A stretch of 64,000 bases of DNA, taken from assembly GCA_947626195.1 (NCBI GenBank), contig CANQRF010000004.1, positions 62,001 to 126,000 of the forward strand. The letters are read 5' to 3'. This document shows, piece by piece, positions 1 to 64,000 of the stretch. Position 1 is the first letter of the stretch. Each line of letters starts with the position of its first letter. The notes below the pieces were generated by a model. The model saw nothing but the letters and a program-made list of their open reading frames with translations, searched no databases and was not told the origin of the DNA. The stretch is from an uncultured Eggerthellaceae bacterium. Its GTDB lineage: Bacteria; Actinomycetota; Coriobacteriia; Coriobacteriales; Eggerthellaceae. A program made the position numbers and the translations under genes.

Positions 1-836
1 TTCAGGCCGCGGAGATAGAGCGGACGTACGGCTTGCCCGATTTTGAGGAGAAATCCCGAAAGTGAAAAGAAGAAGAGAAATGTTCCGACGATGACGAGAA
101 TCGTTGAGGCGGCGAATTTCGGCCCGAGCTCCATGAGGCCGTTCTCCAGAAGGAGCTTGTATGCGAGCGCAATGCAGGCAAGGGCGAGCACGAACAGCAC
201 GAAGGAGAGCAAAAGGTTCGTGAGCCTCAGTGTTTCGTGGCGGCGTTCGGCCGCGATGAGCTGGATGATGGGCGTATGTGTAATTGCTCGCACATTGAAG
301 AGCGCGGAAAGCGCGAAAATGATCGCGAAAACCTCAAGGGTGAACACGAGGGCGTCGGCAGAGAACACAAAGGCGAATCCTCCGGCCTCGGCGACGTTGA
401 TTCCCGCTTGGAAGAGCGCTGCGGTGACGGCAAGTAGTACCTGCGAAACGCCGATGCCGAGAACGATGCCTGCGATAAGCGACGTTGCGCCCACGATAAG
501 CGATTCCCAGAGGATGATGCCGCTCACCTGCGTCGGCTGCATCCCGAGCAAAAGGTAGAGGCCGAACTCCTTCTTGCGCCGGCGGATGAGGAAGCGGTTC
601 GCGTACACGACGAGAAAGACGAGCACACCTGCGATGAAGATGGAGACGCCGCCGATCACGGTGCCGAGCAGCCCGAAGATCTTGTCCTGCGTCTCGTTGA
701 ACGCGAGTACGCCTTGCTGCGTCGCCATGGCGTTGAAGGCGTAGAACACCGCAACGCCGAGCATCACGGTGACGAAATAGATGGCAAAGTCCTTGAACGA
801 TTTGCGCACGTTGCCAAACGCGATCTTAGCAAGCAT
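1..836 (-). CDS. BceB-type ABC transporter permease (partial, C-terminus beyond window)
   Basis: FtsX-family permease of the bacitracin/antimicrobial-peptide exporter type. The protein begins MLAKIAFGNVRKSFKDFAIY, with a first membrane helix right after it. A second and third helix flank an RRRKKEFGLYLLLGM stretch, which is characteristic of BceB proteins between TM2 and TM3. About 278 residues are visible; the family is usually 600-700 residues with ten helices, so more than half lies outside the window. The start is the ATG at 836, which overlaps the end of the upstream ATPase gene by 11 bp, so the two are cotranscribed and translationally coupled. With the ATPase it would detoxify or flip cell-wall-active peptides. 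The divergent two-component system next door fits a BceRS-type sensing module. Family assignment is firm; the substrate is unknown. Confidence 0.88.
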   Translation of the reverse strand, partial: MLAKIAFGNVRKSFKDFAIYFVTVMLGVAVFYAFNAMATQQGVLAFNETQDKIFGLLGTVIGGVSIFIAGVLVFLVVYANRFLIRRRKKEFGLYLLLGMQPTQVSGIILWESLIVGATSLIAGIVLGIGVSQVLLAVTAALFQAGINVAEAGGFAFVFSADALVFTLEVFAIIFALSALFNVRAITHTPIIQLIAAERRHETLRLTNLLLSFVLFVLALACIALAYKLLLENGLMELGPKFAASTILVIVGTFLFFFSLSGFLLKIGQAVRPLYLRGL

Positions 837-1668
837 GATCCGCCTCCTCGTCGAACTGTGCGGTGAGTGCGCAGATGTCGCGATAGAAGCGCAGGCGTGC
901 GGCATCGTTGTGCGGGGCGTCGTTGCGGCGCAGCTCGGCGGCGATCTGTCCGTCGCGCAGGAGAAGGATGCGGTCGCAGAAGCTCGCAGCATGGGCGTCG
1001 TGGGTCACCATGAGGATGGTGGAGCCGATGCCGTTCAACACCTCGAGGCTTCTCAAAAGCTGGAGCGCCGAGCGCGAGTCGAGCGCTCCCGTGGGCTCGT
1101 CTGCGAGGATGATGGCGGGGTGGGAGATGGTCGCCCGTGCCGCCGCGACGCGCTGGCGCTGGCCGCCCGACATCTGGTAGGGATAGCGATCGAGCACATC
1201 GTCGATGGAAAGCTGCGTGGCGATCTGACGGACGCGCGCCTTCACCTCCTTCGCCGGGGCATGGCGGATAGTGAGGGCAAGCGCGATGTTCTCGAAGCCG
1301 GTCAGCGTGTCGAGAAGGTTCGCGTCTTGGAAGATGAACCCGAGGCTATCGCGACGAAAACGGCTGAGTGCTTTCGGCGCGAGCGAAGTCAGCTCGCGAT
1401 CGGCGATGACGATGCTTCCCGCCGAAGGTCGGTCGATGGTGGCGATACAGTTGAGCAGCGTCGATTTCCCTGAGCCCGAAGGGCCCATGATGCCCACGAA
1501 CTCGCCATCGCCAATGGTGAGATTCACGTTCGAGAGCGCGTCGGTGTAGGCTCCGCTTTCGTTGTTCGAGCGGCTTTGCGTGCGACGTCCGGCGGGGCCG
1601 TAGCGCTTGGAGAGGGCAGTGACGACAACGACGGGTTTTGTTGCTTGCGGTGGGAATGGATAGGGCAT
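826..1668 (-). CDS. BceA-type ABC transporter ATP-binding protein
   Basis: Cytoplasmic ATPase of the peptide-resistance ABC exporter, 280 residues. It carries a Walker A GPSGSGKST near residue 62, a Q-loop (FQDANLL), the signature MSGGQRQR, Walker B IILADEP and a switch histidine (VTHD). This is the MacB/LolD/BceA pattern. The start chosen is the ATG at 1668 because AAAGGAGG lies four bases upstream; the frame stays open for 35 more codons, but those residues do not look conserved. An insert of about 15 residues (RRTQSRSNNESGAYT) lies between the first strand and Walker A. Its stop overlaps the permease start. It is transcribed away from the response regulator and kinase, as is usual for Bce modules. 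Confidence 0.92.
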   Translation of the reverse strand: MPYPFPPQATKPVVVVTALSKRYGPAGRRTQSRSNNESGAYTDALSNVNLTIGDGEFVGIMGPSGSGKSTLLNCIATIDRPSAGSIVIADRELTSLAPKALSRFRRDSLGFIFQDANLLDTLTGFENIALALTIRHAPAKEVKARVRQIATQLSIDDVLDRYPYQMSGGQRQRVAAARATISHPAIILADEPTGALDSRSALQLLRSLEVLNGIGSTILMVTHDAHAASFCDRILLLRDGQIAAELRRNDAPHNDAARLRFYRDICALTAQFDEEADHAC

Positions 1669-2000
1669 GGCGCCTCCTTTGTTTGTGTTGCGATGGATCG
1701 GACGGGCGGCGTGCTGCGCGTGATCGTTTGGACGAAAGCCCAGAGGGCGGCCGTACGGTCGTCTTATGTGCACAGCAGGTCGCCTCCGTCATTTCCCCAG
1801 ATTAGCGAAGGCTCCCAACATGGTCTTTGGCCGCCCCTTGCGAAAAGCTTGAGCATCCTTACATTTGCCTTACTTCGCAAAACGGCAAGTGCGTGTTGTG
1901 CCGATCGTGGAATAATGGGAAAGGGGCCGCGAACCAGCATGTTGAAGTCAAAGTGCGCTGGGCCGCGAACCAGCGCGCAGATTGCGGAGAGGAGGCGTTT

Positions 2001-2720
2001 GTGGAAGATGGGCAGTTGCTGAGCAAGCGCATCGCGATCGTCGATGATGAGCCCGAGCTTGCATTTCTCGTGAAGACCATCTTGGCGAACGCTGGCTTTT
2101 CGTATGTCGAGAGCTTCACCGACCCGCAAAGCGCCCTCGACGCCTCCTCCTGTGAAGCAGGGCGCATGTTTCAACTCTTCATCCTCGATGTCATGATGCC
2201 CGCCATGGATGGCTACGAGCTTCTCGCGCGCCTGAAGAGCCTCGCGCCCTATGCGCGCGTGCCCGCGATCTTCCTCACGGCGAAAGATGAGCCGAGCGAC
2301 AAGGTTTCCGGCCTCATGGTGGGCGCCGACGACTACATCACGAAGCCGTTTCTGCCGCAGGAGCTGGTGCTGCGGGTGAAGGCGCTGCTGCGTCGCTGCT
2401 ATAGCGACGAGAGCACGCAGTGCGTCCTTGAGGATGCAACCATCGATTTCGGCACGGCGGAGGCGGTGCGCCCCGACGGAAGCCGCATTCAGCTGACCGC
2501 CAAGGAGTTCGAGATCATCCGCGTGCTCGACCGCAACGCTGGGCGCATCGTGACGATCGACGCGCTCTGCGAGGCACTTTGGGGCACGGGCTTCGGATAC
2601 GAGAACTCGCTCATGGCGCATATCAGGCGCTTGCGGGAAAAGATCGAGCGCGACCCTTCGGCGCCGAAATCGCTCGTGACGATCAAGGGGCTTGGCTACA
2701 AGCTGAATGTGAAGCGCTGA
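2001..2720 (+). CDS. OmpR/PhoB-family response regulator
   Basis: Two-component transcription regulator of 239 residues. The receiver domain (about 1-125) has the acidic pair (VDDE), the phospho-acceptor Asp in FILDVMMPAMDGYE, the Thr in FLTAKD and the Lys in YITKPF. A winged-helix DNA-binding domain follows (about 140-235, with LTAKEFEIIRVL and LVTIKGLGYKL). I start it at GTG 2001 because GAGGAGG lies six bases upstream. An upstream ATG at 1827 is in frame, but the 58 extra residues resemble no receiver N-terminus. It is followed by the sensor kinase with only about 20 bases between, and is divergent from the Bce-type transporter, its probable target. Confidence 0.93.
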   Translation: MEDGQLLSKRIAIVDDEPELAFLVKTILANAGFSYVESFTDPQSALDASSCEAGRMFQLFILDVMMPAMDGYELLARLKSLAPYARVPAIFLTAKDEPSDKVSGLMVGADDYITKPFLPQELVLRVKALLRRCYSDESTQCVLEDATIDFGTAEAVRPDGSRIQLTAKEFEIIRVLDRNAGRIVTIDALCEALWGTGFGYENSLMAHIRRLREKIERDPSAPKSLVTIKGLGYKLNVKR

Positions 2721-2739
2721 TGGGTTGATTGATGGGCCG

Positions 2740-4374
2740 ATGGGTGGATTGATGGAAGAATCACCGAACGCACCGGCGGGCGCACCGAGGGGCAAATCGC
2801 CGAACGCACCGGCGGGCGCACCGAGGGGCAAATCGCCGCAAAACGGGAAAGCTTCGGCGCGTGGGGCGCGGCGGCACCGTCGCAAGGGTCTTCGATTCGC
2901 ACGTTTTTTCACGAAGCAGCTCTTGGCATGTATTGCGATCGGCTTCATCCTCATCGTCGTCGATCTGGTCATTTTCATTAGCGTGGCGATCCATGAAAAC
3001 GACGCCATGTTCAACGAAACCGTTCCCAGCCATGTCACCCGCGATGTGAACGCGGAGCTGGTTGCGGACGATTCCGCAGAAGGGACCTTGCGCCTTTCCT
3101 CCGAAGGGCAGAAGATCCTCGCGGACCATCATGCATGGGCGCTCGTGATGGACGAGGTGGGGCAGGTGATTTTGGAGGAGGGCGTGCCGGACGCCGTTCC
3201 GCGATCCTTCGACGCATCGTCGGTGGCCATGGCGGCGCACTATGGCTATGTGGGGGATTACTCGGTGTTTTTCTGGGATCGCGGCGACAGCCTTTTGATG
3301 GTGGGCTTCCCGCCCGGCAGCTATTGGCAGATACTGCTCTACTATCCCGAGGAGGCGGTTGCCCGCGCCCCGTTCTACATTCTTTTGACGCTGGGCATCG
3401 ATCTTGCGATCATGTTGGTGTTTTTCCTGCTCACGCGGCAACGCACGGTGCGCGCCATCGATCCCATCGGGGATGCGCTGGAAAGCCTTTCCGAAGGTAA
3501 GCCGACAGAGCTTGCGCTCAAGGGCGATCTGAAGGAGGTGGGTGCCTCCATTACTGAAACGTCGCGCATCATGCAGGAGAAAGACCAGGCGCGTGAGCTG
3601 TGGATCCGCGGCATTTCCCATGATGTCCGCACCCCGCTTTCGATTATCGTCGGATATGCCGACGAGATTTCGCAGGCGAACGCGGAGGACGATGTGCGGG
3701 AAAGTGCCGACCGCATCAAAGATCAGGCGCTCAAGATCAAAGGGCTTGTCGCCGATCTCAACACGGCCTCCCATCTCGTGTTTGCGAATGAGCCGCTTAC
3801 GTTGGAGGCGGTGAACATCGCGCAGCTTCTTCGCGCGCTTGCGGCGGAAACGCTGAACAATGCTGCCGACGAACGCTATCCGATCTCGTTGGTGGTGGAA
3901 GAAGGCGCCGGCGATCTCATCGTGGAGGGCGATGCGCGCCTGCTCCGCCGTGCCTTCGAGAACGTGCTCGCCAACGCGCGGGTGCACAATTCGGAAGGCT
4001 GCGCCATCACCTGCACGCTGAGCGTTGTGGGGCAGGGTGTGGGGAAGAGCGCTGAGCGGGGCGCGTGGGCGGAAGCGGCGACAGGTGACGGCTTGAAAGC
4101 GCAGCATGGGGCGGCCTTCGGCGCAGGTGCGTTTGCGCAGATCGTCATCGCTGACGATGGTGTGGGCATAGGCGAAGAGGCTCTCAGGAAGCTGCGCGGG
4201 CGCATCGCCGTGGCGCGCACCCAGACGAACCCCCTTCATGGAGACGAGCACGGGTTGGGGCTTCTGCTCGTCGACCGCATCGTCGCGCTCCATGGGGGCG
4301 ACATGGCGCTTTCATCGCACGACGGCTTCCAAGTGCGCATTACCCTGCCCTGCTCTCCTGCGCTTGCTAAATAA
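2740..4374 (+). CDS. sensor histidine kinase with extracytoplasmic sensor domain
   Basis: Membrane histidine kinase partnered with the response regulator just upstream. TM1 lies at about residues 56-81, TM2 about 204-225, with roughly 120 residues outside between them. HAMP-like sequence follows, then a HisKA box GISHDVRTPLSII (His near residue 294), N-box FENVLANARVHN, G1 VIADDGVGIG and G2 GLGLLLVDRIV. The large extracytoplasmic domain differs from classic BceS kinases, which sense through almost no external loop. The first ~50 residues are odd: two exact-length copies of a 12-residue unit (SPNAPAGAPRGK) and then a basic stretch before TM1. The start is uncertain: ATG 2740 is chosen, ATG 2752 or TTG 2725 are alternatives, and none has a strong ribosome site. 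Confidence 0.9.
   Translation: MGGLMEESPNAPAGAPRGKSPNAPAGAPRGKSPQNGKASARGARRHRRKGLRFARFFTKQLLACIAIGFILIVVDLVIFISVAIHENDAMFNETVPSHVTRDVNAELVADDSAEGTLRLSSEGQKILADHHAWALVMDEVGQVILEEGVPDAVPRSFDASSVAMAAHYGYVGDYSVFFWDRGDSLLMVGFPPGSYWQILLYYPEEAVARAPFYILLTLGIDLAIMLVFFLLTRQRTVRAIDPIGDALESLSEGKPTELALKGDLKEVGASITETSRIMQEKDQARELWIRGISHDVRTPLSIIVGYADEISQANAEDDVRESADRIKDQALKIKGLVADLNTASHLVFANEPLTLEAVNIAQLLRALAAETLNNAADERYPISLVVEEGAGDLIVEGDARLLRRAFENVLANARVHNSEGCAITCTLSVVGQGVGKSAERGAWAEAATGDGLKAQHGAAFGAGAFAQIVIADDGVGIGEEALRKLRGRIAVARTQTNPLHGDEHGLGLLLVDRIVALHGGDMALSSHDGFQVRITLPCSPALAK
2761..2832 (+). repeat. two tandem 36-bp repeats inside the kinase gene
   Basis: Copy 1 is 2761-2796 and copy 2 is 2797-2832; they differ only at the third base (tca versus tcg). 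Each encodes SPNAPAGAPRGK, on the cytoplasmic side before TM1. The in-frame 36-bp period suggests slippage expansion of a disordered linker. Confidence 0.9.
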
Positions 4375-4741
4375 ACAGGAAAAGTATAAAAAGGTTTACT
4401 GTCTCTTTTCCTCTACGATGATATCTTTAGCATCTTCTGCCAATTCTTTCGGTCTCCCTTGACTTTTTTATATCCATATTCATATTGAAACACTGCTACT
4501 ATTTATGATTCGATTTTCCGGAATGTCGGATGCGGGCCTCAAGCCTCATCACAGCTAGGCCCGAAACAAGCGCAGTGAGTCGTTTGTGGCGGTTACAAAT
4601 ATGCCACTGCGCGGGTTGGTTGTCATTGCTCCATGCTCATTGAGTGGGATGGCCATGTGTGTTTCTGCTACGCTATAAATAAACATATCGAGACGCAGCA
4701 TTCGAGCACTTCGATAGCGAAGATCCGACCATCGCAATCAG
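4375..4741. other. 367-bp AT-richer intergenic region
   Basis: No convincing gene. Just after the kinase stop, AGGAAAAG (4377-4384) pairs perfectly with CTTTTCCT (4405-4412) across a 20-base loop. This could end the regulator/kinase transcript but lacks a clear T-run. The base composition is visibly lower in GC than the neighbours. A 60-codon minus-strand frame (4555-4737) has no recognisable features. The region adjoins phage-derived debris and may be degenerate mobile DNA. Confidence 0.5.
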
Positions 4742-5027
4742 CTACTGTTCCTTGTTGATGATCAGCCGTTGTCCCGCATAGATACGGTCGGGGTCGCTGA
4801 TGCCGTTGTCGGATGCGATCTTTTGATAGGTCGTGCCGAACTTGCCCGCCATCGTGTCAATCACCAGATCGATGAGGTCGGCTTTGGAAACGTCGGTGCT
4901 GGCTGGCGAAGCTGGGCGAAACGTAGCTCCTGCCCTGGGTTGCCTTGACTATCACGAAATCCGATGGCACGCCCGCGAGGTTTATGCCGGCGTTGTGGCT
5001 CGAGATGTCGATTCCGTTCATAGCCAT
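4742..5027 (-). pseudogene. phage-type GH25 lysozyme/LysM endolysin remnant
   Basis: Reading from ATG 5027 (AAGGGG upstream) gives MAMNGIDISSHNAGINLAGV followed by PSDFVIVKATQG. This is the start of a glycosyl-hydrolase-25 muramidase, including the catalytic-type Asp of GIDIS and the IVKATQG strand. After about 38 residues the frame loses similarity. In another frame the DNA encodes a LysM-like peptidoglycan-binding end (DLIDLVIDTMAGKFGTTYQK, then DPDRIYAGQRLIINKEQ and a stop at 4742). Both ends of an endolysin are thus present, but the middle (about 150-250 residues in intact enzymes) is deleted and the joint is out of frame. I infer an internal deletion of a prophage or phage-acquired lysis gene. 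It cannot make an active enzyme. Confidence 0.82.
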
Positions 5028-5094
5028 TGTGAACGCCCCTTCAATCGTGCGCGGCAAGACGATATGGCCTGCTGAGGCAGACCATATCCAACGA

Positions 5095-5886
5095 CTAGTT
5101 CTCCGGTGGAATTTCCCGTTTGGCCGCTTGCTCCTTGTCGCCCTGCGCTTTGTCGGCCGGCGTACCCTTCGTCGGCGACGCATCTTTCGCCTGCATCTGC
5201 TTTGGCGTCGCGTTCTTCGCTTGCGTCCGCTTCGGCGAAGCATTCTTCGTCGTCGGCGCATCCTTCGCTTGCGTCTGCTTCGTTCCCGGAGCATTCTTTG
5301 GCAGCGGCCCGTTCAGCTGCGCCGAAAGGCCCAAGGGGAGCAGCCGCGAGTAGTCCTGCGCGTTCAAGAGCTCAATGTTTCCGATCTGCAGGATGTCCTT
5401 GGCGCGCTTCGTCGCCACTTCGGGAAGGGGAGGCGCCATCTCGTAGATGTGATCGACGCGCTGCTGCAGGTCGTCGCGCCGCGCGACGATGTCCTGGATC
5501 TTCAGGTTGTTGAAATCGGTGAGCAGGGAGACGTATTCCTGCGAGATCGCGAGCAGATCGTCGGCCGTGCTCTTATGGCGCGAGGCCAGCTCTTCGAGCT
5601 TCGCGCCGCGTATATAGAGGTTCAGTCCGAAGAGCGCGATCGCCAAGACCGTCGAGACGAGCGCCATCGCGGTGGAGTTCGTGATCACCACGCTCAGGCA
5701 GCCGGCAGAGGTGAGCGCCGTGATGGTGATCTGTATGAGCGAGATCACGCTCTGCTTCTTCGTCGTGAAATACTCGGCTTGGCGGTGCCGCTCGCGTGAG
5801 AAGATGATCCCCACGTACAGCTCGGTGAGCTGCGACCATAAGCGCTCGCGATAGGATGCCTCGTCGTTCATAAACACCTCGTTCAT
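5095..5886 (-). CDS. SLATT-domain two-TM protein with lysine-rich repeat tail
   Basis: A membrane protein of about 263 residues. The N-terminal helical segment (YRERLWSQLTELYVGIIFSR) is followed by two adjacent hydrophobic helices (about 45-68 and 71-90). A long charged helical region then follows (LEELASRHKSTADDLLAISQ and RRDDLQQRVDHIYEMAPPLP). This layout matches SLATT domains, predicted pore-forming or membrane-perturbing effectors of nucleotide-signal and reverse-transcriptase conflict systems. Residues from about 195 onward form a Lys/Thr/Ala/Pro tail with three degenerate QAK(D/N)A(S/T)P units. No CD-NTase, SMODS or reverse transcriptase lies nearby, so it is an orphan. ATG 5886 is chosen because GGAGG lies five bases upstream; GTG 5892 overlaps that site. 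Family assignment is by pattern only. Confidence 0.68.
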   Translation of the reverse strand: MNEVFMNDEASYRERLWSQLTELYVGIIFSRERHRQAEYFTTKKQSVISLIQITITALTSAGCLSVVITNSTAMALVSTVLAIALFGLNLYIRGAKLEELASRHKSTADDLLAISQEYVSLLTDFNNLKIQDIVARRDDLQQRVDHIYEMAPPLPEVATKRAKDILQIGNIELLNAQDYSRLLPLGLSAQLNGPLPKNAPGTKQTQAKDAPTTKNASPKRTQAKNATPKQMQAKDASPTKGTPADKAQGDKEQAAKREIPPEN

Positions 5887-5938
5887 CTGCACCTCCGGTC
5901 ACCGCAATCGCTCGTGCCTGCCGAGCCAAGAGCCTCTG

Positions 5939-5961
5939 TGCCTCGTCTCCCTCACGAGGCA
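5939..5961. other. 8-bp perfect hairpin between SLATT and LoaP genes
   Basis: TGCCTCGT (5939-5946) pairs with ACGAGGCA (5954-5961) over a 7-base loop. Outer bases (CGCAATC near 5903 and GATTGCG near 5966) can extend the pairing. It follows the stop of the LoaP-like gene on the minus strand, but no T-run follows. It could be a weak terminator or an RNA structure in the SLATT leader. Confidence 0.45.
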
Positions 5962-6048
5962 GAAGTGATTGCGATAGCCTTAACCATGAGCATTATCGCC
6001 CAATCCCGCGCGAAAGCCAACGTGAAAGGCCAACGGGGGCTCTGTCGG

Positions 6049-6561
6049 TCAGGGAAGTTTCTTCACGATGCCGAGGCCGACTTTGGTGGTGATGGTGCGG
6101 CCGAACATGTCGATCTTCAAAAACGCGAGCCGCTTGCGCCGGTTGATGCTTTCGATCCAACCCGTATGGTTCATGAGCGGCCCTTTGAGGATGACGATCT
6201 TGTCGCCCTCGATGATTCCCTCGGACATGCCGATGGTCCGATTGTCGTTCGTGGTGAACGTGCTGATCCATTCGATGTCTTCTTCGGAGAGCGGGATGAA
6301 CCCTTCGTCGCTGCCGAGGACCTTGGTGAAGGTGGGAACGTTCCAAAGCTGTCGGTGAAGCTCCTCGATGTTGTGCGACACGACGATGATGTAGCCGGGG
6401 AACAGCGCCTTCTTGCGCATCTGCCACGATCCGCGAAACTTTATCATGGTCTCATATTGGAGGGAGAATGCCTCGTCAAGGCATGATTCATCCACGAGGC
6501 GCTTGATCATGGAAAGCGCACTCTCCTCAGACCCTGTTTTCACCTGCACAACGTACCACAC
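6049..6561 (-). CDS. NusG-like transcription antiterminator (LoaP-type)
   Basis: A 170-residue specialised NusG paralogue. The NGN domain starts VWYVVQVKTGSEE and includes FPGYIIV, with a C-terminal KOW domain (EGDKIVILKGPLMNHTGWIE, then RRKRLAFLKIDMFGR). LoaP proteins act on RNA polymerase during elongation to read through terminators in polysaccharide or secondary-metabolite operons. The neighbour on the opposite strand is a polysaccharide-type tyrosine kinase, as expected for this family. GTG 6561 is chosen because family members start right at the WYVVQ strand and GGGGGAG lies upstream. The in-frame extension to 6717 resembles nothing. Assignment to LoaP rather than another NusG paralogue rests on size, context and missing insertions. 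Confidence 0.85.
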   Translation of the reverse strand: MWYVVQVKTGSEESALSMIKRLVDESCLDEAFSLQYETMIKFRGSWQMRKKALFPGYIIVVSHNIEELHRQLWNVPTFTKVLGSDEGFIPLSEEDIEWISTFTTNDNRTIGMSEGIIEGDKIVILKGPLMNHTGWIESINRRKRLAFLKIDMFGRTITTKVGLGIVKKLP

Positions 6562-6609
6562 GGTTGTGAATCTCCCCCATATTGACCTGTCGGCAAAATT
6601 GCCTCGGAC

Positions 6610-6638
6610 ATAGTAGCACGTCAGATGGGAGGGCGTAA
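6610..6638 (-). promoter_or_regulatory. candidate promoter for the LoaP-like gene
   Basis: On the minus strand TTACGC (6638-6633) and TACTAT (6615-6610) are separated by 17 bases. The expected transcript start is near 6603, about 40 bases before the GTG start. Confidence 0.35.
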
Positions 6639-6643
6639 CGTTG

Positions 6644-6691
6644 GTTGAGCTGCTTGGCGGCATAACGTGTGCGCCGTGCAGCGGGAGCAAC
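6644..6691 (+). promoter_or_regulatory. bulged hairpin in the kinase leader, candidate LoaP target
   Basis: Three stacked stems: GTTG (6644-6647) with CAAC (6688-6691), GCTGC (6649-6653) with GCAGC (6678-6682), and GGCG (6656-6659) with CGCC (6672-6675). A symmetric tt/gt internal loop separates the last two. LoaP is known to act with an RNA hairpin in target leaders; the link to this hairpin is inference. Confidence 0.35.
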
Positions 6692-6877
6692 ATGCGGGCA
6701 TCGCAAAGTCGGCGCAACCTGCGTACGCCAAATGAGAGGCAAAAGGAATGGGAAAAAGGGAAAAAGATATTGCCTGCTCAAGAACACGCCCAAGATACGC
6801 TCAGATGGGTTAAACTGAGTACCTGCAACGCAATGGCTCGTTTGGAGCATACAAGAAGGTTAACGAGGAGACGCTCG

Positions 6878-7735
6878 GTGTTCAAAAAGAAAAAAGGCGG
6901 GAAAAAAGGCAAAGGCTCGGCCTCTCTCAACTCAACGGAAATGCAGAATGCGGTCAGCACGCTGTTCGCCAACATCAAGTTTTCATCGCCCGATCATCCC
7001 ATCAAGAAGCTCATGCTCACGAGCTCGGTTCCAAACGAGGGGAAGACCACCATTTCCGTCGAGCTTGCGAAGGTCATCGCCGCTTCGGGCGGGCGCGTGT
7101 GCTTGGTCGAGAACGACCTGCGCCGTCGCTCGCTTGCCTCAATGCTCAACGTTCATCCGAACGTCGGGTTCTATTCGGTGATCTCCGGCCAGACCCCGCT
7201 CAAACAGGCCGTTACGAAAACGGCGACCCCGAACCTCTATTTCCTCGACGTGGAACCGAACATCCCGAACCCTGCGGGAGTGCTCTCGTCCCACCGCTAC
7301 AAGGAGCTCGTGGAAGCGCTTGCGGAGCCCTTCGACTACGTGATTTTCGACACGCCTCCGGTGGGCACCTTCGTCGACGCCGCCGTCGCCTCCACGCTGA
7401 TGGACGGCGTGGTGATGGTGGTGCGCCTCAACGAGACGAAGCGCGATGACATGGTGCGCGCATTTGACCAGCTCAAACGTGCGAACGCCAACATCATCGG
7501 CGTCTGTGCGAACTTCGTTGAGATGGCGAAATCGAGCTACTACTATTATTCCTACTACTATAACGAGCAGGGCGAGCGTGTGAAGAAGAGCGTCGAGCCG
7601 GCTTCCTATAACGCGGCGTCGAAGGAGAACGTTTCGCTGCCCAAGACCATGAGGGGGGCGGATTCTCGCCAAGCGGCGAGCCATCAATCGGGGATGAAGC
7701 CCGCGCAATATAAGGACCATTCGCGGAAGCGCTAG
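6878..7735 (+). CDS. CpsD/CapB-type tyrosine kinase (BY-kinase)
   Basis: Cytoplasmic bacterial tyrosine kinase of 285 residues that normally controls capsule or exopolysaccharide chain length. Walker A is SSVPNEGKTT, Walker B is YVIFDTPPVG, and a C-terminal tyrosine cluster (SSYYYYSYYYNEQGERVKK) is the expected autophosphorylation site. The Walker A' motif reads CLVENDLRRR, so Glu-Asn replaces the usual Asp-Ala before the conserved Asp. The start is GTG 6878 with GAGGAG seven bases upstream; upstream in-frame codons look non-coding. A very basic N-terminus (FKKKKGGKKGKG) precedes the fold. The membrane activator (CpsC/Wzz) usually next to it is missing. A matching phosphatase lies 63 bp downstream. 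Confidence 0.88.
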   Translation: MFKKKKGGKKGKGSASLNSTEMQNAVSTLFANIKFSSPDHPIKKLMLTSSVPNEGKTTISVELAKVIAASGGRVCLVENDLRRRSLASMLNVHPNVGFYSVISGQTPLKQAVTKTATPNLYFLDVEPNIPNPAGVLSSHRYKELVEALAEPFDYVIFDTPPVGTFVDAAVASTLMDGVVMVVRLNETKRDDMVRAFDQLKRANANIIGVCANFVEMAKSSYYYYSYYYNEQGERVKKSVEPASYNAASKENVSLPKTMRGADSRQAASHQSGMKPAQYKDHSRKR

Positions 7736-7798
7736 CGTTTCGGTGCAGCACGTGGGTTTTATGGAAGCGCGGAACGGCCGATTGAGTTCTGGGAACCG

Positions 7799-8431
7799 AT
7801 GAGAGACATCCATTGCCATATTCTTCCCGGGGTCGATGACGGCGCTTCGTCAATCCGCAAGTCCCTCCAGATGCTCGAGGCTGCCCAGGCGGCGGGCATC
7901 ACGTCGATCGTGTGCACTCCCCATGTGCGCAAGCCCTATTTCGACTACGATGCCATGTGGGACGCCTTCGAGCTGCTTCAAAGCCAGGCGGGGGGATTCC
8001 CGCTGCAGATGGGCTGGGAGGTCAACCACGGCGAGCTCATGAGGCTCGGGCTGGATTGGGCGGATTATCTGCATTTCGACGGCTCGAACGAGTTTCTCCT
8101 CGAGCTCTCCACCGGCTGCACCGCCTACGACTTCCGCGACTACGAGCGCACGATATTCGCGCTGCAAGGCAAGGGCTACGAGGTGATCATCGCGCATCCC
8201 GAGCGCTACGCCGCCATCCAGAAAGACATCGGGCTTGCTCAGCGGCTCGTGGATATGGGCTGCAAGCTGCAGGCGTCCGCCGATTATGTTTCAGGGGGAA
8301 GGTTCGGGAAGGAGAAGAAATACGCGCGGCGGATGCTGAAGGAGGGACTCTACACCTATCTTGCAAGCGACGCCCATCGCGTCGACCATTACCGCGACTT
8401 CGAAAAGGCGAAGCAGGACTTCGGCCTGTAA
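7799..8431 (+). CDS. CpsB/CapC-type tyrosine-protein phosphatase (PHP domain)
   Basis: Manganese-dependent PHP-fold phosphatase, 210 residues, that removes phosphate from CpsD-type kinases. Metal-binding motifs are all visible: DIHCHILPGVDDG at the N-terminus, CTPHV near residue 40, AHPERY near 138 and SDAHR near 192. Length is slightly short for the family (about 240). It lies 63 bp after the kinase in the same direction, so kinase and phosphatase form one unit. No glycosyltransferase, flippase or polymerase gene follows; the next gene is pheS. The pair therefore probably regulates a polysaccharide locus elsewhere or phosphorylates other targets. Confidence 0.9.
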   Translation: MRDIHCHILPGVDDGASSIRKSLQMLEAAQAAGITSIVCTPHVRKPYFDYDAMWDAFELLQSQAGGFPLQMGWEVNHGELMRLGLDWADYLHFDGSNEFLLELSTGCTAYDFRDYERTIFALQGKGYEVIIAHPERYAAIQKDIGLAQRLVDMGCKLQASADYVSGGRFGKEKKYARRMLKEGLYTYLASDAHRVDHYRDFEKAKQDFGL

Positions 8432-8550
8432 TATTTCGGCGTCGAATAGCAGTTCGACCCTCAAGAGAATCGGCCTTAAAAGAAGCTCTTCCTCGCAAAG
8501 GCAAAGGCACGCGGAGAATAAGTTTTCCGCAGCGCGTCGCAGTTTCGCGC

Positions 8551-8556
8551 TATACT
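8551..8556 (+). promoter_or_regulatory. candidate -10 box upstream of pheS
   Basis: TATACT sits 44 bases before the pheS ATG in a 168-bp gap. No good -35 is visible. I looked for a T-box leader and found neither room nor motif. Confidence 0.35.
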
Positions 8557-8599
8557 TCTTTGGTTAGGGCAAATGCTCTGAGAGGAAAGGTATTCAGCT

Positions 8600-9661
8600 A
8601 TGGCAATAGCCGACGAATTGGAATTGGTGCGAGCGCAGGCGCTTGCCGACATCGCCGCCGCGAAGAGCTCGGAGGAGCTCGACAAGGTTCGCGTCGCGGT
8701 CATCGGCAAGTCGGGCGCTCTGACGAAGTATCTGCGCAGCATGGGCGAGGTGCCCAAGGAGGAGCGCGCCCAAGTGGGCCGTGCGGTCAACGAGGCGCGG
8801 GCCGTGGTGGAGGAAGCGCTTGCGGCTCGGAAGGAGACGATTTCGCAAGACGAGCTCGCGGCGGCGATCGATGCCGCGGCGGTGGACATCACGCTGCCAG
8901 GACGCGCGCAGCAAATTGGCAGCCGCCACTTGGTGAGCCGCATCACCGACGAGATCTCCGAGGTGTTTCTCGGTTTGGGCTATAACGTGGTGGAAGGCCC
9001 CGAGGTGGAGACCGACTACTACAACTTCACCGCGCTCAATGCGCCGGCGGACCATCCTTCGCGCTCGATGGCCGACACGTTCTACGTGGTGGACCGCTCG
9101 GGGGAGAAGAGCGCGGTCAAAGGCGAATCCGACGTGCTGCTACGCACGCAGACCTCGGGCGTTCAGGTGCACACCATGGAGGACCAAGAGCTTCCCATCT
9201 ACATCATCGCGCCCGGCAAAGTGTATCGGCGCGATGTGGCCGACCCATCGCACCTCCCGCAGTTCCACCAGATAGAGGGCCTGGCCATCGACAAGGGGAT
9301 CACCTTCGGCGACCTCAAGGGCACGCTTGAGTTCTTCTGCAGGCAGGTGTTCGGCCAAGATCGCAAGACGCGGTTCCGTGCGCACTACTTCCCCTTCACC
9401 GAGCCCTCGGCGGAGGTGGACGTGAGCTGCGGCATCTGCCATGGCGAGGGCTGCCGCTTCTGCAAGCACACGGGCTGGCTCGAGATCTTGGGCTGCGGCA
9501 TGGTTGACCCGAACGTGCTCGAGATGTCGGGCATCGATTCCGAGGTGTACTCGGGCTTCGCGTTCGGCGTCGGCGTCGAGCGCGTGGCCTGCCTGAAATA
9601 CAACGTTCCCGACCTGCGCATGCTCCTTGAGGGCGACATGCGGTTCCTGCGCCAGTTCTAG
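8600..9661 (+). CDS. pheS: phenylalanine-tRNA ligase alpha subunit
   Basis: Catalytic alpha subunit of the heterotetrameric class II synthetase, 353 residues, usual length. An N-terminal coiled coil (about 1-85) precedes the catalytic core. Class II motif 2 is seen around KVYRRDVADPSHLPQFHQIE and motif 3 around FGVGVERVACLKY. The phenylalanine-pocket region includes the TEPSAEVDVSC segment, and a cysteine-rich stretch (CGICHGEGCRFCKHTGW) follows. AGGAAAGG lies upstream of the ATG. pheT follows after 106 bp that contain a short imperfect direct repeat of GAGTTTGAGA. Confidence 0.97.
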   Translation: MAIADELELVRAQALADIAAAKSSEELDKVRVAVIGKSGALTKYLRSMGEVPKEERAQVGRAVNEARAVVEEALAARKETISQDELAAAIDAAAVDITLPGRAQQIGSRHLVSRITDEISEVFLGLGYNVVEGPEVETDYYNFTALNAPADHPSRSMADTFYVVDRSGEKSAVKGESDVLLRTQTSGVQVHTMEDQELPIYIIAPGKVYRRDVADPSHLPQFHQIEGLAIDKGITFGDLKGTLEFFCRQVFGQDRKTRFRAHYFPFTEPSAEVDVSCGICHGEGCRFCKHTGWLEILGCGMVDPNVLEMSGIDSEVYSGFAFGVGVERVACLKYNVPDLRMLLEGDMRFLRQF

Positions 9662-9767
9662 GCGCGGTTCCGTGGTGGCAAGCTGGTGCTGAAAGGCTTT
9701 GAATCCACAGTTGGAATTATGAGTTTGAGATTTGAGTTTGAGAATTGAGATCCGATAAGGAAGCGCT

Positions 9768-12266
9768 ATGAAAGTTTCGCTCAAGTGGCTAAATGAATAC
9801 GTCGACGTGCCGCAGGACGTAAAAGCGTTCTGCGACCGCCTCGACCTGACCGGCACCGGCGTAGAGGGTGCGGAATCGCGGGGGGCGACGTTTGAGCACA
9901 TCGTCTGCGGGCAGATTGTCTCGAAGGAGCCGCATCCCGATTCCGACCATATGTGGGTGACGATGGTGGATGTCGGCGACATGCATGTGGGTGACGACGG
10001 CAAGCCCGAGCCGCTCCAGATCGTGTGCGGCGCCCAGAATTTCGAGGCGGGCGACCATATCGTCGTGGCGCTTGCGGGTGCGGAGCTGCCGGGCGGCATC
10101 ACCATCAAGAAGAGCAAGCTGCGCGGCGTGGTGAGCAACGGCATGAACTGCTCGGAGCGCGAGCTGGGCCTGGGCGACGATCACGCGGGCATCATGATCC
10201 TGCCCGAGGATGCGCCGGTCGGCGTGCCGTTTGCCGAGTACGCAGGGCTCACCGACACCGTGCTCGACCTCGAGATCACGCCGAACCGCCCCGATTGCCT
10301 TTCGATCGCCGGCATGGCGCGCGAGGTGGGCGCGATGTATGCAACCGAGGTGCGTGACCCGCTTCCGGAGATGGCGGCGAAGCTCGATGAGTGCTTTGGC
10401 GGCGACGTGCCGGTCGAGGACGAGGTGCGCATCACCATCGAAGACTCCGTGCGCTGCCCGCGCTACACGGCCCGCGTCATCCATGGCGTGAAGATCGGCC
10501 CGAGTCCGGCGTGGATGGTGGAGCGCCTCGCTGCCATCGGCCAGCGCTCGATCAACAACATCGTGGACGTGACGAACTACATCCTCTATCTGTTCGGACA
10601 ACCGCTCCACTCGTTCGACCTCAACAAGCTCAAAGGGGCGGATGGCAAGGCCCATATCGTCGTTCGGGCGGCCCTTGAGGGCGAGAGGCTCCAAACGCTC
10701 GACGGCGAGGACCGCGACCTCATCCCCGACATGACGGTCATCTCCACGCCCGAGCACGGCGCCGTGGCACTTGCCGGCGTGATGGGCGGCATGGAAAGCG
10801 AGGTCACCGAGGAGACGACCGACATCCTGCTGGAGGCCGCGACGTTCGAGCCCGGGCGCACGAGCCGCACGAGCCGCAACCTCGGCCTGATAAGCGAAAG
10901 CTCGCTGCGCTATGAGCGCGGCGTTGACGACAACGACATCGACATCCGCTCCGCCGCCGCGGCGGCCCTCATGGTGGAAGTCGCTGGAGGGACGGTTTCC
11001 CGTGCCGCCACCAACGATGCGGGCATCGTGGATGTGTGGGAGCGCAAGAGCGCGCCGAAAGCGCTCACATTCCGCATCCCGCGGTTCAACGACATGATGG
11101 GCGCGCTCGTCGATGACGATTTCATCATCGATCGCCTCACGCGGCTCGGCTGCGAGGTACGCGCAACGGACGATCCTGACGAGCTTGCCGTTTCGGCGCC
11201 GACGTTTCGCCCCGACCTCGAGCGCGAGATCGACCTCTACGAAGAGGTGCTGCGCCTCTGGGGCATGGACCGCATCGTCTCGACGCTGCCGGGCAGCCGT
11301 GAGCGCAAGGGCTCCCGCACGCCCGAGCAGACGGTCGTCTCGACAATCAACGCGGTCATGCGCGCATCCGGCCTCAACGAGACGATGACCTATTCCTTCT
11401 CCGATCCGCGCGACCTCGCCCTGATGCGCATGGACGCTGAGGGCCTCGGCGAGCCGGTGGAGCTCATCAACCCGCTCAACGCGGAGCAGTCGCTCATGCG
11501 CCAGACCATCATCGTGAACCTGCTGCGCAGCGTCGCCTACAACCTCAGCCGCGGTGTGAAGAACGTGCAGCTCTATGAGATCGGCACCGTGTTCTCCACC
11601 GGCGAGGGGAGGAAGCGCCCGAAGGAGCGGAAGAAGCTCGCGGGCGTATTGGCGGGCGCCATGCACGAGGCGGGTTGGAACGCGCCCGAGCAGCCCTTCG
11701 ACTTCTTCGACGGCAAGGGCGTTCTCGAGAGCCTCGCGCGCGAGCTCTCGCTCCCGAAGGTCCGCTTCAAGGCCCTCAGTGCCGAAGAGGCTCCGCATCT
11801 GCAGCCGGGGCGCGCCGCAGAGATGCTCGCCGGCGGCGCCGACATCGGTTGGGTGGGCGAAGTGCACCCCTTGGCGCTTGCGGCCTTTGACGTGCATGTT
11901 CCCGTCGTGGCGTTCGAGCTCGACGTGGCCGCTCTCGTGAAGATGACGCAGCCCTCGCGCCCCTATGTCGACGTGTCCGCCTATCCTTCGGTCGACGTGG
12001 ACGTGGCGTTTGTCGTGGACGAGGGCGTCACGCACGAGAAGCTCGTGCAATGCATGACGTCGGCGGGCGGAAAGCTCCTCGAGGGCATTCGGCTCTTCGA
12101 CGTGTATCGCGACGAGAAGCGCCTCGGTGCGAATAAGAAATCGATGGCCTATGCGCTCACCTATCGGGCGAACGACCGCACGCTGACGAGCGCCGAGGTC
12201 GAGCACGCGTATGGGCGCATGGTGCAGAAAGTCTGTGGAGCGACTGGCGCCGTCGTGCGCAGCTAG
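9768..12266 (+). CDS. pheT: phenylalanine-tRNA ligase beta subunit
   Basis: Beta subunit of PheRS, 832 residues. It has the N-terminal tRNA-binding OB domain (about 40-155, SDHMWVTMVDVGD and LRGVVSNGMNCSERELGLG), the B3/4 editing domain (about 215-400), a B5 domain and the degenerate class II core (LYEEVLRLWGMDRI). The C-terminal anticodon-binding FDX-ACB domain includes YPSVDVDVAFVVDE and FDVYRDEKRLGANKKSMAYA. Begins MKVSLKWLNEYVD as is typical. It is cotranscribed with pheS. Confidence 0.97.
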   Translation: MKVSLKWLNEYVDVPQDVKAFCDRLDLTGTGVEGAESRGATFEHIVCGQIVSKEPHPDSDHMWVTMVDVGDMHVGDDGKPEPLQIVCGAQNFEAGDHIVVALAGAELPGGITIKKSKLRGVVSNGMNCSERELGLGDDHAGIMILPEDAPVGVPFAEYAGLTDTVLDLEITPNRPDCLSIAGMAREVGAMYATEVRDPLPEMAAKLDECFGGDVPVEDEVRITIEDSVRCPRYTARVIHGVKIGPSPAWMVERLAAIGQRSINNIVDVTNYILYLFGQPLHSFDLNKLKGADGKAHIVVRAALEGERLQTLDGEDRDLIPDMTVISTPEHGAVALAGVMGGMESEVTEETTDILLEAATFEPGRTSRTSRNLGLISESSLRYERGVDDNDIDIRSAAAAALMVEVAGGTVSRAATNDAGIVDVWERKSAPKALTFRIPRFNDMMGALVDDDFIIDRLTRLGCEVRATDDPDELAVSAPTFRPDLEREIDLYEEVLRLWGMDRIVSTLPGSRERKGSRTPEQTVVSTINAVMRASGLNETMTYSFSDPRDLALMRMDAEGLGEPVELINPLNAEQSLMRQTIIVNLLRSVAYNLSRGVKNVQLYEIGTVFSTGEGRKRPKERKKLAGVLAGAMHEAGWNAPEQPFDFFDGKGVLESLARELSLPKVRFKALSAEEAPHLQPGRAAEMLAGGADIGWVGEVHPLALAAFDVHVPVVAFELDVAALVKMTQPSRPYVDVSAYPSVDVDVAFVVDEGVTHEKLVQCMTSAGGKLLEGIRLFDVYRDEKRLGANKKSMAYALTYRANDRTLTSAEVEHAYGRMVQKVCGATGAVVRS

Positions 12267-12280
12267 GTATCATTTTCGAC

Positions 12281-12300
12281 GCATCGCCTTTGAGCGATGC
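12281..12300. other. 7-bp hairpin after pheT
   Basis: GCATCGC (12281-12287) pairs with GCGATGC (12294-12300) over a 6-base loop, 15 bases after the pheT stop. There is no immediate T-run; a run of six T lies farther on, just before glmS. Possible weak terminator or mRNA 3-prime structure. Confidence 0.4.
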
Positions 12301-12375
12301 GCCACGGGATGCGTCTCGTGATGCTTGAGACGGCGCGAGACGCGATGCGACGGTGCGCTTTTTTGGAAGGTGCCT

Positions 12376-14223
12376 ATGTGCGGAATTGTCGGCTATACGG
12401 GTGAAAGCAGGGCGCAGGAAGTCCTCATCGAGGGGCTTTCCCGCTTGGAATATCGCGGCTACGATTCCGCGGGCGTCGCCATTCGGGAAGATGACGGCAT
12501 CCATGTGGTGTGCCGCAAAGGCAAGGTGGCCGAACTTGCGCATACGCTCGGGCACTTCTCGCTCACCGGCACTTGCGGCATCGGCCATACCCGATGGGCG
12601 ACGCACGGGAAGCCGAGCGAGGTGAACGCCCATCCCCACACCTCCTGCGACGGCAACATCGCGATCGTCCACAACGGAATCATCGAGAACTTCGCCGAGC
12701 TGCGCGATGAGCTGGCACTTCGCGGCCACGTGTTCTCCTCGGAAACCGACAGCGAAGTGGTGGCCCATCTCGTGGAGGACAACTACCATGGCGATCTCGT
12801 GGAGGCCGTCCGTCTCTCCACCGAGGCCCTCGTCGGCTCCTATGGAATCGCCGTCGTCTGCGCCCAGGAGCCGGACGTCATCGTGGCGACGCGCAAGGAC
12901 TCTCCGATCGTCGTGGGATATTCCGCGGGAGACGCCGGATCGGCCGCCATGCGCGGGAGCTTCGTCGCCTCCGACATCATCGCGATGCTCGACGCCACGC
13001 GCGACGTCGTGGTGCTTGCCGACGGGCAGATCGCAAAGCTCACGCCAAACGGCATCGAGTATTTCGATGAGCAGGGAAGACCCTGCGAGGTAACGCACAC
13101 GCACATCGATTGGGACTTAGACCTCGCCGAGAAGGGCGGCTATCCCGATTTCATGATGAAGGAGATCCATGAGCAGCCCCGCGTTATCCGCGACACCCTT
13201 GCCGGACGCATGGTGGGCGGAAGGCTCGAGATAGACGAGTTCGATCTCAGCCCCGAGGAGCTCGACCTCACGGATCGCGTGTACGTGATCGCCTGCGGCA
13301 CGAGCTACCATGCGGGCCTCATTGCGAAAAACCTCATCGAGGCATGGGCGCGCATCCCCTGCGAGGTGGAGGTCGCGAGCGAGTTCCGCTACCGCAACCC
13401 CATCATCACGCCGACGACCGTCGTGGTTGCCGTGTCACAATCCGGCGAAACCGCCGACACCCTCGCGGCCATCCGCGATGCGCGGGTGAAGGGCGCGAAG
13501 GTCTTCGGCATCACAAACGTGCTCGGCTCTCCCGTCGCACGGGAATCCGACGGCGTCATCTATACGAAGGCGAATAAGGAAATCGCCGTCGCATCCACGA
13601 AGAGCTTCATCGGGCAGGTGGTGAGCCTCACGCTTCTCGCGATGCTGTTCGCGCAGGCGAAGGGCAAGCTCACCACGGCTCAGGTGCGCCTGCTCTTCCG
13701 CGAGCTGGCCGACACGGCCGATCAGGTGGAGCGCATTCTCTCCGACACCGACGACATTCGCGAGGCGGCGCTTGCCTGCAAGGATGCGAAGAGCGCGCTC
13801 TTCATCGGGCGCGGCATCGGCTCGGCCGTTTCCTATGAGGGAGCGCTCAAGCTCAAGGAGATCAGCTATCTCCACGCCGAGGCGTATGCGGCCGGCGAGA
13901 TGAAACATGGGCCGATCGCCCTCATCGACGAGGGCTTCCCCGTCATCGCCATCGCGACGAAAAGCCCCACCTACGACAAGGTGGTCTCGAACCTTCAGGA
14001 GAGCCGTGCCCGCGGCGCCACGATCATCGCGATAGCGACCGAGGGCGACGAGGACATCAAAAACTACGCCGACCATGTGATCTACATCCCGAAGGTCCGC
14101 GATGCGTTTTCCGCCATCACGGCGACGGTCCCGCTGCAGCTGCTCGCACGCTTCGTCGCCCTTGAACGCGGTTGCGACGTCGATCAGCCCCGCAACCTTG
14201 CGAAATCGGTCACGGTGGAATAG
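12376..14223 (+). CDS. glmS: glutamine--fructose-6-phosphate aminotransferase (isomerizing)
   Basis: Makes glucosamine-6-phosphate for peptidoglycan precursors; 615 residues. The start must be ATG 12376, because the mature enzyme uses Cys-1 exposed after Met removal (MCGIVGYTG). The upstream in-frame ATG would bury it. The glutaminase domain shows GIGHTRWATHGKP and IVHNGIIENF. Two SIS sugar-isomerase domains follow (ACGTSYHAG and VAVSQSGETADT, then GRGIGSAVSYEGALKLKEIS). The C-terminal tail DQPRNLAKSVTVE is canonical. No glmS ribozyme is evident in the 109-bp gap before it. Confidence 0.97.
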   Translation: MCGIVGYTGESRAQEVLIEGLSRLEYRGYDSAGVAIREDDGIHVVCRKGKVAELAHTLGHFSLTGTCGIGHTRWATHGKPSEVNAHPHTSCDGNIAIVHNGIIENFAELRDELALRGHVFSSETDSEVVAHLVEDNYHGDLVEAVRLSTEALVGSYGIAVVCAQEPDVIVATRKDSPIVVGYSAGDAGSAAMRGSFVASDIIAMLDATRDVVVLADGQIAKLTPNGIEYFDEQGRPCEVTHTHIDWDLDLAEKGGYPDFMMKEIHEQPRVIRDTLAGRMVGGRLEIDEFDLSPEELDLTDRVYVIACGTSYHAGLIAKNLIEAWARIPCEVEVASEFRYRNPIITPTTVVVAVSQSGETADTLAAIRDARVKGAKVFGITNVLGSPVARESDGVIYTKANKEIAVASTKSFIGQVVSLTLLAMLFAQAKGKLTTAQVRLLFRELADTADQVERILSDTDDIREAALACKDAKSALFIGRGIGSAVSYEGALKLKEISYLHAEAYAAGEMKHGPIALIDEGFPVIAIATKSPTYDKVVSNLQESRARGATIIAIATEGDEDIKNYADHVIYIPKVRDAFSAITATVPLQLLARFVALERGCDVDQPRNLAKSVTVE

Positions 14224-14235
14224 GGCATCTCCCCG

Positions 14236-14832
14236 ATGGCAAAATCAGCATCCACGACGTACCCTTCCCACGAAGAAGCGCCCAGCTCGTCTGGGGGAGC
14301 GCCTGCCCCGCGCGAGGGGGAAATCGGACCCCGCGAGGGGGAGGTCGGCCTTGGCGTCGACATCGTCGACATCGCGCGGATGCGCGCGATCCTCAAACGG
14401 ACCCCCGCCTTCAAAGAACGCGTGTTCACCGAGGCGGAGCGCGCCTACTGCGAATCCACGCCCGTGCCCGAGGCCCATTACGCCACGCGCTTCGCGGCGA
14501 AAGAGGCGGTGGTGAAAGCGCTCGGCACGGGCTTTTCCCAAGGCATTTGGGTCCGCGATGTGGAAGTGGTGCGGGGGACGTCCGGACGTCCGCGCATCGC
14601 GCTCACCGGACGCGCGAAGGAACGCGCCGCAGAGATCGGCGTGCGCGATCTTCCCGTGTCGCTCTCCTTCACCCATACCGAGGCGGTGGCCTGCGTCATT
14701 GCCATCACGCAGCGGTCCCTTTCCGCCGCTGAGCAGCGCAAGGACCCCACGCAGGAGCTTGTCGCGCGGTTCAAGGAAGCGCGAACGCTTCTCGATGACC
14801 CAGCTTTTTCCAAAGCAGATACCGGAAACTGA
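14236..14832 (+). CDS. acpS: holo-[acyl-carrier-protein] synthase with N-terminal extension
   Basis: Transfers 4-phosphopantetheine to acyl carrier protein. The core (VGLGVDIVDIARM, FAAKEAVVKALGTG, SFTHTEAVACVIA) has the Mg-binding Asp and Glu of the family. The core begins near residue 37; the preceding residues are unusual and contain a 7-residue tandem (PREGEIG then PREGEVG). No alternative start codon lies nearer the core, so the extension is probably real. About 45 extra residues follow the core at the C-terminus. It starts 12 bp after glmS, so probably shares its transcript. Confidence 0.9.
   Translation: MAKSASTTYPSHEEAPSSSGGAPAPREGEIGPREGEVGLGVDIVDIARMRAILKRTPAFKERVFTEAERAYCESTPVPEAHYATRFAAKEAVVKALGTGFSQGIWVRDVEVVRGTSGRPRIALTGRAKERAAEIGVRDLPVSLSFTHTEAVACVIAITQRSLSAAEQRKDPTQELVARFKEARTLLDDPAFSKADTGN
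14308..14349 (+). repeat. 21-bp tandem duplication in the acpS N-terminal extension
   Basis: Copy 1 (14308-14328) encodes PREGEIG and copy 2 (14329-14349) PREGEVG. They differ mostly at third positions, so this is an older in-frame duplication. Confidence 0.75.
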
Positions 14833-14913
14833 CAGCTTCATAACACCGCCGGTGCTTCGCCGTCCGTTGTGTCACAATGCTAGCCATGTGCTCAGGAGAC
14901 GGGAAGGGGCGAT

Positions 14914-15825
14914 ATGAGGAACCACGGAGCGACGAGATCGGTCGATGAAGCGCGGCTTGCGACGCTTTTGCCGCTGCCGGCGCTCGACGCGAACAAATAC
15001 ACCCGCGGCGTTCTGACGCTCGTGGCGGGATGTGCCGACTACCCGGGCGCCGCATGCCTCGCCGCGCGTGCCGCGGGCCGAATCGGCGCCGGTTACGTCC
15101 AAGTTTTCTGTGCGCCCGAGAGCGTTTCCGTCCTTCGCAACTATCTGCCCTCGCTTGTCGTGCGTTCGTGGGACGATCATCTGGCGCAAAAGCTCCCGAA
15201 GGAAGTTTCCGACCATCCTGCGGCGTGCTTGCTCGGGTCGGGCTTCGCGGTCGGCGACAAAGAACTCAACGACCTCGCCCTTGAGGTCGTTCGCACCTGC
15301 GAGGCGCCGCTCGTCATCGATGGCGGGGCGCTCTCGGCGCTCGCGAGCGAAGAAGGGCTCACCGCGGCGAAAGAACGCGCGGCGGCGTTTCGCACGACGG
15401 TCCTCACCCCGCACAGCGGCGAGGCGATGCGGCTCGGGAAGGCGATCTTCAGCGATTCTCCCACCGGCCTCGCCTCCTTCCAGCGGGCGCTTGCCGATGG
15501 AAGGGCGAAGATGCTCGCCTCCGCGTTCAAGGCGCTCGTCGTGCTGAAAGGCCCGCAGACCTTCATCTCCGATGGCGAGGCCGTCGTCGTGATGTCGAAG
15601 GGCACGCCAGCGCTCGCGAAGGCGGGAACGGGCGATGTGCTTGCCGGCATGATCGGGTCGCTTTTGGCGCAGGGGCTCGTCCCCCAAGATGCGGCGGAGC
15701 TCGGGTGCACGCTCCATGCCGAGGCGGGAAGGCTTGCGGCGTCGGCGCTCACCGAGATCAGCACCGGTCCGGAAGATGTGATCGACGCGCTGCCCTCGGT
15801 GCTTGCGCGCTGGCTCGCGATATAG
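14914..15825 (+). CDS. nnrD: ADP-dependent NAD(P)H-hydrate dehydratase
   Basis: Repairs hydrated NADH/NADPH; a ribokinase-like YjeF C-terminal-domain protein of 303 residues. Seen: LTLVAGCADYPGAACLAARAA near the N-terminus, VIDGGALSAL, VLTPHSGEAMRLG (usually TPHPGE) and the nucleotide-site KAGTGDVLAGMIGSLLAQG. The epimerase half (NnrE), often fused at the N-terminus, is absent and not seen elsewhere in the window. It follows acpS by 81 bp; acpS and nnrD are commonly adjacent in Gram-positives. Confidence 0.92.
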   Translation: MRNHGATRSVDEARLATLLPLPALDANKYTRGVLTLVAGCADYPGAACLAARAAGRIGAGYVQVFCAPESVSVLRNYLPSLVVRSWDDHLAQKLPKEVSDHPAACLLGSGFAVGDKELNDLALEVVRTCEAPLVIDGGALSALASEEGLTAAKERAAAFRTTVLTPHSGEAMRLGKAIFSDSPTGLASFQRALADGRAKMLASAFKALVVLKGPQTFISDGEAVVVMSKGTPALAKAGTGDVLAGMIGSLLAQGLVPQDAAELGCTLHAEAGRLAASALTEISTGPEDVIDALPSVLARWLAI

Positions 15826-15883
15826 GCGCACCGCTCTGCGGGAGGGGCGTGTCGGTGCGCGGTAGGCGAAAGTTAGAGCAAAT

Positions 15884-15898
15884 CGGGCATTATGCCCG
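15884..15898. promoter_or_regulatory. perfect 7-1-7 palindrome upstream of the HdeD-like gene
   Basis: CGGGCAT-T-ATGCCCG lies just before the ribosome site (AAAGGAG, 15904-15910) of the next gene. It could be an operator or a small mRNA hairpin controlling access to the ribosome site. The regulator is unknown. Confidence 0.4.
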
Positions 15899-15916
15899 TT
15901 GAGAAAGGAGTTTTCC

Positions 15917-16471
15917 ATGTCGCCAACTACAAACGTGAAAAAACATGATTGGTCGCTCGTGCTCGTGGGGGTGTGCCTCTTCATCATCGGCATCGTCCTT
16001 GCCGCGATGCCGTACCTCACGATGTTTGTGATCGCCATCGTCGTCGGCACGGTGCTTTTGATCACGGGCATCGTGGACATTCTCGCCTATATCCGCTTGC
16101 GTGGGGCGAATGCGACCTCGGGATGGACGCTGTTCTACGGCATCTGCAACATTCTGCTCGGCATCCTCTTCCTCGTCCATCCGCTCGTTTCCTCGCTCAC
16201 CATTCCATGGCTGATGGGAATCGTGTTCTTCGCCTTCGGCATCTTCGAGGGCGCTGCGGCGTTCCGTGAGCGCCGCGTAGGAATTGGAACGTGGGGATTG
16301 GCGCTGGCCTCGGCCGTCGTCGACATCCTCTGCGCCATCATGTTCATCGTGTGGCCCGCCACCTTTGCGATCTTCCTCGCCGTGTTCCTGCTGATGCGCG
16401 GCGTGTCGCTCATGGTGATCGGCTATCGCGGCGAGGTCTCGCAGCTGCGGGACAACATGCTCTTCCGGTAA
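15917..16471 (+). CDS. HdeD/DUF308-family membrane protein
   Basis: A 184-residue integral membrane protein with six hydrophobic helices in pairs: WSLVLVGVCLFIIGIVLAAM, FVIAIVVGTVLLITGIVDIL, WTLFYGICNILLGILFLVHP, PWLMGIVFFAFGIFEGAAAF, LALASAVVDILCAIMFIVWP and FAIFLAVFLLMRGVSLMVIG. The repeated helix pair with short loops is typical of HdeD proteins, linked to acid resistance in enterobacteria but of unknown role here. ATG 15917 is chosen for its AAAGGAG site; the TTG at 15899 overlaps the palindrome. Confidence 0.85.
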   Translation: MSPTTNVKKHDWSLVLVGVCLFIIGIVLAAMPYLTMFVIAIVVGTVLLITGIVDILAYIRLRGANATSGWTLFYGICNILLGILFLVHPLVSSLTIPWLMGIVFFAFGIFEGAAAFRERRVGIGTWGLALASAVVDILCAIMFIVWPATFAIFLAVFLLMRGVSLMVIGYRGEVSQLRDNMLFR

Positions 16472-18619
<2,148 letters not shown>

Positions 18620-18717
18620 TGGGGCCTATGTGCTACAATGGCGGGCGAGAAACAGCTTACGGAAGGCCAAGTGGTTGCTTTCGCAAGCGACCGCAGACTA
18701 TATGAAGGGATTGTCGT

Positions 18718-19518
18718 ATGTCAGGGCATTCAAAATGGGCCACCACCAAGCATCGTAAAGCCGCACAGGACGCGAAGCGTTCGGCGCTGTTCTCCAAGCT
18801 CTCGCGCAACATCACCGTTGCCGCGAAGGAGGGCGGCGATCCGAACCCTGAGAACAACGCGTCACTTGCCGCCGCCATCGAGAAAGCCAAGGGCTATTCC
18901 CTTCCCAAGGATAAGATCAAAACCGCCATCGACAAGGCGTTCAGCACGGGCAAAGACGCCGCCAACTACGAGACGATCGTCTACGAGGGCTATGGCCCCG
19001 CAGGCGTCGCCTTCTATCTGGAGGCCCTGACGGACAACCGTAACCGCACCGCGGCCGATGTGCGCAGCGCGTTCTCCCATGCGGGCGGCAACCTCGGCAC
19101 GTCGGGATCGGTGGCGTTCCAGTTCGATCGCAAGGGCCAGATCGTCGTGTCGAAAGAGATAGAGACGGGCGACAAGAAAAACCCCACAGGTCCGAATGGC
19201 GCCGCTGCCGACGAGGAAGAGTTCATGCTCGCCGTGGCCGACGCGGGAGCCGATGATTACGACGACGCCGACGAGGAATGGATCGTCTACACCGCGCCGA
19301 CTGATCTCATGGCAGTCGTCAAGGGCCTTGAGGAGCAGGACATCCAGGTGAAGGGTGCCGAGCTTATCATGGAGGCCACGACGCCGACCCAAGTGAGCGT
19401 TTCCGATGCGAAGAAGGTCATGCGTCTCGTCGACAAGCTCGAAGAGCTCGAAGATCTCCAGAACGTCTACCATACGATGGAGATGACCGACGAGATAGCC
19501 GCAGCTTTGGATGAATGA
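18718..19518 (+). CDS. YebC/PmpR-family translation/transcription regulator
   Basis: Cytoplasmic protein of 266 residues starting MSGHSKWATTKHRKAAQDAK, a near-invariant family start. YebC proteins were first described as transcription regulators and more recently linked to relieving ribosome stalls at proline-rich sequences. The three-domain fold is recognisable (YEGYGPAGVAFYLEALTDNRNRT and GNLGTSGSVAFQF). It is about 20 residues longer than typical (about 240-250), with an acidic/Lys insert around EIETGDKKNPTGPNGAAADE. Its 3-prime end overlaps ruvC by 8 bp, the common yebC-ruvCAB arrangement. Confidence 0.95.
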   Translation: MSGHSKWATTKHRKAAQDAKRSALFSKLSRNITVAAKEGGDPNPENNASLAAAIEKAKGYSLPKDKIKTAIDKAFSTGKDAANYETIVYEGYGPAGVAFYLEALTDNRNRTAADVRSAFSHAGGNLGTSGSVAFQFDRKGQIVVSKEIETGDKKNPTGPNGAAADEEEFMLAVADAGADDYDDADEEWIVYTAPTDLMAVVKGLEEQDIQVKGAELIMEATTPTQVSVSDAKKVMRLVDKLEELEDLQNVYHTMEMTDEIAAALDE

Positions 19519-20128
19519 TCGCGTCATTTTAGGAATCGACCCGGGGCTCGCGAACACGGGCTGGGGCGTCATCGCCCAGAACGGCTCGCGCCTTGCCTGC
19601 ATCGCCTACGGGTGCGCTTCCACCGACGCTTCGCAGCAGCTTTCCGCACGGCTTCTGAAAATCCACGATCAAATCGCGGCTGTCATCAGCCGTTTCAAAC
19701 CGACGTGCATCGGCATCGAGACGGTATGGTTCGGCCAGAACATCACGGCGGCCTTCGCGACGGGTCAGGCGCGCGGCGCGGCGCTCGTGGCATGCGCCGA
19801 GGCCGATCTCGAAGTAGGGGAGTTTGCGCCGCGGCAGATCAAGCTCGCGGTCGTGGGAACGGGCACTGCCGAGAAAGAGCAGGTGCAGTTCATGGTGGGA
19901 AAGCTCCTGCGGCTTCCCGCGGCTCCCGAGCCCGACCATGCCGCCGACGCCTTGGCCGCTGCCATCTGCTACACCACCCACGATGGGCCGATCGCGAGTG
20001 GACGCGCAGGCGGATATGAGCAGAAACTCGAACACATGCAGCACGAACGACAACAGGACGGTCGGCGGCAGAACGAGCGACAACCGCGCGAACGCATCCA
20101 GCGCGAGAAAGTGAGGGAGTGCCGATGA
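19511..20128 (+). CDS. ruvC: Holliday junction resolvase RuvC
   Basis: Endonuclease that cuts Holliday junctions with RuvAB; 205 residues. Catalytic acidic residues are visible in ILGIDPGLANTGWG (Asp), IGIETVWFGQN (Glu) and PDHAADALAAAICY (Asp pair). The core ends near residue 158. A highly charged Gln/Arg/Glu tail of about 45 residues follows (EHMQHERQQDGRRQNERQPR), absent from model RuvC proteins. Overlaps yebC at its start and ruvA at its stop (ATGA). Confidence 0.95.
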   Translation: MNDRVILGIDPGLANTGWGVIAQNGSRLACIAYGCASTDASQQLSARLLKIHDQIAAVISRFKPTCIGIETVWFGQNITAAFATGQARGAALVACAEADLEVGEFAPRQIKLAVVGTGTAEKEQVQFMVGKLLRLPAAPEPDHAADALAAAICYTTHDGPIASGRAGGYEQKLEHMQHERQQDGRRQNERQPRERIQREKVRECR

Positions 20129-20721
20129 TCGCCTTCCTGAATGGAACGCTTGCCGGCGCCTCGCTGACCGAGGCGTACATCGATGTAGGCGGCGTGGGCT
20201 TCGCCGTGCAGATGTCGGGAACCGCGCTCTCAAAGCTCCCGCAGAAGGGCGAGGCGGTGACCGTCCTCACCTATCTCCAGACGAGCGAGAACGGTTTTTC
20301 GCTGTATGGCTTCCTCAACGAAGAGGAGCGCGCCATGTTCACGCGCCTCATCGGCGTGAGCGGCGTCGGCCCGAAGGCCGCGCTCGCCGCGCTCTCCACC
20401 TTCTCCCCGCACGATCTTGCCGACGCCATCGCCTCGCAGGACGTCGCGCGCATCCAGCGCATTCCCGGCGTGGGAAAGAAGACGGCCTCGCGAATGATCG
20501 TCGAGCTCAAGGGTTCGATCGATGCCGAGCTGGGCGATCTTTTCGGCGCAAATGACGGCCAAGAGGTTCTCGATGGAAGGCGCAGCGGTGCCGTGGAAGC
20601 GCTTCTGCAGATGGGATTCACCTCGGCGGAGGTCGATCTCGCGCTCAAGGGCGCCCCCGAAGGAGCGACGGAGGAGTCGTTAATTCGTTACGCGCTCAAG
20701 CGCTTGGGCGGCGTATCATAG
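20125..20721 (+). CDS. ruvA: Holliday junction branch migration protein RuvA
   Basis: DNA-junction-binding subunit that loads RuvB, 198 residues. OB fold (residues 1-62, MIAFLNGTLAGASLTEAYID), two helix-hairpin-helix motifs (LIGVSGVGPKAALAALS and RIPGVGKKTASRMIVELKG), a flexible acidic linker and a C-terminal RuvB-contact domain (GAVEALLQMGFTSAEVDLAL). ATG 20125 shares ATGA with the ruvC stop; a GTG six bases earlier is possible. Confidence 0.96.
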   Translation: MIAFLNGTLAGASLTEAYIDVGGVGFAVQMSGTALSKLPQKGEAVTVLTYLQTSENGFSLYGFLNEEERAMFTRLIGVSGVGPKAALAALSTFSPHDLADAIASQDVARIQRIPGVGKKTASRMIVELKGSIDAELGDLFGANDGQEVLDGRRSGAVEALLQMGFTSAEVDLALKGAPEGATEESLIRYALKRLGGVS

Positions 20722-20727
20722 AAGCAT

Positions 20728-21831
20728 ATGGAACGCGCGGTAAACATAGAGGGCATCGCATTCGAGAACGACCGCTTCGAGGCAAGGGAGGCAGCCGGAC
20801 GGTCGTTGCGCGAGGAGGCGAGCGGTGCTCCGCGGCCGGTCACTCCCGAATTGATCGAAGACGACCTCGCCCTCGAACGGTCGCTCAGGCCGCGCTATCT
20901 GAGCGACTATCTGGGACAGAGCAAGGTGAAGGAATCGCTCGGCATCCTCATCGAGGCGGCGGAGCAGCGCCATGAGCCCGTCGACCATATCCTCTTCTCG
21001 GGTCCTCCGGGCTTGGGGAAGACGACGCTTGCGACCGTTGTTGCAAACGAGATGGGCGCCCATATCCGCACGACGAGCGGTCCGGCGATCGAGCGAACCG
21101 GCGATCTGGCGGCGATCCTCACCAATCTTGAAGAGGGCGACGTGCTGTTCGTCGATGAGATCCATCGCCTTAACCGCATGGTTGAGGAAGTGCTCTATCC
21201 GGCGCTCGAGGATTTCGCGCTCGACATCGTGGTGGGCAAAGGCCCGGCCGCCCGGTCGATTCGCCTCGACTTGCCGCGCTTCACGCTGATCGGCGCCACG
21301 ACGCGCACCGGCCTTCTCACCGGCCCGCTTCGCGACCGCTTCGGCATCGCGTTTCGGCTCTCATACTATTCTCCCGAAGAGCTTTCCCAGATCGTGGAGC
21401 GCTCGGCGGCAATCCTCGGCATCGCCATCGATGAAGATGGGGCCTTGGAAATCGCCCGTCGCAGCCGCGGCACGCCGCGCTTGGCCAACCGGCTCCTCAA
21501 GCGCGTGCGCGATTGGGCGCAGGTGAACGGCAACGCCCTGATCGATGAGGACGTGGCCGCTCAGGCCCTGAGCTTCTTCGAGGTTGACAGTCTCGGGCTC
21601 GATGCTTTGGACAACCGTGTGCTCGAGCTGCTTTGCGTGCAGTTCTCTGGAAGGCCCGTGGGCCTTTCCACGCTCGCCTCGGCGCTTTCGGAGGAACCCG
21701 ACACCGTTGAGGACGTGTATGAGCCCTATCTCATGCAGCAGGGACTTCTCCAACGCACGCCGAAGGGGCGGCAGGCGACTTCCCGCGCATTCGAGCATCT
21801 GGGGATCGTTCCGCCCGACAAGGAACCGTAA
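20728..21831 (+). CDS. ruvB: Holliday junction branch migration helicase RuvB
   Basis: AAA+ motor of branch migration, 367 residues. Walker A is GPPGLGKTT, Walker [11 protein letters not shown], sensor 1 [20 protein letters not shown] (with the arginine finger), sensor 2 [15 protein letters not shown] and a C-terminal winged helix ([20 protein letters not shown]). About 45 N-terminal residues precede the core (core starts at [12 protein letters not shown]), slightly longer than usual. Six bp after ruvA. Confidence 0.97.
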
Positions 21832-21842
21832 GGAGCGCCCCG

Positions 21843-22253
21843 ATGTATGAGCGCGATTACCTCGTTCGCCTCTTTGTTGAGTTCGCCGCCGCGATCCGGC
21901 GGAGCTGGGAGCGTGAGGAAGGTGAAGAAGATCCGGCTGGTGCCGCCGATCTCCTCGAGACCGCGATAGGGGACGCCACCGAAATCGATGGCGCGACGCT
22001 CCTCTCGCTTGCGCCGGAATCGATTGCCGCTGTTCTCCAAGTTTCCGAAACCGACCCGCGCGTGATCGAATACGTGGTGCGGAGCTTGCTTCTGGCGGGA
22101 ACCTATCGGGCGCAGGCGGGGCAAGGCGCTCTGGCGGCTCTGCGAGCGGGACAGGCGCGTGCGTTGGCGGATGCCTATGGCATCGAAATTGACGACGAAG
22201 CGACGTCGCGCGAATCGTTTGAGCGGCTCTTCGAGGAGAGCTCTCGTCTTTAG
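21843..22253 (+). CDS. small conserved hypothetical (DUF6483-like)
   Basis: A 136-residue soluble, acidic helical protein starting MYERDYLVRLFVEFAAAIRRS. The start resembles DUF6483 proteins (DYLMR at the N-terminus), although the rest is not clearly alike. It has a helical TPR-like middle (RVIEYVVRSLLLAGTYRAQA). It begins 11 bp after ruvB with an upstream AGGAG, so it belongs to the ruv transcript. Function unknown. Codon use matches the neighbours, so I take it as real. Confidence 0.75.
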   Translation: MYERDYLVRLFVEFAAAIRRSWEREEGEEDPAGAADLLETAIGDATEIDGATLLSLAPESIAAVLQVSETDPRVIEYVVRSLLLAGTYRAQAGQGALAALRAGQARALADAYGIEIDDEATSRESFERLFEESSRL

Positions 22254-22575
22254 ACGACCTTGCCTCTGCCAGCCGGAGGCGTTTCCCTATCGGCCTCAGC
22301 CAGTGGCCTTTTTCGCTGGGGACGTGGGGTTTTTCGCGAGGCCGCCGGCGTTTCTCTGCCGTGCTTGCGGCGTTTCTTCGTATGGCCTACCGCTCGCCGC
22401 TCTGAACAGGCGAGATTCTTTACAGTTTGGCAAAATCATCGCCCGTTTACGACATTTTGGCGATACAAACTTCCCGATGGTGTATGGTAGTTTGCGGCTC
22501 TTGAAGTGAGAGCAGGTGTTGACGCCATACAGCACACGTGAACCCATTGCGGGGAAGAAGAAAGAGGGTATGAAA
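22254..22575. other. 322-bp gap with cold-shock gene leader
   Basis: No gene seen. The last ~150 bases are AT-richer and probably form the 5-prime untranslated leader of the cold-shock gene. Such leaders are often long and thermosensitive in this family. No convincing -35/-10 pair was found. Confidence 0.45.
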
Positions 22576-22779
22576 ATGGCGGAAGGTACAGTGAAGTGGT
22601 TCAATCCGGAAAAAGGGTACGGATTTATCTCTCAGAGTGATGGCGAAGATCTCTTCGTCCATTTCTCGGAAATCCAGATGGATGGTTTCAAGACGCTCGA
22701 CGAAGGCGCGGCGGTTTCTTTCGACGTGACCACTGGCCAAAACGGCAAGCTTCAGGCGAGCAACGTCGTTCGTCTTTAA
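22576..22779 (+). CDS. csp: cold-shock protein (CspA family)
   Basis: RNA-binding cold-shock domain protein of 67 residues. RNP1 KGYGFIS and RNP2 DLFVHFSEI are intact, in a five-strand OB fold beginning [17 protein letters not shown] 22576 is preferred because AGAGGG lies seven bases upstream; ATG 22570 would add Met-Lys. It stands alone between a long leader and its own terminator. Confidence 0.96.
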
Positions 22780-22812
22780 ACCGACTCTTCCACTTCGAAG
22801 CACTTGTGGTGA

Positions 22813-22839
22813 AGCCGTCCTCGGTGAGGGCGGCTTTTT
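22813..22839 (+). terminator. rho-independent terminator of the cold-shock gene
   Basis: AGCCGTCC (22813-22820) pairs with GGGCGGCT (22828-22835, one G-T pair) over a 7-base loop and is followed by a T-run to 22839. Confidence 0.85.
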
Positions 22840-22905
22840 CCGTGCCTTGATGGGAACCTTGATGAGACCTTCAACGAAGCTCTCGATGCGGCTCTAGATG
22901 AATTC

Positions 22906-24057
22906 CTAGATAAGCAGCATCGCGTCGCCGAACGAGAGGAAGCGGTAGCCCTCGCCGATCGCATGGCGATAGGCTTCGAGCAGGTGCTCTCTGCCGCAGA
23001 AGGCCGACACGAGCATCATGAGCGTTGAGCGCGGCACGTGGAAATTGGTGACGAGACCGTCGATCACGCGAAAATCGTAGCCGGGCATGATGAAGAGGGA
23101 GGTCTGCTCCCGATCGCGCGGCGTGATCTCGCCACGGCTGCTGTCGAAGGCGCTTTCGAGCGATCTCACGCTCGTGGTGCCGACGGCGATGACGCGCCCT
23201 CCGGCCCGTTTCGTCCCATTGACCGCCTGCACAGTTTGCGGCGAGACGCTATAGAACTCCGTGTGGATGCGATGGTCGCGCGGATCATCCTCCTCAACGA
23301 TGCGGAAGGTGTCGAGACCCACTTCGAGATCGACCGTCGCCCAGCCGATGCCCTTCGTCTTGAGCTGGCTGATAAGCTCGGTGGTGAAATGCAATCCCGC
23401 CGTCGGCGCCGCAGCGGAGCGTTCGCGCTGCGAGAACACCGTCTGGTACATCTCGTCATCCCCAGCATACCCCTTGATGTAGGGCGGCAGCGGCAGACGT
23501 CCGGCGGCATGGAGTGCCTCGTCGAAGGAGGCGAGGGGAGTGGAAAGGCGCGCGATGCGCTCGCCCGTGCCATGTGCGGGTTCATCATTTTTGGAATCGC
23601 TCTGAACCGCAGCGCTTTTTTCCATCTCGGAAACCGTTGTCTCTCCGTGGTTCGCCCAGTCGACGATCTCGGCGGTGAGGATGACTTCGCCGTTCGCGTC
23701 GGTGAAATCCACGACGGCGTTCTTCCCGGGCTTCAGCCGCTTGCCTGGCTTGACGAGCACTTCCCAATACGCCTCGTGCGGTGAAGTTTGCAGCGAGGGA
23801 AGGGGCCGCAGGAGAAACACCTCCGCCGCACCCCCTGTGCGCTTTCTCCCCAAAAGGCGGGCGGGAAGCACGCGCGTCTCGTTCGCGACGAGCAGATCGC
23901 CCTCACGGAGGAACTCCCCGATCTCGAAGAAACGTTTGTCGAGGAGAGCGCCCGTCGTACGATCCATGACGAGGAGGCGACAGGCGTCGCGTACCGGCGA
24001 GGGCTCCTGCGCGATGAGCTCAGGGGGAAGATCGTAGGAGAAGTCATCCGTTTTCAT
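22906..24057 (-). CDS. queA: tRNA preQ1(34) S-adenosylmethionine ribosyltransferase-isomerase
   Basis: Adds the epoxycyclopentanediol moiety from SAM to preQ1 in tRNA, making epoxyqueuosine; 383 residues. Seen: FSYDLPPELIAQEPSPVRDACRLLV, LLVANETRVLPARL, the core AAPTAGLHFTTELI, VGLDTFRIV and TNFHVPRSTLMMLVSAFCGRE. About 30-40 residues in the middle (SEMEKSAAVQSDSKNDEPAH) look like a linker insertion relative to typical QueA (about 345). ATG 24057 matches the conserved start; upstream codons are not family-like. Queuosine partner queH is 19 bp upstream and tgt lies 1.7 kb away. Confidence 0.95.
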   Translation of the reverse strand: MKTDDFSYDLPPELIAQEPSPVRDACRLLVMDRTTGALLDKRFFEIGEFLREGDLLVANETRVLPARLLGRKRTGGAAEVFLLRPLPSLQTSPHEAYWEVLVKPGKRLKPGKNAVVDFTDANGEVILTAEIVDWANHGETTVSEMEKSAAVQSDSKNDEPAHGTGERIARLSTPLASFDEALHAAGRLPLPPYIKGYAGDDEMYQTVFSQRERSAAAPTAGLHFTTELISQLKTKGIGWATVDLEVGLDTFRIVEEDDPRDHRIHTEFYSVSPQTVQAVNGTKRAGGRVIAVGTTSVRSLESAFDSSRGEITPRDREQTSLFIMPGYDFRVIDGLVTNFHVPRSTLMMLVSAFCGREHLLEAYRHAIGEGYRFLSFGDAMLLI

Positions 24058-24076
24058 GGCGAGGGTTGCTTTCCCT

Positions 24077-24916
24077 TCAGGAATTTGAGGCGTTTTGTCG
24101 GAGAGAGACCGCGGGGGCGGCATGCGTCAAGCGTGCTTCTGGCTGCAGGGCCTCGTCTTGCGCACGTTCTTGGGCGCGCTGCTGATCGCGCCAGCTTTTG
24201 AGCACGGCATGTTTGCGACGCTGTTTCTCGTCATAGCGTGCGCGCTCGGCTCGCTTTGTCTGGCGTGCCTGCTCTTCTTCGGCATAAAGCGCCGCGTTCG
24301 CCTCCCTGCGTGCGGCCTTTTCTGCAGCACGCTGCCGCTTCCGCTCCTGCCGCTCACTTGCCGCCTCTGCGGCGGAAGGAAGGCAACCGCAGTAGTTTTG
24401 CCGGTACATGCCCGCACCACGGCTGATCCGCGTGGCCTCATCGTAATACGGGCGATAGTCCTCGAATTGCGCGGTGGGCCCATGCGCCTGTGCGGCTCGT
24501 TCCAGCTCTTCGTGGATGATGTCGGTGAATTGGTAGGGGCTCACCGAAAGCGTGGTGCCGATGCGCGTAAAGCCCGCATCGTGCGCATAGCGTGCGGCGG
24601 CTTCGAAGCGCATGCGGTAGCAGGCACGGCAGCGCTCTTCTTTGGAGGTGTGTCCCGCCACGGCCTCTTGCCACAGCGCGTTGTCATATTCGTCCTCAAC
24701 GACCTCGATGCCCTGCTCTTCCGCCCATGTGTGCAGCGTTTGAAGCCGATGCTCGTATTCGTCACGTGGCGCGATATTCGAGTTTGAGTAGAAGATCACC
24801 GGTGTCAAGCCGCGTTCGCGCAAGAGGTGCGTCGGCATGATGGAGCAGGGTCCGCAGCACGCGTGCAGAAGTATCCTCTCCGAGTTGCTTGATTGTGTAT
24901 CCGTTGGTTTGTCCAT
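24077..24916 (-). CDS. queH: epoxyqueuosine reductase QueH
   Basis: Reduces epoxyqueuosine to queuosine in tRNA; the non-cobalamin iron-sulfur enzyme (formerly DUF208) used in place of QueG. The cysteine ligands are seen in LLHACCGPCS, ERCRACYRMR and QNYCGCLPS. After residue 185 a ~95-residue Arg/Glu/Ala-rich coiled coil (SERQERKRQRAAEKAARREA) extends beyond the usual domain. Operon queH-queA on the minus strand. Together with tgt this gives the late queuosine steps; preQ1 synthesis genes are not in the window. Confidence 0.93.
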   Translation of the reverse strand: MDKPTDTQSSNSERILLHACCGPCSIMPTHLLRERGLTPVIFYSNSNIAPRDEYEHRLQTLHTWAEEQGIEVVEDEYDNALWQEAVAGHTSKEERCRACYRMRFEAAARYAHDAGFTRIGTTLSVSPYQFTDIIHEELERAAQAHGPTAQFEDYRPYYDEATRISRGAGMYRQNYCGCLPSAAEAASERQERKRQRAAEKAARREANAALYAEEEQARQTKRAERARYDEKQRRKHAVLKSWRDQQRAQERAQDEALQPEARLTHAAPAVSLRQNASNS

Positions 24917-24988
24917 GTGCCTATCTTACAGGATAATCCCTCATGACTGTTATACTGTGTCGCTGACAAAAAAGGAGAAAGGGCGCAT

Positions 24989-25780
24989 ATGGCAGAGACA
25001 AATACGCAAAACGAAGGCACGGCGAAGGAGCCGCGTGCCTATCGGGCGATCTTCTTCGATCTTGACGGCACGCTGCTGCCGATGGACATGGACGAGTTCC
25101 TCCATCGCTACTACCATGCGCTCGGCGAATTTGTCGCGAAGCGCGGGCACGATCCGCATATCTTCTCCGAAGCGCTCAACTCCGGCGTGAACGCGATGAT
25201 CATGCACGATGACACGGCGACGAATGCCGAGGCGTTCTGGAACCGATTCTTCCACTACTATCACGAGGACGAGCACGATTGGCACGAGCTGCTCGATGAG
25301 TTCTACGGCACGGCCTTCGGCAAGATCGGCGCGGACTGCGAGCCGAATCCCGCGTCTGCTGAGGCCGTGGGCATTCTGCGCGAGAAGGGCTATCCGCTCG
25401 TGCTCACGACCATGCCGCTCTTTCCCCGCCAAGCGCTCATCTGGCGGTTGCAATGGGCCGGCATCGATCCGGCAGCATTCGCCCGCATGACCGATTACGA
25501 AAATTCCTCGTCGGTGAAGCCGAGCCTTTCGTATTACGAGCAGAATTTGCGTGCGTGCCATCTGGAGGGCAGCGACGTGCTGATGGTGGGAAACAACACG
25601 GTGGAAGACTACGCGATCAGCGAGCTGGGCGCCGACGTGTATCTGATAACCGACCATCTGCTCGATCCGGTCGGCCGCGACTTGCGAGACATCAAGCATT
25701 CCACGATGGCGGAGTTCGTGCAATGGGTGCGCGAACTGCCGCCGTGCGCAAATCCGGCGCGCGACATCAGCGAGGCTTAG
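24989..25780 (+). CDS. HAD-superfamily hydrolase
   Basis: Predicted soluble phosphatase of 263 residues. HAD motif I FFDLDGTLL, motif II (LVLTTMPLFPR, Thr), motif III Lys around SSVKPSLSYY and motif IV VGNNTVEDYAISEL. A helical cap lies between I and II. The substrate cannot be told. ATG 24989 follows AAAGGAG. It is divergent from queH and 12 bp before tgt, so it may share the tgt transcript; a role in queuosine metabolism is only a guess. Confidence 0.88.
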   Translation: MAETNTQNEGTAKEPRAYRAIFFDLDGTLLPMDMDEFLHRYYHALGEFVAKRGHDPHIFSEALNSGVNAMIMHDDTATNAEAFWNRFFHYYHEDEHDWHELLDEFYGTAFGKIGADCEPNPASAEAVGILREKGYPLVLTTMPLFPRQALIWRLQWAGIDPAAFARMTDYENSSSVKPSLSYYEQNLRACHLEGSDVLMVGNNTVEDYAISELGADVYLITDHLLDPVGRDLRDIKHSTMAEFVQWVRELPPCANPARDISEA

Positions 25781-27004
<1,224 letters not shown>

Positions 27005-27155
27005 GACAATCGGAAAGCGCCGATTCGTCAGGCGCACGGTTCTTCTCAAGACGGCGAATAAAGAATGCCGAAACGGCCGTTTTATGGCACAATGAAATGT
27101 TGTACTTCGGGATGGCTGTTCCGGAAAGATGGCAGGTAAAGGAAATAGGTTTTCG

Positions 27156-30110
27156 ATGGCTTCGAACACATCAACGTTGCAGCAGATGGCGCGCAAGAAC
27201 AACAACAAGAAGCGCGCATCGCAGAAAAAGGCAAACCGTCGGACGAACGACCGGCGCAACATATGGCTGATTATCATCACGGCGCTTCTCATGATCGGAT
27301 CGATCATTCTCTTCGTTCCGCCTCAGGAGAAAATCAATCAGGGCCTCGATATTCAAGGCGGTCTTTCGGTGGTTCTCACCGCGAAGAGCGATTCGGGAGA
27401 GGCGATCACGCCCGAGGAGATGGAGGCGAGCCGCGCCATCATCGAGAGCCGTGTGAACGCCCTCGGCGCCAACGAGGCGACCGTTCAACTGCAGGGCAAC
27501 GACCAGATTCTCGTGCAGATTCCGGGGCTCTCCGACACGGAAACCGCGCTGGAGACGATCGGGCGCACCGGCTCGCTCGTGTTTGCGCGCCTCGACTCGT
27601 TCACCGACGAAGAGGTGAAGACCCAGATCGAAGAGGGCCGTTACGGCAGCGAGGGAACGGTGACCGATGATTTCGGCAACGTGTTCCCCACGGGCAAAGT
27701 TGAGCATCTCTATGTGGAGCCCGGCACGTACACGCCGCTCGTCACCGGCGATGAGATCACGAACGTGACGATCGGGCAGGCGAGCGAGGCCGGCATCGAT
27801 TACGCCGTCAACGTGACGCTGGATTCCCAGGGTGCCGCTGCTTTCGCGGCGGCGACGGAAGAGCTCGCCCCGTCGCACGGCAAGATCGTCATCATCCTCG
27901 ACAACGAGGTGCAGTCCGCGCCGGCGGTGCAGTCCGAGATTCCCGACGGCCGCGTTTCCATCACCGGCAACTACGATTTGGAAGAGGCCCGTTCGCTGCA
28001 GACGATCCTTCAGAGCGGGTCGCTTCCCGTCAGCTTCGAATATGCCCAGAGCCAAGTCGTCGGCCCGACGCTTGGCCAAGACGCCCTGTTCTCCGGCGTG
28101 ATGGTGGCCCTCATCGGGCTCGTCATCGTGATGCTCTACCTGCTCTTCTTCTATAAGGGCCTCGGGCTCATCACGGCCGCCGCCATGGTGGTGTTTGCCG
28201 TGCTCTACCTCGGCATTTTGGCACTGCTCTCGCTCTTCGGGCAATTCAGCCTCACGCTTGCCGGCATCGCGGGCATCGTGCTCACCATCGGCATGGCAGC
28301 CGACTCCTCGATTCTCACCTTGGAACGGTTCCGCGAGGAAATCCGCATGGGCCGCAGCGTCCGTGCGGCGTCGCTCACCGGTGTGCGCCACGCAATCGAG
28401 ACCTCGATCGACGCCGACCTCGTGACGATGGTCTCGGCGCTCTCGCTCTTCTTCCTCGCGGCGGCGTCGGTGAAGGGCTTCGGCCTCACGCTCGCCCTCG
28501 GCATCATCTGCGACATCATGATGATGCTCATCTTCAAGGCGCCGATCATCCGCTTGCTCGCGCCTGTCTCCATTGCGCGGCACCCGGGCTTCTGGGGCAT
28601 CACCGACAGCCAAGTGGCGGCGAAGGCGTATGAGGTCTTGGCGAAATCCGAGGGCACGTCGGTCGTCGCCGCGGAGGAGGCGGCGGAGATCGGCGAGAAG
28701 AGCTCCGAGGCGGCGCTTGCGGCGGCAGCTCCGAAGACGGCAGATGCGCAGCGCGTCTCGCAGGACGAGAAGACGGTTGAGCACAACATCGAGAAGACCT
28801 ACAAGCTTCACGGCAGGTTCATCAAGCACGACATCAACTTCCTCGACTACCGCCGTATCTTCCTCACGGTGGCGGCTGTCCTCATTGCGCTGTGCTTCGT
28901 CGTCGTCGGCGTTCGCGGCCTGAACTTCGGCATCGAATTCATCGGCGGCACGTCGATCGCGTTCAACAGCACGGGCGACATCACGATCGACCAGATGCGT
29001 GATGCCTTTGATGCCGCGGGTGAGCCGGATGCCGTCATCCAGACGACGGTGACGAACGGCGACCCGGGCTTTCTCGTGCGCACCACGACGACGAGCGCCG
29101 AGACCGCGGCGGCGAACGCGAACAGCGTTGCCTCGTCGCTCGGACTGCCCTCCGACAGCTTCGAGGTCACGACGATCGGGCCTGACTGGGGGGCAAGCGT
29201 CATCCAGAGCTCGCTTATCGCGTTCCTCGTCTCCATCGTCTTGATCATCATCTATATCGCGATCCGCTTCGAATACAAGATGGGCGTCATCGCGGTCGTC
29301 GCCTTGCTGCACGACCTCATCCTCGTCATGGGCATCTACGCCCTCGTGGGCAGGGAGGTCAACCCGAACACGATCGCCGCGTTGCTCACGATTCTCGGCT
29401 ACTCGCTCTACGACACCGTCGTCGTGTTCCACCGCATCAACGACAACATGAAGGGCTCCGACATCAAGTGCACGTTCATGACGATGGCGAACCACTCCAT
29501 CAACCAAGTGCTCATCCGCACGATCAACACGACGCTCACCTCGCTCATCCCTGTGCTCGCGATGCTGCTCTTCGGAAGCGAGACGCTGAAGGACTTCGCC
29601 TTCGCGATGGTGATCGGCCTCATCTGCGGCTCGTATTCCTCCATCGCGATCGCCACGCCGCTGTTTGCCATCTGGAAGACGCACGAGAAGCGCTATGCGA
29701 AGCTGCGGAAGCGCTACGGCGACAAGATAGGCCGCTTCGAGTTCGAGCACATTCTCGTTCCGGCGGGTTCCCCGCATGTTGAGATCTCCGCTCAGGCGAT
29801 GGATGAGGTGCTTGCGAGCGCGCCTGCTGAGGCTCCCGAGAAGGCCAAGTCCGAGAAGGGTGCACCGGAAAAGGCCAGGCCCGAGAAGGAGAAGCCTACG
29901 GCGCCGGCGAAGGAGACGAAAGCGCCGAAGAAGCCGGTTGAAGAGCCCGCTGAGAAACAGCAGGCTCAGGGCGACGAAAGAACCGCCAATACCCCTTCGT
30001 CACAGGAGAATGAGGCGCCCAAAGCAGCCGAGAAACCGAAACCGCCGGTGAAAGTTTCAAAGACTGGCAAGCCCGCACGTGGCGGCGCCGGTAAGAAGCG
30101 GAAAAGGTAA
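27156..30110 (+). CDS. secDF: protein translocase SecDF fusion
   Basis: RND-type accessory motor of Sec export; SecD and SecF fused in one 984-residue protein with 12 membrane helices. SecD half: first TM about 35-55, GLDIQGGLSVVL, periplasmic P1 domain, then TM block (LTLAGIAGIVLTIGMAADSS). A ~90-residue cytoplasmic linker rich in Ala/Glu joins the SecF half (FGIEFIGGTSIAF, NTIAALLTILGYSLYDTVVVF). After residue ~885 a ~100-residue Lys/Pro/Glu tail (EKAKSEKGAPEKARPEKEKP) ends in KKRKR. ATG 27156 is preferred (AAAGGAAATAGG upstream) over ATG 27129. A yajC gene, often adjacent, is missing. Confidence 0.96.
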   Translation: MASNTSTLQQMARKNNNKKRASQKKANRRTNDRRNIWLIIITALLMIGSIILFVPPQEKINQGLDIQGGLSVVLTAKSDSGEAITPEEMEASRAIIESRVNALGANEATVQLQGNDQILVQIPGLSDTETALETIGRTGSLVFARLDSFTDEEVKTQIEEGRYGSEGTVTDDFGNVFPTGKVEHLYVEPGTYTPLVTGDEITNVTIGQASEAGIDYAVNVTLDSQGAAAFAAATEELAPSHGKIVIILDNEVQSAPAVQSEIPDGRVSITGNYDLEEARSLQTILQSGSLPVSFEYAQSQVVGPTLGQDALFSGVMVALIGLVIVMLYLLFFYKGLGLITAAAMVVFAVLYLGILALLSLFGQFSLTLAGIAGIVLTIGMAADSSILTLERFREEIRMGRSVRAASLTGVRHAIETSIDADLVTMVSALSLFFLAAASVKGFGLTLALGIICDIMMMLIFKAPIIRLLAPVSIARHPGFWGITDSQVAAKAYEVLAKSEGTSVVAAEEAAEIGEKSSEAALAAAAPKTADAQRVSQDEKTVEHNIEKTYKLHGRFIKHDINFLDYRRIFLTVAAVLIALCFVVVGVRGLNFGIEFIGGTSIAFNSTGDITIDQMRDAFDAAGEPDAVIQTTVTNGDPGFLVRTTTTSAETAAANANSVASSLGLPSDSFEVTTIGPDWGASVIQSSLIAFLVSIVLIIIYIAIRFEYKMGVIAVVALLHDLILVMGIYALVGREVNPNTIAALLTILGYSLYDTVVVFHRINDNMKGSDIKCTFMTMANHSINQVLIRTINTTLTSLIPVLAMLLFGSETLKDFAFAMVIGLICGSYSSIAIATPLFAIWKTHEKRYAKLRKRYGDKIGRFEFEHILVPAGSPHVEISAQAMDEVLASAPAEAPEKAKSEKGAPEKARPEKEKPTAPAKETKAPKKPVEEPAEKQQAQGDERTANTPSSQENEAPKAAEKPKPPVKVSKTGKPARGGAGKKRKR

Positions 30111-30120
30111 GGGGGGAACC

Positions 30121-30456
30121 ATGCGCACCGGAAGCGCCCCGAACTTCTGCCCTCCCGTGAAGGAGGGCATGTGCATCACGCTCGCCGATGAGCAGGGCGA
30201 AGAGCTCACCTTCGAATTCCTCGGGATCATCATCCACGATGGCCGGCGCTATGGGTTTTTCTATCCTGTTGTCGATGAGAACGATGTGGGTGCATCGGGC
30301 GAGGTCGTGGTGCTTGAGGTGACGGAGCTCGACGACGAAGGCCAACCGGCGGCGTTTGAGCTCGTCCTTGATGAGCAGATAGCCGCCGAGGTCTACGCGG
30401 ATTTCAAGCAGGCCACGAAAGACCTCTACGATTTCGAGGACTCGAGCGAGGGCTAG
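30121..30456 (+). CDS. DUF1292-family protein
   Basis: A 111-residue acidic cytoplasmic protein with the DUF1292 core (ITLADEQGEELTFEFLGIII, GRRYGFFYPV, ELVLDEQIAAEVYADFK). Function unknown in all members I know. ATG 30121 follows AAGGGGGG. It sits 10 bp after secDF. Its TAG stop overlaps the stop of the convergent ECF ATPase within CTAG (30453-30456). Confidence 0.85.
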   Translation: MRTGSAPNFCPPVKEGMCITLADEQGEELTFEFLGIIIHDGRRYGFFYPVVDENDVGASGEVVVLEVTELDDEGQPAAFELVLDEQIAAEVYADFKQATKDLYDFEDSSEG

Positions 30457-31349
30457 GCGCTCGCTTCGCGCACATCCCCTTGGTGGGGCTCACGTGCCCC
30501 CCGTGCGGTTCTTTTGCCGAGCTCCCGCGTGAGCTCGCGGATAAGCTCGTCCTCATTAACGATCGTTTCGGAAATCGCGAGCCCTCGTGAGCGCAGCCGC
30601 CATGCGAGGGCGGTTACTTGGGGCGCATCGAGTCCGAGTGCAAGGAGCTTCTCGTGGTTGCCGGCTGCGAAGACGCGGTGCGGCGGGCCTTCGAGGGCGA
30701 TTGTTCCCGCATCCATGACAAGCAGCTGGTCGGCGATAAGTGCGATCTCGTCAACCGCGTGCGTGGCGATGAGAAGCGACGTTCCCTCGCGATAAAGCCC
30801 TTCGAGAAACGCGCTGAGGTTATGCCGCGCGGAAGGGGAGAGACCGACAAAGGGCTCGTCAAGGGCGAGCACGCGAGGTCGAAGCGCCAAGGTGCTCGCA
30901 AGTGCGATGCGCCGTTTTTCCCCACCGGAGAGCGCGAAGGGATTCCGCGAGCCGATTTCATTGGGGACGAAGCCGACGGTCGAAAGGGCCTCATGGACCC
31001 GCTCCTGCACCTCGGCGTCGCTCAGGCCGAGGTTGCGCGGCCCGAATGCGACCTCATCGAAGACGGTTGCGGAGAAGAGCTGGCGCTCGGGATACTGCAT
31101 CACGAGCCCGACACGGTGCCGGAGCAGATCGGCGTTTTTCCGCTCGGTCAACGGCGCGTCATCGATGACGACGGAACCTTCAGTCGGATCGAGGATTCCG
31201 CAGGCGAGCTTGAGAATCGTCGTCTTGCCGCTTCCCGTGCGGCCGAGCAGGCCGACGCATTCACCAGCGGAAAGGCTGAAATCGATGTCGCGAAGGACAA
31301 GGGGCGCTTTCTTCTCGTAGCGGAGCGAGACGTTGCGAAACGTCAGCAT
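30453..31349 (-). CDS. ecfA2: energy-coupling factor ATPase (EcfA2-like)
   Basis: One of two ATPases driving ECF vitamin/metal transporters; 298 residues. Walker A LLGRTGSGKTT, Q-loop MQYPERQLFSATVFDEVAFG (typical EcfA/CbiO), signature LSGGEKRRIA, Walker B VLALDEPF, switch ATHAVDE. ATG 31349 is chosen because the ECF-type N-terminus MLTFRNVSLRYE starts there; upstream codons are unlike. It overlaps the preceding ATPase gene by 7 bp. No transmembrane EcfT gene follows; the next gene is convergent. Confidence 0.93.
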   Translation of the reverse strand: MLTFRNVSLRYEKKAPLVLRDIDFSLSAGECVGLLGRTGSGKTTILKLACGILDPTEGSVVIDDAPLTERKNADLLRHRVGLVMQYPERQLFSATVFDEVAFGPRNLGLSDAEVQERVHEALSTVGFVPNEIGSRNPFALSGGEKRRIALASTLALRPRVLALDEPFVGLSPSARHNLSAFLEGLYREGTSLLIATHAVDEIALIADQLLVMDAGTIALEGPPHRVFAAGNHEKLLALGLDAPQVTALAWRLRSRGLAISETIVNEDELIRELTRELGKRTARGAREPHQGDVREASA

Positions 31350-32194
31350 GCGATCGCCTCCACCAGTTCGTCGATCGTCACGCAGGGCGGAAGGCTCACG
31401 CCTTTTGCGAGGAGGTGGCTGCGAATCCGCCCGGCGAGGGGAGGTTCGAGCCCGCATGAGGCGAGAAGCTCCTCATCGGAGAGCACCGCGAGGGGCGTGC
31501 CCTGCGCGCGAATGGTTCCTTGATCGAACACGATGACGCGCTCAGCGCGGGCCGCCTCCTCCATATCGTGCGTGATGTTGATGATGGTCGTTCCGGCGGC
31601 ATGGAGCGCATCGATCGTGGTGAGAAGGCTCCGCCGTCCTTCGGGGTCGAGCATAGAGGCGGCTTCATCGAAGATGATCGCCGAGGGGCTCATGGCAAGC
31701 ACGCCCGCGATGGCGAGGCGCTGCTTCTGCCCGCCGGAAAGCGAAGAGGTCTCGTGCTTGCGCAACGCTGTGAGCCCGCAGGTCTCGAGCGCTTCCTCCA
31801 CGCGCGCGGCAACTTCCTCCTGCGTGAATCCGAGGTTTTCGGGTCCGAAGGCCACCTCGTCCTCAACGACGGAGGCGACAAGGGCATCGTCGGGATTTTG
31901 AAACACCATGCCGATGCGCGAACGCAGCTCGAAACGGCGGGCTTCGTCGTCCGTCGGAATGACGAAGCAGCGCATCGTCCCCGCGGTGGGCGCAAGCAGG
32001 CCGAGCGCCAGAAGGGCGAAGGTCGATTTCCCCGCGCCGTTCTCGCCGACGATGCTCACATAGTCGCCCTGCCCGATGCGAAGGTTCACGTCGCTTATCG
32101 CTGGACGGCTGCCCCGATAGGAAAACGTGAGATGCTCGCAGGCGATCGCAGGTGCATCCTCAGAAGGTGGCATATTCGGCAGCGGAGTTTTCAT
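31343..32194 (-). CDS. ecfA1: energy-coupling factor ATPase (EcfA1-like)
   Basis: Partner ATPase of 283 residues. Walker A VGENGAGKSTF, Q-loop FQNPDDALVASVVEDEVAFG, signature LSGGQKQRLAIAGVLAM, Walker B AIIFDEAASMLDPEG and switch ITHDMEEA. The DEA(A/T)SMLDP form is typical of EcfA1. No ribosome site is seen before ATG 32194, and TACAAT ends 8 bases upstream on the minus strand, so a leaderless mRNA is possible. Confidence 0.93.
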   Translation of the reverse strand: MKTPLPNMPPSEDAPAIACEHLTFSYRGSRPAISDVNLRIGQGDYVSIVGENGAGKSTFALLALGLLAPTAGTMRCFVIPTDDEARRFELRSRIGMVFQNPDDALVASVVEDEVAFGPENLGFTQEEVAARVEEALETCGLTALRKHETSSLSGGQKQRLAIAGVLAMSPSAIIFDEAASMLDPEGRRSLLTTIDALHAAGTTIINITHDMEEAARAERVIVFDQGTIRAQGTPLAVLSDEELLASCGLEPPLAGRIRSHLLAKGVSLPPCVTIDELVEAIAC

Positions 32195-32349
32195 GATGGG
32201 GTATTGTAATATAGTTGCCTTGCCGTTCGCGCGGCGGCACAGACTCAGCGCCGCATCTCATCTAGCGGCAAATCAGGGTAAGGGCCTGTGCCGCTCGCCG
32301 CTCGCTGATAATTTCCCGATTGTTAACAGTTCGCTGACAAAACTACGCC

Positions 32350-32355
32350 TATAAT
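32350..32355 (+). promoter_or_regulatory. -10 box upstream of the AgcS symporter
   Basis: Perfect TATAAT, 52 bases before the ATG, in an AT-richer stretch. No -35 at standard spacing; TTAACA lies 21 bases upstream. Confidence 0.5.
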
Positions 32356-32406
32356 GCTTCCACTTTAGTACGTTAAAGCAGCGAGGCTCATGAAAGAGGC
32401 TTTATT

Positions 32407-33894
32407 ATGGATGCCTTTGCCACAGGATTAGTCGATTTTATCAACGCGGTCGATGCGTGGGTATGGGGTGTGCCCATGCTCGTGCTGTTGCTCGGCTCGC
32501 ACCTTTACCTGACGATCCGCACGAAATTCATCCAGCGGAAGCTTTTGACGGGGATCAAGCTCTCGGTGACGAAAGACCCCGACGCGCCGGGCGACGTCTC
32601 CCAGTTCGGCGCGCTCTGCACCGCGCTTTCCGCGACGATCGGAACGGGCAATATCGTCGGCGTGGGAACCGCCGTCGTCATGGGCGGCCCGGGCGCCGTC
32701 TTCTGGATGTGGATCACCGGCGTCTTCGGCATTGCGACGAAGTACTCCGAAACCTATGCCGCCGTGAAGTATCGCGTGAAAGACCATAGCGGCAACATGC
32801 TCGGCGGTGCGATGTACGCGTGGCGCCGCGGCTTCGAGAAAGACGGCAAGGTTCCGTGGTGGGCATCGCTCGGCGCCGGCGCGTTCGCCGTCTTCGCCGC
32901 GATCGCATCGTTCGGCATCGGTTCTGCCGTGCAATCGAACGCGCTCACGAACGTGGTCGTCCAGAACATGCCGGGCGTTCCCGCTTGGGGCATCGGGCTT
33001 GCGATCGTCATCGCCGTCTCCATCGTCATCTTCGGCGGCGTGAAGGTGATCTCGAGCGTGTGCGAGAAGCTCGTGCCGTTCATGGCGATCGCCTATGTGT
33101 GGGGCTGCATCGTCATCCTCGGCATGAATTGGGAATACGTCTGGCCGGCGATCTGCATGATCGTCACCTGCGCCTTCACGCCGCAGGCGGCGTTCGGCGG
33201 GGCGGTCGGCTTCGGTTTGGCGCGCGCCCTGCAGTTCGGCTGCGCACGTGGCCTCTTCTCGAACGAATCGGGCATGGGCTCGGCGCCGATCGTCGCATCG
33301 GCTGCGAGCACGCGCAATCCCGCCCGTCAGGCCCTTGTCTCGATGACCGGCACCTTCTGGGACACCGTTATCGTGTGCGCCCTCACGGGCATCGTGCTCG
33401 TCTCGACGCTGCTTGCGAATCCTGATTTGCTGGCCGGCGGTGTGTTCGATCCCGACGCCGGCATCGTCATGCCCGCGGTCGGCGCCGACGGTGCGCCCGT
33501 TGTGATCGACGGCTCGGGCCTCACGACGCTCGCCTTCAACCAGATTCCCTATGTCGGGGCGCCCATCCTCGTGATCGGGATGATTCTGTTCTCCTATTCC
33601 ACCATCCTCGGTTGGTCCTATTACGGCAACCGCTGCATCACCTACCTGTTCGGCAAGCGTGCGATCCGCCCCTATCAGGTCATTTTCGTCTTTGTAGCGT
33701 TTCTCGGCGCCATCGGTGTGGGCGATGTGGTGTGGACGATCTCCGACATCACGAATGCGCTCATGGCGGTGCCGAACATCATCATGGTGCTGTTGCTCTC
33801 AGGATTGATTGCGAAGGGGACGCAGCACTACGTCTACGACCATAACCTTGAAGAGAAGGACGAAACGCCGATCCCGCAATACGATACGAAGTAA
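32407..33894 (+). CDS. alanine/glycine:cation symporter (AgcS family)
   Basis: Sodium-coupled importer of alanine or glycine, 495 residues, 11-12 membrane helices. Family landmarks: LSATIGTGNIVGVGTAVVMG, GPGAVFWMWITGVFGIATKYSE, GCARGLFSNESGMGSAPI and YSTILGWSYYGNRCITYLFG. Usual length. AAAGAGG upstream of ATG 32407. It stands alone, divergent from the ECF ATPases. Confidence 0.95.
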   Translation: MDAFATGLVDFINAVDAWVWGVPMLVLLLGSHLYLTIRTKFIQRKLLTGIKLSVTKDPDAPGDVSQFGALCTALSATIGTGNIVGVGTAVVMGGPGAVFWMWITGVFGIATKYSETYAAVKYRVKDHSGNMLGGAMYAWRRGFEKDGKVPWWASLGAGAFAVFAAIASFGIGSAVQSNALTNVVVQNMPGVPAWGIGLAIVIAVSIVIFGGVKVISSVCEKLVPFMAIAYVWGCIVILGMNWEYVWPAICMIVTCAFTPQAAFGGAVGFGLARALQFGCARGLFSNESGMGSAPIVASAASTRNPARQALVSMTGTFWDTVIVCALTGIVLVSTLLANPDLLAGGVFDPDAGIVMPAVGADGAPVVIDGSGLTTLAFNQIPYVGAPILVIGMILFSYSTILGWSYYGNRCITYLFGKRAIRPYQVIFVFVAFLGAIGVGDVVWTISDITNALMAVPNIIMVLLLSGLIAKGTQHYVYDHNLEEKDETPIPQYDTK

Positions 33895-34330
33895 CGCAAC
33901 ACATTAATTCGGAAAGTTTAGGTGCCGAGACGCAGAAGCCTTGCTTCGCCCTCGGCGCCTTGCTGTTGAAAGAGGACTTGCGGTCGAGGCACGGAAGCTT
34001 TGTTTCGTCTTCGGTGGCTTACTGCTGGAGGAAGACTTGCGGCCGAGGCGCGGAAGCTTCGCTTCACTCTCGGCACCCGATCGCTTCACAATGGCTTGCA
34101 GCTGCGGAACTCGCTTTTTCGCCAGATTTCGCCATGACCCGCCATCATCGAAAAAGCTCAAACAGTCCTCGCTCCCGCAAGCCATCGCTCAGCGATCTGC
34201 CTCGCAAGTTCAGCGAGAGCTTCCACGCCTCGGCAGACATTGACAATAATAATGAGGTCTTTTTCTTATTGTTCATTATTAATAGAGCCACTTCATCTTT
34301 CGAGAATAAGAGTGCCGATATAATGGATAT
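33895..34330. other. 436-bp intergenic region with tandem hairpins
   Basis: No gene seen. It holds three tandem 59-bp repeat units (33924-34080), a 15-base stretch shared with the element at 42681-42810 (TGCGGAACTCGCTTT, 34103-34117), and an AT-rich tract (about 34240-34330) likely to hold the promoter of the next gene. Confidence 0.6.
33924..34080. repeat. three tandem 59-bp repeats, each a hairpin
   Basis: Units begin at 33924, 33983 and 34042 (the last partial). Each folds: outer arm CCGAG with CTCGG and inner arm GAAGC with GCTTC over a three-base loop. In unit 2 the inner arm is GAAGC/GTTTC and the outer TCGAG/TTCGG, still paired through G-T wobbles. They follow the AgcS stop by about 30 bases; a transcript end or stabilising 3-prime structure is possible. 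Confidence 0.75.
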
Positions 34331-35728
34331 ATGAAAAGACTTGCGATTATAGGTGGAGGGGCATCGGGATTGATGGCGGCGGTGGCCGCCGGTCTGGCGG
34401 CGCGCGAGAGCGCCGAAGGGCTCTCGATCACCCTCTATGAGGAAGATGAGAAAGTCGGGCGCTCTATCTTGCGCAGCGGCAACGGACGTTGCAATTTCTC
34501 GAACGCCACGATTGATGCGGCGATTTATCGTAATACCAAATTTGTCGAAAAAGTCTTCGAGGCGCTCGAGACGCAGGCGGCTGATCTGCCGGGCTTTTCT
34601 CGCGACGATTGCCCACGTGATTCATTCGGGGAAGAAGGCGACGCCGCATCCTCTCGTGCCGTGCCTGCCAATGCTGCACCTGCTAACGTTGCATTCCCCA
34701 ACGCCGCATCCCCCAATGCTGCACCTGCCAATGCCGTGCTTCGCCTCTTCGAAAACCTCGGCCTCACATGGCGCAAGGATGCAGAGGGAAGGCTCTACCC
34801 GCGCACGAACAAAGCGTCCACGGTGCTCGATGTGCTCCGTGCGCCCCTTGACGAACTCGGCGTTGCTGTGCGCACAAACACGCGCATTGCACGTATCGAG
34901 TGCCCGCATACGCCGTCTTCGCCCTATACGCTCGTGCTGGGCGACGGCGCGTTCGAGCGTGCCGAAGCGGTAATTGTCGCGTTAGGCTCCTCCGCGCGGG
35001 CAGGCATGTTCCCACCAGACCTTTCGTTCGCGCCGATTGAAGCACTTCTCGGGCCAATCGCGACGGATGCAAAACCCGTCAAAGCACTCGATAACATCCG
35101 TGCACGGGCGAAGGTGTCGCTTTTGCGCCGAGGCGAGCTCGTTTGCACGGAGGAGGGGGAGGTGCAATTCCGCGCGTACGGCGTTTCGGGCATCGTGATC
35201 TTTAACCTCTCGCGTCTTGCCCGCCAAAACGACACGCTGGAAATCGACTTTCTGCCCTTTTGCCCCGAAGAGGAAATCGCATTTTTCGCAAAACAGCGGC
35301 TTACCGGGTTGCGGGCGATTTACCCGCAGGGGCTCGACGTCGCGGCTTTCCTTCGCGGGCTCGTTCTTCCGCTTGTGGCGCAATCGATTCTCAAAACGGC
35401 CGACATGGCGGGAAATGAGGCCGCCAACGAGGAAACGGCTCAGCGCATCCTTCACGCGGCGAAGCATTTCTCCCTCACCGTGAAGGGCATGGGCGCTAAA
35501 CAGCAGTGCCAGATCCATCGCGGCGGACTCGACCCGCAGGGTTTTTCCGCTGATATGCTCGAGTCCATTCGCCATCGGGGCCTTTTCGGCGCCGGAGAAG
35601 CGCTCGATGTGGACGCGCCCTGCGGCGGCTACAACCTCCATTGGGCGTGGACGTCGGGCGCGCTTGCGGGAATCAACGCCGTGCACAGGCTCCTCGAAGG
35701 CGATCCATCAGTGAAGGCCGTTCGATGA
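34331..35728 (+). CDS. BaiN/HI0933-family flavoprotein oxidoreductase
   Basis: FAD-binding protein of 465 residues. Dinucleotide-binding IIGGGASGLMAAVAA at the N-terminus, family motif GRSILRSGNGRCNFSN, RLYPRTNKASTVLDVL, and C-terminal FAD contacts GLFGAGEALDVDAPCGGYNLHWAWTSG. The family includes proteins annotated as bile-acid BaiN, but most members have unknown substrates. Residues about 110-138 are an unusual low-complexity insert (PANAAPANVAFPNAASPNAA). It overlaps the next gene by ATGA. Confidence 0.88.
   Translation: MKRLAIIGGGASGLMAAVAAGLAARESAEGLSITLYEEDEKVGRSILRSGNGRCNFSNATIDAAIYRNTKFVEKVFEALETQAADLPGFSRDDCPRDSFGEEGDAASSRAVPANAAPANVAFPNAASPNAAPANAVLRLFENLGLTWRKDAEGRLYPRTNKASTVLDVLRAPLDELGVAVRTNTRIARIECPHTPSSPYTLVLGDGAFERAEAVIVALGSSARAGMFPPDLSFAPIEALLGPIATDAKPVKALDNIRARAKVSLLRRGELVCTEEGEVQFRAYGVSGIVIFNLSRLARQNDTLEIDFLPFCPEEEIAFFAKQRLTGLRAIYPQGLDVAAFLRGLVLPLVAQSILKTADMAGNEAANEETAQRILHAAKHFSLTVKGMGAKQQCQIHRGGLDPQGFSADMLESIRHRGLFGAGEALDVDAPCGGYNLHWAWTSGALAGINAVHRLLEGDPSVKAVR
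34656..34739 (+). repeat. degenerate short repeats encoding an Asn-Ala-Ala-Pro insert
   Basis: Repeated AATGCTGCACCTGC-like units, some exact and some diverged, encode N-A-A-(P/S) runs in the flavoprotein. Slippage expansion is likely. Confidence 0.65.
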
Positions 35729-36411
35729 AGCTTCCTTCCTCCGCCCAGCATCCTGAAGAGGGCACGGTGTTTAAAAGCGCCGCATCCAAGAATGCTGGAT
35801 TTGAAAGCGCCCTATTGGAGAACCCCGCCTTCGAGCACGCCGTCGTGGCGCTCAAACGCGGCAAGGCGGCAATCTTTCCCACCGACACGGTCTATGGCCT
35901 GGGCGTCGCTGTGCGCTTTTGCGAAAGCCCCGCTGTCCTCTACCGCCTGAAGAAGCGGGCCGCAGAAAAGCCTGTGGCTTGGCTGGTCGGCGGCATCGAC
36001 GACCTTCTCACCTACGCCGCCGATGTGCCGCCCGTTGCCCTTGAGCTCGCCAAGGCATTTTGGGGAGGTCCGCTCACGCTGGTCGTCAACGCCTCGGAGG
36101 CGGTGCCTCCGGCCTTTCGCTCCCCTCAAGGCACCATCGGGCTCCGCATGCCGGACAGCTCGCTTGCCCTTGCGCTCATCTCAGCCGTCGGCTCGCCGCT
36201 TGCGACGACTTCCGCGAATCTCTCGGGTGGGCGCGATCCGCAAACCGCCGCGGATTTGCCCCGCGAGCTCTGCGATGCGGTGGCCTGCGTCCTCACCGCC
36301 GATGGCGCGCTGGGCGGCGTTCCCTCAGCGGTTGTCGATTGCACGAGGGGGAGCTTAAAGGTTTTGCGTGAAGGCGCTATTGACGTCTCCGCTTTCTCCG
36401 ACGTCAAGTAG
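35725..36411 (+). CDS. L-threonylcarbamoyladenylate synthase (Sua5/YrdC/YwlC)
   Basis: Makes threonylcarbamoyl-AMP for t6A tRNA modification; 228 residues. Core: AIFPTDTVYGLGVAV, LKKRAAEKPVAWLVG (KR..KP), FWGGPLTLVV, GLRMPDSSLALALI and PLATTSANLSGG. An N-terminal ~35 residues (SAASKNAGFESALLENPAFE) shows a weak internal repeat not usual in the family. No Sua5 C-terminal domain. Starts inside the preceding stop (ATGA). Confidence 0.92.
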   Translation: MKLPSSAQHPEEGTVFKSAASKNAGFESALLENPAFEHAVVALKRGKAAIFPTDTVYGLGVAVRFCESPAVLYRLKKRAAEKPVAWLVGGIDDLLTYAADVPPVALELAKAFWGGPLTLVVNASEAVPPAFRSPQGTIGLRMPDSSLALALISAVGSPLATTSANLSGGRDPQTAADLPRELCDAVACVLTADGALGGVPSAVVDCTRGSLKVLREGAIDVSAFSDVK

Positions 36412-36450
36412 AATAGGCTCCGATGGCGGACGACAGCCCGAGGAGGAATC

Positions 36451-36900
36451 GTGAATATCAGCATCGCAAGCGATCATGCGGGATTCGAGCAGAAGGAGCA
36501 CCTTGCCGCATATCTGAAGGAGCGCGGCTATGAGGTCATCAATCGCGGCCCCGACAGCGACGACCGCGTGGACTATCCCGACTATGCGCTTGCGGTCGCC
36601 CTCGACGTGGTGAACGGTAAGTCGACGTTCGGCGTGCTGCTCTGCGGCACGGGAATCGGTATGGCCATTTCGGCGAACAAGGTCGATGGCATACGGGCGG
36701 CGAATGTGACGACTCCTGAATTTGCCGAGCTGGCGCGCGCCCATAACAATGCAAATATTGTGTGCCTTTCGGCGCGTTTTGTTGACGAAGAGACCAATCG
36801 CGCCATTGTCGAGAAATTTTTCGCCACATCCTTTGAAGGCGGGCGCCACGCCTGCCGGGTGCAGAAGATCGGCAACATCGAGCTTCTCTCGAAGGAATAG
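36451..36900 (+). CDS. rpiB: ribose-5-phosphate isomerase B
   Basis: Interconverts ribose-5-P and ribulose-5-P; 149 residues, usual length. ISIASDHAGFEQKE, the anion-hole/catalytic Cys in LLCGTGIGMAISANK, and RAANVTTPEFAELARAHNNANI. GTG start with AGGAGGA upstream. Family also contains allose/galactose isomerases, but the context is housekeeping. Confidence 0.94.
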   Translation: MNISIASDHAGFEQKEHLAAYLKERGYEVINRGPDSDDRVDYPDYALAVALDVVNGKSTFGVLLCGTGIGMAISANKVDGIRAANVTTPEFAELARAHNNANIVCLSARFVDEETNRAIVEKFFATSFEGGRHACRVQKIGNIELLSKE

Positions 36901-36934
36901 GGCCGCGTCACGAAGAAAGCGAGGATAGCCGAGC

Positions 36935-38194
36935 ATGCCGCTCACGTATCTTTCACAAACCGATCCGGAAGTGCTCGAGGCGTTGCAGAGCGAGCTGTTT
37001 CGCGAACGCAACACCATCGAGCTGATCGCGTCTGAGAACTTCACATCTCCCGCCGTCATGGAGGCGGTCGGGAGTGTGCTGACCAATAAATATGCCGAAG
37101 GATACCCGGGGCGCCGCTACTATGGCGGCTGCGAGAAGGTGGACGTCGTGGAAAACATCGCGCGCCGACGCGCGTGCGAGCTCTTCGGCAGCGCCTTCGC
37201 CAATGTGCAGCCCCATTCGGGCGCCACGGCGAACTATGCCGCCTATGCGGCCCTTATCGAGCCCGGCGACGTGGTGATGGGGATGCAGCTCAGCTGCGGC
37301 GGCCATCTCACCCATGGCTCGCCGGTGAACTTTTCGGGGTTGCTCTACCACATCGTTTCCTATGGGCTCAATCCCGAGACCGAGATGCTCGACTACGACG
37401 ACATCCTGCGCATCGCGAAGGAGTGTCGGCCCCGCGCGATCATGTGCGGCGCCTCGGCCTACCCGCGCATCATCGATTTCAAGCGGATGCGCGAGATCGC
37501 CGACGAGGTGGGGGCCTATCTGATTGTCGACATGGCGCATATCGCGGGCCTTGTCGCCACCGGCGCCCACCCGACGCCGCTTCCCTTCGCCCACATCGTC
37601 ACCTCGACGAGCCATAAGACCCTCCGTGGGCCGCGCGGCGGCTTCATCCTCACCAACGACGAGGAAATCGCCCGCAAGGTCGACAAGGCGGTTTTCCCCG
37701 GAACGCAGGGCGGTCCGCTCATGCACGTCATCGCGGGCAAGGCGGTCGCGTTCCACGAGGCGCTCCAAGATGATTACCGCACCTATATCGCCCACGTGGT
37801 GGAAAACGCCGCGGCGCTCGGCAAGGCGATGGCGAGCGGCGGTTTGCGCCTCGTGTCGGGAGGCACCGACAACCATCTGTGCCTGGTCGACCTCACGCCC
37901 GCCGACGTCACCGGCAAAGATGCCGAGGCGCTTTTGGAAAGCATCGGCTTCACGGTGAACAAGAACTCGATTCCGAACGAGCCGCGGTCGCCCTTCGTGA
38001 CGAGTGGCATTCGCGTGGGCTCGCCCGCGGCGACGACGCGCGGGTTCACGAAAGAGGAGTTTACGCAGATCGGAGGCATGATCGCGCAAGCCGTGTTCGC
38101 CAAAGACGACGAGGCGGTGCTCACGCATATCCATGAGGAAGTGAGCGGGCTTTTGGCTGCCCATCCGCTCTATGAGGGATTGTCATACGCGTAA
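36935..38194 (+). CDS. glyA: serine hydroxymethyltransferase
   Basis: PLP enzyme moving the serine hydroxymethyl group to tetrahydrofolate; 419 residues. [38 protein letters not shown], and the PLP-lysine motif [14 protein letters not shown] (Lys about 228). [10 protein letters not shown] and [14 protein letters not shown] are also present. Lies 34 bp after rpiB; rpiB-glyA order is common in Gram-positives. Confidence 0.97.
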
Positions 38195-38224
38195 GCGCGC
38201 GGAGAGCAGAGCGAGGGCGAGACG

Positions 38225-38788
38225 GTGGTTCTGATTGTTGGACTGGGAAATCCGGGGAAGGAATACGAGGGCACGCGCCATAACGCCGGCTTCTCGGTGA
38301 TCGATGAGCTCGGCGAGAGGGCGCGCGTCACCTATTGGAAGCTGCGCGGCGGTGCGCTCGTGGGAGAGGGGAAGCTCGGCGGAAACGACGTCGTGCTGGC
38401 CAAGCCCCAAAGCTTCATGAACCTCTCGGGTGGTCCGGTGAAGGCGCTTCTGGCCCATTATGGCGCGACCCCCGACGACCTGATCGTCGTGCATGACGAG
38501 ATGGACATCGAGCCGGGCACGGTGCGGGTGAAGATGGGCGGCGGCCATGCCGGCCACAACGGGCTGCGGTCGATCATCGACAAGCTCGGCACCCGCGATT
38601 GGAAGCGCGTTCGCGTGGGCGTCGGCCATCCGCCCGGACGAATGGATGCCGCCACCTATGTGTTGAACGTGCCGCGCGGCGACGACGCGGAGGAGTTCGC
38701 CGCTGCGACCGAGCGGGCTGCCGAGGCGGTGGAGTTCCTTTTGGATCACGGCGTCGAAAAGGCCCAGCAGGAATTCAATCGGTCGTAG
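38225..38788 (+). CDS. pth: peptidyl-tRNA hydrolase
   Basis: Recycles peptidyl-tRNA; 187 residues. LIVGLGNPGKEYEGTRHNAGF with the catalytic His, KPQSFMNLSGGPV, VVHDEMDIEPGTVRVK and GGHAGHNGLRSI. GTG start with GAGGGCGAG upstream. 30 bp after glyA. Confidence 0.96.
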   Translation: MVLIVGLGNPGKEYEGTRHNAGFSVIDELGERARVTYWKLRGGALVGEGKLGGNDVVLAKPQSFMNLSGGPVKALLAHYGATPDDLIVVHDEMDIEPGTVRVKMGGGHAGHNGLRSIIDKLGTRDWKRVRVGVGHPPGRMDAATYVLNVPRGDDAEEFAAATERAAEAVEFLLDHGVEKAQQEFNRS

Positions 38789-38823
38789 GCCCGATTGCTG
38801 GCGATTGTTGGCGGCGTTTTTCG

Positions 38824-40701
38824 ATGGCGTTTCTCCTCGGCTGCGAAAAGGTTTCCCTCGAATATCCCACAAAACGGGTGTTCGAGGATCTCTCCCTTGG
38901 CGTTTCCACGGGCGATCGCATCGGCATCGTCGGGCGCAACGGCGATGGGAAATCCACGCTTCTCGGCCTTCTGTCGGGAGCGATTCAGCCCGATGAGGGG
39001 CGCATCATCCGCACGCGCGGCGTGAGCGTGGGCGTTTTGGGACAAAGCGACGACCTCTGCGACGACGAGAGCGTCTCCCATGAGGTCGTCGGCGATCGCC
39101 CCGTTTACGAATGGGCGGCAGACGCCCGCGTACGAAGCATTCTCGATGGGCTGCTTGGCGACATCGCGTGGGAAGCGCGCGTCGGGGATCTCTCTGGTGG
39201 TCAGCGGCGACGCGTCGACCTCGCGCGGCTGCTCGTGGGCAGCTGGGACGTCCTCCTGCTCGATGAGCCGACGAACCATCTCGATATGCGTGCGATCACG
39301 TGGCTCGCGAACCATCTGAAAGCGCGCTGGCGCCAGCAGAGCGGGGCGCTTCTCGTCGTGACGCACGACCGCTGGTTCCTCGACGAAGTGTGCACGCAGA
39401 TGTGGGAGGTGCACGACCGCTCGGTGCAGCCGTTCGAGGGCGGATTCTCCGCTTACGTCCTCCAACGGGTAGAGCGCGACAGGCAGGCCGCGAAGGCAGA
39501 GCAGAAGCGGCAGAACATGCTCCGACGGGAGCTCGCCTGGCTCTCGCGCGGGGCGCGCGCACGAGCCACGAAGCCGAAGTTCCATGTGGCGGCGGCCGAA
39601 GCGCTGATCGCCGACGTTCCAGAGCTGCGCAACCCTATCGAGCTCAAGCGCATGGCGATCGCTCGTCTGGGAAAGCTCGTTGTGGAGATGAGCCGCGTGA
39701 CGCAGCGCTTCGAGCGGCAGACGGTGCTTCGCGACATCTCGTGGATCATCGGCCCAGGCGACCGTTTCGGCATCATCGGGGAAAACGGCGCGGGGAAGAC
39801 CACGCTTCTGCGCCTCATCGCGGGGAAGCTGGAACCGACGAGCGGAACGGTGAAGATCGGCGCAAGCGTTCGGTTCGCCGTGCTCTCCCAGCATCTTGGG
39901 GAATTGGACGCGTGGGGCGAAGAGCCCGTGCGCAAGGTGGTCGGCCGTTACAGCCGCCGCGTCATGCTCGATGGCAAGGAGCAGACGCCCGCGCAGCTCC
40001 TCGAGTCGCTCGGGTTCTCGGCGGCAGACCTGAACGAACCCGTCTGCGATCTTTCGGGAGGGCAGAAGCGGCGCCTCGCTCTCATGATGATTCTTCTTGA
40101 CGAGCCGAATGTATTGATTCTTGACGAGCCGGGAAACGATCTCGACGTGGATATGCTCGCCGCGGTGGAGAGCCTGCTCGATGGCTGGCCGGGAACGCTC
40201 GTCCTCGTCACGCATGATCGCTACCTGATGGAACGCGTGACCGATCATCAATTCGGGCTGGTGGATGGCAAGCTCGTCCATCTGCCGGGCGGCGTCGACG
40301 AATACTTGGCGATTGCGAACGGGATGCCGCATGGGGAAGCGGCGGAGATTCTCGCAACCGGAGGCAAAGGCGCAAAGAGCGCGGGTTTCGGAGGCGCGGT
40401 GCGCGATGCGGCAGGTGGAGCCGCCGGTGGCGCGTCGGGCGCTTCGGAGGGCGCCGGTCGAAGCGGGCAGACGCTCAGCGGGGGCGAGCAGCATCGGCTG
40501 CGCAAGCTCATGGATTCCAGCGAACGCAAGATAGCGACGCTTCGTGGAAAAATAGACGATGCGCGTGTGCGTATGAGCGAGGCGGATCAAAGCGACTATG
40601 TGGCGCTCACCGAGCTGCAGGATGAGATAGGCGCCTATGAGAGGCAGATCGGCGAGCTGGAGGCGGCGTGGTTCGAGGCCGCCGAGAAGCTCGGCGATTG
40701 A
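38824..40701 (+). CDS. ABC-F family ATPase (Uup-like)
   Basis: Soluble two-NBD ATPase acting on ribosomes; 625 residues. NBD1: Walker A VGRNGDGKSTL, signature LSGGQRRRVDLA, Walker B LLLDEPTNHLD. Linker: basic ARARATKPKFHVAAAEA like Uup. NBD2: GENGAGKTTLL, LSGGQKRRLALMM, VLILDEPGNDLD. A ~45-residue Gly/Ala insert (GGAVRDAAGGAAGGASGASE) precedes a C-terminal coiled coil as in Uup. ATG 38824 fits the family start, but no clear ribosome site precedes it. Housekeeping or antibiotic-protection role cannot be separated from sequence. Confidence 0.92.
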   Translation: MAFLLGCEKVSLEYPTKRVFEDLSLGVSTGDRIGIVGRNGDGKSTLLGLLSGAIQPDEGRIIRTRGVSVGVLGQSDDLCDDESVSHEVVGDRPVYEWAADARVRSILDGLLGDIAWEARVGDLSGGQRRRVDLARLLVGSWDVLLLDEPTNHLDMRAITWLANHLKARWRQQSGALLVVTHDRWFLDEVCTQMWEVHDRSVQPFEGGFSAYVLQRVERDRQAAKAEQKRQNMLRRELAWLSRGARARATKPKFHVAAAEALIADVPELRNPIELKRMAIARLGKLVVEMSRVTQRFERQTVLRDISWIIGPGDRFGIIGENGAGKTTLLRLIAGKLEPTSGTVKIGASVRFAVLSQHLGELDAWGEEPVRKVVGRYSRRVMLDGKEQTPAQLLESLGFSAADLNEPVCDLSGGQKRRLALMMILLDEPNVLILDEPGNDLDVDMLAAVESLLDGWPGTLVLVTHDRYLMERVTDHQFGLVDGKLVHLPGGVDEYLAIANGMPHGEAAEILATGGKGAKSAGFGGAVRDAAGGAAGGASGASEGAGRSGQTLSGGEQHRLRKLMDSSERKIATLRGKIDDARVRMSEADQSDYVALTELQDEIGAYERQIGELEAAWFEAAEKLGD

Positions 40702-40723
40702 GACGTTGGAAGGCAACGAGACG

Positions 40724-41365
40724 ATGGATGGGCAAGCCACGACGCCTCAGGTGCTGACGATTCGGGGACAGGCGACGGCCGAGATCGTTGAGAAGAAGAG
40801 CCGTTTCATCTCCCAGCTTTCCCACGTGGCAACCGAAGACGAGGCGCTGGCCTTCCTCGTGAGCATCCGCGAGAAGCATCGGATGGCGCGCCATAACGTG
40901 TACGCCTATCGGCTGCGCGACGGACGCGCCCGTTATAGCGACGACGGGGAGCCCGCTCAGACGGCAGGCCGCCCGACGCTCGCGGTGCTGGAGCACGAGG
41001 GATTTGTCGATGTGGTGGCGGTGACGACGCGTTATTTCGGCGGCGTGCTGCTCGGGAAGGGCGGGCTGGTGCGGGCATACACCGACGCCGTCGCGAAGGC
41101 CCTTCAAGCGGCGTCGAGGGCTGCCATCCTCTCATGTTCGGATGTGGAGGCTGAGCTTCCCTATGCTCTCTACGATCAGGTGAAGCGCCTCCTTCAGCAG
41201 AAGGGGGCTGAGGAGCTCGACACGCAGTTCAGCGATGTCGTCACGCTCACGGCGCGCATCAAGGCGGAAGAGGCCGAGGGGCTCGCGCAGGCCCTCGATC
41301 AGATGATGCACGGGAAAGGACGCCTTGTTGTCAGCCCGCCCACGGATGCTTGCTTTCCCCTGTGA
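40724..41365 (+). CDS. YigZ/IMPACT-family protein
   Basis: A 213-residue cytoplasmic protein with the UPF0029/IMPACT N-terminal domain (KKSRFISQLSHVATEDEALAFL, HNVYAYRL, RYSDDGEPAQTAGRP, VTTRYFGGVLLGKGGLVRAY) and a C-terminal EF-G domain-V-like DUF1949 fold. Precise function unknown; related to translation-linked regulators. ATG 40724 with GGAAGG nine bases upstream, shortly after the ABC-F stop. Confidence 0.92.
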   Translation: MDGQATTPQVLTIRGQATAEIVEKKSRFISQLSHVATEDEALAFLVSIREKHRMARHNVYAYRLRDGRARYSDDGEPAQTAGRPTLAVLEHEGFVDVVAVTTRYFGGVLLGKGGLVRAYTDAVAKALQAASRAAILSCSDVEAELPYALYDQVKRLLQQKGAEELDTQFSDVVTLTARIKAEEAEGLAQALDQMMHGKGRLVVSPPTDACFPL

Positions 41366-41432
41366 GCTGAGTGTGAACGGCTATACTGCCCTTCATGCTT
41401 AAGCGTCAGTGAGGCAGATAGGAGAAGGATCC

Positions 41433-42671
41433 ATGAGCACCGAGCGAACCGACTTCGATGAAAGCACCGCGAGCCCCGCAAATGCGAATGCGGGAGAACC
41501 AAACGTCGGAAACCTGAGCGCCGACGGAGCTTTAGCTCCCGAGCAACCATCGGCCGACGACATGGTTCAGGATGCCGCTTCAGCGTCGGAGGGTGGGAAG
41601 GAAGGCTCTTCGGTGGCAGAGAGCTTCGGTGCGCTCAAGGACCGCACCGTCTCCGCTCGCGAGCTGAAGGACCGTCGCCGTGCCCACGACCAACTCAGCC
41701 AGCAGATTCAAGACGATGAGGCGCGCCTCGCCGACAATCGCTACATCCTCGCGAACTTCGAAGCCGAGGTCGCGCACCAAAACGACATCATCGGCGAAAA
41801 CCAAAAGGCCCTGAATGCGCAGACAGCGCAGATCAAGACCCTGAAGCAACGTTACGACCAAACGAAGTCCGACCTTTCCCGCATGAAGAAGGAGCATAAA
41901 AAGCTCGAGAAAACCTACGAGCAGCGCCGCGACGAGGCACATGATGCGCTCACGGCCTCGAAGCGGGCGCTTGCCGACATCCAAGCGCAGGCGCGGAAAG
42001 CGGAATTGGCGATCTCGGACGCCCAGCGCGACATCATGAGCCTGCAGGTGAAGGCCGATCAAAGCCAAGACTCCGCCGAAAAGAGCAAGGCGCTTTCGGA
42101 GATCGAGAGCCTGAACGTGAAACTCGCCCAATCGAAGGATGACCTCGTCTCCTTGGAGCCCCGCCAATCGGCCGCGCAGACGAAACGCGCACAGGACCAG
42201 GCGGTTTACGACGGGGCGGCCCAAGCTCTCAAGGACGTGAAGTCGAAGAACGACGATGACGAGCGGGCACTTGAAAAGCAGCTCAAGGAGATCGACAACG
42301 ACATCGATGCCGGCAATGAGAAGGCCGCTTCGCTGCGCAAAAACATCGAGGCCGCCCAAGATCGCATCGCCTACTGCCAAGAGGTGAAGGAGAACCCCAC
42401 CACAACCGAAGAGCTTGCGCGTGCCATCGAGCAGGATCGCGATACCGCCGAGCAGATCCAATCGGACATCGCGCAGCGCGAGACGGTCCATCGCGACCTG
42501 AAGAAGCGCTCGCGCAAGGCCGTCGCCATCATCGTGCTGATTGCCATTGCTATCATCGCGATTGTCGCGTGCGTGTTCTACTTTGGCACCGCTACATACG
42601 ACGCATACGACACGCACGCCGCCCTCGAAGACGACATCGCCGTCGTTGACGGAAACACAAATACCGTTTAA
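41433..42671 (+). CDS. tail-anchored coiled-coil protein of unknown function
   Basis: A 412-residue protein I cannot assign. The first ~75 residues are acidic, Ala/Ser/Pro-rich and likely disordered. Residues about 80-365 form near-continuous heptad coiled coil (ELKDRRRAHDQLSQQIQDDE, TLKQRYDQTKSDLSRMKKEH, IESLNVKLAQSKDDLVSLEP). A single membrane helix (AVAIIVLIAIAIIAIVACVF) lies near residue 372, with a ~30-residue tail after it. No signal peptide, so the long coil should be cytoplasmic and anchored by its C-terminal helix. AGGAGAAGG lies upstream. An SMC-like or division-scaffold role is possible but unsupported. Confidence 0.8.
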   Translation: MSTERTDFDESTASPANANAGEPNVGNLSADGALAPEQPSADDMVQDAASASEGGKEGSSVAESFGALKDRTVSARELKDRRRAHDQLSQQIQDDEARLADNRYILANFEAEVAHQNDIIGENQKALNAQTAQIKTLKQRYDQTKSDLSRMKKEHKKLEKTYEQRRDEAHDALTASKRALADIQAQARKAELAISDAQRDIMSLQVKADQSQDSAEKSKALSEIESLNVKLAQSKDDLVSLEPRQSAAQTKRAQDQAVYDGAAQALKDVKSKNDDDERALEKQLKEIDNDIDAGNEKAASLRKNIEAAQDRIAYCQEVKENPTTTEELARAIEQDRDTAEQIQSDIAQRETVHRDLKKRSRKAVAIIVLIAIAIIAIVACVFYFGTATYDAYDTHAALEDDIAVVDGNTNTV

Positions 42672-42680
42672 ATCGTTTTA

Positions 42681-42810
42681 GGAGGCGCCGGGCGCGCAGT
42701 CGCTCGGCAGTCCTGAGCTCGCGATTTTCCGAATTTTGAAATTGTAATTCGGAAAATCCCTCGTGCGGAACTCGCTTTGTGCGCATCCCGACGCCCCCTC
42801 GCCCGAGCGG
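42681..42810. repeat. palindromic intergenic element, copy A
   Basis: Core is a perfect 13-bp inverted repeat (GATTTTCCGAATT at 42723-42735, AATTCGGAAAATC at 42746-42758) with a 10-base AT loop. It is flanked by GC-rich ends: GCGCGCAGTCGCTCGGCA (42693-42710) recurs at 47160-47176, and CCTCGCCCGAGCG (42797-42809) recurs at 47543-47555. Outer bases GGCGCCGGGCGCGC and GCGCATCCCGACGCC are imperfect inverted partners. It lies between two convergent genes. Confidence 0.7.
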
Positions 42811-42817
42811 TAGAGGA

Positions 42818-43669
42818 TCAGTTTTGGCTGTTCGGGGGATCTTTGGGCTTGAAATCGTCGGTGGGGCTGTCGGGATTGGCGTTTTTCTTCTCGTTGATCC
42901 ATTGGCCGGAGAGGCGCGAGTAAACGCGCCGCATAAGCCTCATCGCCCGTTCGCTGTGAGGATGGTCTTTTTCCTTGTTGCTGTGGGGAACGAAGCGCTT
43001 GATGTAGCGCACGGGCTTTGCAACCGCGTCGGTCACGGCGTCGCTGTAGTCGCGCGGCGGTTTCGTCTGCCACCCGAAGATGAGCGAGCCGTAGCGTATC
43101 GCGAGAATGAGCACCGAGCAGACGACGGGCGCCCATGCGGCGAAGAAATCCAACCGCACCATGAGCGCATCGACGATGCAGCCGACGATCGCCGCCGTGC
43201 CGTAGAGCGCTCCCGCTTGGAACGAGACGGGCGTGCGGCTCATGAACACGTCGCGCAGAATGCCGCCGCCGACGGCGGTCAGCGTTCCCAGCAAAACGGC
43301 GGGCACGATGTCGAGGCCGGCCGAGAGGCTCTTGCTCACGCCGATGATGGCCCATAAGGCCACGGAGATGTTGTCGAGCAGATCGATGATGGGGTCGAGG
43401 TAGGTGGTCAGGCGGCCGAAGTAGAACACGAGGATGGCGCCGATGATGCAGCTGAGCAGAAGTGATGGGTTCTGGAAGGCATAGATGCCGTAGTCTTGCA
43501 AAAGGATGTCGCGCAACATGCCGCCGCCCATGCCGGTGACGCAGGCGATGAACATCGTGCCAAAGATGTCGTAGCGCGCTTTCACGGCGGTCATGGCGCC
43601 TGAAAGGCCGCCTGTCATGATAGCGGCAAGCTCAAACCAGAAGGGAAGGGGAATGCCGTAATCGAGCAT
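42818..43669 (-). CDS. TRIC-type (YadS/UPF0126) cation channel
   Basis: A 283-residue membrane protein with six-seven helices and two glycine-rich repeats, TGMGGGMLRDIL and TAVGGGILRDVF, the duplicated signature of prokaryotic TRIC potassium channels. The hydrophobic core ends near residue 205; a basic cytoplasmic tail of ~75 residues follows, longer than usual. Its ATG directly abuts the upstream gene's TAA (TAAATG), so the two are coupled. Confidence 0.88.
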   Translation of the reverse strand: MLDYGIPLPFWFELAAIMTGGLSGAMTAVKARYDIFGTMFIACVTGMGGGMLRDILLQDYGIYAFQNPSLLLSCIIGAILVFYFGRLTTYLDPIIDLLDNISVALWAIIGVSKSLSAGLDIVPAVLLGTLTAVGGGILRDVFMSRTPVSFQAGALYGTAAIVGCIVDALMVRLDFFAAWAPVVCSVLILAIRYGSLIFGWQTKPPRDYSDAVTDAVAKPVRYIKRFVPHSNKEKDHPHSERAMRLMRRVYSRLSGQWINEKKNANPDSPTDDFKPKDPPNSQN

Positions 43670-44608
43670 TTAGTCCCCTTTCGCCTCTCCGGAGAAATTG
43701 CGGCTCCCCGTCAGCGAGATGAGGCTCTCCTTCTCAAATCGGGGGACGTCGATGAGCTCGATGCCCTCGATCGCGAGCTTCTGCGCCTTCTCGTAGAGAT
43801 CCCAGAATGAAGCGGTGGTGATCTCATGCGTGAAGGGGTTCTCCCATGGCAGATGGTCGTGATTGTCGAAGTCGCTTTCCTTCAAATCGATGTTTCTCAT
43901 GCTCATCGCGCGGTAGAAGGAATACGGCCGGAAGCGCTCCTCGACGGCGCCGACGACGCTTCGCTTGATGTTGCGCGGGGAGTAGAGCAGCTTGAGCGCG
44001 CGACGATAGAGATGAAGCGCTTGCGCGTAACCGTCGATCGGAATTTTGACGCCATAGGCGAGGCGTGCGGCGTTCGCGTAGAGATGGGAGACGATGCGCT
44101 CGATGCGCGGCGTGGCGAGAAGGATCTGCTTCGCGGGATGGAAGGCGGCGATGGTGGTGTGGCGCTTCACGCTCAGCACGAGCTCGTCGAACTCGCTCTC
44201 GATGACCGCATGCACTTCTCCGGCGTTTTTGCGCGAAAGCCCCTCGATGCCGGCGTCGCAGAGCGCGTAGAGCTGGGCGTAGACGAGGGGATGCAGCGTG
44301 GAATCGAGGGCGTAATGGCAGAGGAAGCCGAGAACATAGGCGCGGCCCGTGATGACCTCGGTGACGCTGAGAAGCGAGGCTGCCTGACGGAACGCCGCGA
44401 TGAGCTCATGGGGGTTTTCGGCATGCATGCGGTGCCCGAGGACGGCGAGGCCACGGAGGCGCGGGCTCGCGATCGCATAGAAGAGGGGGTCAGGCCCTTG
44501 GTTGCCGAGGAGAAAGGCCAGCACCTCTTCGCGTCCGTTCCCGATGGCGCCGGCGATTTTCTCGTGGATGTCACGACCGAACATATCATGCGTGATGAGC
44601 GCTGGCAT
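43670..44608 (-). CDS. zinc-dependent phospholipase C-like protein
   Basis: A 312-residue protein of the PF00882-type family. Seen: MPALITHDMFGRDI, FLLGNQGPDPLFYA, LGHRMHAENPHELI and VLGFLCHYALDSTLHP, giving the Asp/His metal ligands of this fold. There is no signal peptide, so an intracellular role is likely rather than a secreted toxin. Cotranscribed with the TRIC-like channel. Confidence 0.82.
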   Translation of the reverse strand: MPALITHDMFGRDIHEKIAGAIGNGREEVLAFLLGNQGPDPLFYAIASPRLRGLAVLGHRMHAENPHELIAAFRQAASLLSVTEVITGRAYVLGFLCHYALDSTLHPLVYAQLYALCDAGIEGLSRKNAGEVHAVIESEFDELVLSVKRHTTIAAFHPAKQILLATPRIERIVSHLYANAARLAYGVKIPIDGYAQALHLYRRALKLLYSPRNIKRSVVGAVEERFRPYSFYRAMSMRNIDLKESDFDNHDHLPWENPFTHEITTASFWDLYEKAQKLAIEGIELIDVPRFEKESLISLTGSRNFSGEAKGD

Positions 44609-44762
44609 GGGTCACTTCCGTTTCTCGAGAAGACTTTTTTCAAGCGCGAACCGCACTATCATATACAATGGTGCAGGTATTTTTTCGCGGAAGCGCCAAC
44701 GGGTACGCTCATGTTACCGGAGCGCGCGTTCTGCGGTGAGGAAGCTTGAAGGAAGGCGATTC

Positions 44763-44819
44763 ATGTTGGCTTGCGTTGATCCCGCCGAAAAAGAAGGCGA
44801 TGGTCTGGTATGGCGCTGA
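44763..44819 (+). CDS. short upstream ORF overlapping the lysC start
   Basis: Encodes 18 residues, MLACVDPAEKEGDGLVWR, ending TGA at 44817-44819. The ATG follows a strong ribosome site (GAAGGAAGG, seven-base spacing), better than the one before lysC. It overlaps the lysC ATG (44810) by 10 bases in another frame, so translation of the small ORF could feed ribosomes to lysC. Only one Lys codon, so not a classic attenuator peptide. Not proven to be translated. Confidence 0.45.
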   Translation: MLACVDPAEKEGDGLVWR

Positions 44820-46087
44820 TCGTTGCCAAATTCGGCGGCACCTCGGTCGCATCGCCGGAGCGCATCAAAAACGTTGCGAAACGGCTCGTGAAGATGCGGC
44901 AGCGGGGCGATCGCGTCGTTGCCGTCGTGTCCGCGATGGGAAAGACCACCGACGAGCTGGTGGGGCTGGCCGCTGCCATCAACGACAATCCGCCGCTGCG
45001 CGAGCTCGACCGCCTGCTCTCCACGGGCGAGCAGGTCTCGATGGCGTTGCTCGCGATGGCGATCGAGGCGCTCGGCTATAAGGCGATGAGCTTCACGGGG
45101 CGCCAAGCGGGCATCGAGACGAACGGCACCCACAATAAGGCGAAGATCGTCAAGGTGCATAATGAGCGCATCATGGAAGCGCTCGCGTGCGGCTATCTGC
45201 CGGTGGTCGCGGGCTTCCAAGGGATCGACGAGAACGGCGACATAACGACGCTCGGCCGTGGCGGCAGCGACACGACCGCCGTGGCGGTGGCGTGGGGCAT
45301 CGGCGCGGATGTGTGCGAGATATACTCCGACGTGGATGGCATCTACAGCGCCGATCCGCGCGTGGCGCCGCGGGCGCGCAAGCTCGCGCAGGTCTCCTAC
45401 GACGACATGCTCGAGCTCTCGAGCTCGGGTGCGGGCGTTTTGCAGAGCCGCGCCGTCGAGTTTGCCCGCAAATGGAAGGTGGTCATCCACTCCCGCTCGG
45501 CATTCACCGAGGCGGAGGGCACGTATATTAAGGAGGACTCTCAGATGGAGGAAGCGGTCATCACCGGCATCGCGCACGACACCTCCGAAGTGAAGGTGAC
45601 GATCCGCGGCGTGCCGGATTCCACCGGCGTCGCGGCGAAGGTGTTCTCGGGTCTTGCCGCCAATGCGGTGAGCGTCGACATGATCATCCAGAACATTTCA
45701 GAGGACGGTTTCACCGACATTTCGTTCACCTGTCCGGAGGGCGATTTGAGCAAGGCGGTCGACACGCTCGAGCGCGTGCTTCCCGAGATCAAGGCGCGTG
45801 AGTTCGTGGTGGACAAGGACATCGCGAAGGTGTCGCTCGTGGGCACGGGGATGAAGTCCTCGCCGGGCGTGGCCGCGCGGGCATTTTCCACCTTGGGTGA
45901 GCACCAAATCAACATCCTTGCGATCTCCACCTCGCCGATCAGGCTCTCGATCGTCGTTGACAGCGCGCAGGCCACTCAGGCGGTGCAGGTGCTTCACACG
46001 GCGTTCGGCCTCGATTCCGACAGCGTTTTCGAGGAAACGCAGCTTTCGGCGGAGGAGATCGCGGCGAAAATGGCGAAAGGGCGTTAA
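44810..46087 (+). CDS. lysC: aspartate kinase
   Basis: First step from aspartate to lysine, threonine, methionine and diaminopimelate; 425 residues. Kinase domain: IVAKFGGTSVASPERIKNVA, STGEQVSMALLAMAI, GFQGIDENGDITTLGRGGSD, YSDVDGIYSADPRV. Two C-terminal ACT regulatory domains (about 265-420; KVTIRGVPDSTGVAAKVFSG and VSLVGTGMKSSPGVAARAFS). This layout is the single-chain lysine/threonine-inhibited type. asd follows by 2 bp. I looked for a lysine riboswitch upstream and did not find one. Confidence 0.96.
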   Translation: MALIVAKFGGTSVASPERIKNVAKRLVKMRQRGDRVVAVVSAMGKTTDELVGLAAAINDNPPLRELDRLLSTGEQVSMALLAMAIEALGYKAMSFTGRQAGIETNGTHNKAKIVKVHNERIMEALACGYLPVVAGFQGIDENGDITTLGRGGSDTTAVAVAWGIGADVCEIYSDVDGIYSADPRVAPRARKLAQVSYDDMLELSSSGAGVLQSRAVEFARKWKVVIHSRSAFTEAEGTYIKEDSQMEEAVITGIAHDTSEVKVTIRGVPDSTGVAAKVFSGLAANAVSVDMIIQNISEDGFTDISFTCPEGDLSKAVDTLERVLPEIKAREFVVDKDIAKVSLVGTGMKSSPGVAARAFSTLGEHQINILAISTSPIRLSIVVDSAQATQAVQVLHTAFGLDSDSVFEETQLSAEEIAAKMAKGR

Positions 46088-46089
46088 AT

Positions 46090-47133
46090 ATGTGGAACAA
46101 AGCTATGCCGGAGCATCCCGTCGTCGCGGTTGCGGGAGCGACGGGCGCGGTAGGACGCGAATTTCTGCAGGTGCTGCACGACCTCGATTTTCCCGCTTCT
46201 GAGGTGCGGGCCTTGGCGTCGAGCCGCTCGGCCGGCAAAGAGCTCCCGTTCTTGGGCTGCGGCGAAGTGGCGCCGGGGAACCTCGTGGTCGAGGAGATGA
46301 CCCCTGCCTCGTTCGGGGGCGTGGACATCGCGCTCTTCTCGGCGGGCGCCTCAGTATCGCGCAAGATGAGGGAGGCCGTTGTGGCTGCCGGTGCGGTGAT
46401 GATCGACAATTCGAGCGCGTTTCGGATGGAAGATGACGTGCCGCTCGTCGTTCCCGAGGTGAACCCGCAAGACGTCGCGTGGCATTCGGGCGTCATCGCG
46501 AACCCGAACTGCTCGACGATCCAGATGGTCGTCGCCTTGAAGCCCCTGTACGATCTCTCGCCCATCAAGCGCGTGGTGGTTTCCACCTATCAGGCGGCAA
46601 GCGGCGCCGGCGCGCCGGCGATGGCCGAGCTCTACGATCAGACACGCGCCTTCTTGGAGGGCACGCCTGAGGAGGAGCTTGTCATCGACGCCTTCCAGCA
46701 TCGGATCGCCTTCAACGTGATTCCGCATATCGACGTCTTCATGGACGACGATTCCACGAAGGAAGAGTGGAAGATGGTCGTTGAGACGAAGAAGATCATG
46801 GGCGACGACAACATCAAGGTGGCGGCAACCTGCGTGCGCGTGCCCGTGCTGCGCTGCCATGGAGAGGCGATCAATGTGGAATTCGCTGATGAAGTGAGCG
46901 TCGCCGATGCGCGCCGTGCGCTTGAGGCAGCGCCGGGCGTGTGCGTGATGGATGACATCAAGAACAACGTCTATCCGATGCCGGGCATCCTCGCCGGCAC
47001 GAACGACACCTATGTCGGGCGCCTGCGCAAGGACCCGACGGTCGACCATGGGTTGGCGATGTGGGTGGTGGCGGATCAAATCCGCAAAGGCGCCGCCCTG
47101 AACGCCGTCCAGATTGCCCAATTGTTGCTTTAG
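46090..47133 (+). CDS. asd: aspartate-semialdehyde dehydrogenase
   Basis: Reduces aspartyl phosphate to the semialdehyde; 347 residues. NADP-binding VAVAGATGAVGREFLQVL, active-site Cys in NPNCSTIQMVVAL, substrate Arg/His region VAATCVRVPVLRCHGEAINV, and VADQIRKGAALNAVQIAQLL. lysC-asd is a standard operon. ATG 46090 follows AAAGGG. Confidence 0.97.
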   Translation: MWNKAMPEHPVVAVAGATGAVGREFLQVLHDLDFPASEVRALASSRSAGKELPFLGCGEVAPGNLVVEEMTPASFGGVDIALFSAGASVSRKMREAVVAAGAVMIDNSSAFRMEDDVPLVVPEVNPQDVAWHSGVIANPNCSTIQMVVALKPLYDLSPIKRVVVSTYQAASGAGAPAMAELYDQTRAFLEGTPEEELVIDAFQHRIAFNVIPHIDVFMDDDSTKEEWKMVVETKKIMGDDNIKVAATCVRVPVLRCHGEAINVEFADEVSVADARRALEAAPGVCVMDDIKNNVYPMPGILAGTNDTYVGRLRKDPTVDHGLAMWVVADQIRKGAALNAVQIAQLLL

Positions 47134-47177
47134 ATTGATGAAGCTTTCAAGAGGCGTCGGGCGCGCAGTCGCTCGGC

Positions 47178-47310
47178 ATAATGCCCCCATCGGTCGGAGG
47201 GGCGCTCGGGCTTAAGGCGGCGCTTAACGGAAGCGATTATGCATGTAAATTATCGCATAATCGCTTCCTACGCCGGATGCGCCCTCGACCCCTCCATTCC
47301 CTCGGGGGCA
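47178..47310. repeat. nested inverted repeat (133 bp)
   Basis: Outer arms AATGCCCCC (47178-47186) and GGGGGCATT (47302-47310) are perfect. Intermediate GGAGGGGCG-like and CCCTCGACCCCTCC-like stretches pair imperfectly. The inner stem GGAAGCGATTATGC (47227-47240) with GCATAATCGCTTCC (47253-47266) is perfect over 14 bp with a 12-base loop. Confidence 0.85.
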
Positions 47311-47477
47311 TTGAACCTCGCATAAATCTTTTTTTGTCTTACAGGTTCGCCAGTGAGAAAGCGAGGGCGTTTCCGGTGCTTCAGATTCCCCCGCTGCACG
47401 GCTGAGTGTGCTTCGCACACGAAGGTAAGTGCACAAGGGGGAAGATGAAGTGCCCGAAACGCCCGCAGCGTCAGCTC

Positions 47478-47505
47478 GTTCCGCTGTTTGTCAAAACAGC
47501 GGAAC
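47478..47505. repeat. perfect 12-bp hairpin
   Basis: GTTCCGCTGTTT (47478-47489) and AAACAGCGGAAC (47494-47505) with loop gtca. Followed by AAAAAA rather than T, so on the plus strand it is no terminator. Confidence 0.85.
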
Positions 47506-47681
47506 TAAAAAACGTCCGCGAGGCCCTTGAACTCGAACGCTCCCTCGCCCGAGCGAGATGAGGCATAATGATGAGCGGAACCAAAATTTCGGAGGGGTAA
47601 CACTCTGGTACTGAGGCGACCGGAGGGCACCTGCTTTGTTATAGTGAGCGAACTAAGTTAAAACAACTTGAGGAGGCAACA

Positions 47682-47840
47682 ATGGATAAATGGGTCTGCA
47701 CCATCTGCGGTTATGTTTACGATCCCGAAAAGGGCGATCCTGATGGCGGCATCGAGCCGGGCACGCCGTTTGAGGACATTCCGGATGATTGGGTCTGCCC
47801 GATCTGCGGAGCGGCGAAGAGCGCCTTTGAGAAGGAATAA
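47682..47840 (+). CDS. rub: rubredoxin
   Basis: Small iron electron carrier, 52 residues: begins [20 protein letters not shown] and ends [18 protein letters not shown]. Both C-x2-C iron-binding pairs (CTIC, CPIC) are intact, with the family's aromatic core residues. GAGGAGG lies upstream of ATG 47682. Typical of anaerobes, where it serves oxygen and superoxide reductases. It stands just after the structured gap; tlyA follows 57 bp later. Confidence 0.96.
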
Positions 47841-47897
47841 GGGCCTCTCGAAAAACATGGAGAAAGGGGAGCGGGCGAGGGAGCTCGCCCGCTTGCT

Positions 47898-48644
47898 ATG
47901 ACAGGGCCTCGAAAGGAAAAGAAAGTCCGTTTGGATAGCCTTCTCTGCGAGCAGGGCTTCTTCCCCGATGCGGAGCAGGCGAAGCGCGCTATCTTAGCGC
48001 ACGAGGTGAAGGTGGGAGATCGTTTTGCGACGAGCGCTGCCGAACTGGTTGCGCCCGGCGTTCAGCTCAGTGTGAAAGCGCAACGGCGATTCGTCTCACG
48101 TGGCGGCGAGAAGCTCGCGCATGCCCTTGAGACGTTCCATATCGACGTGCGTGGCCTGCGGGCGATCGACATCGGTTCTTCGACGGGCGGCTTCACCGAC
48201 TGCCTTCTTCAAGCGGGCGCCGCTTCGGTGACCGCCGTCGACGTCAATTACGGCCAGCTCGCGTGGCAGCTGCGGCAGGACGAACGCGTGCATATCTTTG
48301 AACGCACGAACATTCGCACCGCCGATCCGGTGCAACTCGGAGCGCCCTTCGATCTCATCGTTGCCGATGTGAGCTTCATCGGCCTTGCCTCCCTTGCGCC
48401 TGTATTCGCCAAGTTCGCACAACGGGGCACGCGATTTGTCGGGCTCGTCAAGCCGCAATTCGAATCGAAGCGCGGGGAGACCGATCACGGCGTGGTGCGG
48501 AGTGCGGAAATCCGCGAACGTGTGGTCGAAGAGGTGCAGCAGGCCCTCGTTGACGTGGGGTTTCATGTCGAGGGGGTCGTCGAATCGCCGCTTCGGGGGC
48601 CGGCGGGCAATGTCGAGTTCCTCATCGATTCCGTTTATTCATAA
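47898..48644 (+). CDS. tlyA: TlyA-family rRNA (cytidine-2'-O)-methyltransferase
   Basis: S4 RNA-binding domain (VRLDSLLCEQGFFPDAEQAK) plus an FtsJ-like SAM methyltransferase fold (DIGSSTGGFTDCLLQAGAAS, LIVADVSFIGLASL, LVKPQFESKRGETDHG); 248 residues. Homologues methylate 16S/23S rRNA; some are also annotated as hemolysins, which I think is misleading here. Complete. Confidence 0.94.
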   Translation: MTGPRKEKKVRLDSLLCEQGFFPDAEQAKRAILAHEVKVGDRFATSAAELVAPGVQLSVKAQRRFVSRGGEKLAHALETFHIDVRGLRAIDIGSSTGGFTDCLLQAGAASVTAVDVNYGQLAWQLRQDERVHIFERTNIRTADPVQLGAPFDLIVADVSFIGLASLAPVFAKFAQRGTRFVGLVKPQFESKRGETDHGVVRSAEIRERVVEEVQQALVDVGFHVEGVVESPLRGPAGNVEFLIDSVYS

Positions 48645-48783
48645 AAACGCCAATGGCTTGCCAAATCGCGCCTGCCACCGTTTCCTTTTCGTTGTGATGC
48701 TCCGGTCGCGCGTTTCGCCTGCTCCTGCTTTAGGTAAACTATGCATGCTTTCATCTACCGCACGGTAAGGAGCGAAACAGCCT

Positions 48784-50172
48784 ATGGCACGCGAGCAATT
48801 TGGGTCTCGTCTTGGGTTCATCCTCATAAGCGCAGGTTGCGCCATCGGTTTGGGAAACGTCTGGCGTTTCCCCTACATGGTCGGCGCATACGGCGGCGCG
48901 GCCTTTGTCGTGATGTATCTGATCTTCCTCATCATCCTCGGCCTTCCCATCATGGCGATGGAGTTTGCGGTCGGCCGCGGGAGCCAGAAGAGCATCGCGC
49001 GCGCCTTCAACGTCCTTGAGCCAGAGGGCGCGAAATTCCACCATTTCAAGTGGATCGGCATCGCGGGACTCTATCTGCTCATGATGTTCTATACCACGGT
49101 CGGCGGCTGGATGATGGCCTACATCCCCAAGATGGCGACTGGCGAATTCAACGGCGTCTCCACGGAAGGCGTCAACCAGATCTACCAAGCGATGCTCGCC
49201 AACCCTTCCGAGATGGTCGCTTGGATGGTCGTCACCTGCGTCATCGCGATTCTCGTCTGCGGCATGGGGCTTCAGAAGGGCGTTGAGCGCGTCACGAAGG
49301 TCATGATGCTGTGCTTGCTCGCGATCATCGGTGTGCTCGTCATCCGCAGCGTGACGCTTCCCGGCGCCGAGGCGGGCATCGTGTTTTACCTCGCACCCGA
49401 TTTCTCGAAGATATTCGCCAGTCCCGATACGTTCTTCGACGCCGCCTATGCGGCAATGGGCCAAGCGTTCTTCACGCTTTCGATCGGCATGGGTTCGATG
49501 GAGATCTTCGGCAGCTATATCGACAAGAAGCGCTCGTTGATGGGCGAGGCCGCGACGATCGCCACCCTCGACACCGGCGTGGCGCTTGCCACCGGATTCA
49601 TCATCTTCCCCGCCTGCTTCGCCCTTGGCGTGATGCCGGATTCCGGCCCGGGCCTCGTGTTCGTCACGCTCCCCGGCGTCTTCGAGAATATGTGGCTTGG
49701 CGAGCTCTGGGGCACGCTCTTCTTCGTCTTCATGAGCTTCGCGGCGCTTTCCACGGTCATCGCCGTTTTCGAAGGCATCTTGAGCTTCGGCATGGACCAG
49801 TGGGGCTGGACGCGCCAAAAGGCCGTCGTGGTGAACCTCATCGCCATCCCGCTGCTCTCGCTTCCGTGCGCGCTCGGCTTCAACGTGCTTTCCGACGTGG
49901 TGCTTCCGGGCGTCGGGAACATCCAGTCGATTGAGGACTTCCTCGTGTCGAACAACATCCTGCCCCTCGGCTCCCTCGTGTTCGTGTTCTTCTGCGTGAG
50001 CAAGCGCGGCTGGGGTTGGAAGAACTTCCTCGCCGAGGCGAACGCGGGCAAAGGTGTCAAGTTCCCCTCGTGGCTGAAGGGCTGGATGATGGTGGGCGTG
50101 CCCATCCTCGTCATCGTCATCCTCGTGATGGGGTGGCTGCCGATCCTCCAAGCATGGTTCGGCCTCGCGTAG
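48784..50172 (+). CDS. NSS-family sodium-dependent transporter
   Basis: Sodium-coupled amino acid or related solute importer with LeuT fold, 462 residues, 11-12 helices. TM1 motif ISAGCAIGLGNVWRFPYMVG (unwound segment with Na+ site), TM6 region GQAFFTLSIGMGSMEIFGSY, TM8 FVFMSFAALSTVIAVFEGIL. Substrate cannot be assigned. Alone in its direction, 139 bp after tlyA; no clear promoter pair found. Confidence 0.94.
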   Translation: MAREQFGSRLGFILISAGCAIGLGNVWRFPYMVGAYGGAAFVVMYLIFLIILGLPIMAMEFAVGRGSQKSIARAFNVLEPEGAKFHHFKWIGIAGLYLLMMFYTTVGGWMMAYIPKMATGEFNGVSTEGVNQIYQAMLANPSEMVAWMVVTCVIAILVCGMGLQKGVERVTKVMMLCLLAIIGVLVIRSVTLPGAEAGIVFYLAPDFSKIFASPDTFFDAAYAAMGQAFFTLSIGMGSMEIFGSYIDKKRSLMGEAATIATLDTGVALATGFIIFPACFALGVMPDSGPGLVFVTLPGVFENMWLGELWGTLFFVFMSFAALSTVIAVFEGILSFGMDQWGWTRQKAVVVNLIAIPLLSLPCALGFNVLSDVVLPGVGNIQSIEDFLVSNNILPLGSLVFVFFCVSKRGWGWKNFLAEANAGKGVKFPSWLKGWMMVGVPILVIVILVMGWLPILQAWFGLA

Positions 50173-50191
50173 AAGAGCTCCCTTCCCTTGG

Positions 50192-51076
50192 CTATGGCTC
50201 GAGGGGCGCCGGATGCGCAGCGCTCTGCGCGGCCGCCTGCGCTTCGGGTCTATCTTCCGTCCTATTCTCGGGCTGGCCCTCGGGTTTGTCGATGGCGTCG
50301 GCGGTGGGCCTTTGCAGCTGCGTCACGATCCAGCGCATGAGCGAACGCGGGGCGACGCGCGTGAAGAGCACCGACGCTTTCGGCAAGATGCCGGGAACGC
50401 ATTGCGTCTTGTTCGCCTTCAGAGCCGCATAGCCCGCCTTCGCCACCAGCGAGGCAGGCACGCCGATGGCGTTGAGAACGGCGCTCTGCTTGAATCCCGC
50501 CGTGCCCCAGAAGTCCGTGCGCACGGGGCCGGGGCAGAGGGCGCACACATGCACGCCGTGGGGGTTCAGCTCGGTGTGCAGTGCCTGGGTGAACGACTGC
50601 ACGTAGGCTTTCGAGGCGTAGTAGGTGGCCATATAGGGGCCGGGCATGAAGGCGGCGATGGAAGCGACGTTCAAGATTTCCCCTGCGCCGCGATCGGCCA
50701 TGCGCTTGCCGAAGCGGTAGGAGAGCTCGGTCAGCACGCCGATGTTCACGGCGATCAGCGCCTCCTGCCGTTTCCAGTCGCTCTCGCTGAAGCGTCCCGC
50801 CACGGCGAAACCCGCATCGTTCACGAGCGCATCCAGCTGGATGCCCGTCGCGTCGAACGCCTCGACCAACGCGCTGGCGGCCCCGGGCGCCGAAAGATCC
50901 TGCGAGATGGTGTGCACCTCGATGCCGAAGTCCGCTTTCAGCCTGTCGGCGGCATCGTCGAGCTTCTTCTGATTGTGGGCGACGAGGATGACGTTGTAGC
51001 CATCGCCGGCAAAGCAGCGCGCCAGCTCAAAGCCGATTCCGCCCGATCCGCCCGTCACCATAACCGTCTTCGCCAT
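50192..51076 (-). CDS. short-chain dehydrogenase/reductase
   Basis: NAD(P)-dependent oxidoreductase, 294 residues. Cofactor motif VTGGSGGIGFELARCFAGDG, NDAGF (NNAG-type), catalytic Ser in LNVASIAAFMPG and YASKAY (YxxxK). Classical SDR of the YqjQ/DltE-like group. The C-terminus has an extra Glu/Ala/Pro tail (PENRTEDRPEAQAAAQSAAH). ATG 51076 follows GAAGGAGAT. Lies 39 bp downstream of the UPF0210 gene in the same direction. Confidence 0.92.
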   Translation of the reverse strand: MAKTVMVTGGSGGIGFELARCFAGDGYNVILVAHNQKKLDDAADRLKADFGIEVHTISQDLSAPGAASALVEAFDATGIQLDALVNDAGFAVAGRFSESDWKRQEALIAVNIGVLTELSYRFGKRMADRGAGEILNVASIAAFMPGPYMATYYASKAYVQSFTQALHTELNPHGVHVCALCPGPVRTDFWGTAGFKQSAVLNAIGVPASLVAKAGYAALKANKTQCVPGILPKASVLFTRVAPRSLMRWIVTQLQRPTADAIDKPEGQPENRTEDRPEAQAAAQSAAHPAPLEP

Positions 51077-51115
51077 GGCATCTCCTTCTCGTCGGGGCAA
51101 TGCCCCGTCCAAGGT

Positions 51116-52480
51116 TTAGTTCTTCAGCGAATTGAGCGGGGCGGGGAACCTTCCGCCGCGATGTGCGAAGACCTCTCCCGCAAAGGCGTTCACCGGCATC
51201 ACCGGCGCAGCGCCGAGCAATCCGCCGAAGTCCAGTCTATCGCCAACGGTTTTCCCGATTGCCGGAATGAGGCGCACTGCGGTCGTTTTGTTATTTATCA
51301 TGCCGATCGCGCACTCGTCAGCGATGATACCGGTGATCGTCTCGACGGTGGTATCGCCGGGAATCGCGATCATGTCGAGGCCGACGGAGCAGACGCTTGT
51401 CATCGCCTCGAGCTTCTCCAAGCGCAACGCCCCGCATTCGGCGGCGCGGATCATGCCGGCGTCCTCCGAGACGGGGATGAAGGCGCCCGAAAGCCCGCCG
51501 ATGGAAGACGAGGCCATCACGCCGCCCTTCTTCACGGCGTCGTTCAAGAGGGCGAGCGCGGCGGTGGTGCCGGGGCCTCCGCAGCAGCCGACGCCGATCG
51601 CCTCGAGGATCTCGGCGACTGAATCGCCCTCCGCGGGGGTGGGTGCGAGGGAAAGGTCGATGATGCCCATGCTTACGCCCAGGCGACGCGAGGCCTCGCG
51701 CGCCATCAGCTCGCCGGCACGGGTGATTTTGAAGGCCGTCGATTTGATGGCCTCGGCGACGGTGGTGAGGTCGGCGTCTTGGGGAAGTTTCGCAAGCACG
51801 GCGCGGACGACGCCGGGGCCGGAGACCCCCACGTTGACGACCGTATCGGCCTCGCCGACGCCATGGAAGGCGCCCGCCATGAAGGGGTTGTCCTCGACGG
51901 CGTTGCAGAACACGACGAGCTTTCCCGCGCCGATGCAATCACGGTCGGCGGTCGCCTCGGCGGTTTCGATGATGGTTTGCGCCATCGTTGCGATGGCATC
52001 CATGTTGAGTCCCGCCCGCGTGGTGCCCACGTTCACCGAGGAGCACACGCAGTCGGTTTCGGAAAGCGCCGAGGGGATGGACGCCATGAGCTTTTCGTCA
52101 GCTGCGGTCGCTCCCTTATGAACGAGGGCGGAGAACCCCCCGACGAAATCGACCCCCACTTCGCGTCCGGCGCGGTCCATCGCGCGGGCTATGGGTGTGA
52201 GGTCGTGTTCCCCTACCGCGCCGCATATCTGGGCGATCGGCGTGACCGAAAGCCGCTTGTTCACGATGGGGATGCCGTATTCCCGCTCAAGCTGCTCGGC
52301 GGTGGGGACGAGGCGCTCGGCGGTGCGCGTCAGGTGGTCGTAGACCTTGCTGGCCACGCGATCCACCGAGGTGTCGGTGCAGCCCCCGAGATTGATGCCC
52401 AAGGTGATCGTGCGAATGTCGAGGTGCTGCTTGCCCACCATGGCAAGGGTCTCGGATATTTCTTCAGGGGTTATCTGCAT
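51116..52480 (-). CDS. UPF0210 (PFL-like) family protein
   Basis: A 454-residue protein of the UPF0210/DUF711 family, structurally related to pyruvate formate-lyase-type barrels but of unknown function. Landmarks: [69 protein letters not shown] and [20 protein letters not shown]. The family is usually preceded by a small ACT-domain protein (UPF0237); none is here. ATG 52480 follows AGAGGAC. Divergent from the GntR regulator, whose operator lies between. Confidence 0.9.
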
Positions 52481-52614
52481 GGCGTCCTCTCTCGAACTCT
52501 GCGTCTTTCCTATCTCAGTACTTCGATTTCGGTGTTTCTCTTTCGTGCTTCGGTAAAGCATAGCAAGAAACGCCCTCCGCGACTCCCTTGATTCTCGACA
52601 GTGTTTCGCGAAAA

Positions 52615-52626
52615 GATGTATACATC
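52615..52626. promoter_or_regulatory. GntR-type operator palindrome
   Basis: Perfect 12-base palindrome GATGTATACATC, matching the GTATAC-centred sites of FadR/FCD regulators. It lies 14 bases before the TATACT box at 52641, where a bound repressor would block -35 contacts, and in the gap shared with the divergent UPF0210 gene. Autoregulation is inferred. Confidence 0.65.
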
Positions 52627-52640
52627 TCTAGGATTTCCGT

Positions 52641-52646
52641 TATACT
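52641..52646 (+). promoter_or_regulatory. -10 box of the GntR/SDH/TRAP unit
   Basis: TATACT, 90 bases before the regulator start. No consensus -35, consistent with a regulated promoter overlapped by the operator. Confidence 0.45.
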
Positions 52647-52735
52647 CGGTCAGGCATCCTAAGGGTAGGGTGCGTGGGAAACGATATGCGGCCAGTTGCC
52701 GGCTCATCGTGTGGACGGGCGCAGGAGCGGGGCGC

Positions 52736-53398
52736 ATGAGGAACGGTATGCAGCAAAAGGACTCAAAATCGAAGATCGTGTTCGAGGTGTTGCGCGACCG
52801 CATCCTCGTCAACAGCCTGCGCCCGGGCGATGTACTCGGCGAGGTCGCGCTGACCGAGGAGTTCGGCGTGAGCCGCACGCCCGTGCGCGAGGCGCTGCAG
52901 AAGCTCGAGCGCCTCGGCTTGGTGGAGATCCGCGATGGCGCGGGCACCTTCGTCACCGACGTCGACCAGAAGAACATGCGCTCCGCCTATGAGATCCGCT
53001 GCGCGTTGGAAAAGCTCGCGCTGGAAACATGCCTCGATCATATTGAGGAACAGGAACTCGATCGTCTCGAGGAGCTCTTCGCGGGTTTCTTGAGCCAGCT
53101 TGAGGGGGGCGGGCGCCACGTGTCGTTCGAGACGATGGCGTTCGCCGAATGGGAGCTGCACGATCTCATCGTGGAGCGCAGCGAGAACACGCTCATCGCA
53201 GAGGCGGTGGAGAGTCTGACGGCTGTCATGCGCCGCTATCAGGTGCGCTACATCTCCGGCTATCTTCGCGCGGCGCGGGAGCACCTTGCGCTGATCGCCT
53301 GCATGCGCGCCCGTGATGTCAAGGGGGCGCAGCGCATCATCGACGAGCACCTCCAAGCGCGCATCTCGTGGAATCCACCCGAGGATCAATCGGCCTGA
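52736..53398 (+). CDS. GntR-family (FCD) transcription regulator
   Basis: A 220-residue regulator. Winged helix: VFEVLRDRILVNSLRPGDVL, GVSRTPVREALQKLERLGLV. The C-terminal helical FCD domain binds small carboxylates with a metal site; candidate His ligands are in HDLIVERSEN and REHLALI. ATG 52736 has AGGAG upstream; ATG 52748 is an alternative. It is 43 bp before the shikimate-dehydrogenase-like gene, so it probably controls this gene and the TRAP transporter in response to their substrate. Confidence 0.93.
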   Translation: MRNGMQQKDSKSKIVFEVLRDRILVNSLRPGDVLGEVALTEEFGVSRTPVREALQKLERLGLVEIRDGAGTFVTDVDQKNMRSAYEIRCALEKLALETCLDHIEEQELDRLEELFAGFLSQLEGGGRHVSFETMAFAEWELHDLIVERSENTLIAEAVESLTAVMRRYQVRYISGYLRAAREHLALIACMRARDVKGAQRIIDEHLQARISWNPPEDQSA

Positions 53399-53441
53399 CC
53401 AAGTGAGAACTCGAGGAAAAGAAGGTAAGAAAGCAACGACT

Positions 53442-54419
53442 ATGCACATCGACATCGATACCAAATTCGTCATGCTCATCGGCACGCCGCTCCATCAATC
53501 GTTTGCGGCGCGGATGCAAAACGCCGGCTACGCCGCGGCGGGGCTGAACATGCACTATTTCTATTGCCAAGCGGACTCCTCGCACTTGAGGGAGATTCTC
53601 GAGGGGCTGCGGTATACGCCGGCGTTCATCGGCGCCGCGATCACGCGCCCGAACAAGGTGGCGGTGCTTTCCTGCCTCGATGCGCTCGATCCGCTCTGCG
53701 AGAAGATGGGCGCCTGCAACACCGTGGTGAAGGACGCAAGCGATCGCCTCATCGGCTATAACACCGACGGTGTGGGCTTCTATACCTCGCTCGCGAAAGA
53801 CGGCGGCTTTGAAGCCGCTGGTAAAACGTTTTTCTGCCTCGGCGCCGGCGGGGCGGGGCGCTCGATCTGCGCCGCCCTTGCCGATAACGGCGCCAAGGAG
53901 ATATTCGTCACCGATGTGAACGGGGAAAGCGCCGCGGCTCTCGTCGCCGACATCAACAAGCATTTCGCGCCGGTCGCCCAAGCGGTGCGTTTCGGCGATT
54001 TCGCCAAGGTGCCCGCTTGCGATTGCGTGATCAACGCGACCGGCATCGGGATGGGAAGAGCCGTGGGGTTGACGCCGCTTCCGCCCGAATACATCAGCGC
54101 AGGGCAGTTCTATTTCGACGCCTGCTACAACCCCGAGAAGACCCAGTTCCTTCTCAATGCGCAGGAGAGGGGCTGCCAAATACTCAACGGGCTTGGCATG
54201 TCGCTTTACCAAGGGGCGGCTCAGATCAAGCTCTGGACGGGACAAGACGCCCCGCTCGATGTGATGCGCCACGAGCTCGAGACGATCGTCGATGAGCTGA
54301 ATCGCGCCCATCGGTTGGCCGACGCCCCCGCGACGACGCGTGCGGCCCTTGAGGCGATGGAAAGCATGGCGCACGATGCCGCACATAATGGTTCTCTGGA
54401 AGAAGGAGGCAGGCTATGA
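53442..54419 (+). CDS. shikimate/quinate dehydrogenase-like oxidoreductase
   Basis: A 325-residue AroE-superfamily enzyme. Catalytic Lys in GAAITRPNKVAVL, substrate Asp in GYNTDGVGF, nucleotide loop CLGAGGAGRSICAAL and INATGIGMG. The usual SKSP substrate motif is replaced by GTPLHQSFAARMQNAG, and the usual NVT before the Lys by AIT. A ~45-residue C-terminal extension goes beyond normal AroE (~270). Context (GntR upstream, TRAP transporter overlapping by ATGA) points to catabolism of an imported hydroaromatic or related carboxylic acid rather than the shikimate pathway. Confidence 0.85.
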   Translation: MHIDIDTKFVMLIGTPLHQSFAARMQNAGYAAAGLNMHYFYCQADSSHLREILEGLRYTPAFIGAAITRPNKVAVLSCLDALDPLCEKMGACNTVVKDASDRLIGYNTDGVGFYTSLAKDGGFEAAGKTFFCLGAGGAGRSICAALADNGAKEIFVTDVNGESAAALVADINKHFAPVAQAVRFGDFAKVPACDCVINATGIGMGRAVGLTPLPPEYISAGQFYFDACYNPEKTQFLLNAQERGCQILNGLGMSLYQGAAQIKLWTGQDAPLDVMRHELETIVDELNRAHRLADAPATTRAALEAMESMAHDAAHNGSLEEGGRL

Positions 54420-55138
54420 CGCGTGCCGTTCGCTGGCTCGACCTTCATTTCGAGGAGGCGATCCTCGTCTTCCTGCTCGTGGTGATCGCCTGCGTGGAGC
54501 TGCTCCAAGTCGTTTGCCGGAACATCCCCGGCATCCCCTCGCTCACGTGGGCGGAGGAGCTCTGCCGTTTCGCATGGATCGCTACCGTGTTTCTCTCGCT
54601 GCCGTTCACCATCCGCACCTCGAACATGCTGCGCGTGAGCGTGCTCCTCGACGCCTTGCCCGACAAGGCGCACAACTTCCTCAACATCCTCGTGGATGCC
54701 CTCACCTGCGCGATGATGGCGGTGCTCGCGGTGAACGCGGTTGCCGTCATGACGAGCATCTATGAGAGCGGCGAGACCTCGCCGGCGATGCTCTTCCCCA
54801 TGTGGATCATGTATCTCATCGTGGTCGTGGGATTCATCTTGGGCTTTCTGCGCAGCATCCAGATGGCGATCATCCACATCATCCATTTCAACGAGCGGCC
54901 GATCACCCAGCTCGAGGCGCAGATCGAGCGCGAGGCCGCCGAGGATTGGCTGCGCCCCGCCATCGAGGGCGAAGACGCCGTGGGAGCCGTGAACGTGGCA
55001 AGCGCCGATGACGCCGCCAATGCCGTGGGAGCCGCCAACTCGGCGAGCACGTCGAGCGCGGCAGGTGCCGGAGGCGCGACGAACACGGCAGATTCTTCCG
55101 CGCCCTCGCCCCGTTCCTCGAAAGGGGGTGAGCGCTGA
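54416..55138 (+). CDS. dctQ: TRAP transporter small permease (DctQ)
   Basis: Small membrane subunit, 240 residues, four helices in the first ~175 residues (EEAILVFLLVVIACVELLQV, LCRFAWIATVFLSLPFTIRT, ALTCAMMAVLAVNAVAVMTS, PMWIMYLIVVVGFILGFLRS). Motif EELCRFAWIATVFL is typical. A ~55-residue Ala/Ser/Gly/Asn tail (DDAANAVGAANSASTSSAAG) is unusual. Overlaps the dehydrogenase gene at its start and dctM at its end (TGATG). Confidence 0.92.
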   Translation: MTRAVRWLDLHFEEAILVFLLVVIACVELLQVVCRNIPGIPSLTWAEELCRFAWIATVFLSLPFTIRTSNMLRVSVLLDALPDKAHNFLNILVDALTCAMMAVLAVNAVAVMTSIYESGETSPAMLFPMWIMYLIVVVGFILGFLRSIQMAIIHIIHFNERPITQLEAQIEREAAEDWLRPAIEGEDAVGAVNVASADDAANAVGAANSASTSSAAGAGGATNTADSSAPSPRSSKGGER

Positions 55139-56427
55139 TGCCTGCCGTTCTCGTTTTCGGGATCTTCCTCATCCTCATCGCGTTCTCGGTGCCGATTGGC
55201 ATCGCGATGGTGGCGGGCACGGTGGCCCCGATCGCCATCACCGGCTACGGCGGAAGCCTCACGCAGCTCGTGTTCAACACGTTCTCGGGAGCGAACTCCA
55301 CGCCCATCCTCGCGGTGCCGCTCTTCATCCTCGCGGGCATCATCATGGCCGAGGGCGGCATCTCGAAAAAGCTCTTCAGCTTCTTCGCGTACTTCGTCGG
55401 GCGCTTTTCCGGTGGCATCCCGTGCGCGGTCATCATGACCTGCCTGTTCTACGGCGCCATCTCGGGTTCGGGGCCGGCGACGGCTGCGGCGGTGGGCGCG
55501 ATGTGCGTGCCGTTCATGGTGTCGCTCGGCTATGACCGCACGTGGAGCGCCGGCATGGTGGCGGTTGCGGGCGGCCTCGGCGTCATCATCCCGCCCTCGA
55601 TTCCCTTCGTCCTCTACTCGCTTGCGACGGGCGTCTCCACCGGCGCACTCTTCCTCGGCGGCATTCTTCCGGGCATTCTCATCGCGCTCGTGATGATGAT
55701 CTACGCGGTTGTCTATTGCCGGCGCAAGGGGGAGAACCGCGAGCTCGTCACCAAGACGATGGATGAGCTGCGCGCGCAAGGGCTCGGCCATCTGTTCCTC
55801 GACAGCCTGCCCGCGCTGCTTTGCCCCGTCATCGTGCTCGGCGGCATCTACTCGGGCATCGTGACGCCCACCGAGGCGGCCTGCGTGAGCGTGTTCTATG
55901 CCCTGTTCGTCTCGCTCTTCATCTACAAGACGATCCGCTTCAAAGGGATTCTCACCATCCTCACGAGCTCGCTGCGCACCTACGCGGGTCTCGCCTTCGT
56001 CCTCGCGTTCGCCACGGCCTTCGGACGGGTGCTCGCGCTCACGCGGGCGACGAACGCCATCACCACATTCATAACGTCGAGCTTCTCGAATCTCTGGATC
56101 GCCATCACGGTGCTCGTGGTCCTCTTCCTCCTGCTCGGCATGGTGATGGACACCGGCCCCGCGATCATCATCCTCGCCCCGATTCTGCTGCCGGCGATGC
56201 AGGCGATGGGGATGGATCCCGTGCACTTCGGCGTCATCCTCGTGTGCTGCCTTTCGGTGGGGCTGGCGACGCCGCCGTTCGGACTCAATCTCTTCGTTGT
56301 CGGCAACCTCACGTCCGAGAAGCCGCTCTCCATCGCGCGGCGCTCGATGCCGTTCATCGCGGCGTTCCTTATCGCGCTCGTTCTGATCGTCTACGTGCCG
56401 TGGTTCTCGGTCGCGTTCTTAGGTTAG
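55138..56427 (+). CDS. dctM: TRAP transporter large permease (DctM)
   Basis: Main transport subunit, 429 residues, about 12 helices. PLFILAGIIMAEGGISKKLF, GAISGSGPATAAAVGAMCVP, GGLGVIIPPSIPFVLYSLAT, YSGIVTPTEAACVSVFYALF, and LGMVMDTGPAIIILAPILLP (Na+/substrate site region). Complete and usual length. Confidence 0.96.
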   Translation: MPAVLVFGIFLILIAFSVPIGIAMVAGTVAPIAITGYGGSLTQLVFNTFSGANSTPILAVPLFILAGIIMAEGGISKKLFSFFAYFVGRFSGGIPCAVIMTCLFYGAISGSGPATAAAVGAMCVPFMVSLGYDRTWSAGMVAVAGGLGVIIPPSIPFVLYSLATGVSTGALFLGGILPGILIALVMMIYAVVYCRRKGENRELVTKTMDELRAQGLGHLFLDSLPALLCPVIVLGGIYSGIVTPTEAACVSVFYALFVSLFIYKTIRFKGILTILTSSLRTYAGLAFVLAFATAFGRVLALTRATNAITTFITSSFSNLWIAITVLVVLFLLLGMVMDTGPAIIILAPILLPAMQAMGMDPVHFGVILVCCLSVGLATPPFGLNLFVVGNLTSEKPLSIARRSMPFIAAFLIALVLIVYVPWFSVAFLG

Positions 56428-56436
56428 GTGGTTGGT

Positions 56437-57531
56437 ATGGAGAATACGGCTCAAGGTATGACGAGAAAGCAGATCCTCGCGTGCGTTTTCGCGGTGGTGC
56501 TTGCCGTGCTGCTCGCGGCATTGCTCGTGGCGGGGGCGCTTTCCGCGAATGCCGACGACAACCTCGGCGACGTTCCCGAGGAATATGCCGATCTGCCGAC
56601 GACGATCCTCATCGGCGCCGATTCGACGGGCAAGGACTCGGCGGGGCAGTTTTTCGGCGAGCTCATCGCCGAGCGCGTGAGCGACATCACGGGTGGCAAG
56701 CTGACGATCGACTACCACGCGAACGGCGACTTGGGCGGCGACGCCGACCTGCTGCGCCAGGTGCAATACGACGATATCCAGCTCGTGGTCTGCCAGACGG
56801 CGCCGGTGGTGTCGTTCGTGCCGGAGATGGCGGTGTTCGATCTGCCGATGGCGTTCGCGACGGCGGACGGCGACACGATCGATGCGGTGCTGAACGGCGA
56901 GAACGCGTTCTCGGAGAGCCTGCAAGAGGCCTATGGCGCGGCGGGGCTGCACCTGCTCGGTTTCTTGCAGAACGCCACCTTCCGCCTGACCACCTCGAAC
57001 AAGGAGCTGCGCACCCTCGAGGATTTCCAGCACCTGCAGATCAGGACGATGGAGAACTCGAACCATATGGCGTTTTGGCAGGCCATCGGCGCGGAGCCGA
57101 CGCCGCTTGCGTGGTCAGAGCTCTACATCTCGCTGCAAAACGGCACGGTGGACGCCGAGGAGAATGCGGCGGATTCCATTCTCGGCGCGAGCTTCCAAGA
57201 AGTGCAGGCGTATTTGGCCGACACGAACCACATCCTCTACTGCAATCAGGTGTGCATGAACGAGGATGCGTGGGAGGGCCTCGCGCCCGCCTATCAGGAT
57301 GCGCTGCAGCAGGCCGTCGCCGAGGCGATCGCCGAGATGCGCCCGCAGATGACGGCGATCGACGCCGAGAGCAAGGAGGCGCTCGTGGCCGGCGGGATGG
57401 AGATCATCGATTACGACGAGTCGTTCTTCGCCGATGTGCTCGCCTTGCCGAGTGTGCAAGAGCTCTATGCCACGATCGACGAGCAGACCGGCGGCCTCGG
57501 CACCGTCTTGCAGGATGAGTTGGGGAAATAG
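56437..57531 (+). CDS. dctP: TRAP transporter substrate-binding protein (DctP)
   Basis: Extracytoplasmic solute receptor, 364 residues. N-terminal hydrophobic segment LACVFAVVLAVLLAALLVAGALSAN without lipobox Cys, so a cleaved or uncleaved signal anchor. Receptor core: TGGKLTIDYHANGDLGGDAD, the carboxylate-binding Arg in LQIRTMENSNHMAFW, GAEPTPLAWSELYISLQNGT and VDAEENAADSI (normally VDGQENP). ATG 56437 has AGGTGG five bases upstream, 9 bp after dctM. The Arg implies an organic acid substrate. Confidence 0.94.
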   Translation: MENTAQGMTRKQILACVFAVVLAVLLAALLVAGALSANADDNLGDVPEEYADLPTTILIGADSTGKDSAGQFFGELIAERVSDITGGKLTIDYHANGDLGGDADLLRQVQYDDIQLVVCQTAPVVSFVPEMAVFDLPMAFATADGDTIDAVLNGENAFSESLQEAYGAAGLHLLGFLQNATFRLTTSNKELRTLEDFQHLQIRTMENSNHMAFWQAIGAEPTPLAWSELYISLQNGTVDAEENAADSILGASFQEVQAYLADTNHILYCNQVCMNEDAWEGLAPAYQDALQQAVAEAIAEMRPQMTAIDAESKEALVAGGMEIIDYDESFFADVLALPSVQELYATIDEQTGGLGTVLQDELGK

Positions 57532-57547
57532 ACGTTCTCAACGCGTT

Positions 57548-58162
57548 CTAGATATACGAGAAGATGCAGCAGAGGGCGAAGCCTGCGACGATGACGGCGA
57601 ACACCACGTTGGCGATTTTCTCAGGGAGGGCGCGCAGGCCCTCGCAGATGAGCGGGTAGAGCACCCACACGTAGAGCATCGCGACAACGCCGATGACCAC
57701 GTCGTTCACCAACCACGCTTGCCCAAAGACGTTGAGGGGGAGCTGCGAGTTGTCCCAATACGGGTATTCGCCCAGCTCGTCGGGCTGGTTCACGATGAGC
57801 CCGAAGACGAGCTCCATGACCATGCTGAGGAAGACGGCGAAGACGAAGGACTCGAGCACCGCGCCGAGAACCGTCTTGCGCCGCTTGAGCATGTGCTCTT
57901 TGATGGGCTCGATGACGAGCGTCATGACGACGGCGCCGATGCCGTAGACCCAGTAGGGGTGATACCAAGGGTCGGTCCACACATCGTAGTCGTCGCCGAC
58001 GATGCTGAAGCACTCGTTCATGAAGGTGCAGTAGGGGATCTCGAGCCAATGGCCGACGATGTTGAAGATGCAGAAGCAGATGACGAGGCTTCGCCAGAAC
58101 ACCCATGTCTGCGGAGCGAAGTAACCGGTTTCGGCTTGTTTGGAAAACAGCTTCAATGCCAT
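57548..58162 (-). CDS. putative ABC-transporter-like membrane protein (PF06541-like)
   Basis: A 204-residue membrane protein with about five helices (FWRSLVICFCIFNIVGHWLE, YGIGAVVMTLVIEPIKEHML, GAVLESFVFAVFLSMVMELV, VNDVVIGVVAMLYVWVLYPL, IANVVFAVIVAGFALCCIFS). The G-x-x-x-E in IVGHWLE and E-S/M-E-L helix resemble a family labelled putative ABC-transporter type IV, without known function. Convergent with the TRAP operon, 16 bp between stops. Confidence 0.65.
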   Translation of the reverse strand: MALKLFSKQAETGYFAPQTWVFWRSLVICFCIFNIVGHWLEIPYCTFMNECFSIVGDDYDVWTDPWYHPYWVYGIGAVVMTLVIEPIKEHMLKRRKTVLGAVLESFVFAVFLSMVMELVFGLIVNQPDELGEYPYWDNSQLPLNVFGQAWLVNDVVIGVVAMLYVWVLYPLICEGLRALPEKIANVVFAVIVAGFALCCIFSYI

Positions 58163-58495
58163 GTCTCGCGCACGCTTTCGTCGTAGGGGCCCTGCGGGGC
58201 TTTTGCGGCCGGTGATCTGCCGGATTCCTTACTTCAAGAGCCTAAACCATCGGGCGTCGGAAACAACCACGACGAGGTTACGAGCTGGGAATCGTTTCCA
58301 TACGGCGGAAGCGGCGCAGCAGCACGTTTAAGGTCGATCTTGGAGCGGCATTCGAGCGGCATCAGAGCGACTTTGGGCGATTTTGCACGATTTTGACGGA
58401 TTTTCCTTTCCGAAAAAGATGGTTTGATTGTTGACTTGGGGAAAGGGCGCTGATAGGATAAACGCTTGCGTTTAATCACTTTCGAGGAGTAATTC
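58163..58495. other. 333-bp gap holding the rplU promoter
   Basis: No gene seen. The last ~65 bases contain the ribosomal-protein promoter. A short degenerate repeat of CGATTTTG/ACGATTTTG occurs at about 58378-58404. The remainder shows nothing recognisable. Confidence 0.5.
58431..58459 (+). promoter_or_regulatory. sigma-70-type promoter of rplU-rpmA
   Basis: TTGACT (58431-58436) and TAGGAT (58454-58459) are 17 bases apart, 36 bases before the rplU ATG. Best promoter match in the window. Confidence 0.75.
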
Positions 58496-59101
58496 ATGTA
58501 CGCAATTGTTAAAACGGGTGGTAAGCAGTACAAAGTTGCCGCAGGAGATGTCATCAGCATCGAGAAGCTGCCGGTAGAGGTCGGTTCAACGGTGAACCTC
58601 GATGCGATCTGCATTGTCGATGGGGACAAGGTCGAGACCGATCCTACGAAGGCGGCCGAGACGGCGGTCGTCGCCGAAGTGCTTGAGCAGTATAAAGACA
58701 AGAAGCAGCTCGTCTTCAAGTTCAAGAAGCGCAAGAACTATCACAAGCTGCAAGGCCATCGCCAACGCCTGACGCGCGTACGCATCGTGTCGGTCGGCAG
58801 CGAAAAGGCCCCTGAGGCGGCGCCGAAGGCAAAGGCCGCGAAGGCCGAGGAGGCAGCGCCCGCCGAGGCGGCTGCGGCGTCCAAGGCCGAGGCAGTTGCT
58901 GTGAATGAGGAGAAGGCCGCCAAGGCACCGGCGAAGTCAGCCGCGAAGACGACCGCGAAGACCGTGGAGAAGACAGCCGACGAGAAGAAGGCCGCCAAGG
59001 CAGATGCCAAGGACGGCGCCGCCGACGCCGAGCCCGCGAAGAAGACCACGCGCAAGCGGGCGCCGAAGAAGGAAGAAGCCGCGTCTGAAGACGCCGAATA
59101 G
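58496..59101 (+). CDS. rplU: 50S ribosomal protein L21 with long C-terminal tail
   Basis: Large-subunit protein. Residues 1-100 are standard L21 (MYAIVKTGGKQYKVAAGDVI, KFKKRKNYHKLQGHRQRLTR). A further ~100 residues are Ala/Lys/Glu-rich (EKAPEAAPKAKAAKAEEAAP, KKTTRKRAPKKEEAASEDAE), doubling the protein. The tail is in frame with no stop and similar composition, so probably translated. rpmA follows 20 bp later. Confidence 0.95.
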   Translation: MYAIVKTGGKQYKVAAGDVISIEKLPVEVGSTVNLDAICIVDGDKVETDPTKAAETAVVAEVLEQYKDKKQLVFKFKKRKNYHKLQGHRQRLTRVRIVSVGSEKAPEAAPKAKAAKAEEAAPAEAAAASKAEAVAVNEEKAAKAPAKSAAKTTAKTVEKTADEKKAAKADAKDGAADAEPAKKTTRKRAPKKEEAASEDAE

Positions 59102-59121
59102 ACAGGTAGGAGGAAACTGAC

Positions 59122-59373
59122 ATGGCACATAAGAAAGGGTTGGGCTCCTCGCGCAACGGACGCGATTCCCATGCGCAACGACTTGGCGTCAAGCGCTTTG
59201 CCGGCGAGTTCGTCCATACGGGCAATATCATCGTGCGCCAGCGCGGCACGCATTTCCATCCCGGCGAGAATGTCGGCCGCGGCAAGGACGACACCTTGTT
59301 CGCGCTCTGCGACGGCACGCTTGAATTCACGAAGGGTGTGAAGCGCAAGATACATGTCCATCCTGTCGCGTAA
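59122..59373 (+). CDS. rpmA: 50S ribosomal protein L27
   Basis: Large-subunit protein near the peptidyl-transferase centre, 83 residues: [39 protein letters not shown]. It lacks the cleavable N-terminal extension seen in Firmicutes L27. Cotranscribed with rplU, followed by a terminator. Confidence 0.97.
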
Positions 59374-59395
59374 CGGATTTTCACGTATTCTCCCG

Positions 59396-59423
59396 CCCCT
59401 TACCCAGTAAGGGGTATTTTTTT
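59396..59423 (+). terminator. rho-independent terminator after rpmA
   Basis: CCCCTTAC (59396-59403) pairs perfectly with GTAAGGGG (59407-59414) over a 3-base loop, followed by TATTTTTTT. Confidence 0.93.
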
Positions 59424-59481
59424 ATAGAATGGCAAAAAACACCATGTGCGGTGAAAGCGTTTTGAAAACCAGAGGAAGCGA

Positions 59482-60879
59482 ATGTTTGTCGATCGGGTTC
59501 ATATCTATGTGAAAGGCGGGGATGGCGGAGCCGGCTGCATGTCGTTTCGCCGTGAGGCCCATGTGCCGAAGGGCGGCCCCGACGGGGGCAGCGGCGGTTT
59601 CGGCGGCAATGTCATCGTGCGCGCCGACACCTCGACCTCGTCGCTCATCGAATACCGCTTCAAGCACCATTTCAAAGCAAGTCGGGGCACCCATGGGAAG
59701 GGCTCGAAGATGGACGGCGCCCGTGGCGAGGACCTTATCCTGCGCGTTCCCGTTGGCACGTTGGTCCGCGAGTATGACGAGGACACGAAGGAAACCGGCG
59801 AGATCATCGCCGACCTCACGCATGAGGGCGATTCCGTCATCGTGGCCAGAGGCGGCGTCGGGGGCCGCGGAAACACGCACTTCGTCACCTCGACGCGGCG
59901 CGCGCCCGCTTTCGCCGAGCTCGGCGAGCCGGGGCAGGAGATGTGGATCGAGCTCGAGATGAAGCTCCTTGCCGACGCCGCGCTCGTCGGCATGCCCTCG
60001 GCGGGCAAATCATCGCTCATCGCGAAGCTCTCCGCCGCGCGTCCGAAGATCGCCGACTATCCCTTCACAACGCTCGTGCCAAACCTCGGCGTGGCGACCA
60101 CGGGCGACGAGAGCTTCGTCGTCGCGGACATCCCGGGGCTGATCGAGGGGGCGCACGAGGGTCGCGGACTCGGCCATGAGTTCCTGCGCCATATCGAACG
60201 ATCGGCGCTCATCGTGCATATCGTTGATATGACCGGCGGCTTCGAGGGGCGCGATCCGCTCACCGACTACGACGTCATCAACCGCGAGATCGCGCTCTAT
60301 GCGGCCGAGCTCGCCGATCGCCCGCGCGTCGTCGTGGCGAACAAGATCGACGTCGCGGGAACCGAGAAGGCTTGCGAGCGCCTCGCCGAGCGCGTGCGCG
60401 CCGACGCCCTCGCCGAGGTCGGGGGCGACGAGTTCCTCCTCAGCGAGAGCAAGACCGATCCGAAGCTCTACCGCATCTCGGCCCTGACGGGAGAGGGCGT
60501 CGAGCAGCTGAAGGCGGCGCTGGCGACGAAGGTTGCGGCGATCCGCGAGGCCCAGCGCGAGCTGGCGGCGTCCCAGACCCGTTACGACCACGTCTGGGAG
60601 CTCAAGCGCGACGAGAAGGACAAGCAGTTTCGGGTGCGCAAGCTCTCGGACGGCATCTTCCGCGTCTCGGGGGGCGCCGTTGAGCGCATGGTCGTCCAGA
60701 CCGATTGGGAAAACGAGGAAGCGATCGTTTTTCTGCAGCATCGTCTGCGGCGGATGGGCGTCGATGCGGCGCTCGAGGAAGCCGGAGCGGTTGACGGCGA
60801 TGAGATCCGCATCGTCGGACGCGCCTTCACGTTCGAGTCGAGCTCTTCGGCAGACCCCTATCGGGAGCTCGACCTATGA
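59482..60879 (+). CDS. obgE: GTPase Obg/CgtA
   Basis: Ribosome-assembly and stress GTPase, 465 residues. Glycine-rich Obg fold (FVDRVHIYVKGGDGGAGCMS, GGVGGRGNTHFVTS), G domain (G1 GMPSAGKSSLI, switch PFTTLVPNLG, G3 DIPGLIEGAHEGRGLGHEFL, G4 NKID, G5 SALTGEG) and C-terminal OCT domain (FRVSGGAVERMVVQTDWENE). It leads the obgE-proB-proA-nadD operon. Confidence 0.97.
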   Translation: MFVDRVHIYVKGGDGGAGCMSFRREAHVPKGGPDGGSGGFGGNVIVRADTSTSSLIEYRFKHHFKASRGTHGKGSKMDGARGEDLILRVPVGTLVREYDEDTKETGEIIADLTHEGDSVIVARGGVGGRGNTHFVTSTRRAPAFAELGEPGQEMWIELEMKLLADAALVGMPSAGKSSLIAKLSAARPKIADYPFTTLVPNLGVATTGDESFVVADIPGLIEGAHEGRGLGHEFLRHIERSALIVHIVDMTGGFEGRDPLTDYDVINREIALYAAELADRPRVVVANKIDVAGTEKACERLAERVRADALAEVGGDEFLLSESKTDPKLYRISALTGEGVEQLKAALATKVAAIREAQRELAASQTRYDHVWELKRDEKDKQFRVRKLSDGIFRVSGGAVERMVVQTDWENEEAIVFLQHRLRRMGVDAALEEAGAVDGDEIRIVGRAFTFESSSSADPYRELDL

Positions 60880-62123
60880 GCATTCGCATGAGCCGCACGA
60901 CCTTGAAGGACCCTTCCGCACAGAGGCCCTCGGACAGGCCGTCGTCCTGCGCGGAGGCGCCGTGTGGCGGCGAGAAGATCATCGTCATCAAAATCGGCTC
61001 GTCCACCTTGACCGATAGGCAGGGGCGCCCCGATTACGCCTATTTGCAAAGCGTCGCCGCGCAGGCGTCTGCGGTGCGGCGCGAGGGATGGAGGCCGATC
61101 ATCGTCACCTCGGCGGCCATCGCCTGGGGGCTCGAGACCTTGGGCATAGGCGAGCGGCCGACCGACATGCCGAGCCTGCAGGCGGCGGCGTCGGTGGGGC
61201 AGAGCGCGCTTTCCGCGGCGTACGCGCGCGCATTCTCCGAGCACGGGCTTCTCACCTCGCTCGTTTTGCTCACGCGGCGCGACACGGCCGACCGCCAAGC
61301 CTATCTGCATGCGCGCGACACTCTGAGGCAGCTGCTCGCCTTCGACGTCGTTCCCATTGTCAACGAGAACGACACGGTGTCGGTCGAGCAGATCCGCTTC
61401 GGCGACAACGATACCCTTGCTGCGCTGGTCTCATGCCTGGTCGATGCCGATCTCATGGTCATCCTCACCGACATCGACGGGCTCTATGACAAAGACCCGC
61501 GCAAGCACGACGACGCCGAGCTCGTCTCGCTGGTGCGCAAGATCACCCCCGACGTCATGGAAAGCGCCGGCGACGCGGGCACGTCGGCAGGGTCGGGCGG
61601 CATGGTGACGAAGCTCAAGGCGGCGCGCGTGCTCATGGTGGCGGGCATTCCGCTCGTCATCTGCCAAGGCAGGCGTCCCGACGTCATCGTCTCTGCCGCC
61701 GCATGTGGCGCGAGGGCGAAGGAACCGTCGTTTGCGCCCGATCCCGCTTTTCGGGGAACGTGGTTCGCGGCGAACGAGCATCCCCATGAGATCACCCCGC
61801 GCAAGCTCTGGCTTGCCCTGGGCGATGCGGTGCGCGGGTCCATCGCCGTTGACGACGGTGCGCGGTCAGCGCTCATCGGAAGGGGAAGCTCGCTTCTCGC
61901 CGTGGGAATCACCGGCGTCGAGGGCTCCTTTGAGGAAGGCGACGTCGTTGACATCATCGACGCGCGCGGCATCATCGTGGCACGCGGGAAGTCGCTTGCC
62001 TCATTCGACGAAGTGGATCTTGCCAAGGGGAAGAGCAGCGACGAGCTTCTCCAGAACCGTCTGCTTGCCGCTTTGGCGACGAGACCCGTGGTACATCGAG
62101 ACGACCTCGTCGTCTTTGAATAA
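60876..62123 (+). CDS. proB: glutamate 5-kinase
   Basis: First proline-synthesis step; 415 residues. Amino-acid kinase domain: IVIKIGSSTLTDRQGRPDYA, IIVTSAAIAWGLETLG (usually SSGAI or SAAIG), NENDTVSVEQIRFGDNDTLA, DIDGLYDKDPR, GSGGMVTKLKAARV. C-terminal PUA domain (about 320-405). The first ~33 residues are an unusual extension. ATGA overlap with obgE. Confidence 0.95.
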   Translation: MSIRMSRTTLKDPSAQRPSDRPSSCAEAPCGGEKIIVIKIGSSTLTDRQGRPDYAYLQSVAAQASAVRREGWRPIIVTSAAIAWGLETLGIGERPTDMPSLQAAASVGQSALSAAYARAFSEHGLLTSLVLLTRRDTADRQAYLHARDTLRQLLAFDVVPIVNENDTVSVEQIRFGDNDTLAALVSCLVDADLMVILTDIDGLYDKDPRKHDDAELVSLVRKITPDVMESAGDAGTSAGSGGMVTKLKAARVLMVAGIPLVICQGRRPDVIVSAAACGARAKEPSFAPDPAFRGTWFAANEHPHEITPRKLWLALGDAVRGSIAVDDGARSALIGRGSSLLAVGITGVEGSFEEGDVVDIIDARGIIVARGKSLASFDEVDLAKGKSSDELLQNRLLAALATRPVVHRDDLVVFE

Positions 62124-62146
62124 AGGCAAAGGTGGGAAGGAAGAGC

Positions 62147-63433
62147 ATGGCAACCATCGAAGAGGAAGTGACATGGCTCGCGGAGCGCGCCGCGCAGGCG
62201 GCGAAAAAGGTCGCTTTGACAACGGGTGACGAACGAAATGCGGCGCTTCGCGCCATGGCCTCGGCGCTGCGCGAGAGAAGTGCGGAGATCCTCGCGGCGA
62301 ACGCGCGCGATATGGCGGCGGCCGAGGAGGCGAAGACGAAGGAATCGCTTCTCGATCGGCTGCTTCTCACGCCGGAGCGCGTCGAATCGATGGCGGCTGC
62401 GCTTGAAGAGCTCGTGGAGCTTGACGATCCGCTCGGGCGCGTCCTTGAAAAGCGCACGCTCTACAACGGCCTCGAACTCGAGAAGATCTCGGTGCCGCTC
62501 GGGGTGGTCGCGGTGGTATACGAGGCCCGTCCCAACGTGACCGCCGATGCGGCAGGCATCTGCCTCAAGTCGGGCAACGCCTGCATCCTGCGCGGCGGAA
62601 GCCTTGCCGCCGCCTCGAATGAGGCCATCGCCGATGCGCTCTCCCAGGCAGCGGCCTCGTGCGGCATGCCGGAGGGCGCCGTCTCGGCCATAACCACCAC
62701 CGACCGCGAGGCGACCGATGTGCTCATGTCGCTCCATGGCCTCGTGGACGTGCTGATACCGCGCGGAGGTGCGGGCCTCATCAGGCACTGCGTCGAGTGC
62801 TCGCGCGTCCCCGTGATCGAGACGGGCACCGGCAACTGCCATGTCTATGTGCATGAGAGCGCCGATTTCGGCCTTGCCCACGACATCGTGATGAATGCGA
62901 AATGCCGCCGCTACGGCGTGTGCAATGCGGCGGAGTCGCTGCTTGTTGATGCGTCGTGCGCCGAAGAGTTTCTCCCGCGCGTGCTTCCCGATTTGGCGGA
63001 GCGCGGCGTCATGCTCCATTGCGATGGGGCTGCGGGCAAAATCGCCGAAGAGATGAAGCGGCAGGGTGTGGCGATCGATTGGCAGCCGGCGACGGAATAC
63101 GATTGGGAGACGGAATATCTCGCTCCCGAGCTCGCTGTGAAATGCGTGAGCGGCGAAAGCGAGGCGATCGAGCACATCAACGCCTATGGCACGCGCCATT
63201 CGGAGGCGATCGTCGCACGTGACGAGAAGGCTATCGAGCGGTTCTTGCGGGAAGTGGACGCGGCGGTGGTATATGCGAACACCTCGACGGCATTCACCGA
63301 TGGCGGGCAGTTCGGCCTCGGTGCCGAGATAGGCATCTCGACGCAGAAGCTCCATACGCGCGGGCCCTTCGCGCTTGAGGCCCTCACCTCCTATAAATAC
63401 GTCGTGCGGGGAAACGGCCAGGTGCGCGCATGA
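62147..63433 (+). CDS. proA: glutamate-5-semialdehyde dehydrogenase
   Basis: Second proline step, 428 residues. ALDH-like fold: VPLGVVAVVYEARPNVTADA, SGNACILRGGSLAAASNEAI, DVLIPRGGAGLIRHCVECSR, VPVIETGTGNCHVYVHESAD, catalytic Cys in RYGVCNAAESLLVD. ATG 62147 with GGGAAGGAAG upstream. Operon with proB and nadD. Confidence 0.97.
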   Translation: MATIEEEVTWLAERAAQAAKKVALTTGDERNAALRAMASALRERSAEILAANARDMAAAEEAKTKESLLDRLLLTPERVESMAAALEELVELDDPLGRVLEKRTLYNGLELEKISVPLGVVAVVYEARPNVTADAAGICLKSGNACILRGGSLAAASNEAIADALSQAAASCGMPEGAVSAITTTDREATDVLMSLHGLVDVLIPRGGAGLIRHCVECSRVPVIETGTGNCHVYVHESADFGLAHDIVMNAKCRRYGVCNAAESLLVDASCAEEFLPRVLPDLAERGVMLHCDGAAGKIAEEMKRQGVAIDWQPATEYDWETEYLAPELAVKCVSGESEAIEHINAYGTRHSEAIVARDEKAIERFLREVDAAVVYANTSTAFTDGGQFGLGAEIGISTQKLHTRGPFALEALTSYKYVVRGNGQVRA

Positions 63434-64000
63434 CGCCACACGACGTCGGAGAGCGCTTTGCCCATTTGGGGGCCGACGGTGCGCCGTGCAGGCTCGGCAT
63501 CATCGGCGGCACGTTCGATCCCATCCATATCGGACACCTTCTCTGCGCGGAGGAAGCGCGTGCGGCGCTCTCGCTCGACGGCGTGCTCTTCGTTCCGGCC
63601 GGTGTGCCGGTGTTCAAGAAAGACCGCGAGCTGGCGCCCTCCGCCCATCGGCTTGCGATGTGCCGGTTGGCCGTTGCCGACAATCCGGCCTTCGACGTGA
63701 GCCCCGTCGAGATCGAGCGGAAAGGCGACAGCTTCACGAAAGACACGCTGCGCGAGCTGCGGGAATACTTTCCCGAAAACGTGGAGCTGTGCTTTCTCAT
63801 GGGAAGCGATACCGCAGGCACGCTCCTGCGCTGGCGCGAGCCGCAGACGATCGCCCGCTGCGCCACGATCGTCATCGTCGATCGGTTGGGCGAGCAAGCC
63901 GATGCGGCCCTCGACGGGCAGTTGCACGACGCGGGCTTCCACCTCATTCACCTGCGGCTTCCCGACGTCGAGGTCTCCTCGAGCGAGCTGCGCCGCCGTT
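63430..64000 (+). CDS. nadD: nicotinate-nucleotide adenylyltransferase (partial, 3-prime end beyond window)
   Basis: Makes nicotinate adenine dinucleotide in NAD synthesis. The ATG lies inside the proA stop (ATGA). After ~20 extra residues (MTPHDVGERFAHLGADGAPC) the nucleotidyltransferase core starts: LGIIGGTFDPIHIGHLLCAE (HxGH-type motif), FVPAGVPVFKKDRELAPSAH, FLMGSDTAGTLLRW, and DVEVSSSELRRR, the ISSTxxR-type motif, at the edge. 190 residues visible. A fused or adjacent HD-domain (YqeK-like) protein often follows, but lies outside. Confidence 0.95.
   Translation, partial: MTPHDVGERFAHLGADGAPCRLGIIGGTFDPIHIGHLLCAEEARAALSLDGVLFVPAGVPVFKKDRELAPSAHRLAMCRLAVADNPAFDVSPVEIERKGDSFTKDTLRELREYFPENVELCFLMGSDTAGTLLRWREPQTIARCATIVIVDRLGEQADAALDGQLHDAGFHLIHLRLPDVEVSSSELRRR

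What the first reader, a model, noticed from the sequence alone, without database searches (positions are those of the whole stretch)
47152..47556. Expanded copy B with a 133-bp nested palindrome and a second hairpin
It shares both end sequences with copy A but has different, larger inner palindromes: 14-bp inner stem, 9-bp outer stem, and a separate perfect 12-bp stem. Shared ends around different palindromic cores suggest a modular element whose centre is exchanged or evolves fast, or a family of structured RNAs.
Basis: seen in the sequence. Interest (0 to 1): 0.6.

Follow-up and report, generated by a model that had tools for sequence, protein, structure and literature searches.

The report
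Mosaic repeat carrying stop-codon hairpin element
The stretch is a patchwork of several scattered non-coding repeats, and one of them turns out to be a previously uncatalogued hairpin element that occurs in dozens of copies per genome across a class of gut bacteria, usually planted within a few bases after the stop codons of genes.

Summary
Copy B (47145-47562) is intergenic, between asd and a rubredoxin gene, in an Eggerthellaceae genome. It shares both ends with copy A and holds the palindromes described.

It is a mosaic of dispersed repeats: left end, nested-palindrome module P2, a 178-bp two-hairpin module (M2) and right end. Each recurs elsewhere in the genome in other combinations. The sister species has only a 27-bp hairpin at this spot. 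At another locus the two species carry different cores.

M2 is the surprise. A covariance model finds it in 47 of 60 Eggerthellaceae genomes, up to at least 51 copies each, and in two other Coriobacteriia families. Rfam has no match. Covariation is strong. In 117 of 182 copies its small hairpin begins within 15 nt (mostly 0-6) after the stop codon of a long reading frame, against 4.4% of random positions. Some copies sit after the same gene in different genera and are more conserved (0.88-0.93) than fourfold sites of the adjacent gene (0.54-0.66), implying selection. The window's copy is inverted and displaced, probably an insertion product.

Most likely: a mobile-origin, REP-like 3'-end/intercistronic structure. 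The way it acts is inferred, not shown.

The parts
46090..47133 (+). asd, aspartate-semialdehyde dehydrogenase (upstream gene)
   Evidence: Pfam PF01118 and PF02774; ORF
47145..47178 (+). LE: left-end module, shared with copy A (42676-42709)
   Evidence: 27/28 match to copy A; 8 exact copies of its 17-mer in the genome
47179..47330 (+). P2: nested-palindrome module (9-bp outer stem 47180-47188/47304-47312; 14-bp inner stem 47229-47242/47255-47268)
   Evidence: 88% copy at G000:C5:12926-13087; three inner-stem variants GGAAGCGATTATGC, GGAAGCAATTATGC, GGAATCAATTATGC, each perfectly self-complementary
47331..47508 (-). M2: two-hairpin module, member of the Coriobacteriia-wide family; the end that normally abuts a stop codon is at 47505
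   Evidence: 77-92% copies in own genome; CM match 47356-47505 minus, 166.5 bits
47478..47505 (-).
47365..47464 (-). H2: long imperfect hairpin of M2, bounded by conserved CGCTGCG and CTCGCT motifs; better folded as the + strand
47511..47562 (+). RE: right-end module, right half of the M3/RE repeat; its last 19 bp or so are shared with copy A
   Evidence: 88-98% copies in own genome
47575..47581 (+). GCGGAAC, right arm of an older H1-type hairpin still seen directly after asd in the sister species
   Evidence: alignment with G001 L070
47682..47840 (+). rubredoxin gene (downstream)
   Evidence: Pfam PF00301
42676..42809 (+). copy A: LE + core P1 + short right end

Best explanation
Copy B is a composite of dispersed, non-coding palindromic repeats that accumulated between asd and the rubredoxin gene by insertion and recombination: LE, P2, M2 (inverted) and RE (shown by comparison of copies and of the sister species). 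M2 belongs to a class-wide, multi-copy structured family. A typical copy starts 0-6 nt after a stop codon with a 12-bp hairpin (H1), followed by a CGCTGCG-bounded long hairpin (H2), and often fills the whole gap up to the next gene's ribosome-binding site (shown). The family both spreads (copy number, presence/absence, nesting) and is retained by selection at some gene ends (indicated by conservation above fourfold sites across genera). Inferred: it works like REP/BIME elements, as a structured 3'-end or intercistronic segment that affects termination of translation, ribosome release, or decay and processing of the mRNA of the gene it abuts. The window's own copy, turned round and buried in a composite, probably does not do this for asd.
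For: Modules recur independently. In the sister species the site has only a 27-bp H1-like hairpin right after asd. Other loci show presence/absence or core replacement. M2 family: 32 of 43 pairs compensated in the seed alignment; in 87 further copies 93.6% of cells paired versus 71.3% shuffled and at most 42.2% when slid, with 737 double-sided changes versus 221 (this alignment was fitted to the model). Found in 47/60 Eggerthellaceae genomes and 44/149 sampled class genomes. 117/182 copies abut a stop codon versus 4.4% of random positions. Same gene in different genera. M2 identity 0.88-0.93 versus fourfold-site identity 0.54-0.66 in 8 cross-genus pairs. The tightest same-strand neighbours start about 15 nt beyond the M2 tail (examples).
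Against: No transcription or function data. H2 folds better on the strand antisense to the abutting gene (A.C 40 vs G.U 17 events in sense, p 0.003), which is not expected if the sense mRNA structure alone is selected. 65 of 182 copies do not meet the stop-codon test. Most orthologous-position pairs in different genera are only at background identity (0.6-0.7), and rpoD has M2 in only 3 of 30 loci examined. The mobilising enzyme and target-site duplication are not identified. Gene conversion could imitate selection.
Confidence: 0.68

Rival explanations
1. M2 and its companions are purely parasitic miniature elements (MITE/REPIN-like). The stop-codon position reflects only where insertion is tolerated or targeted, with no host function.
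For: High copy number, nested insertion (M2 in composites, M4 inside M2), presence/absence between sister species, absence from 13 of 60 family genomes.
Against: Copies at the same gene end in different genera are more conserved than fourfold sites. The 1-4 nt spacing is too narrow for tolerated insertion alone. No terminal repeats or consistent target duplication were found, and copy number does not track the Y1 transposase.
Confidence: 0.25
2. M2 is transcribed from the other strand as an independent small RNA or antisense RNA, with H2 as its body and H1 at its 3' end near the abutting gene's stop codon.
For: The antisense strand folds better in 180/182 copies. The conserved tandem site reads C.A/A.C in sense and hence G.U/U.G on the antisense strand; the 5'-arm GCA with 3'-arm CAC combination occurs in 90/163 copies.
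Against: Shuffled controls also favour the antisense strand, though less (-5.7 vs -15.9 kcal/mol). No promoter recognised on that strand at M2. Dozens of copies per genome is unusual for a trans-acting RNA.
Confidence: 0.2
3. The elements are ordinary intrinsic terminators of the upstream genes.
For: They sit where other genera carry simple terminator-like hairpins right after the stop, as at rpoD.
Against: No U-tract follows H1 or H2; 0 terminator-like sites in the region. 76 of 182 copies are followed by a same-strand reading frame, many within 50 nt. The long conserved H2 is unnecessary for termination.
Confidence: 0.1
4. The palindromes are chance or a protein-coding region.
For: None beyond the high G+C content.
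Against: Fold z-scores -8.8 and -10.3; homologous copies with covariation; the ORFs there (74 and 70 aa) have no Pfam match.
Confidence: 0.01

Closest known systems
REP / BIME elements of enterobacteria
   Same: Dispersed palindromic repeats in gene ends and operon gaps. In E. coli those fewer than 16 nt from a stop codon down-regulate translation by stalling ribosomes (PMC12306157, citing Liang et al. 2015).
   Different: M2 is about 150-175 nt with two hairpins of fixed spacing and near-invariant CGCTGCG/CTCGCT motifs, covers a bacterial class, and is stop-abutting in 64% of copies tested (about 11% for E. coli REPs in that paper). No link with a REP-type transposase.
BOX / RUP / SPRITE repeats of pneumococcus
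   Same: Modular, structured, intergenic repeats that have proliferated in the genome (PMC3049150).
   Different: Unrelated modules. These repeats are almost absent outside a few streptococci and judged parasitic, whereas M2 spans several families and shows signs of retention.
ERIC/IRU elements (from general knowledge)
   Same: Imperfect palindromes of about 127 bp in transcribed intergenic regions; internal insertions are known, comparable to M4 inside M2.
   Different: Different host group and sequence; M2 has a separate stop-proximal hairpin.
MITEs / REPINs
   Same: Small, non-autonomous, many copies, presence/absence between close relatives.
   Different: No terminal inverted repeats or constant target duplication found for M2; no partner transposase identified.

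Membership tests
REP/REPIN (RAYT-mobilised) | co-occurrence with a REP-associated Y1 transposase | tested here: not met
   M2 copy number with vs without a homologue of the G000 Y1 protein: median 5.5 vs 8, p 0.98; only this one Y1 lineage was tested
REP/REPIN (RAYT-mobilised) | same sequence ends as the resident transposase gene | tested here: not met
   L111 shares no sequence with the modules
REP-like stop-proximal hairpin | hairpin fewer than 16 nt downstream of a stop codon | tested here: met
   117/182 copies, random positions 4.4%; the window copy itself fails this
REP-like stop-proximal hairpin | lowers translation of the upstream gene | not testable with these tools
   needs a bench test
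MITE | terminal inverted repeats plus target-site duplication | tested here: inconclusive
   No constant duplication in sister-species comparisons; a 6-bp TGATGA direct repeat flanks the whole of copy B (47136-47141, 47569-47574) and could be chance
Intrinsic terminator | G+C-rich stem followed by a U-tract | tested here: not met
   0 sites in 47100-47700; no U-tract in the A2 consensus
Any Rfam family | match at gathering score | tested here: not met
   No match in the window; only chance-level matches at lax threshold; none over M2 in 16 further loci
Structured RNA class | covariation beyond controls | tested here: met
Structured RNA class | transcription | not testable with these tools
   no RNA-seq available
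BOX element | boxA-(boxB)n-boxC sequence modules | not tested
   sequences not compared; only the modular architecture is similar

The most novel reading that the evidence does not exclude
M2 is a new, class-wide cis-acting structured element that sits at stop codons in Coriobacteriia. It is maintained by selection at particular gene ends (for example after lysC in eight genera), and acts at translation termination or between genes of an operon, with the opposite-strand fold of H2 as a second functional constraint.
Probability: 0.42. Interest if true: 0.78.

Novelty: new variant of a known kind. Interest (0 to 1): 0.62.

Why it matters
Dispersed palindromes in bacteria are usually regarded as parasites of one species or genus. 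Here one family spans a class, keeps a fixed distance to stop codons and is conserved above neutral sites at some genes. That makes the old question of whether such repeats are domesticated testable by deleting single copies. It is also uncatalogued in Rfam, so gene ends in these gut bacteria are probably annotated without it.

Tried and rejected
1. Y1 (IS200-like/RAYT) transposase of the genome (L111) as mobiliser: no shared sequence, no correlation across 60 genomes.
2. Intrinsic terminator: no U-tract.
3. Known RNA: nothing in Rfam, including permissive search.
4. Protein-coding: no Pfam match for the 74- and 70-aa ORFs.
5. Hammerhead-like CUGA...GAA in the H2 apex: considered and dropped, the core is incomplete and not conserved.
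6. Literature: no paper found on such repeats in Eggerthella or Collinsella; a microbiome-wide structured-RNA survey mentions neither stop codons nor Eggerthella in its main text (its supplements were not searchable).
8. A first pattern for the P2 variants was wrong and found nothing; corrected.

Full report
WHERE IT IS. The region lies between asd (46090-47133) and a rubredoxin gene (47682-47840), both on the + strand. The genome is a 1.83-Mb assembly.

OBSERVATION. The folds are far beyond shuffled controls. The largest hairpin, 47365-47464, was not mentioned.

A MOSAIC. A search of the whole genome gives 59 matches that fall into blocks. A module map shows LE (47145-47178), P2 (47179-47330), M2 (47331-47508) and RE (47511-47562) in other combinations: LE-P1 (copy A and others), M3-RE, M2-M3-RE, LE-P1-M2. 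Two M2 copies carry a further 84-bp hairpin (M4) in the apical loop. In P2 the 14-bp inner stem has three variants, each perfectly complementary. One LE-P1 copy (L038) has a different inner hairpin inside the same ends.

SISTER SPECIES. At the window's own locus G001 has only GTTCCGCCGTCTTGACTAACGCGGAAC directly after asd, followed by the same CAAAATTTCGGAGGGG; the window keeps only the right arm GCGGAAC (47575-47581) of such a hairpin. The simplest reading is that the composite was inserted into an older M2 remnant behind asd, but deletion in G001 is not excluded. At the L029 locus G000 has LE-P1 and G001 has P2 + M2-tail + RE. At L005 and L025 the element is present only in G000. At L012 the M2 is shared, but the G000 copy has M4 and a right arm of another subtype, so it is a chimera. 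Insertion, core replacement and recombination between copies are therefore all seen.

THE M2 FAMILY. Homologues exist in many genera of the family at 70-77% identity. Aligned in the orientation opposite to the window (minus strand of L001 and so on), the core is 145-149 nt in every seed without M4: H1 (12 bp), linker ending in CGCTGCG, H2, CTCGCT. 32 of 43 pairs show double-sided changes. A covariance model finds copies in 47 of 60 Eggerthellaceae genomes, up to 51 (the number scored was capped), and in 44 of 149 genomes sampled across the class, including two other families. In 87 additional copies 93.6% of cells are paired (71.3% shuffled; at most 42.2% when slid) (alignment fitted to the model, so this leans towards it).

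POSITION. Of 182 distinct copies, 117 have H1 starting within -2 to 15 nt of the stop of a reading frame of at least 100 codons; 34 do so at the other end, and random positions in the same loci give 4.4%. Using frames of 60 codons or more, the distances peak at 1, 3 and 4 nt. Reading frames were called mechanically, not annotated. 76 copies have a same-strand frame downstream and 61 a convergent one. In the tightest cases M2 fills the gap between stop codon and the next gene's ribosome-binding site. The element recurs after the same gene in different genera: lysC in G024, G021, G027, G007, G006, G018, G069 and G065; rpoD in G000, G001, G068, G139, G202 and G199; a gene ending ...ITYDNWVL in seven genomes. 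At rpoD many other genera carry a simple hairpin close behind the stop, so M2 takes the place of an ordinary 3'-end hairpin.

SELECTION. In 8 cross-genus pairs at the same gene end, M2 identity is 0.88-0.93 while fourfold-degenerate sites of the adjacent gene are 0.54-0.66 identical. Other orthologous positions are at background identity (about 0.65), and within one genus the H2 type can differ behind the same H1 (L265 vs L273). So both retention and replacement occur. Gene conversion or transfer is a possible alternative for the similar pairs.

STRAND. In H2, A.C exceeds G.U on the gene-sense strand (40 vs 17 genus-level events, p 0.003), while H1 is neutral (24 G.U vs 18 A.C). A conserved tandem C.A/A.C would be G.U/U.G on the other strand. 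RNA folding favours the antisense strand in 180/182 copies by 15.9 kcal/mol on average (shuffled control 5.7). So H2 may act as a folded antisense strand (RNA or single-stranded DNA), which the simple REP-like model does not explain.

MECHANISM. Shown: mosaic, family, structure, position, retention at some loci. Inferred: a REP-like effect on the mRNA of the abutting gene. Literature support for the analogy: REPs fewer than 16 nt from a stop codon stall ribosomes in E. coli (PMC12306157). BOX repeats of pneumococcus show the modular, proliferating kind but were judged parasitic (PMC3049150). The window's copy lies inverted inside a composite and does not abut a stop codon, so no effect on asd is claimed.

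NOVELTY. The kind (dispersed palindromic repeat) is known. The class-wide span, fixed spacing to the stop codon and cross-genus retention are unusual, and the family has no Rfam entry.

Noticed in passing
L111 1105-1887 (on G000:C1): Single Y1_Tnp (IS200-like) gene of about 260 aa flanked by inverted copies of TGTGACAAAGGGACACCCCTAATGTCAC; homologues in 24 of 60 family genomes.
   Followed up: partly
L012 1501-1774 and L010 1501-1754: 84-bp hairpin module (M4) inserted at the same point of the M2 apical loop in two copies; absent from the sister-species orthologue of L012, whose right arm is also of another subtype.
   Followed up: partly
L007 around 1300-1500: A tRNA-like gene followed about 130 bp on by a second copy of its 3' end (TCCTCTCAGGGGCGCCA), like a small element integrated at a tRNA, next to a truncated M2.
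   Followed up: no
L072 and L328 (next to asd and behind rpoD in other genera): A different intergenic repeat with GGATCCTTCGACTCGC...GCTCAGGATGAC or its complement; in L328 it lies directly after the rpoD stop codon.
   Followed up: no
G001 L124 and L125: Two similar genes on different contigs, both followed immediately after the stop codon by an M3 repeat.
   Followed up: no
L089 697-846 and 887-1037: Two M2 copies in opposite orientation 40 bp apart, a doublet reminiscent of REPIN/BIME pairs.
   Followed up: no
   Followed up: no
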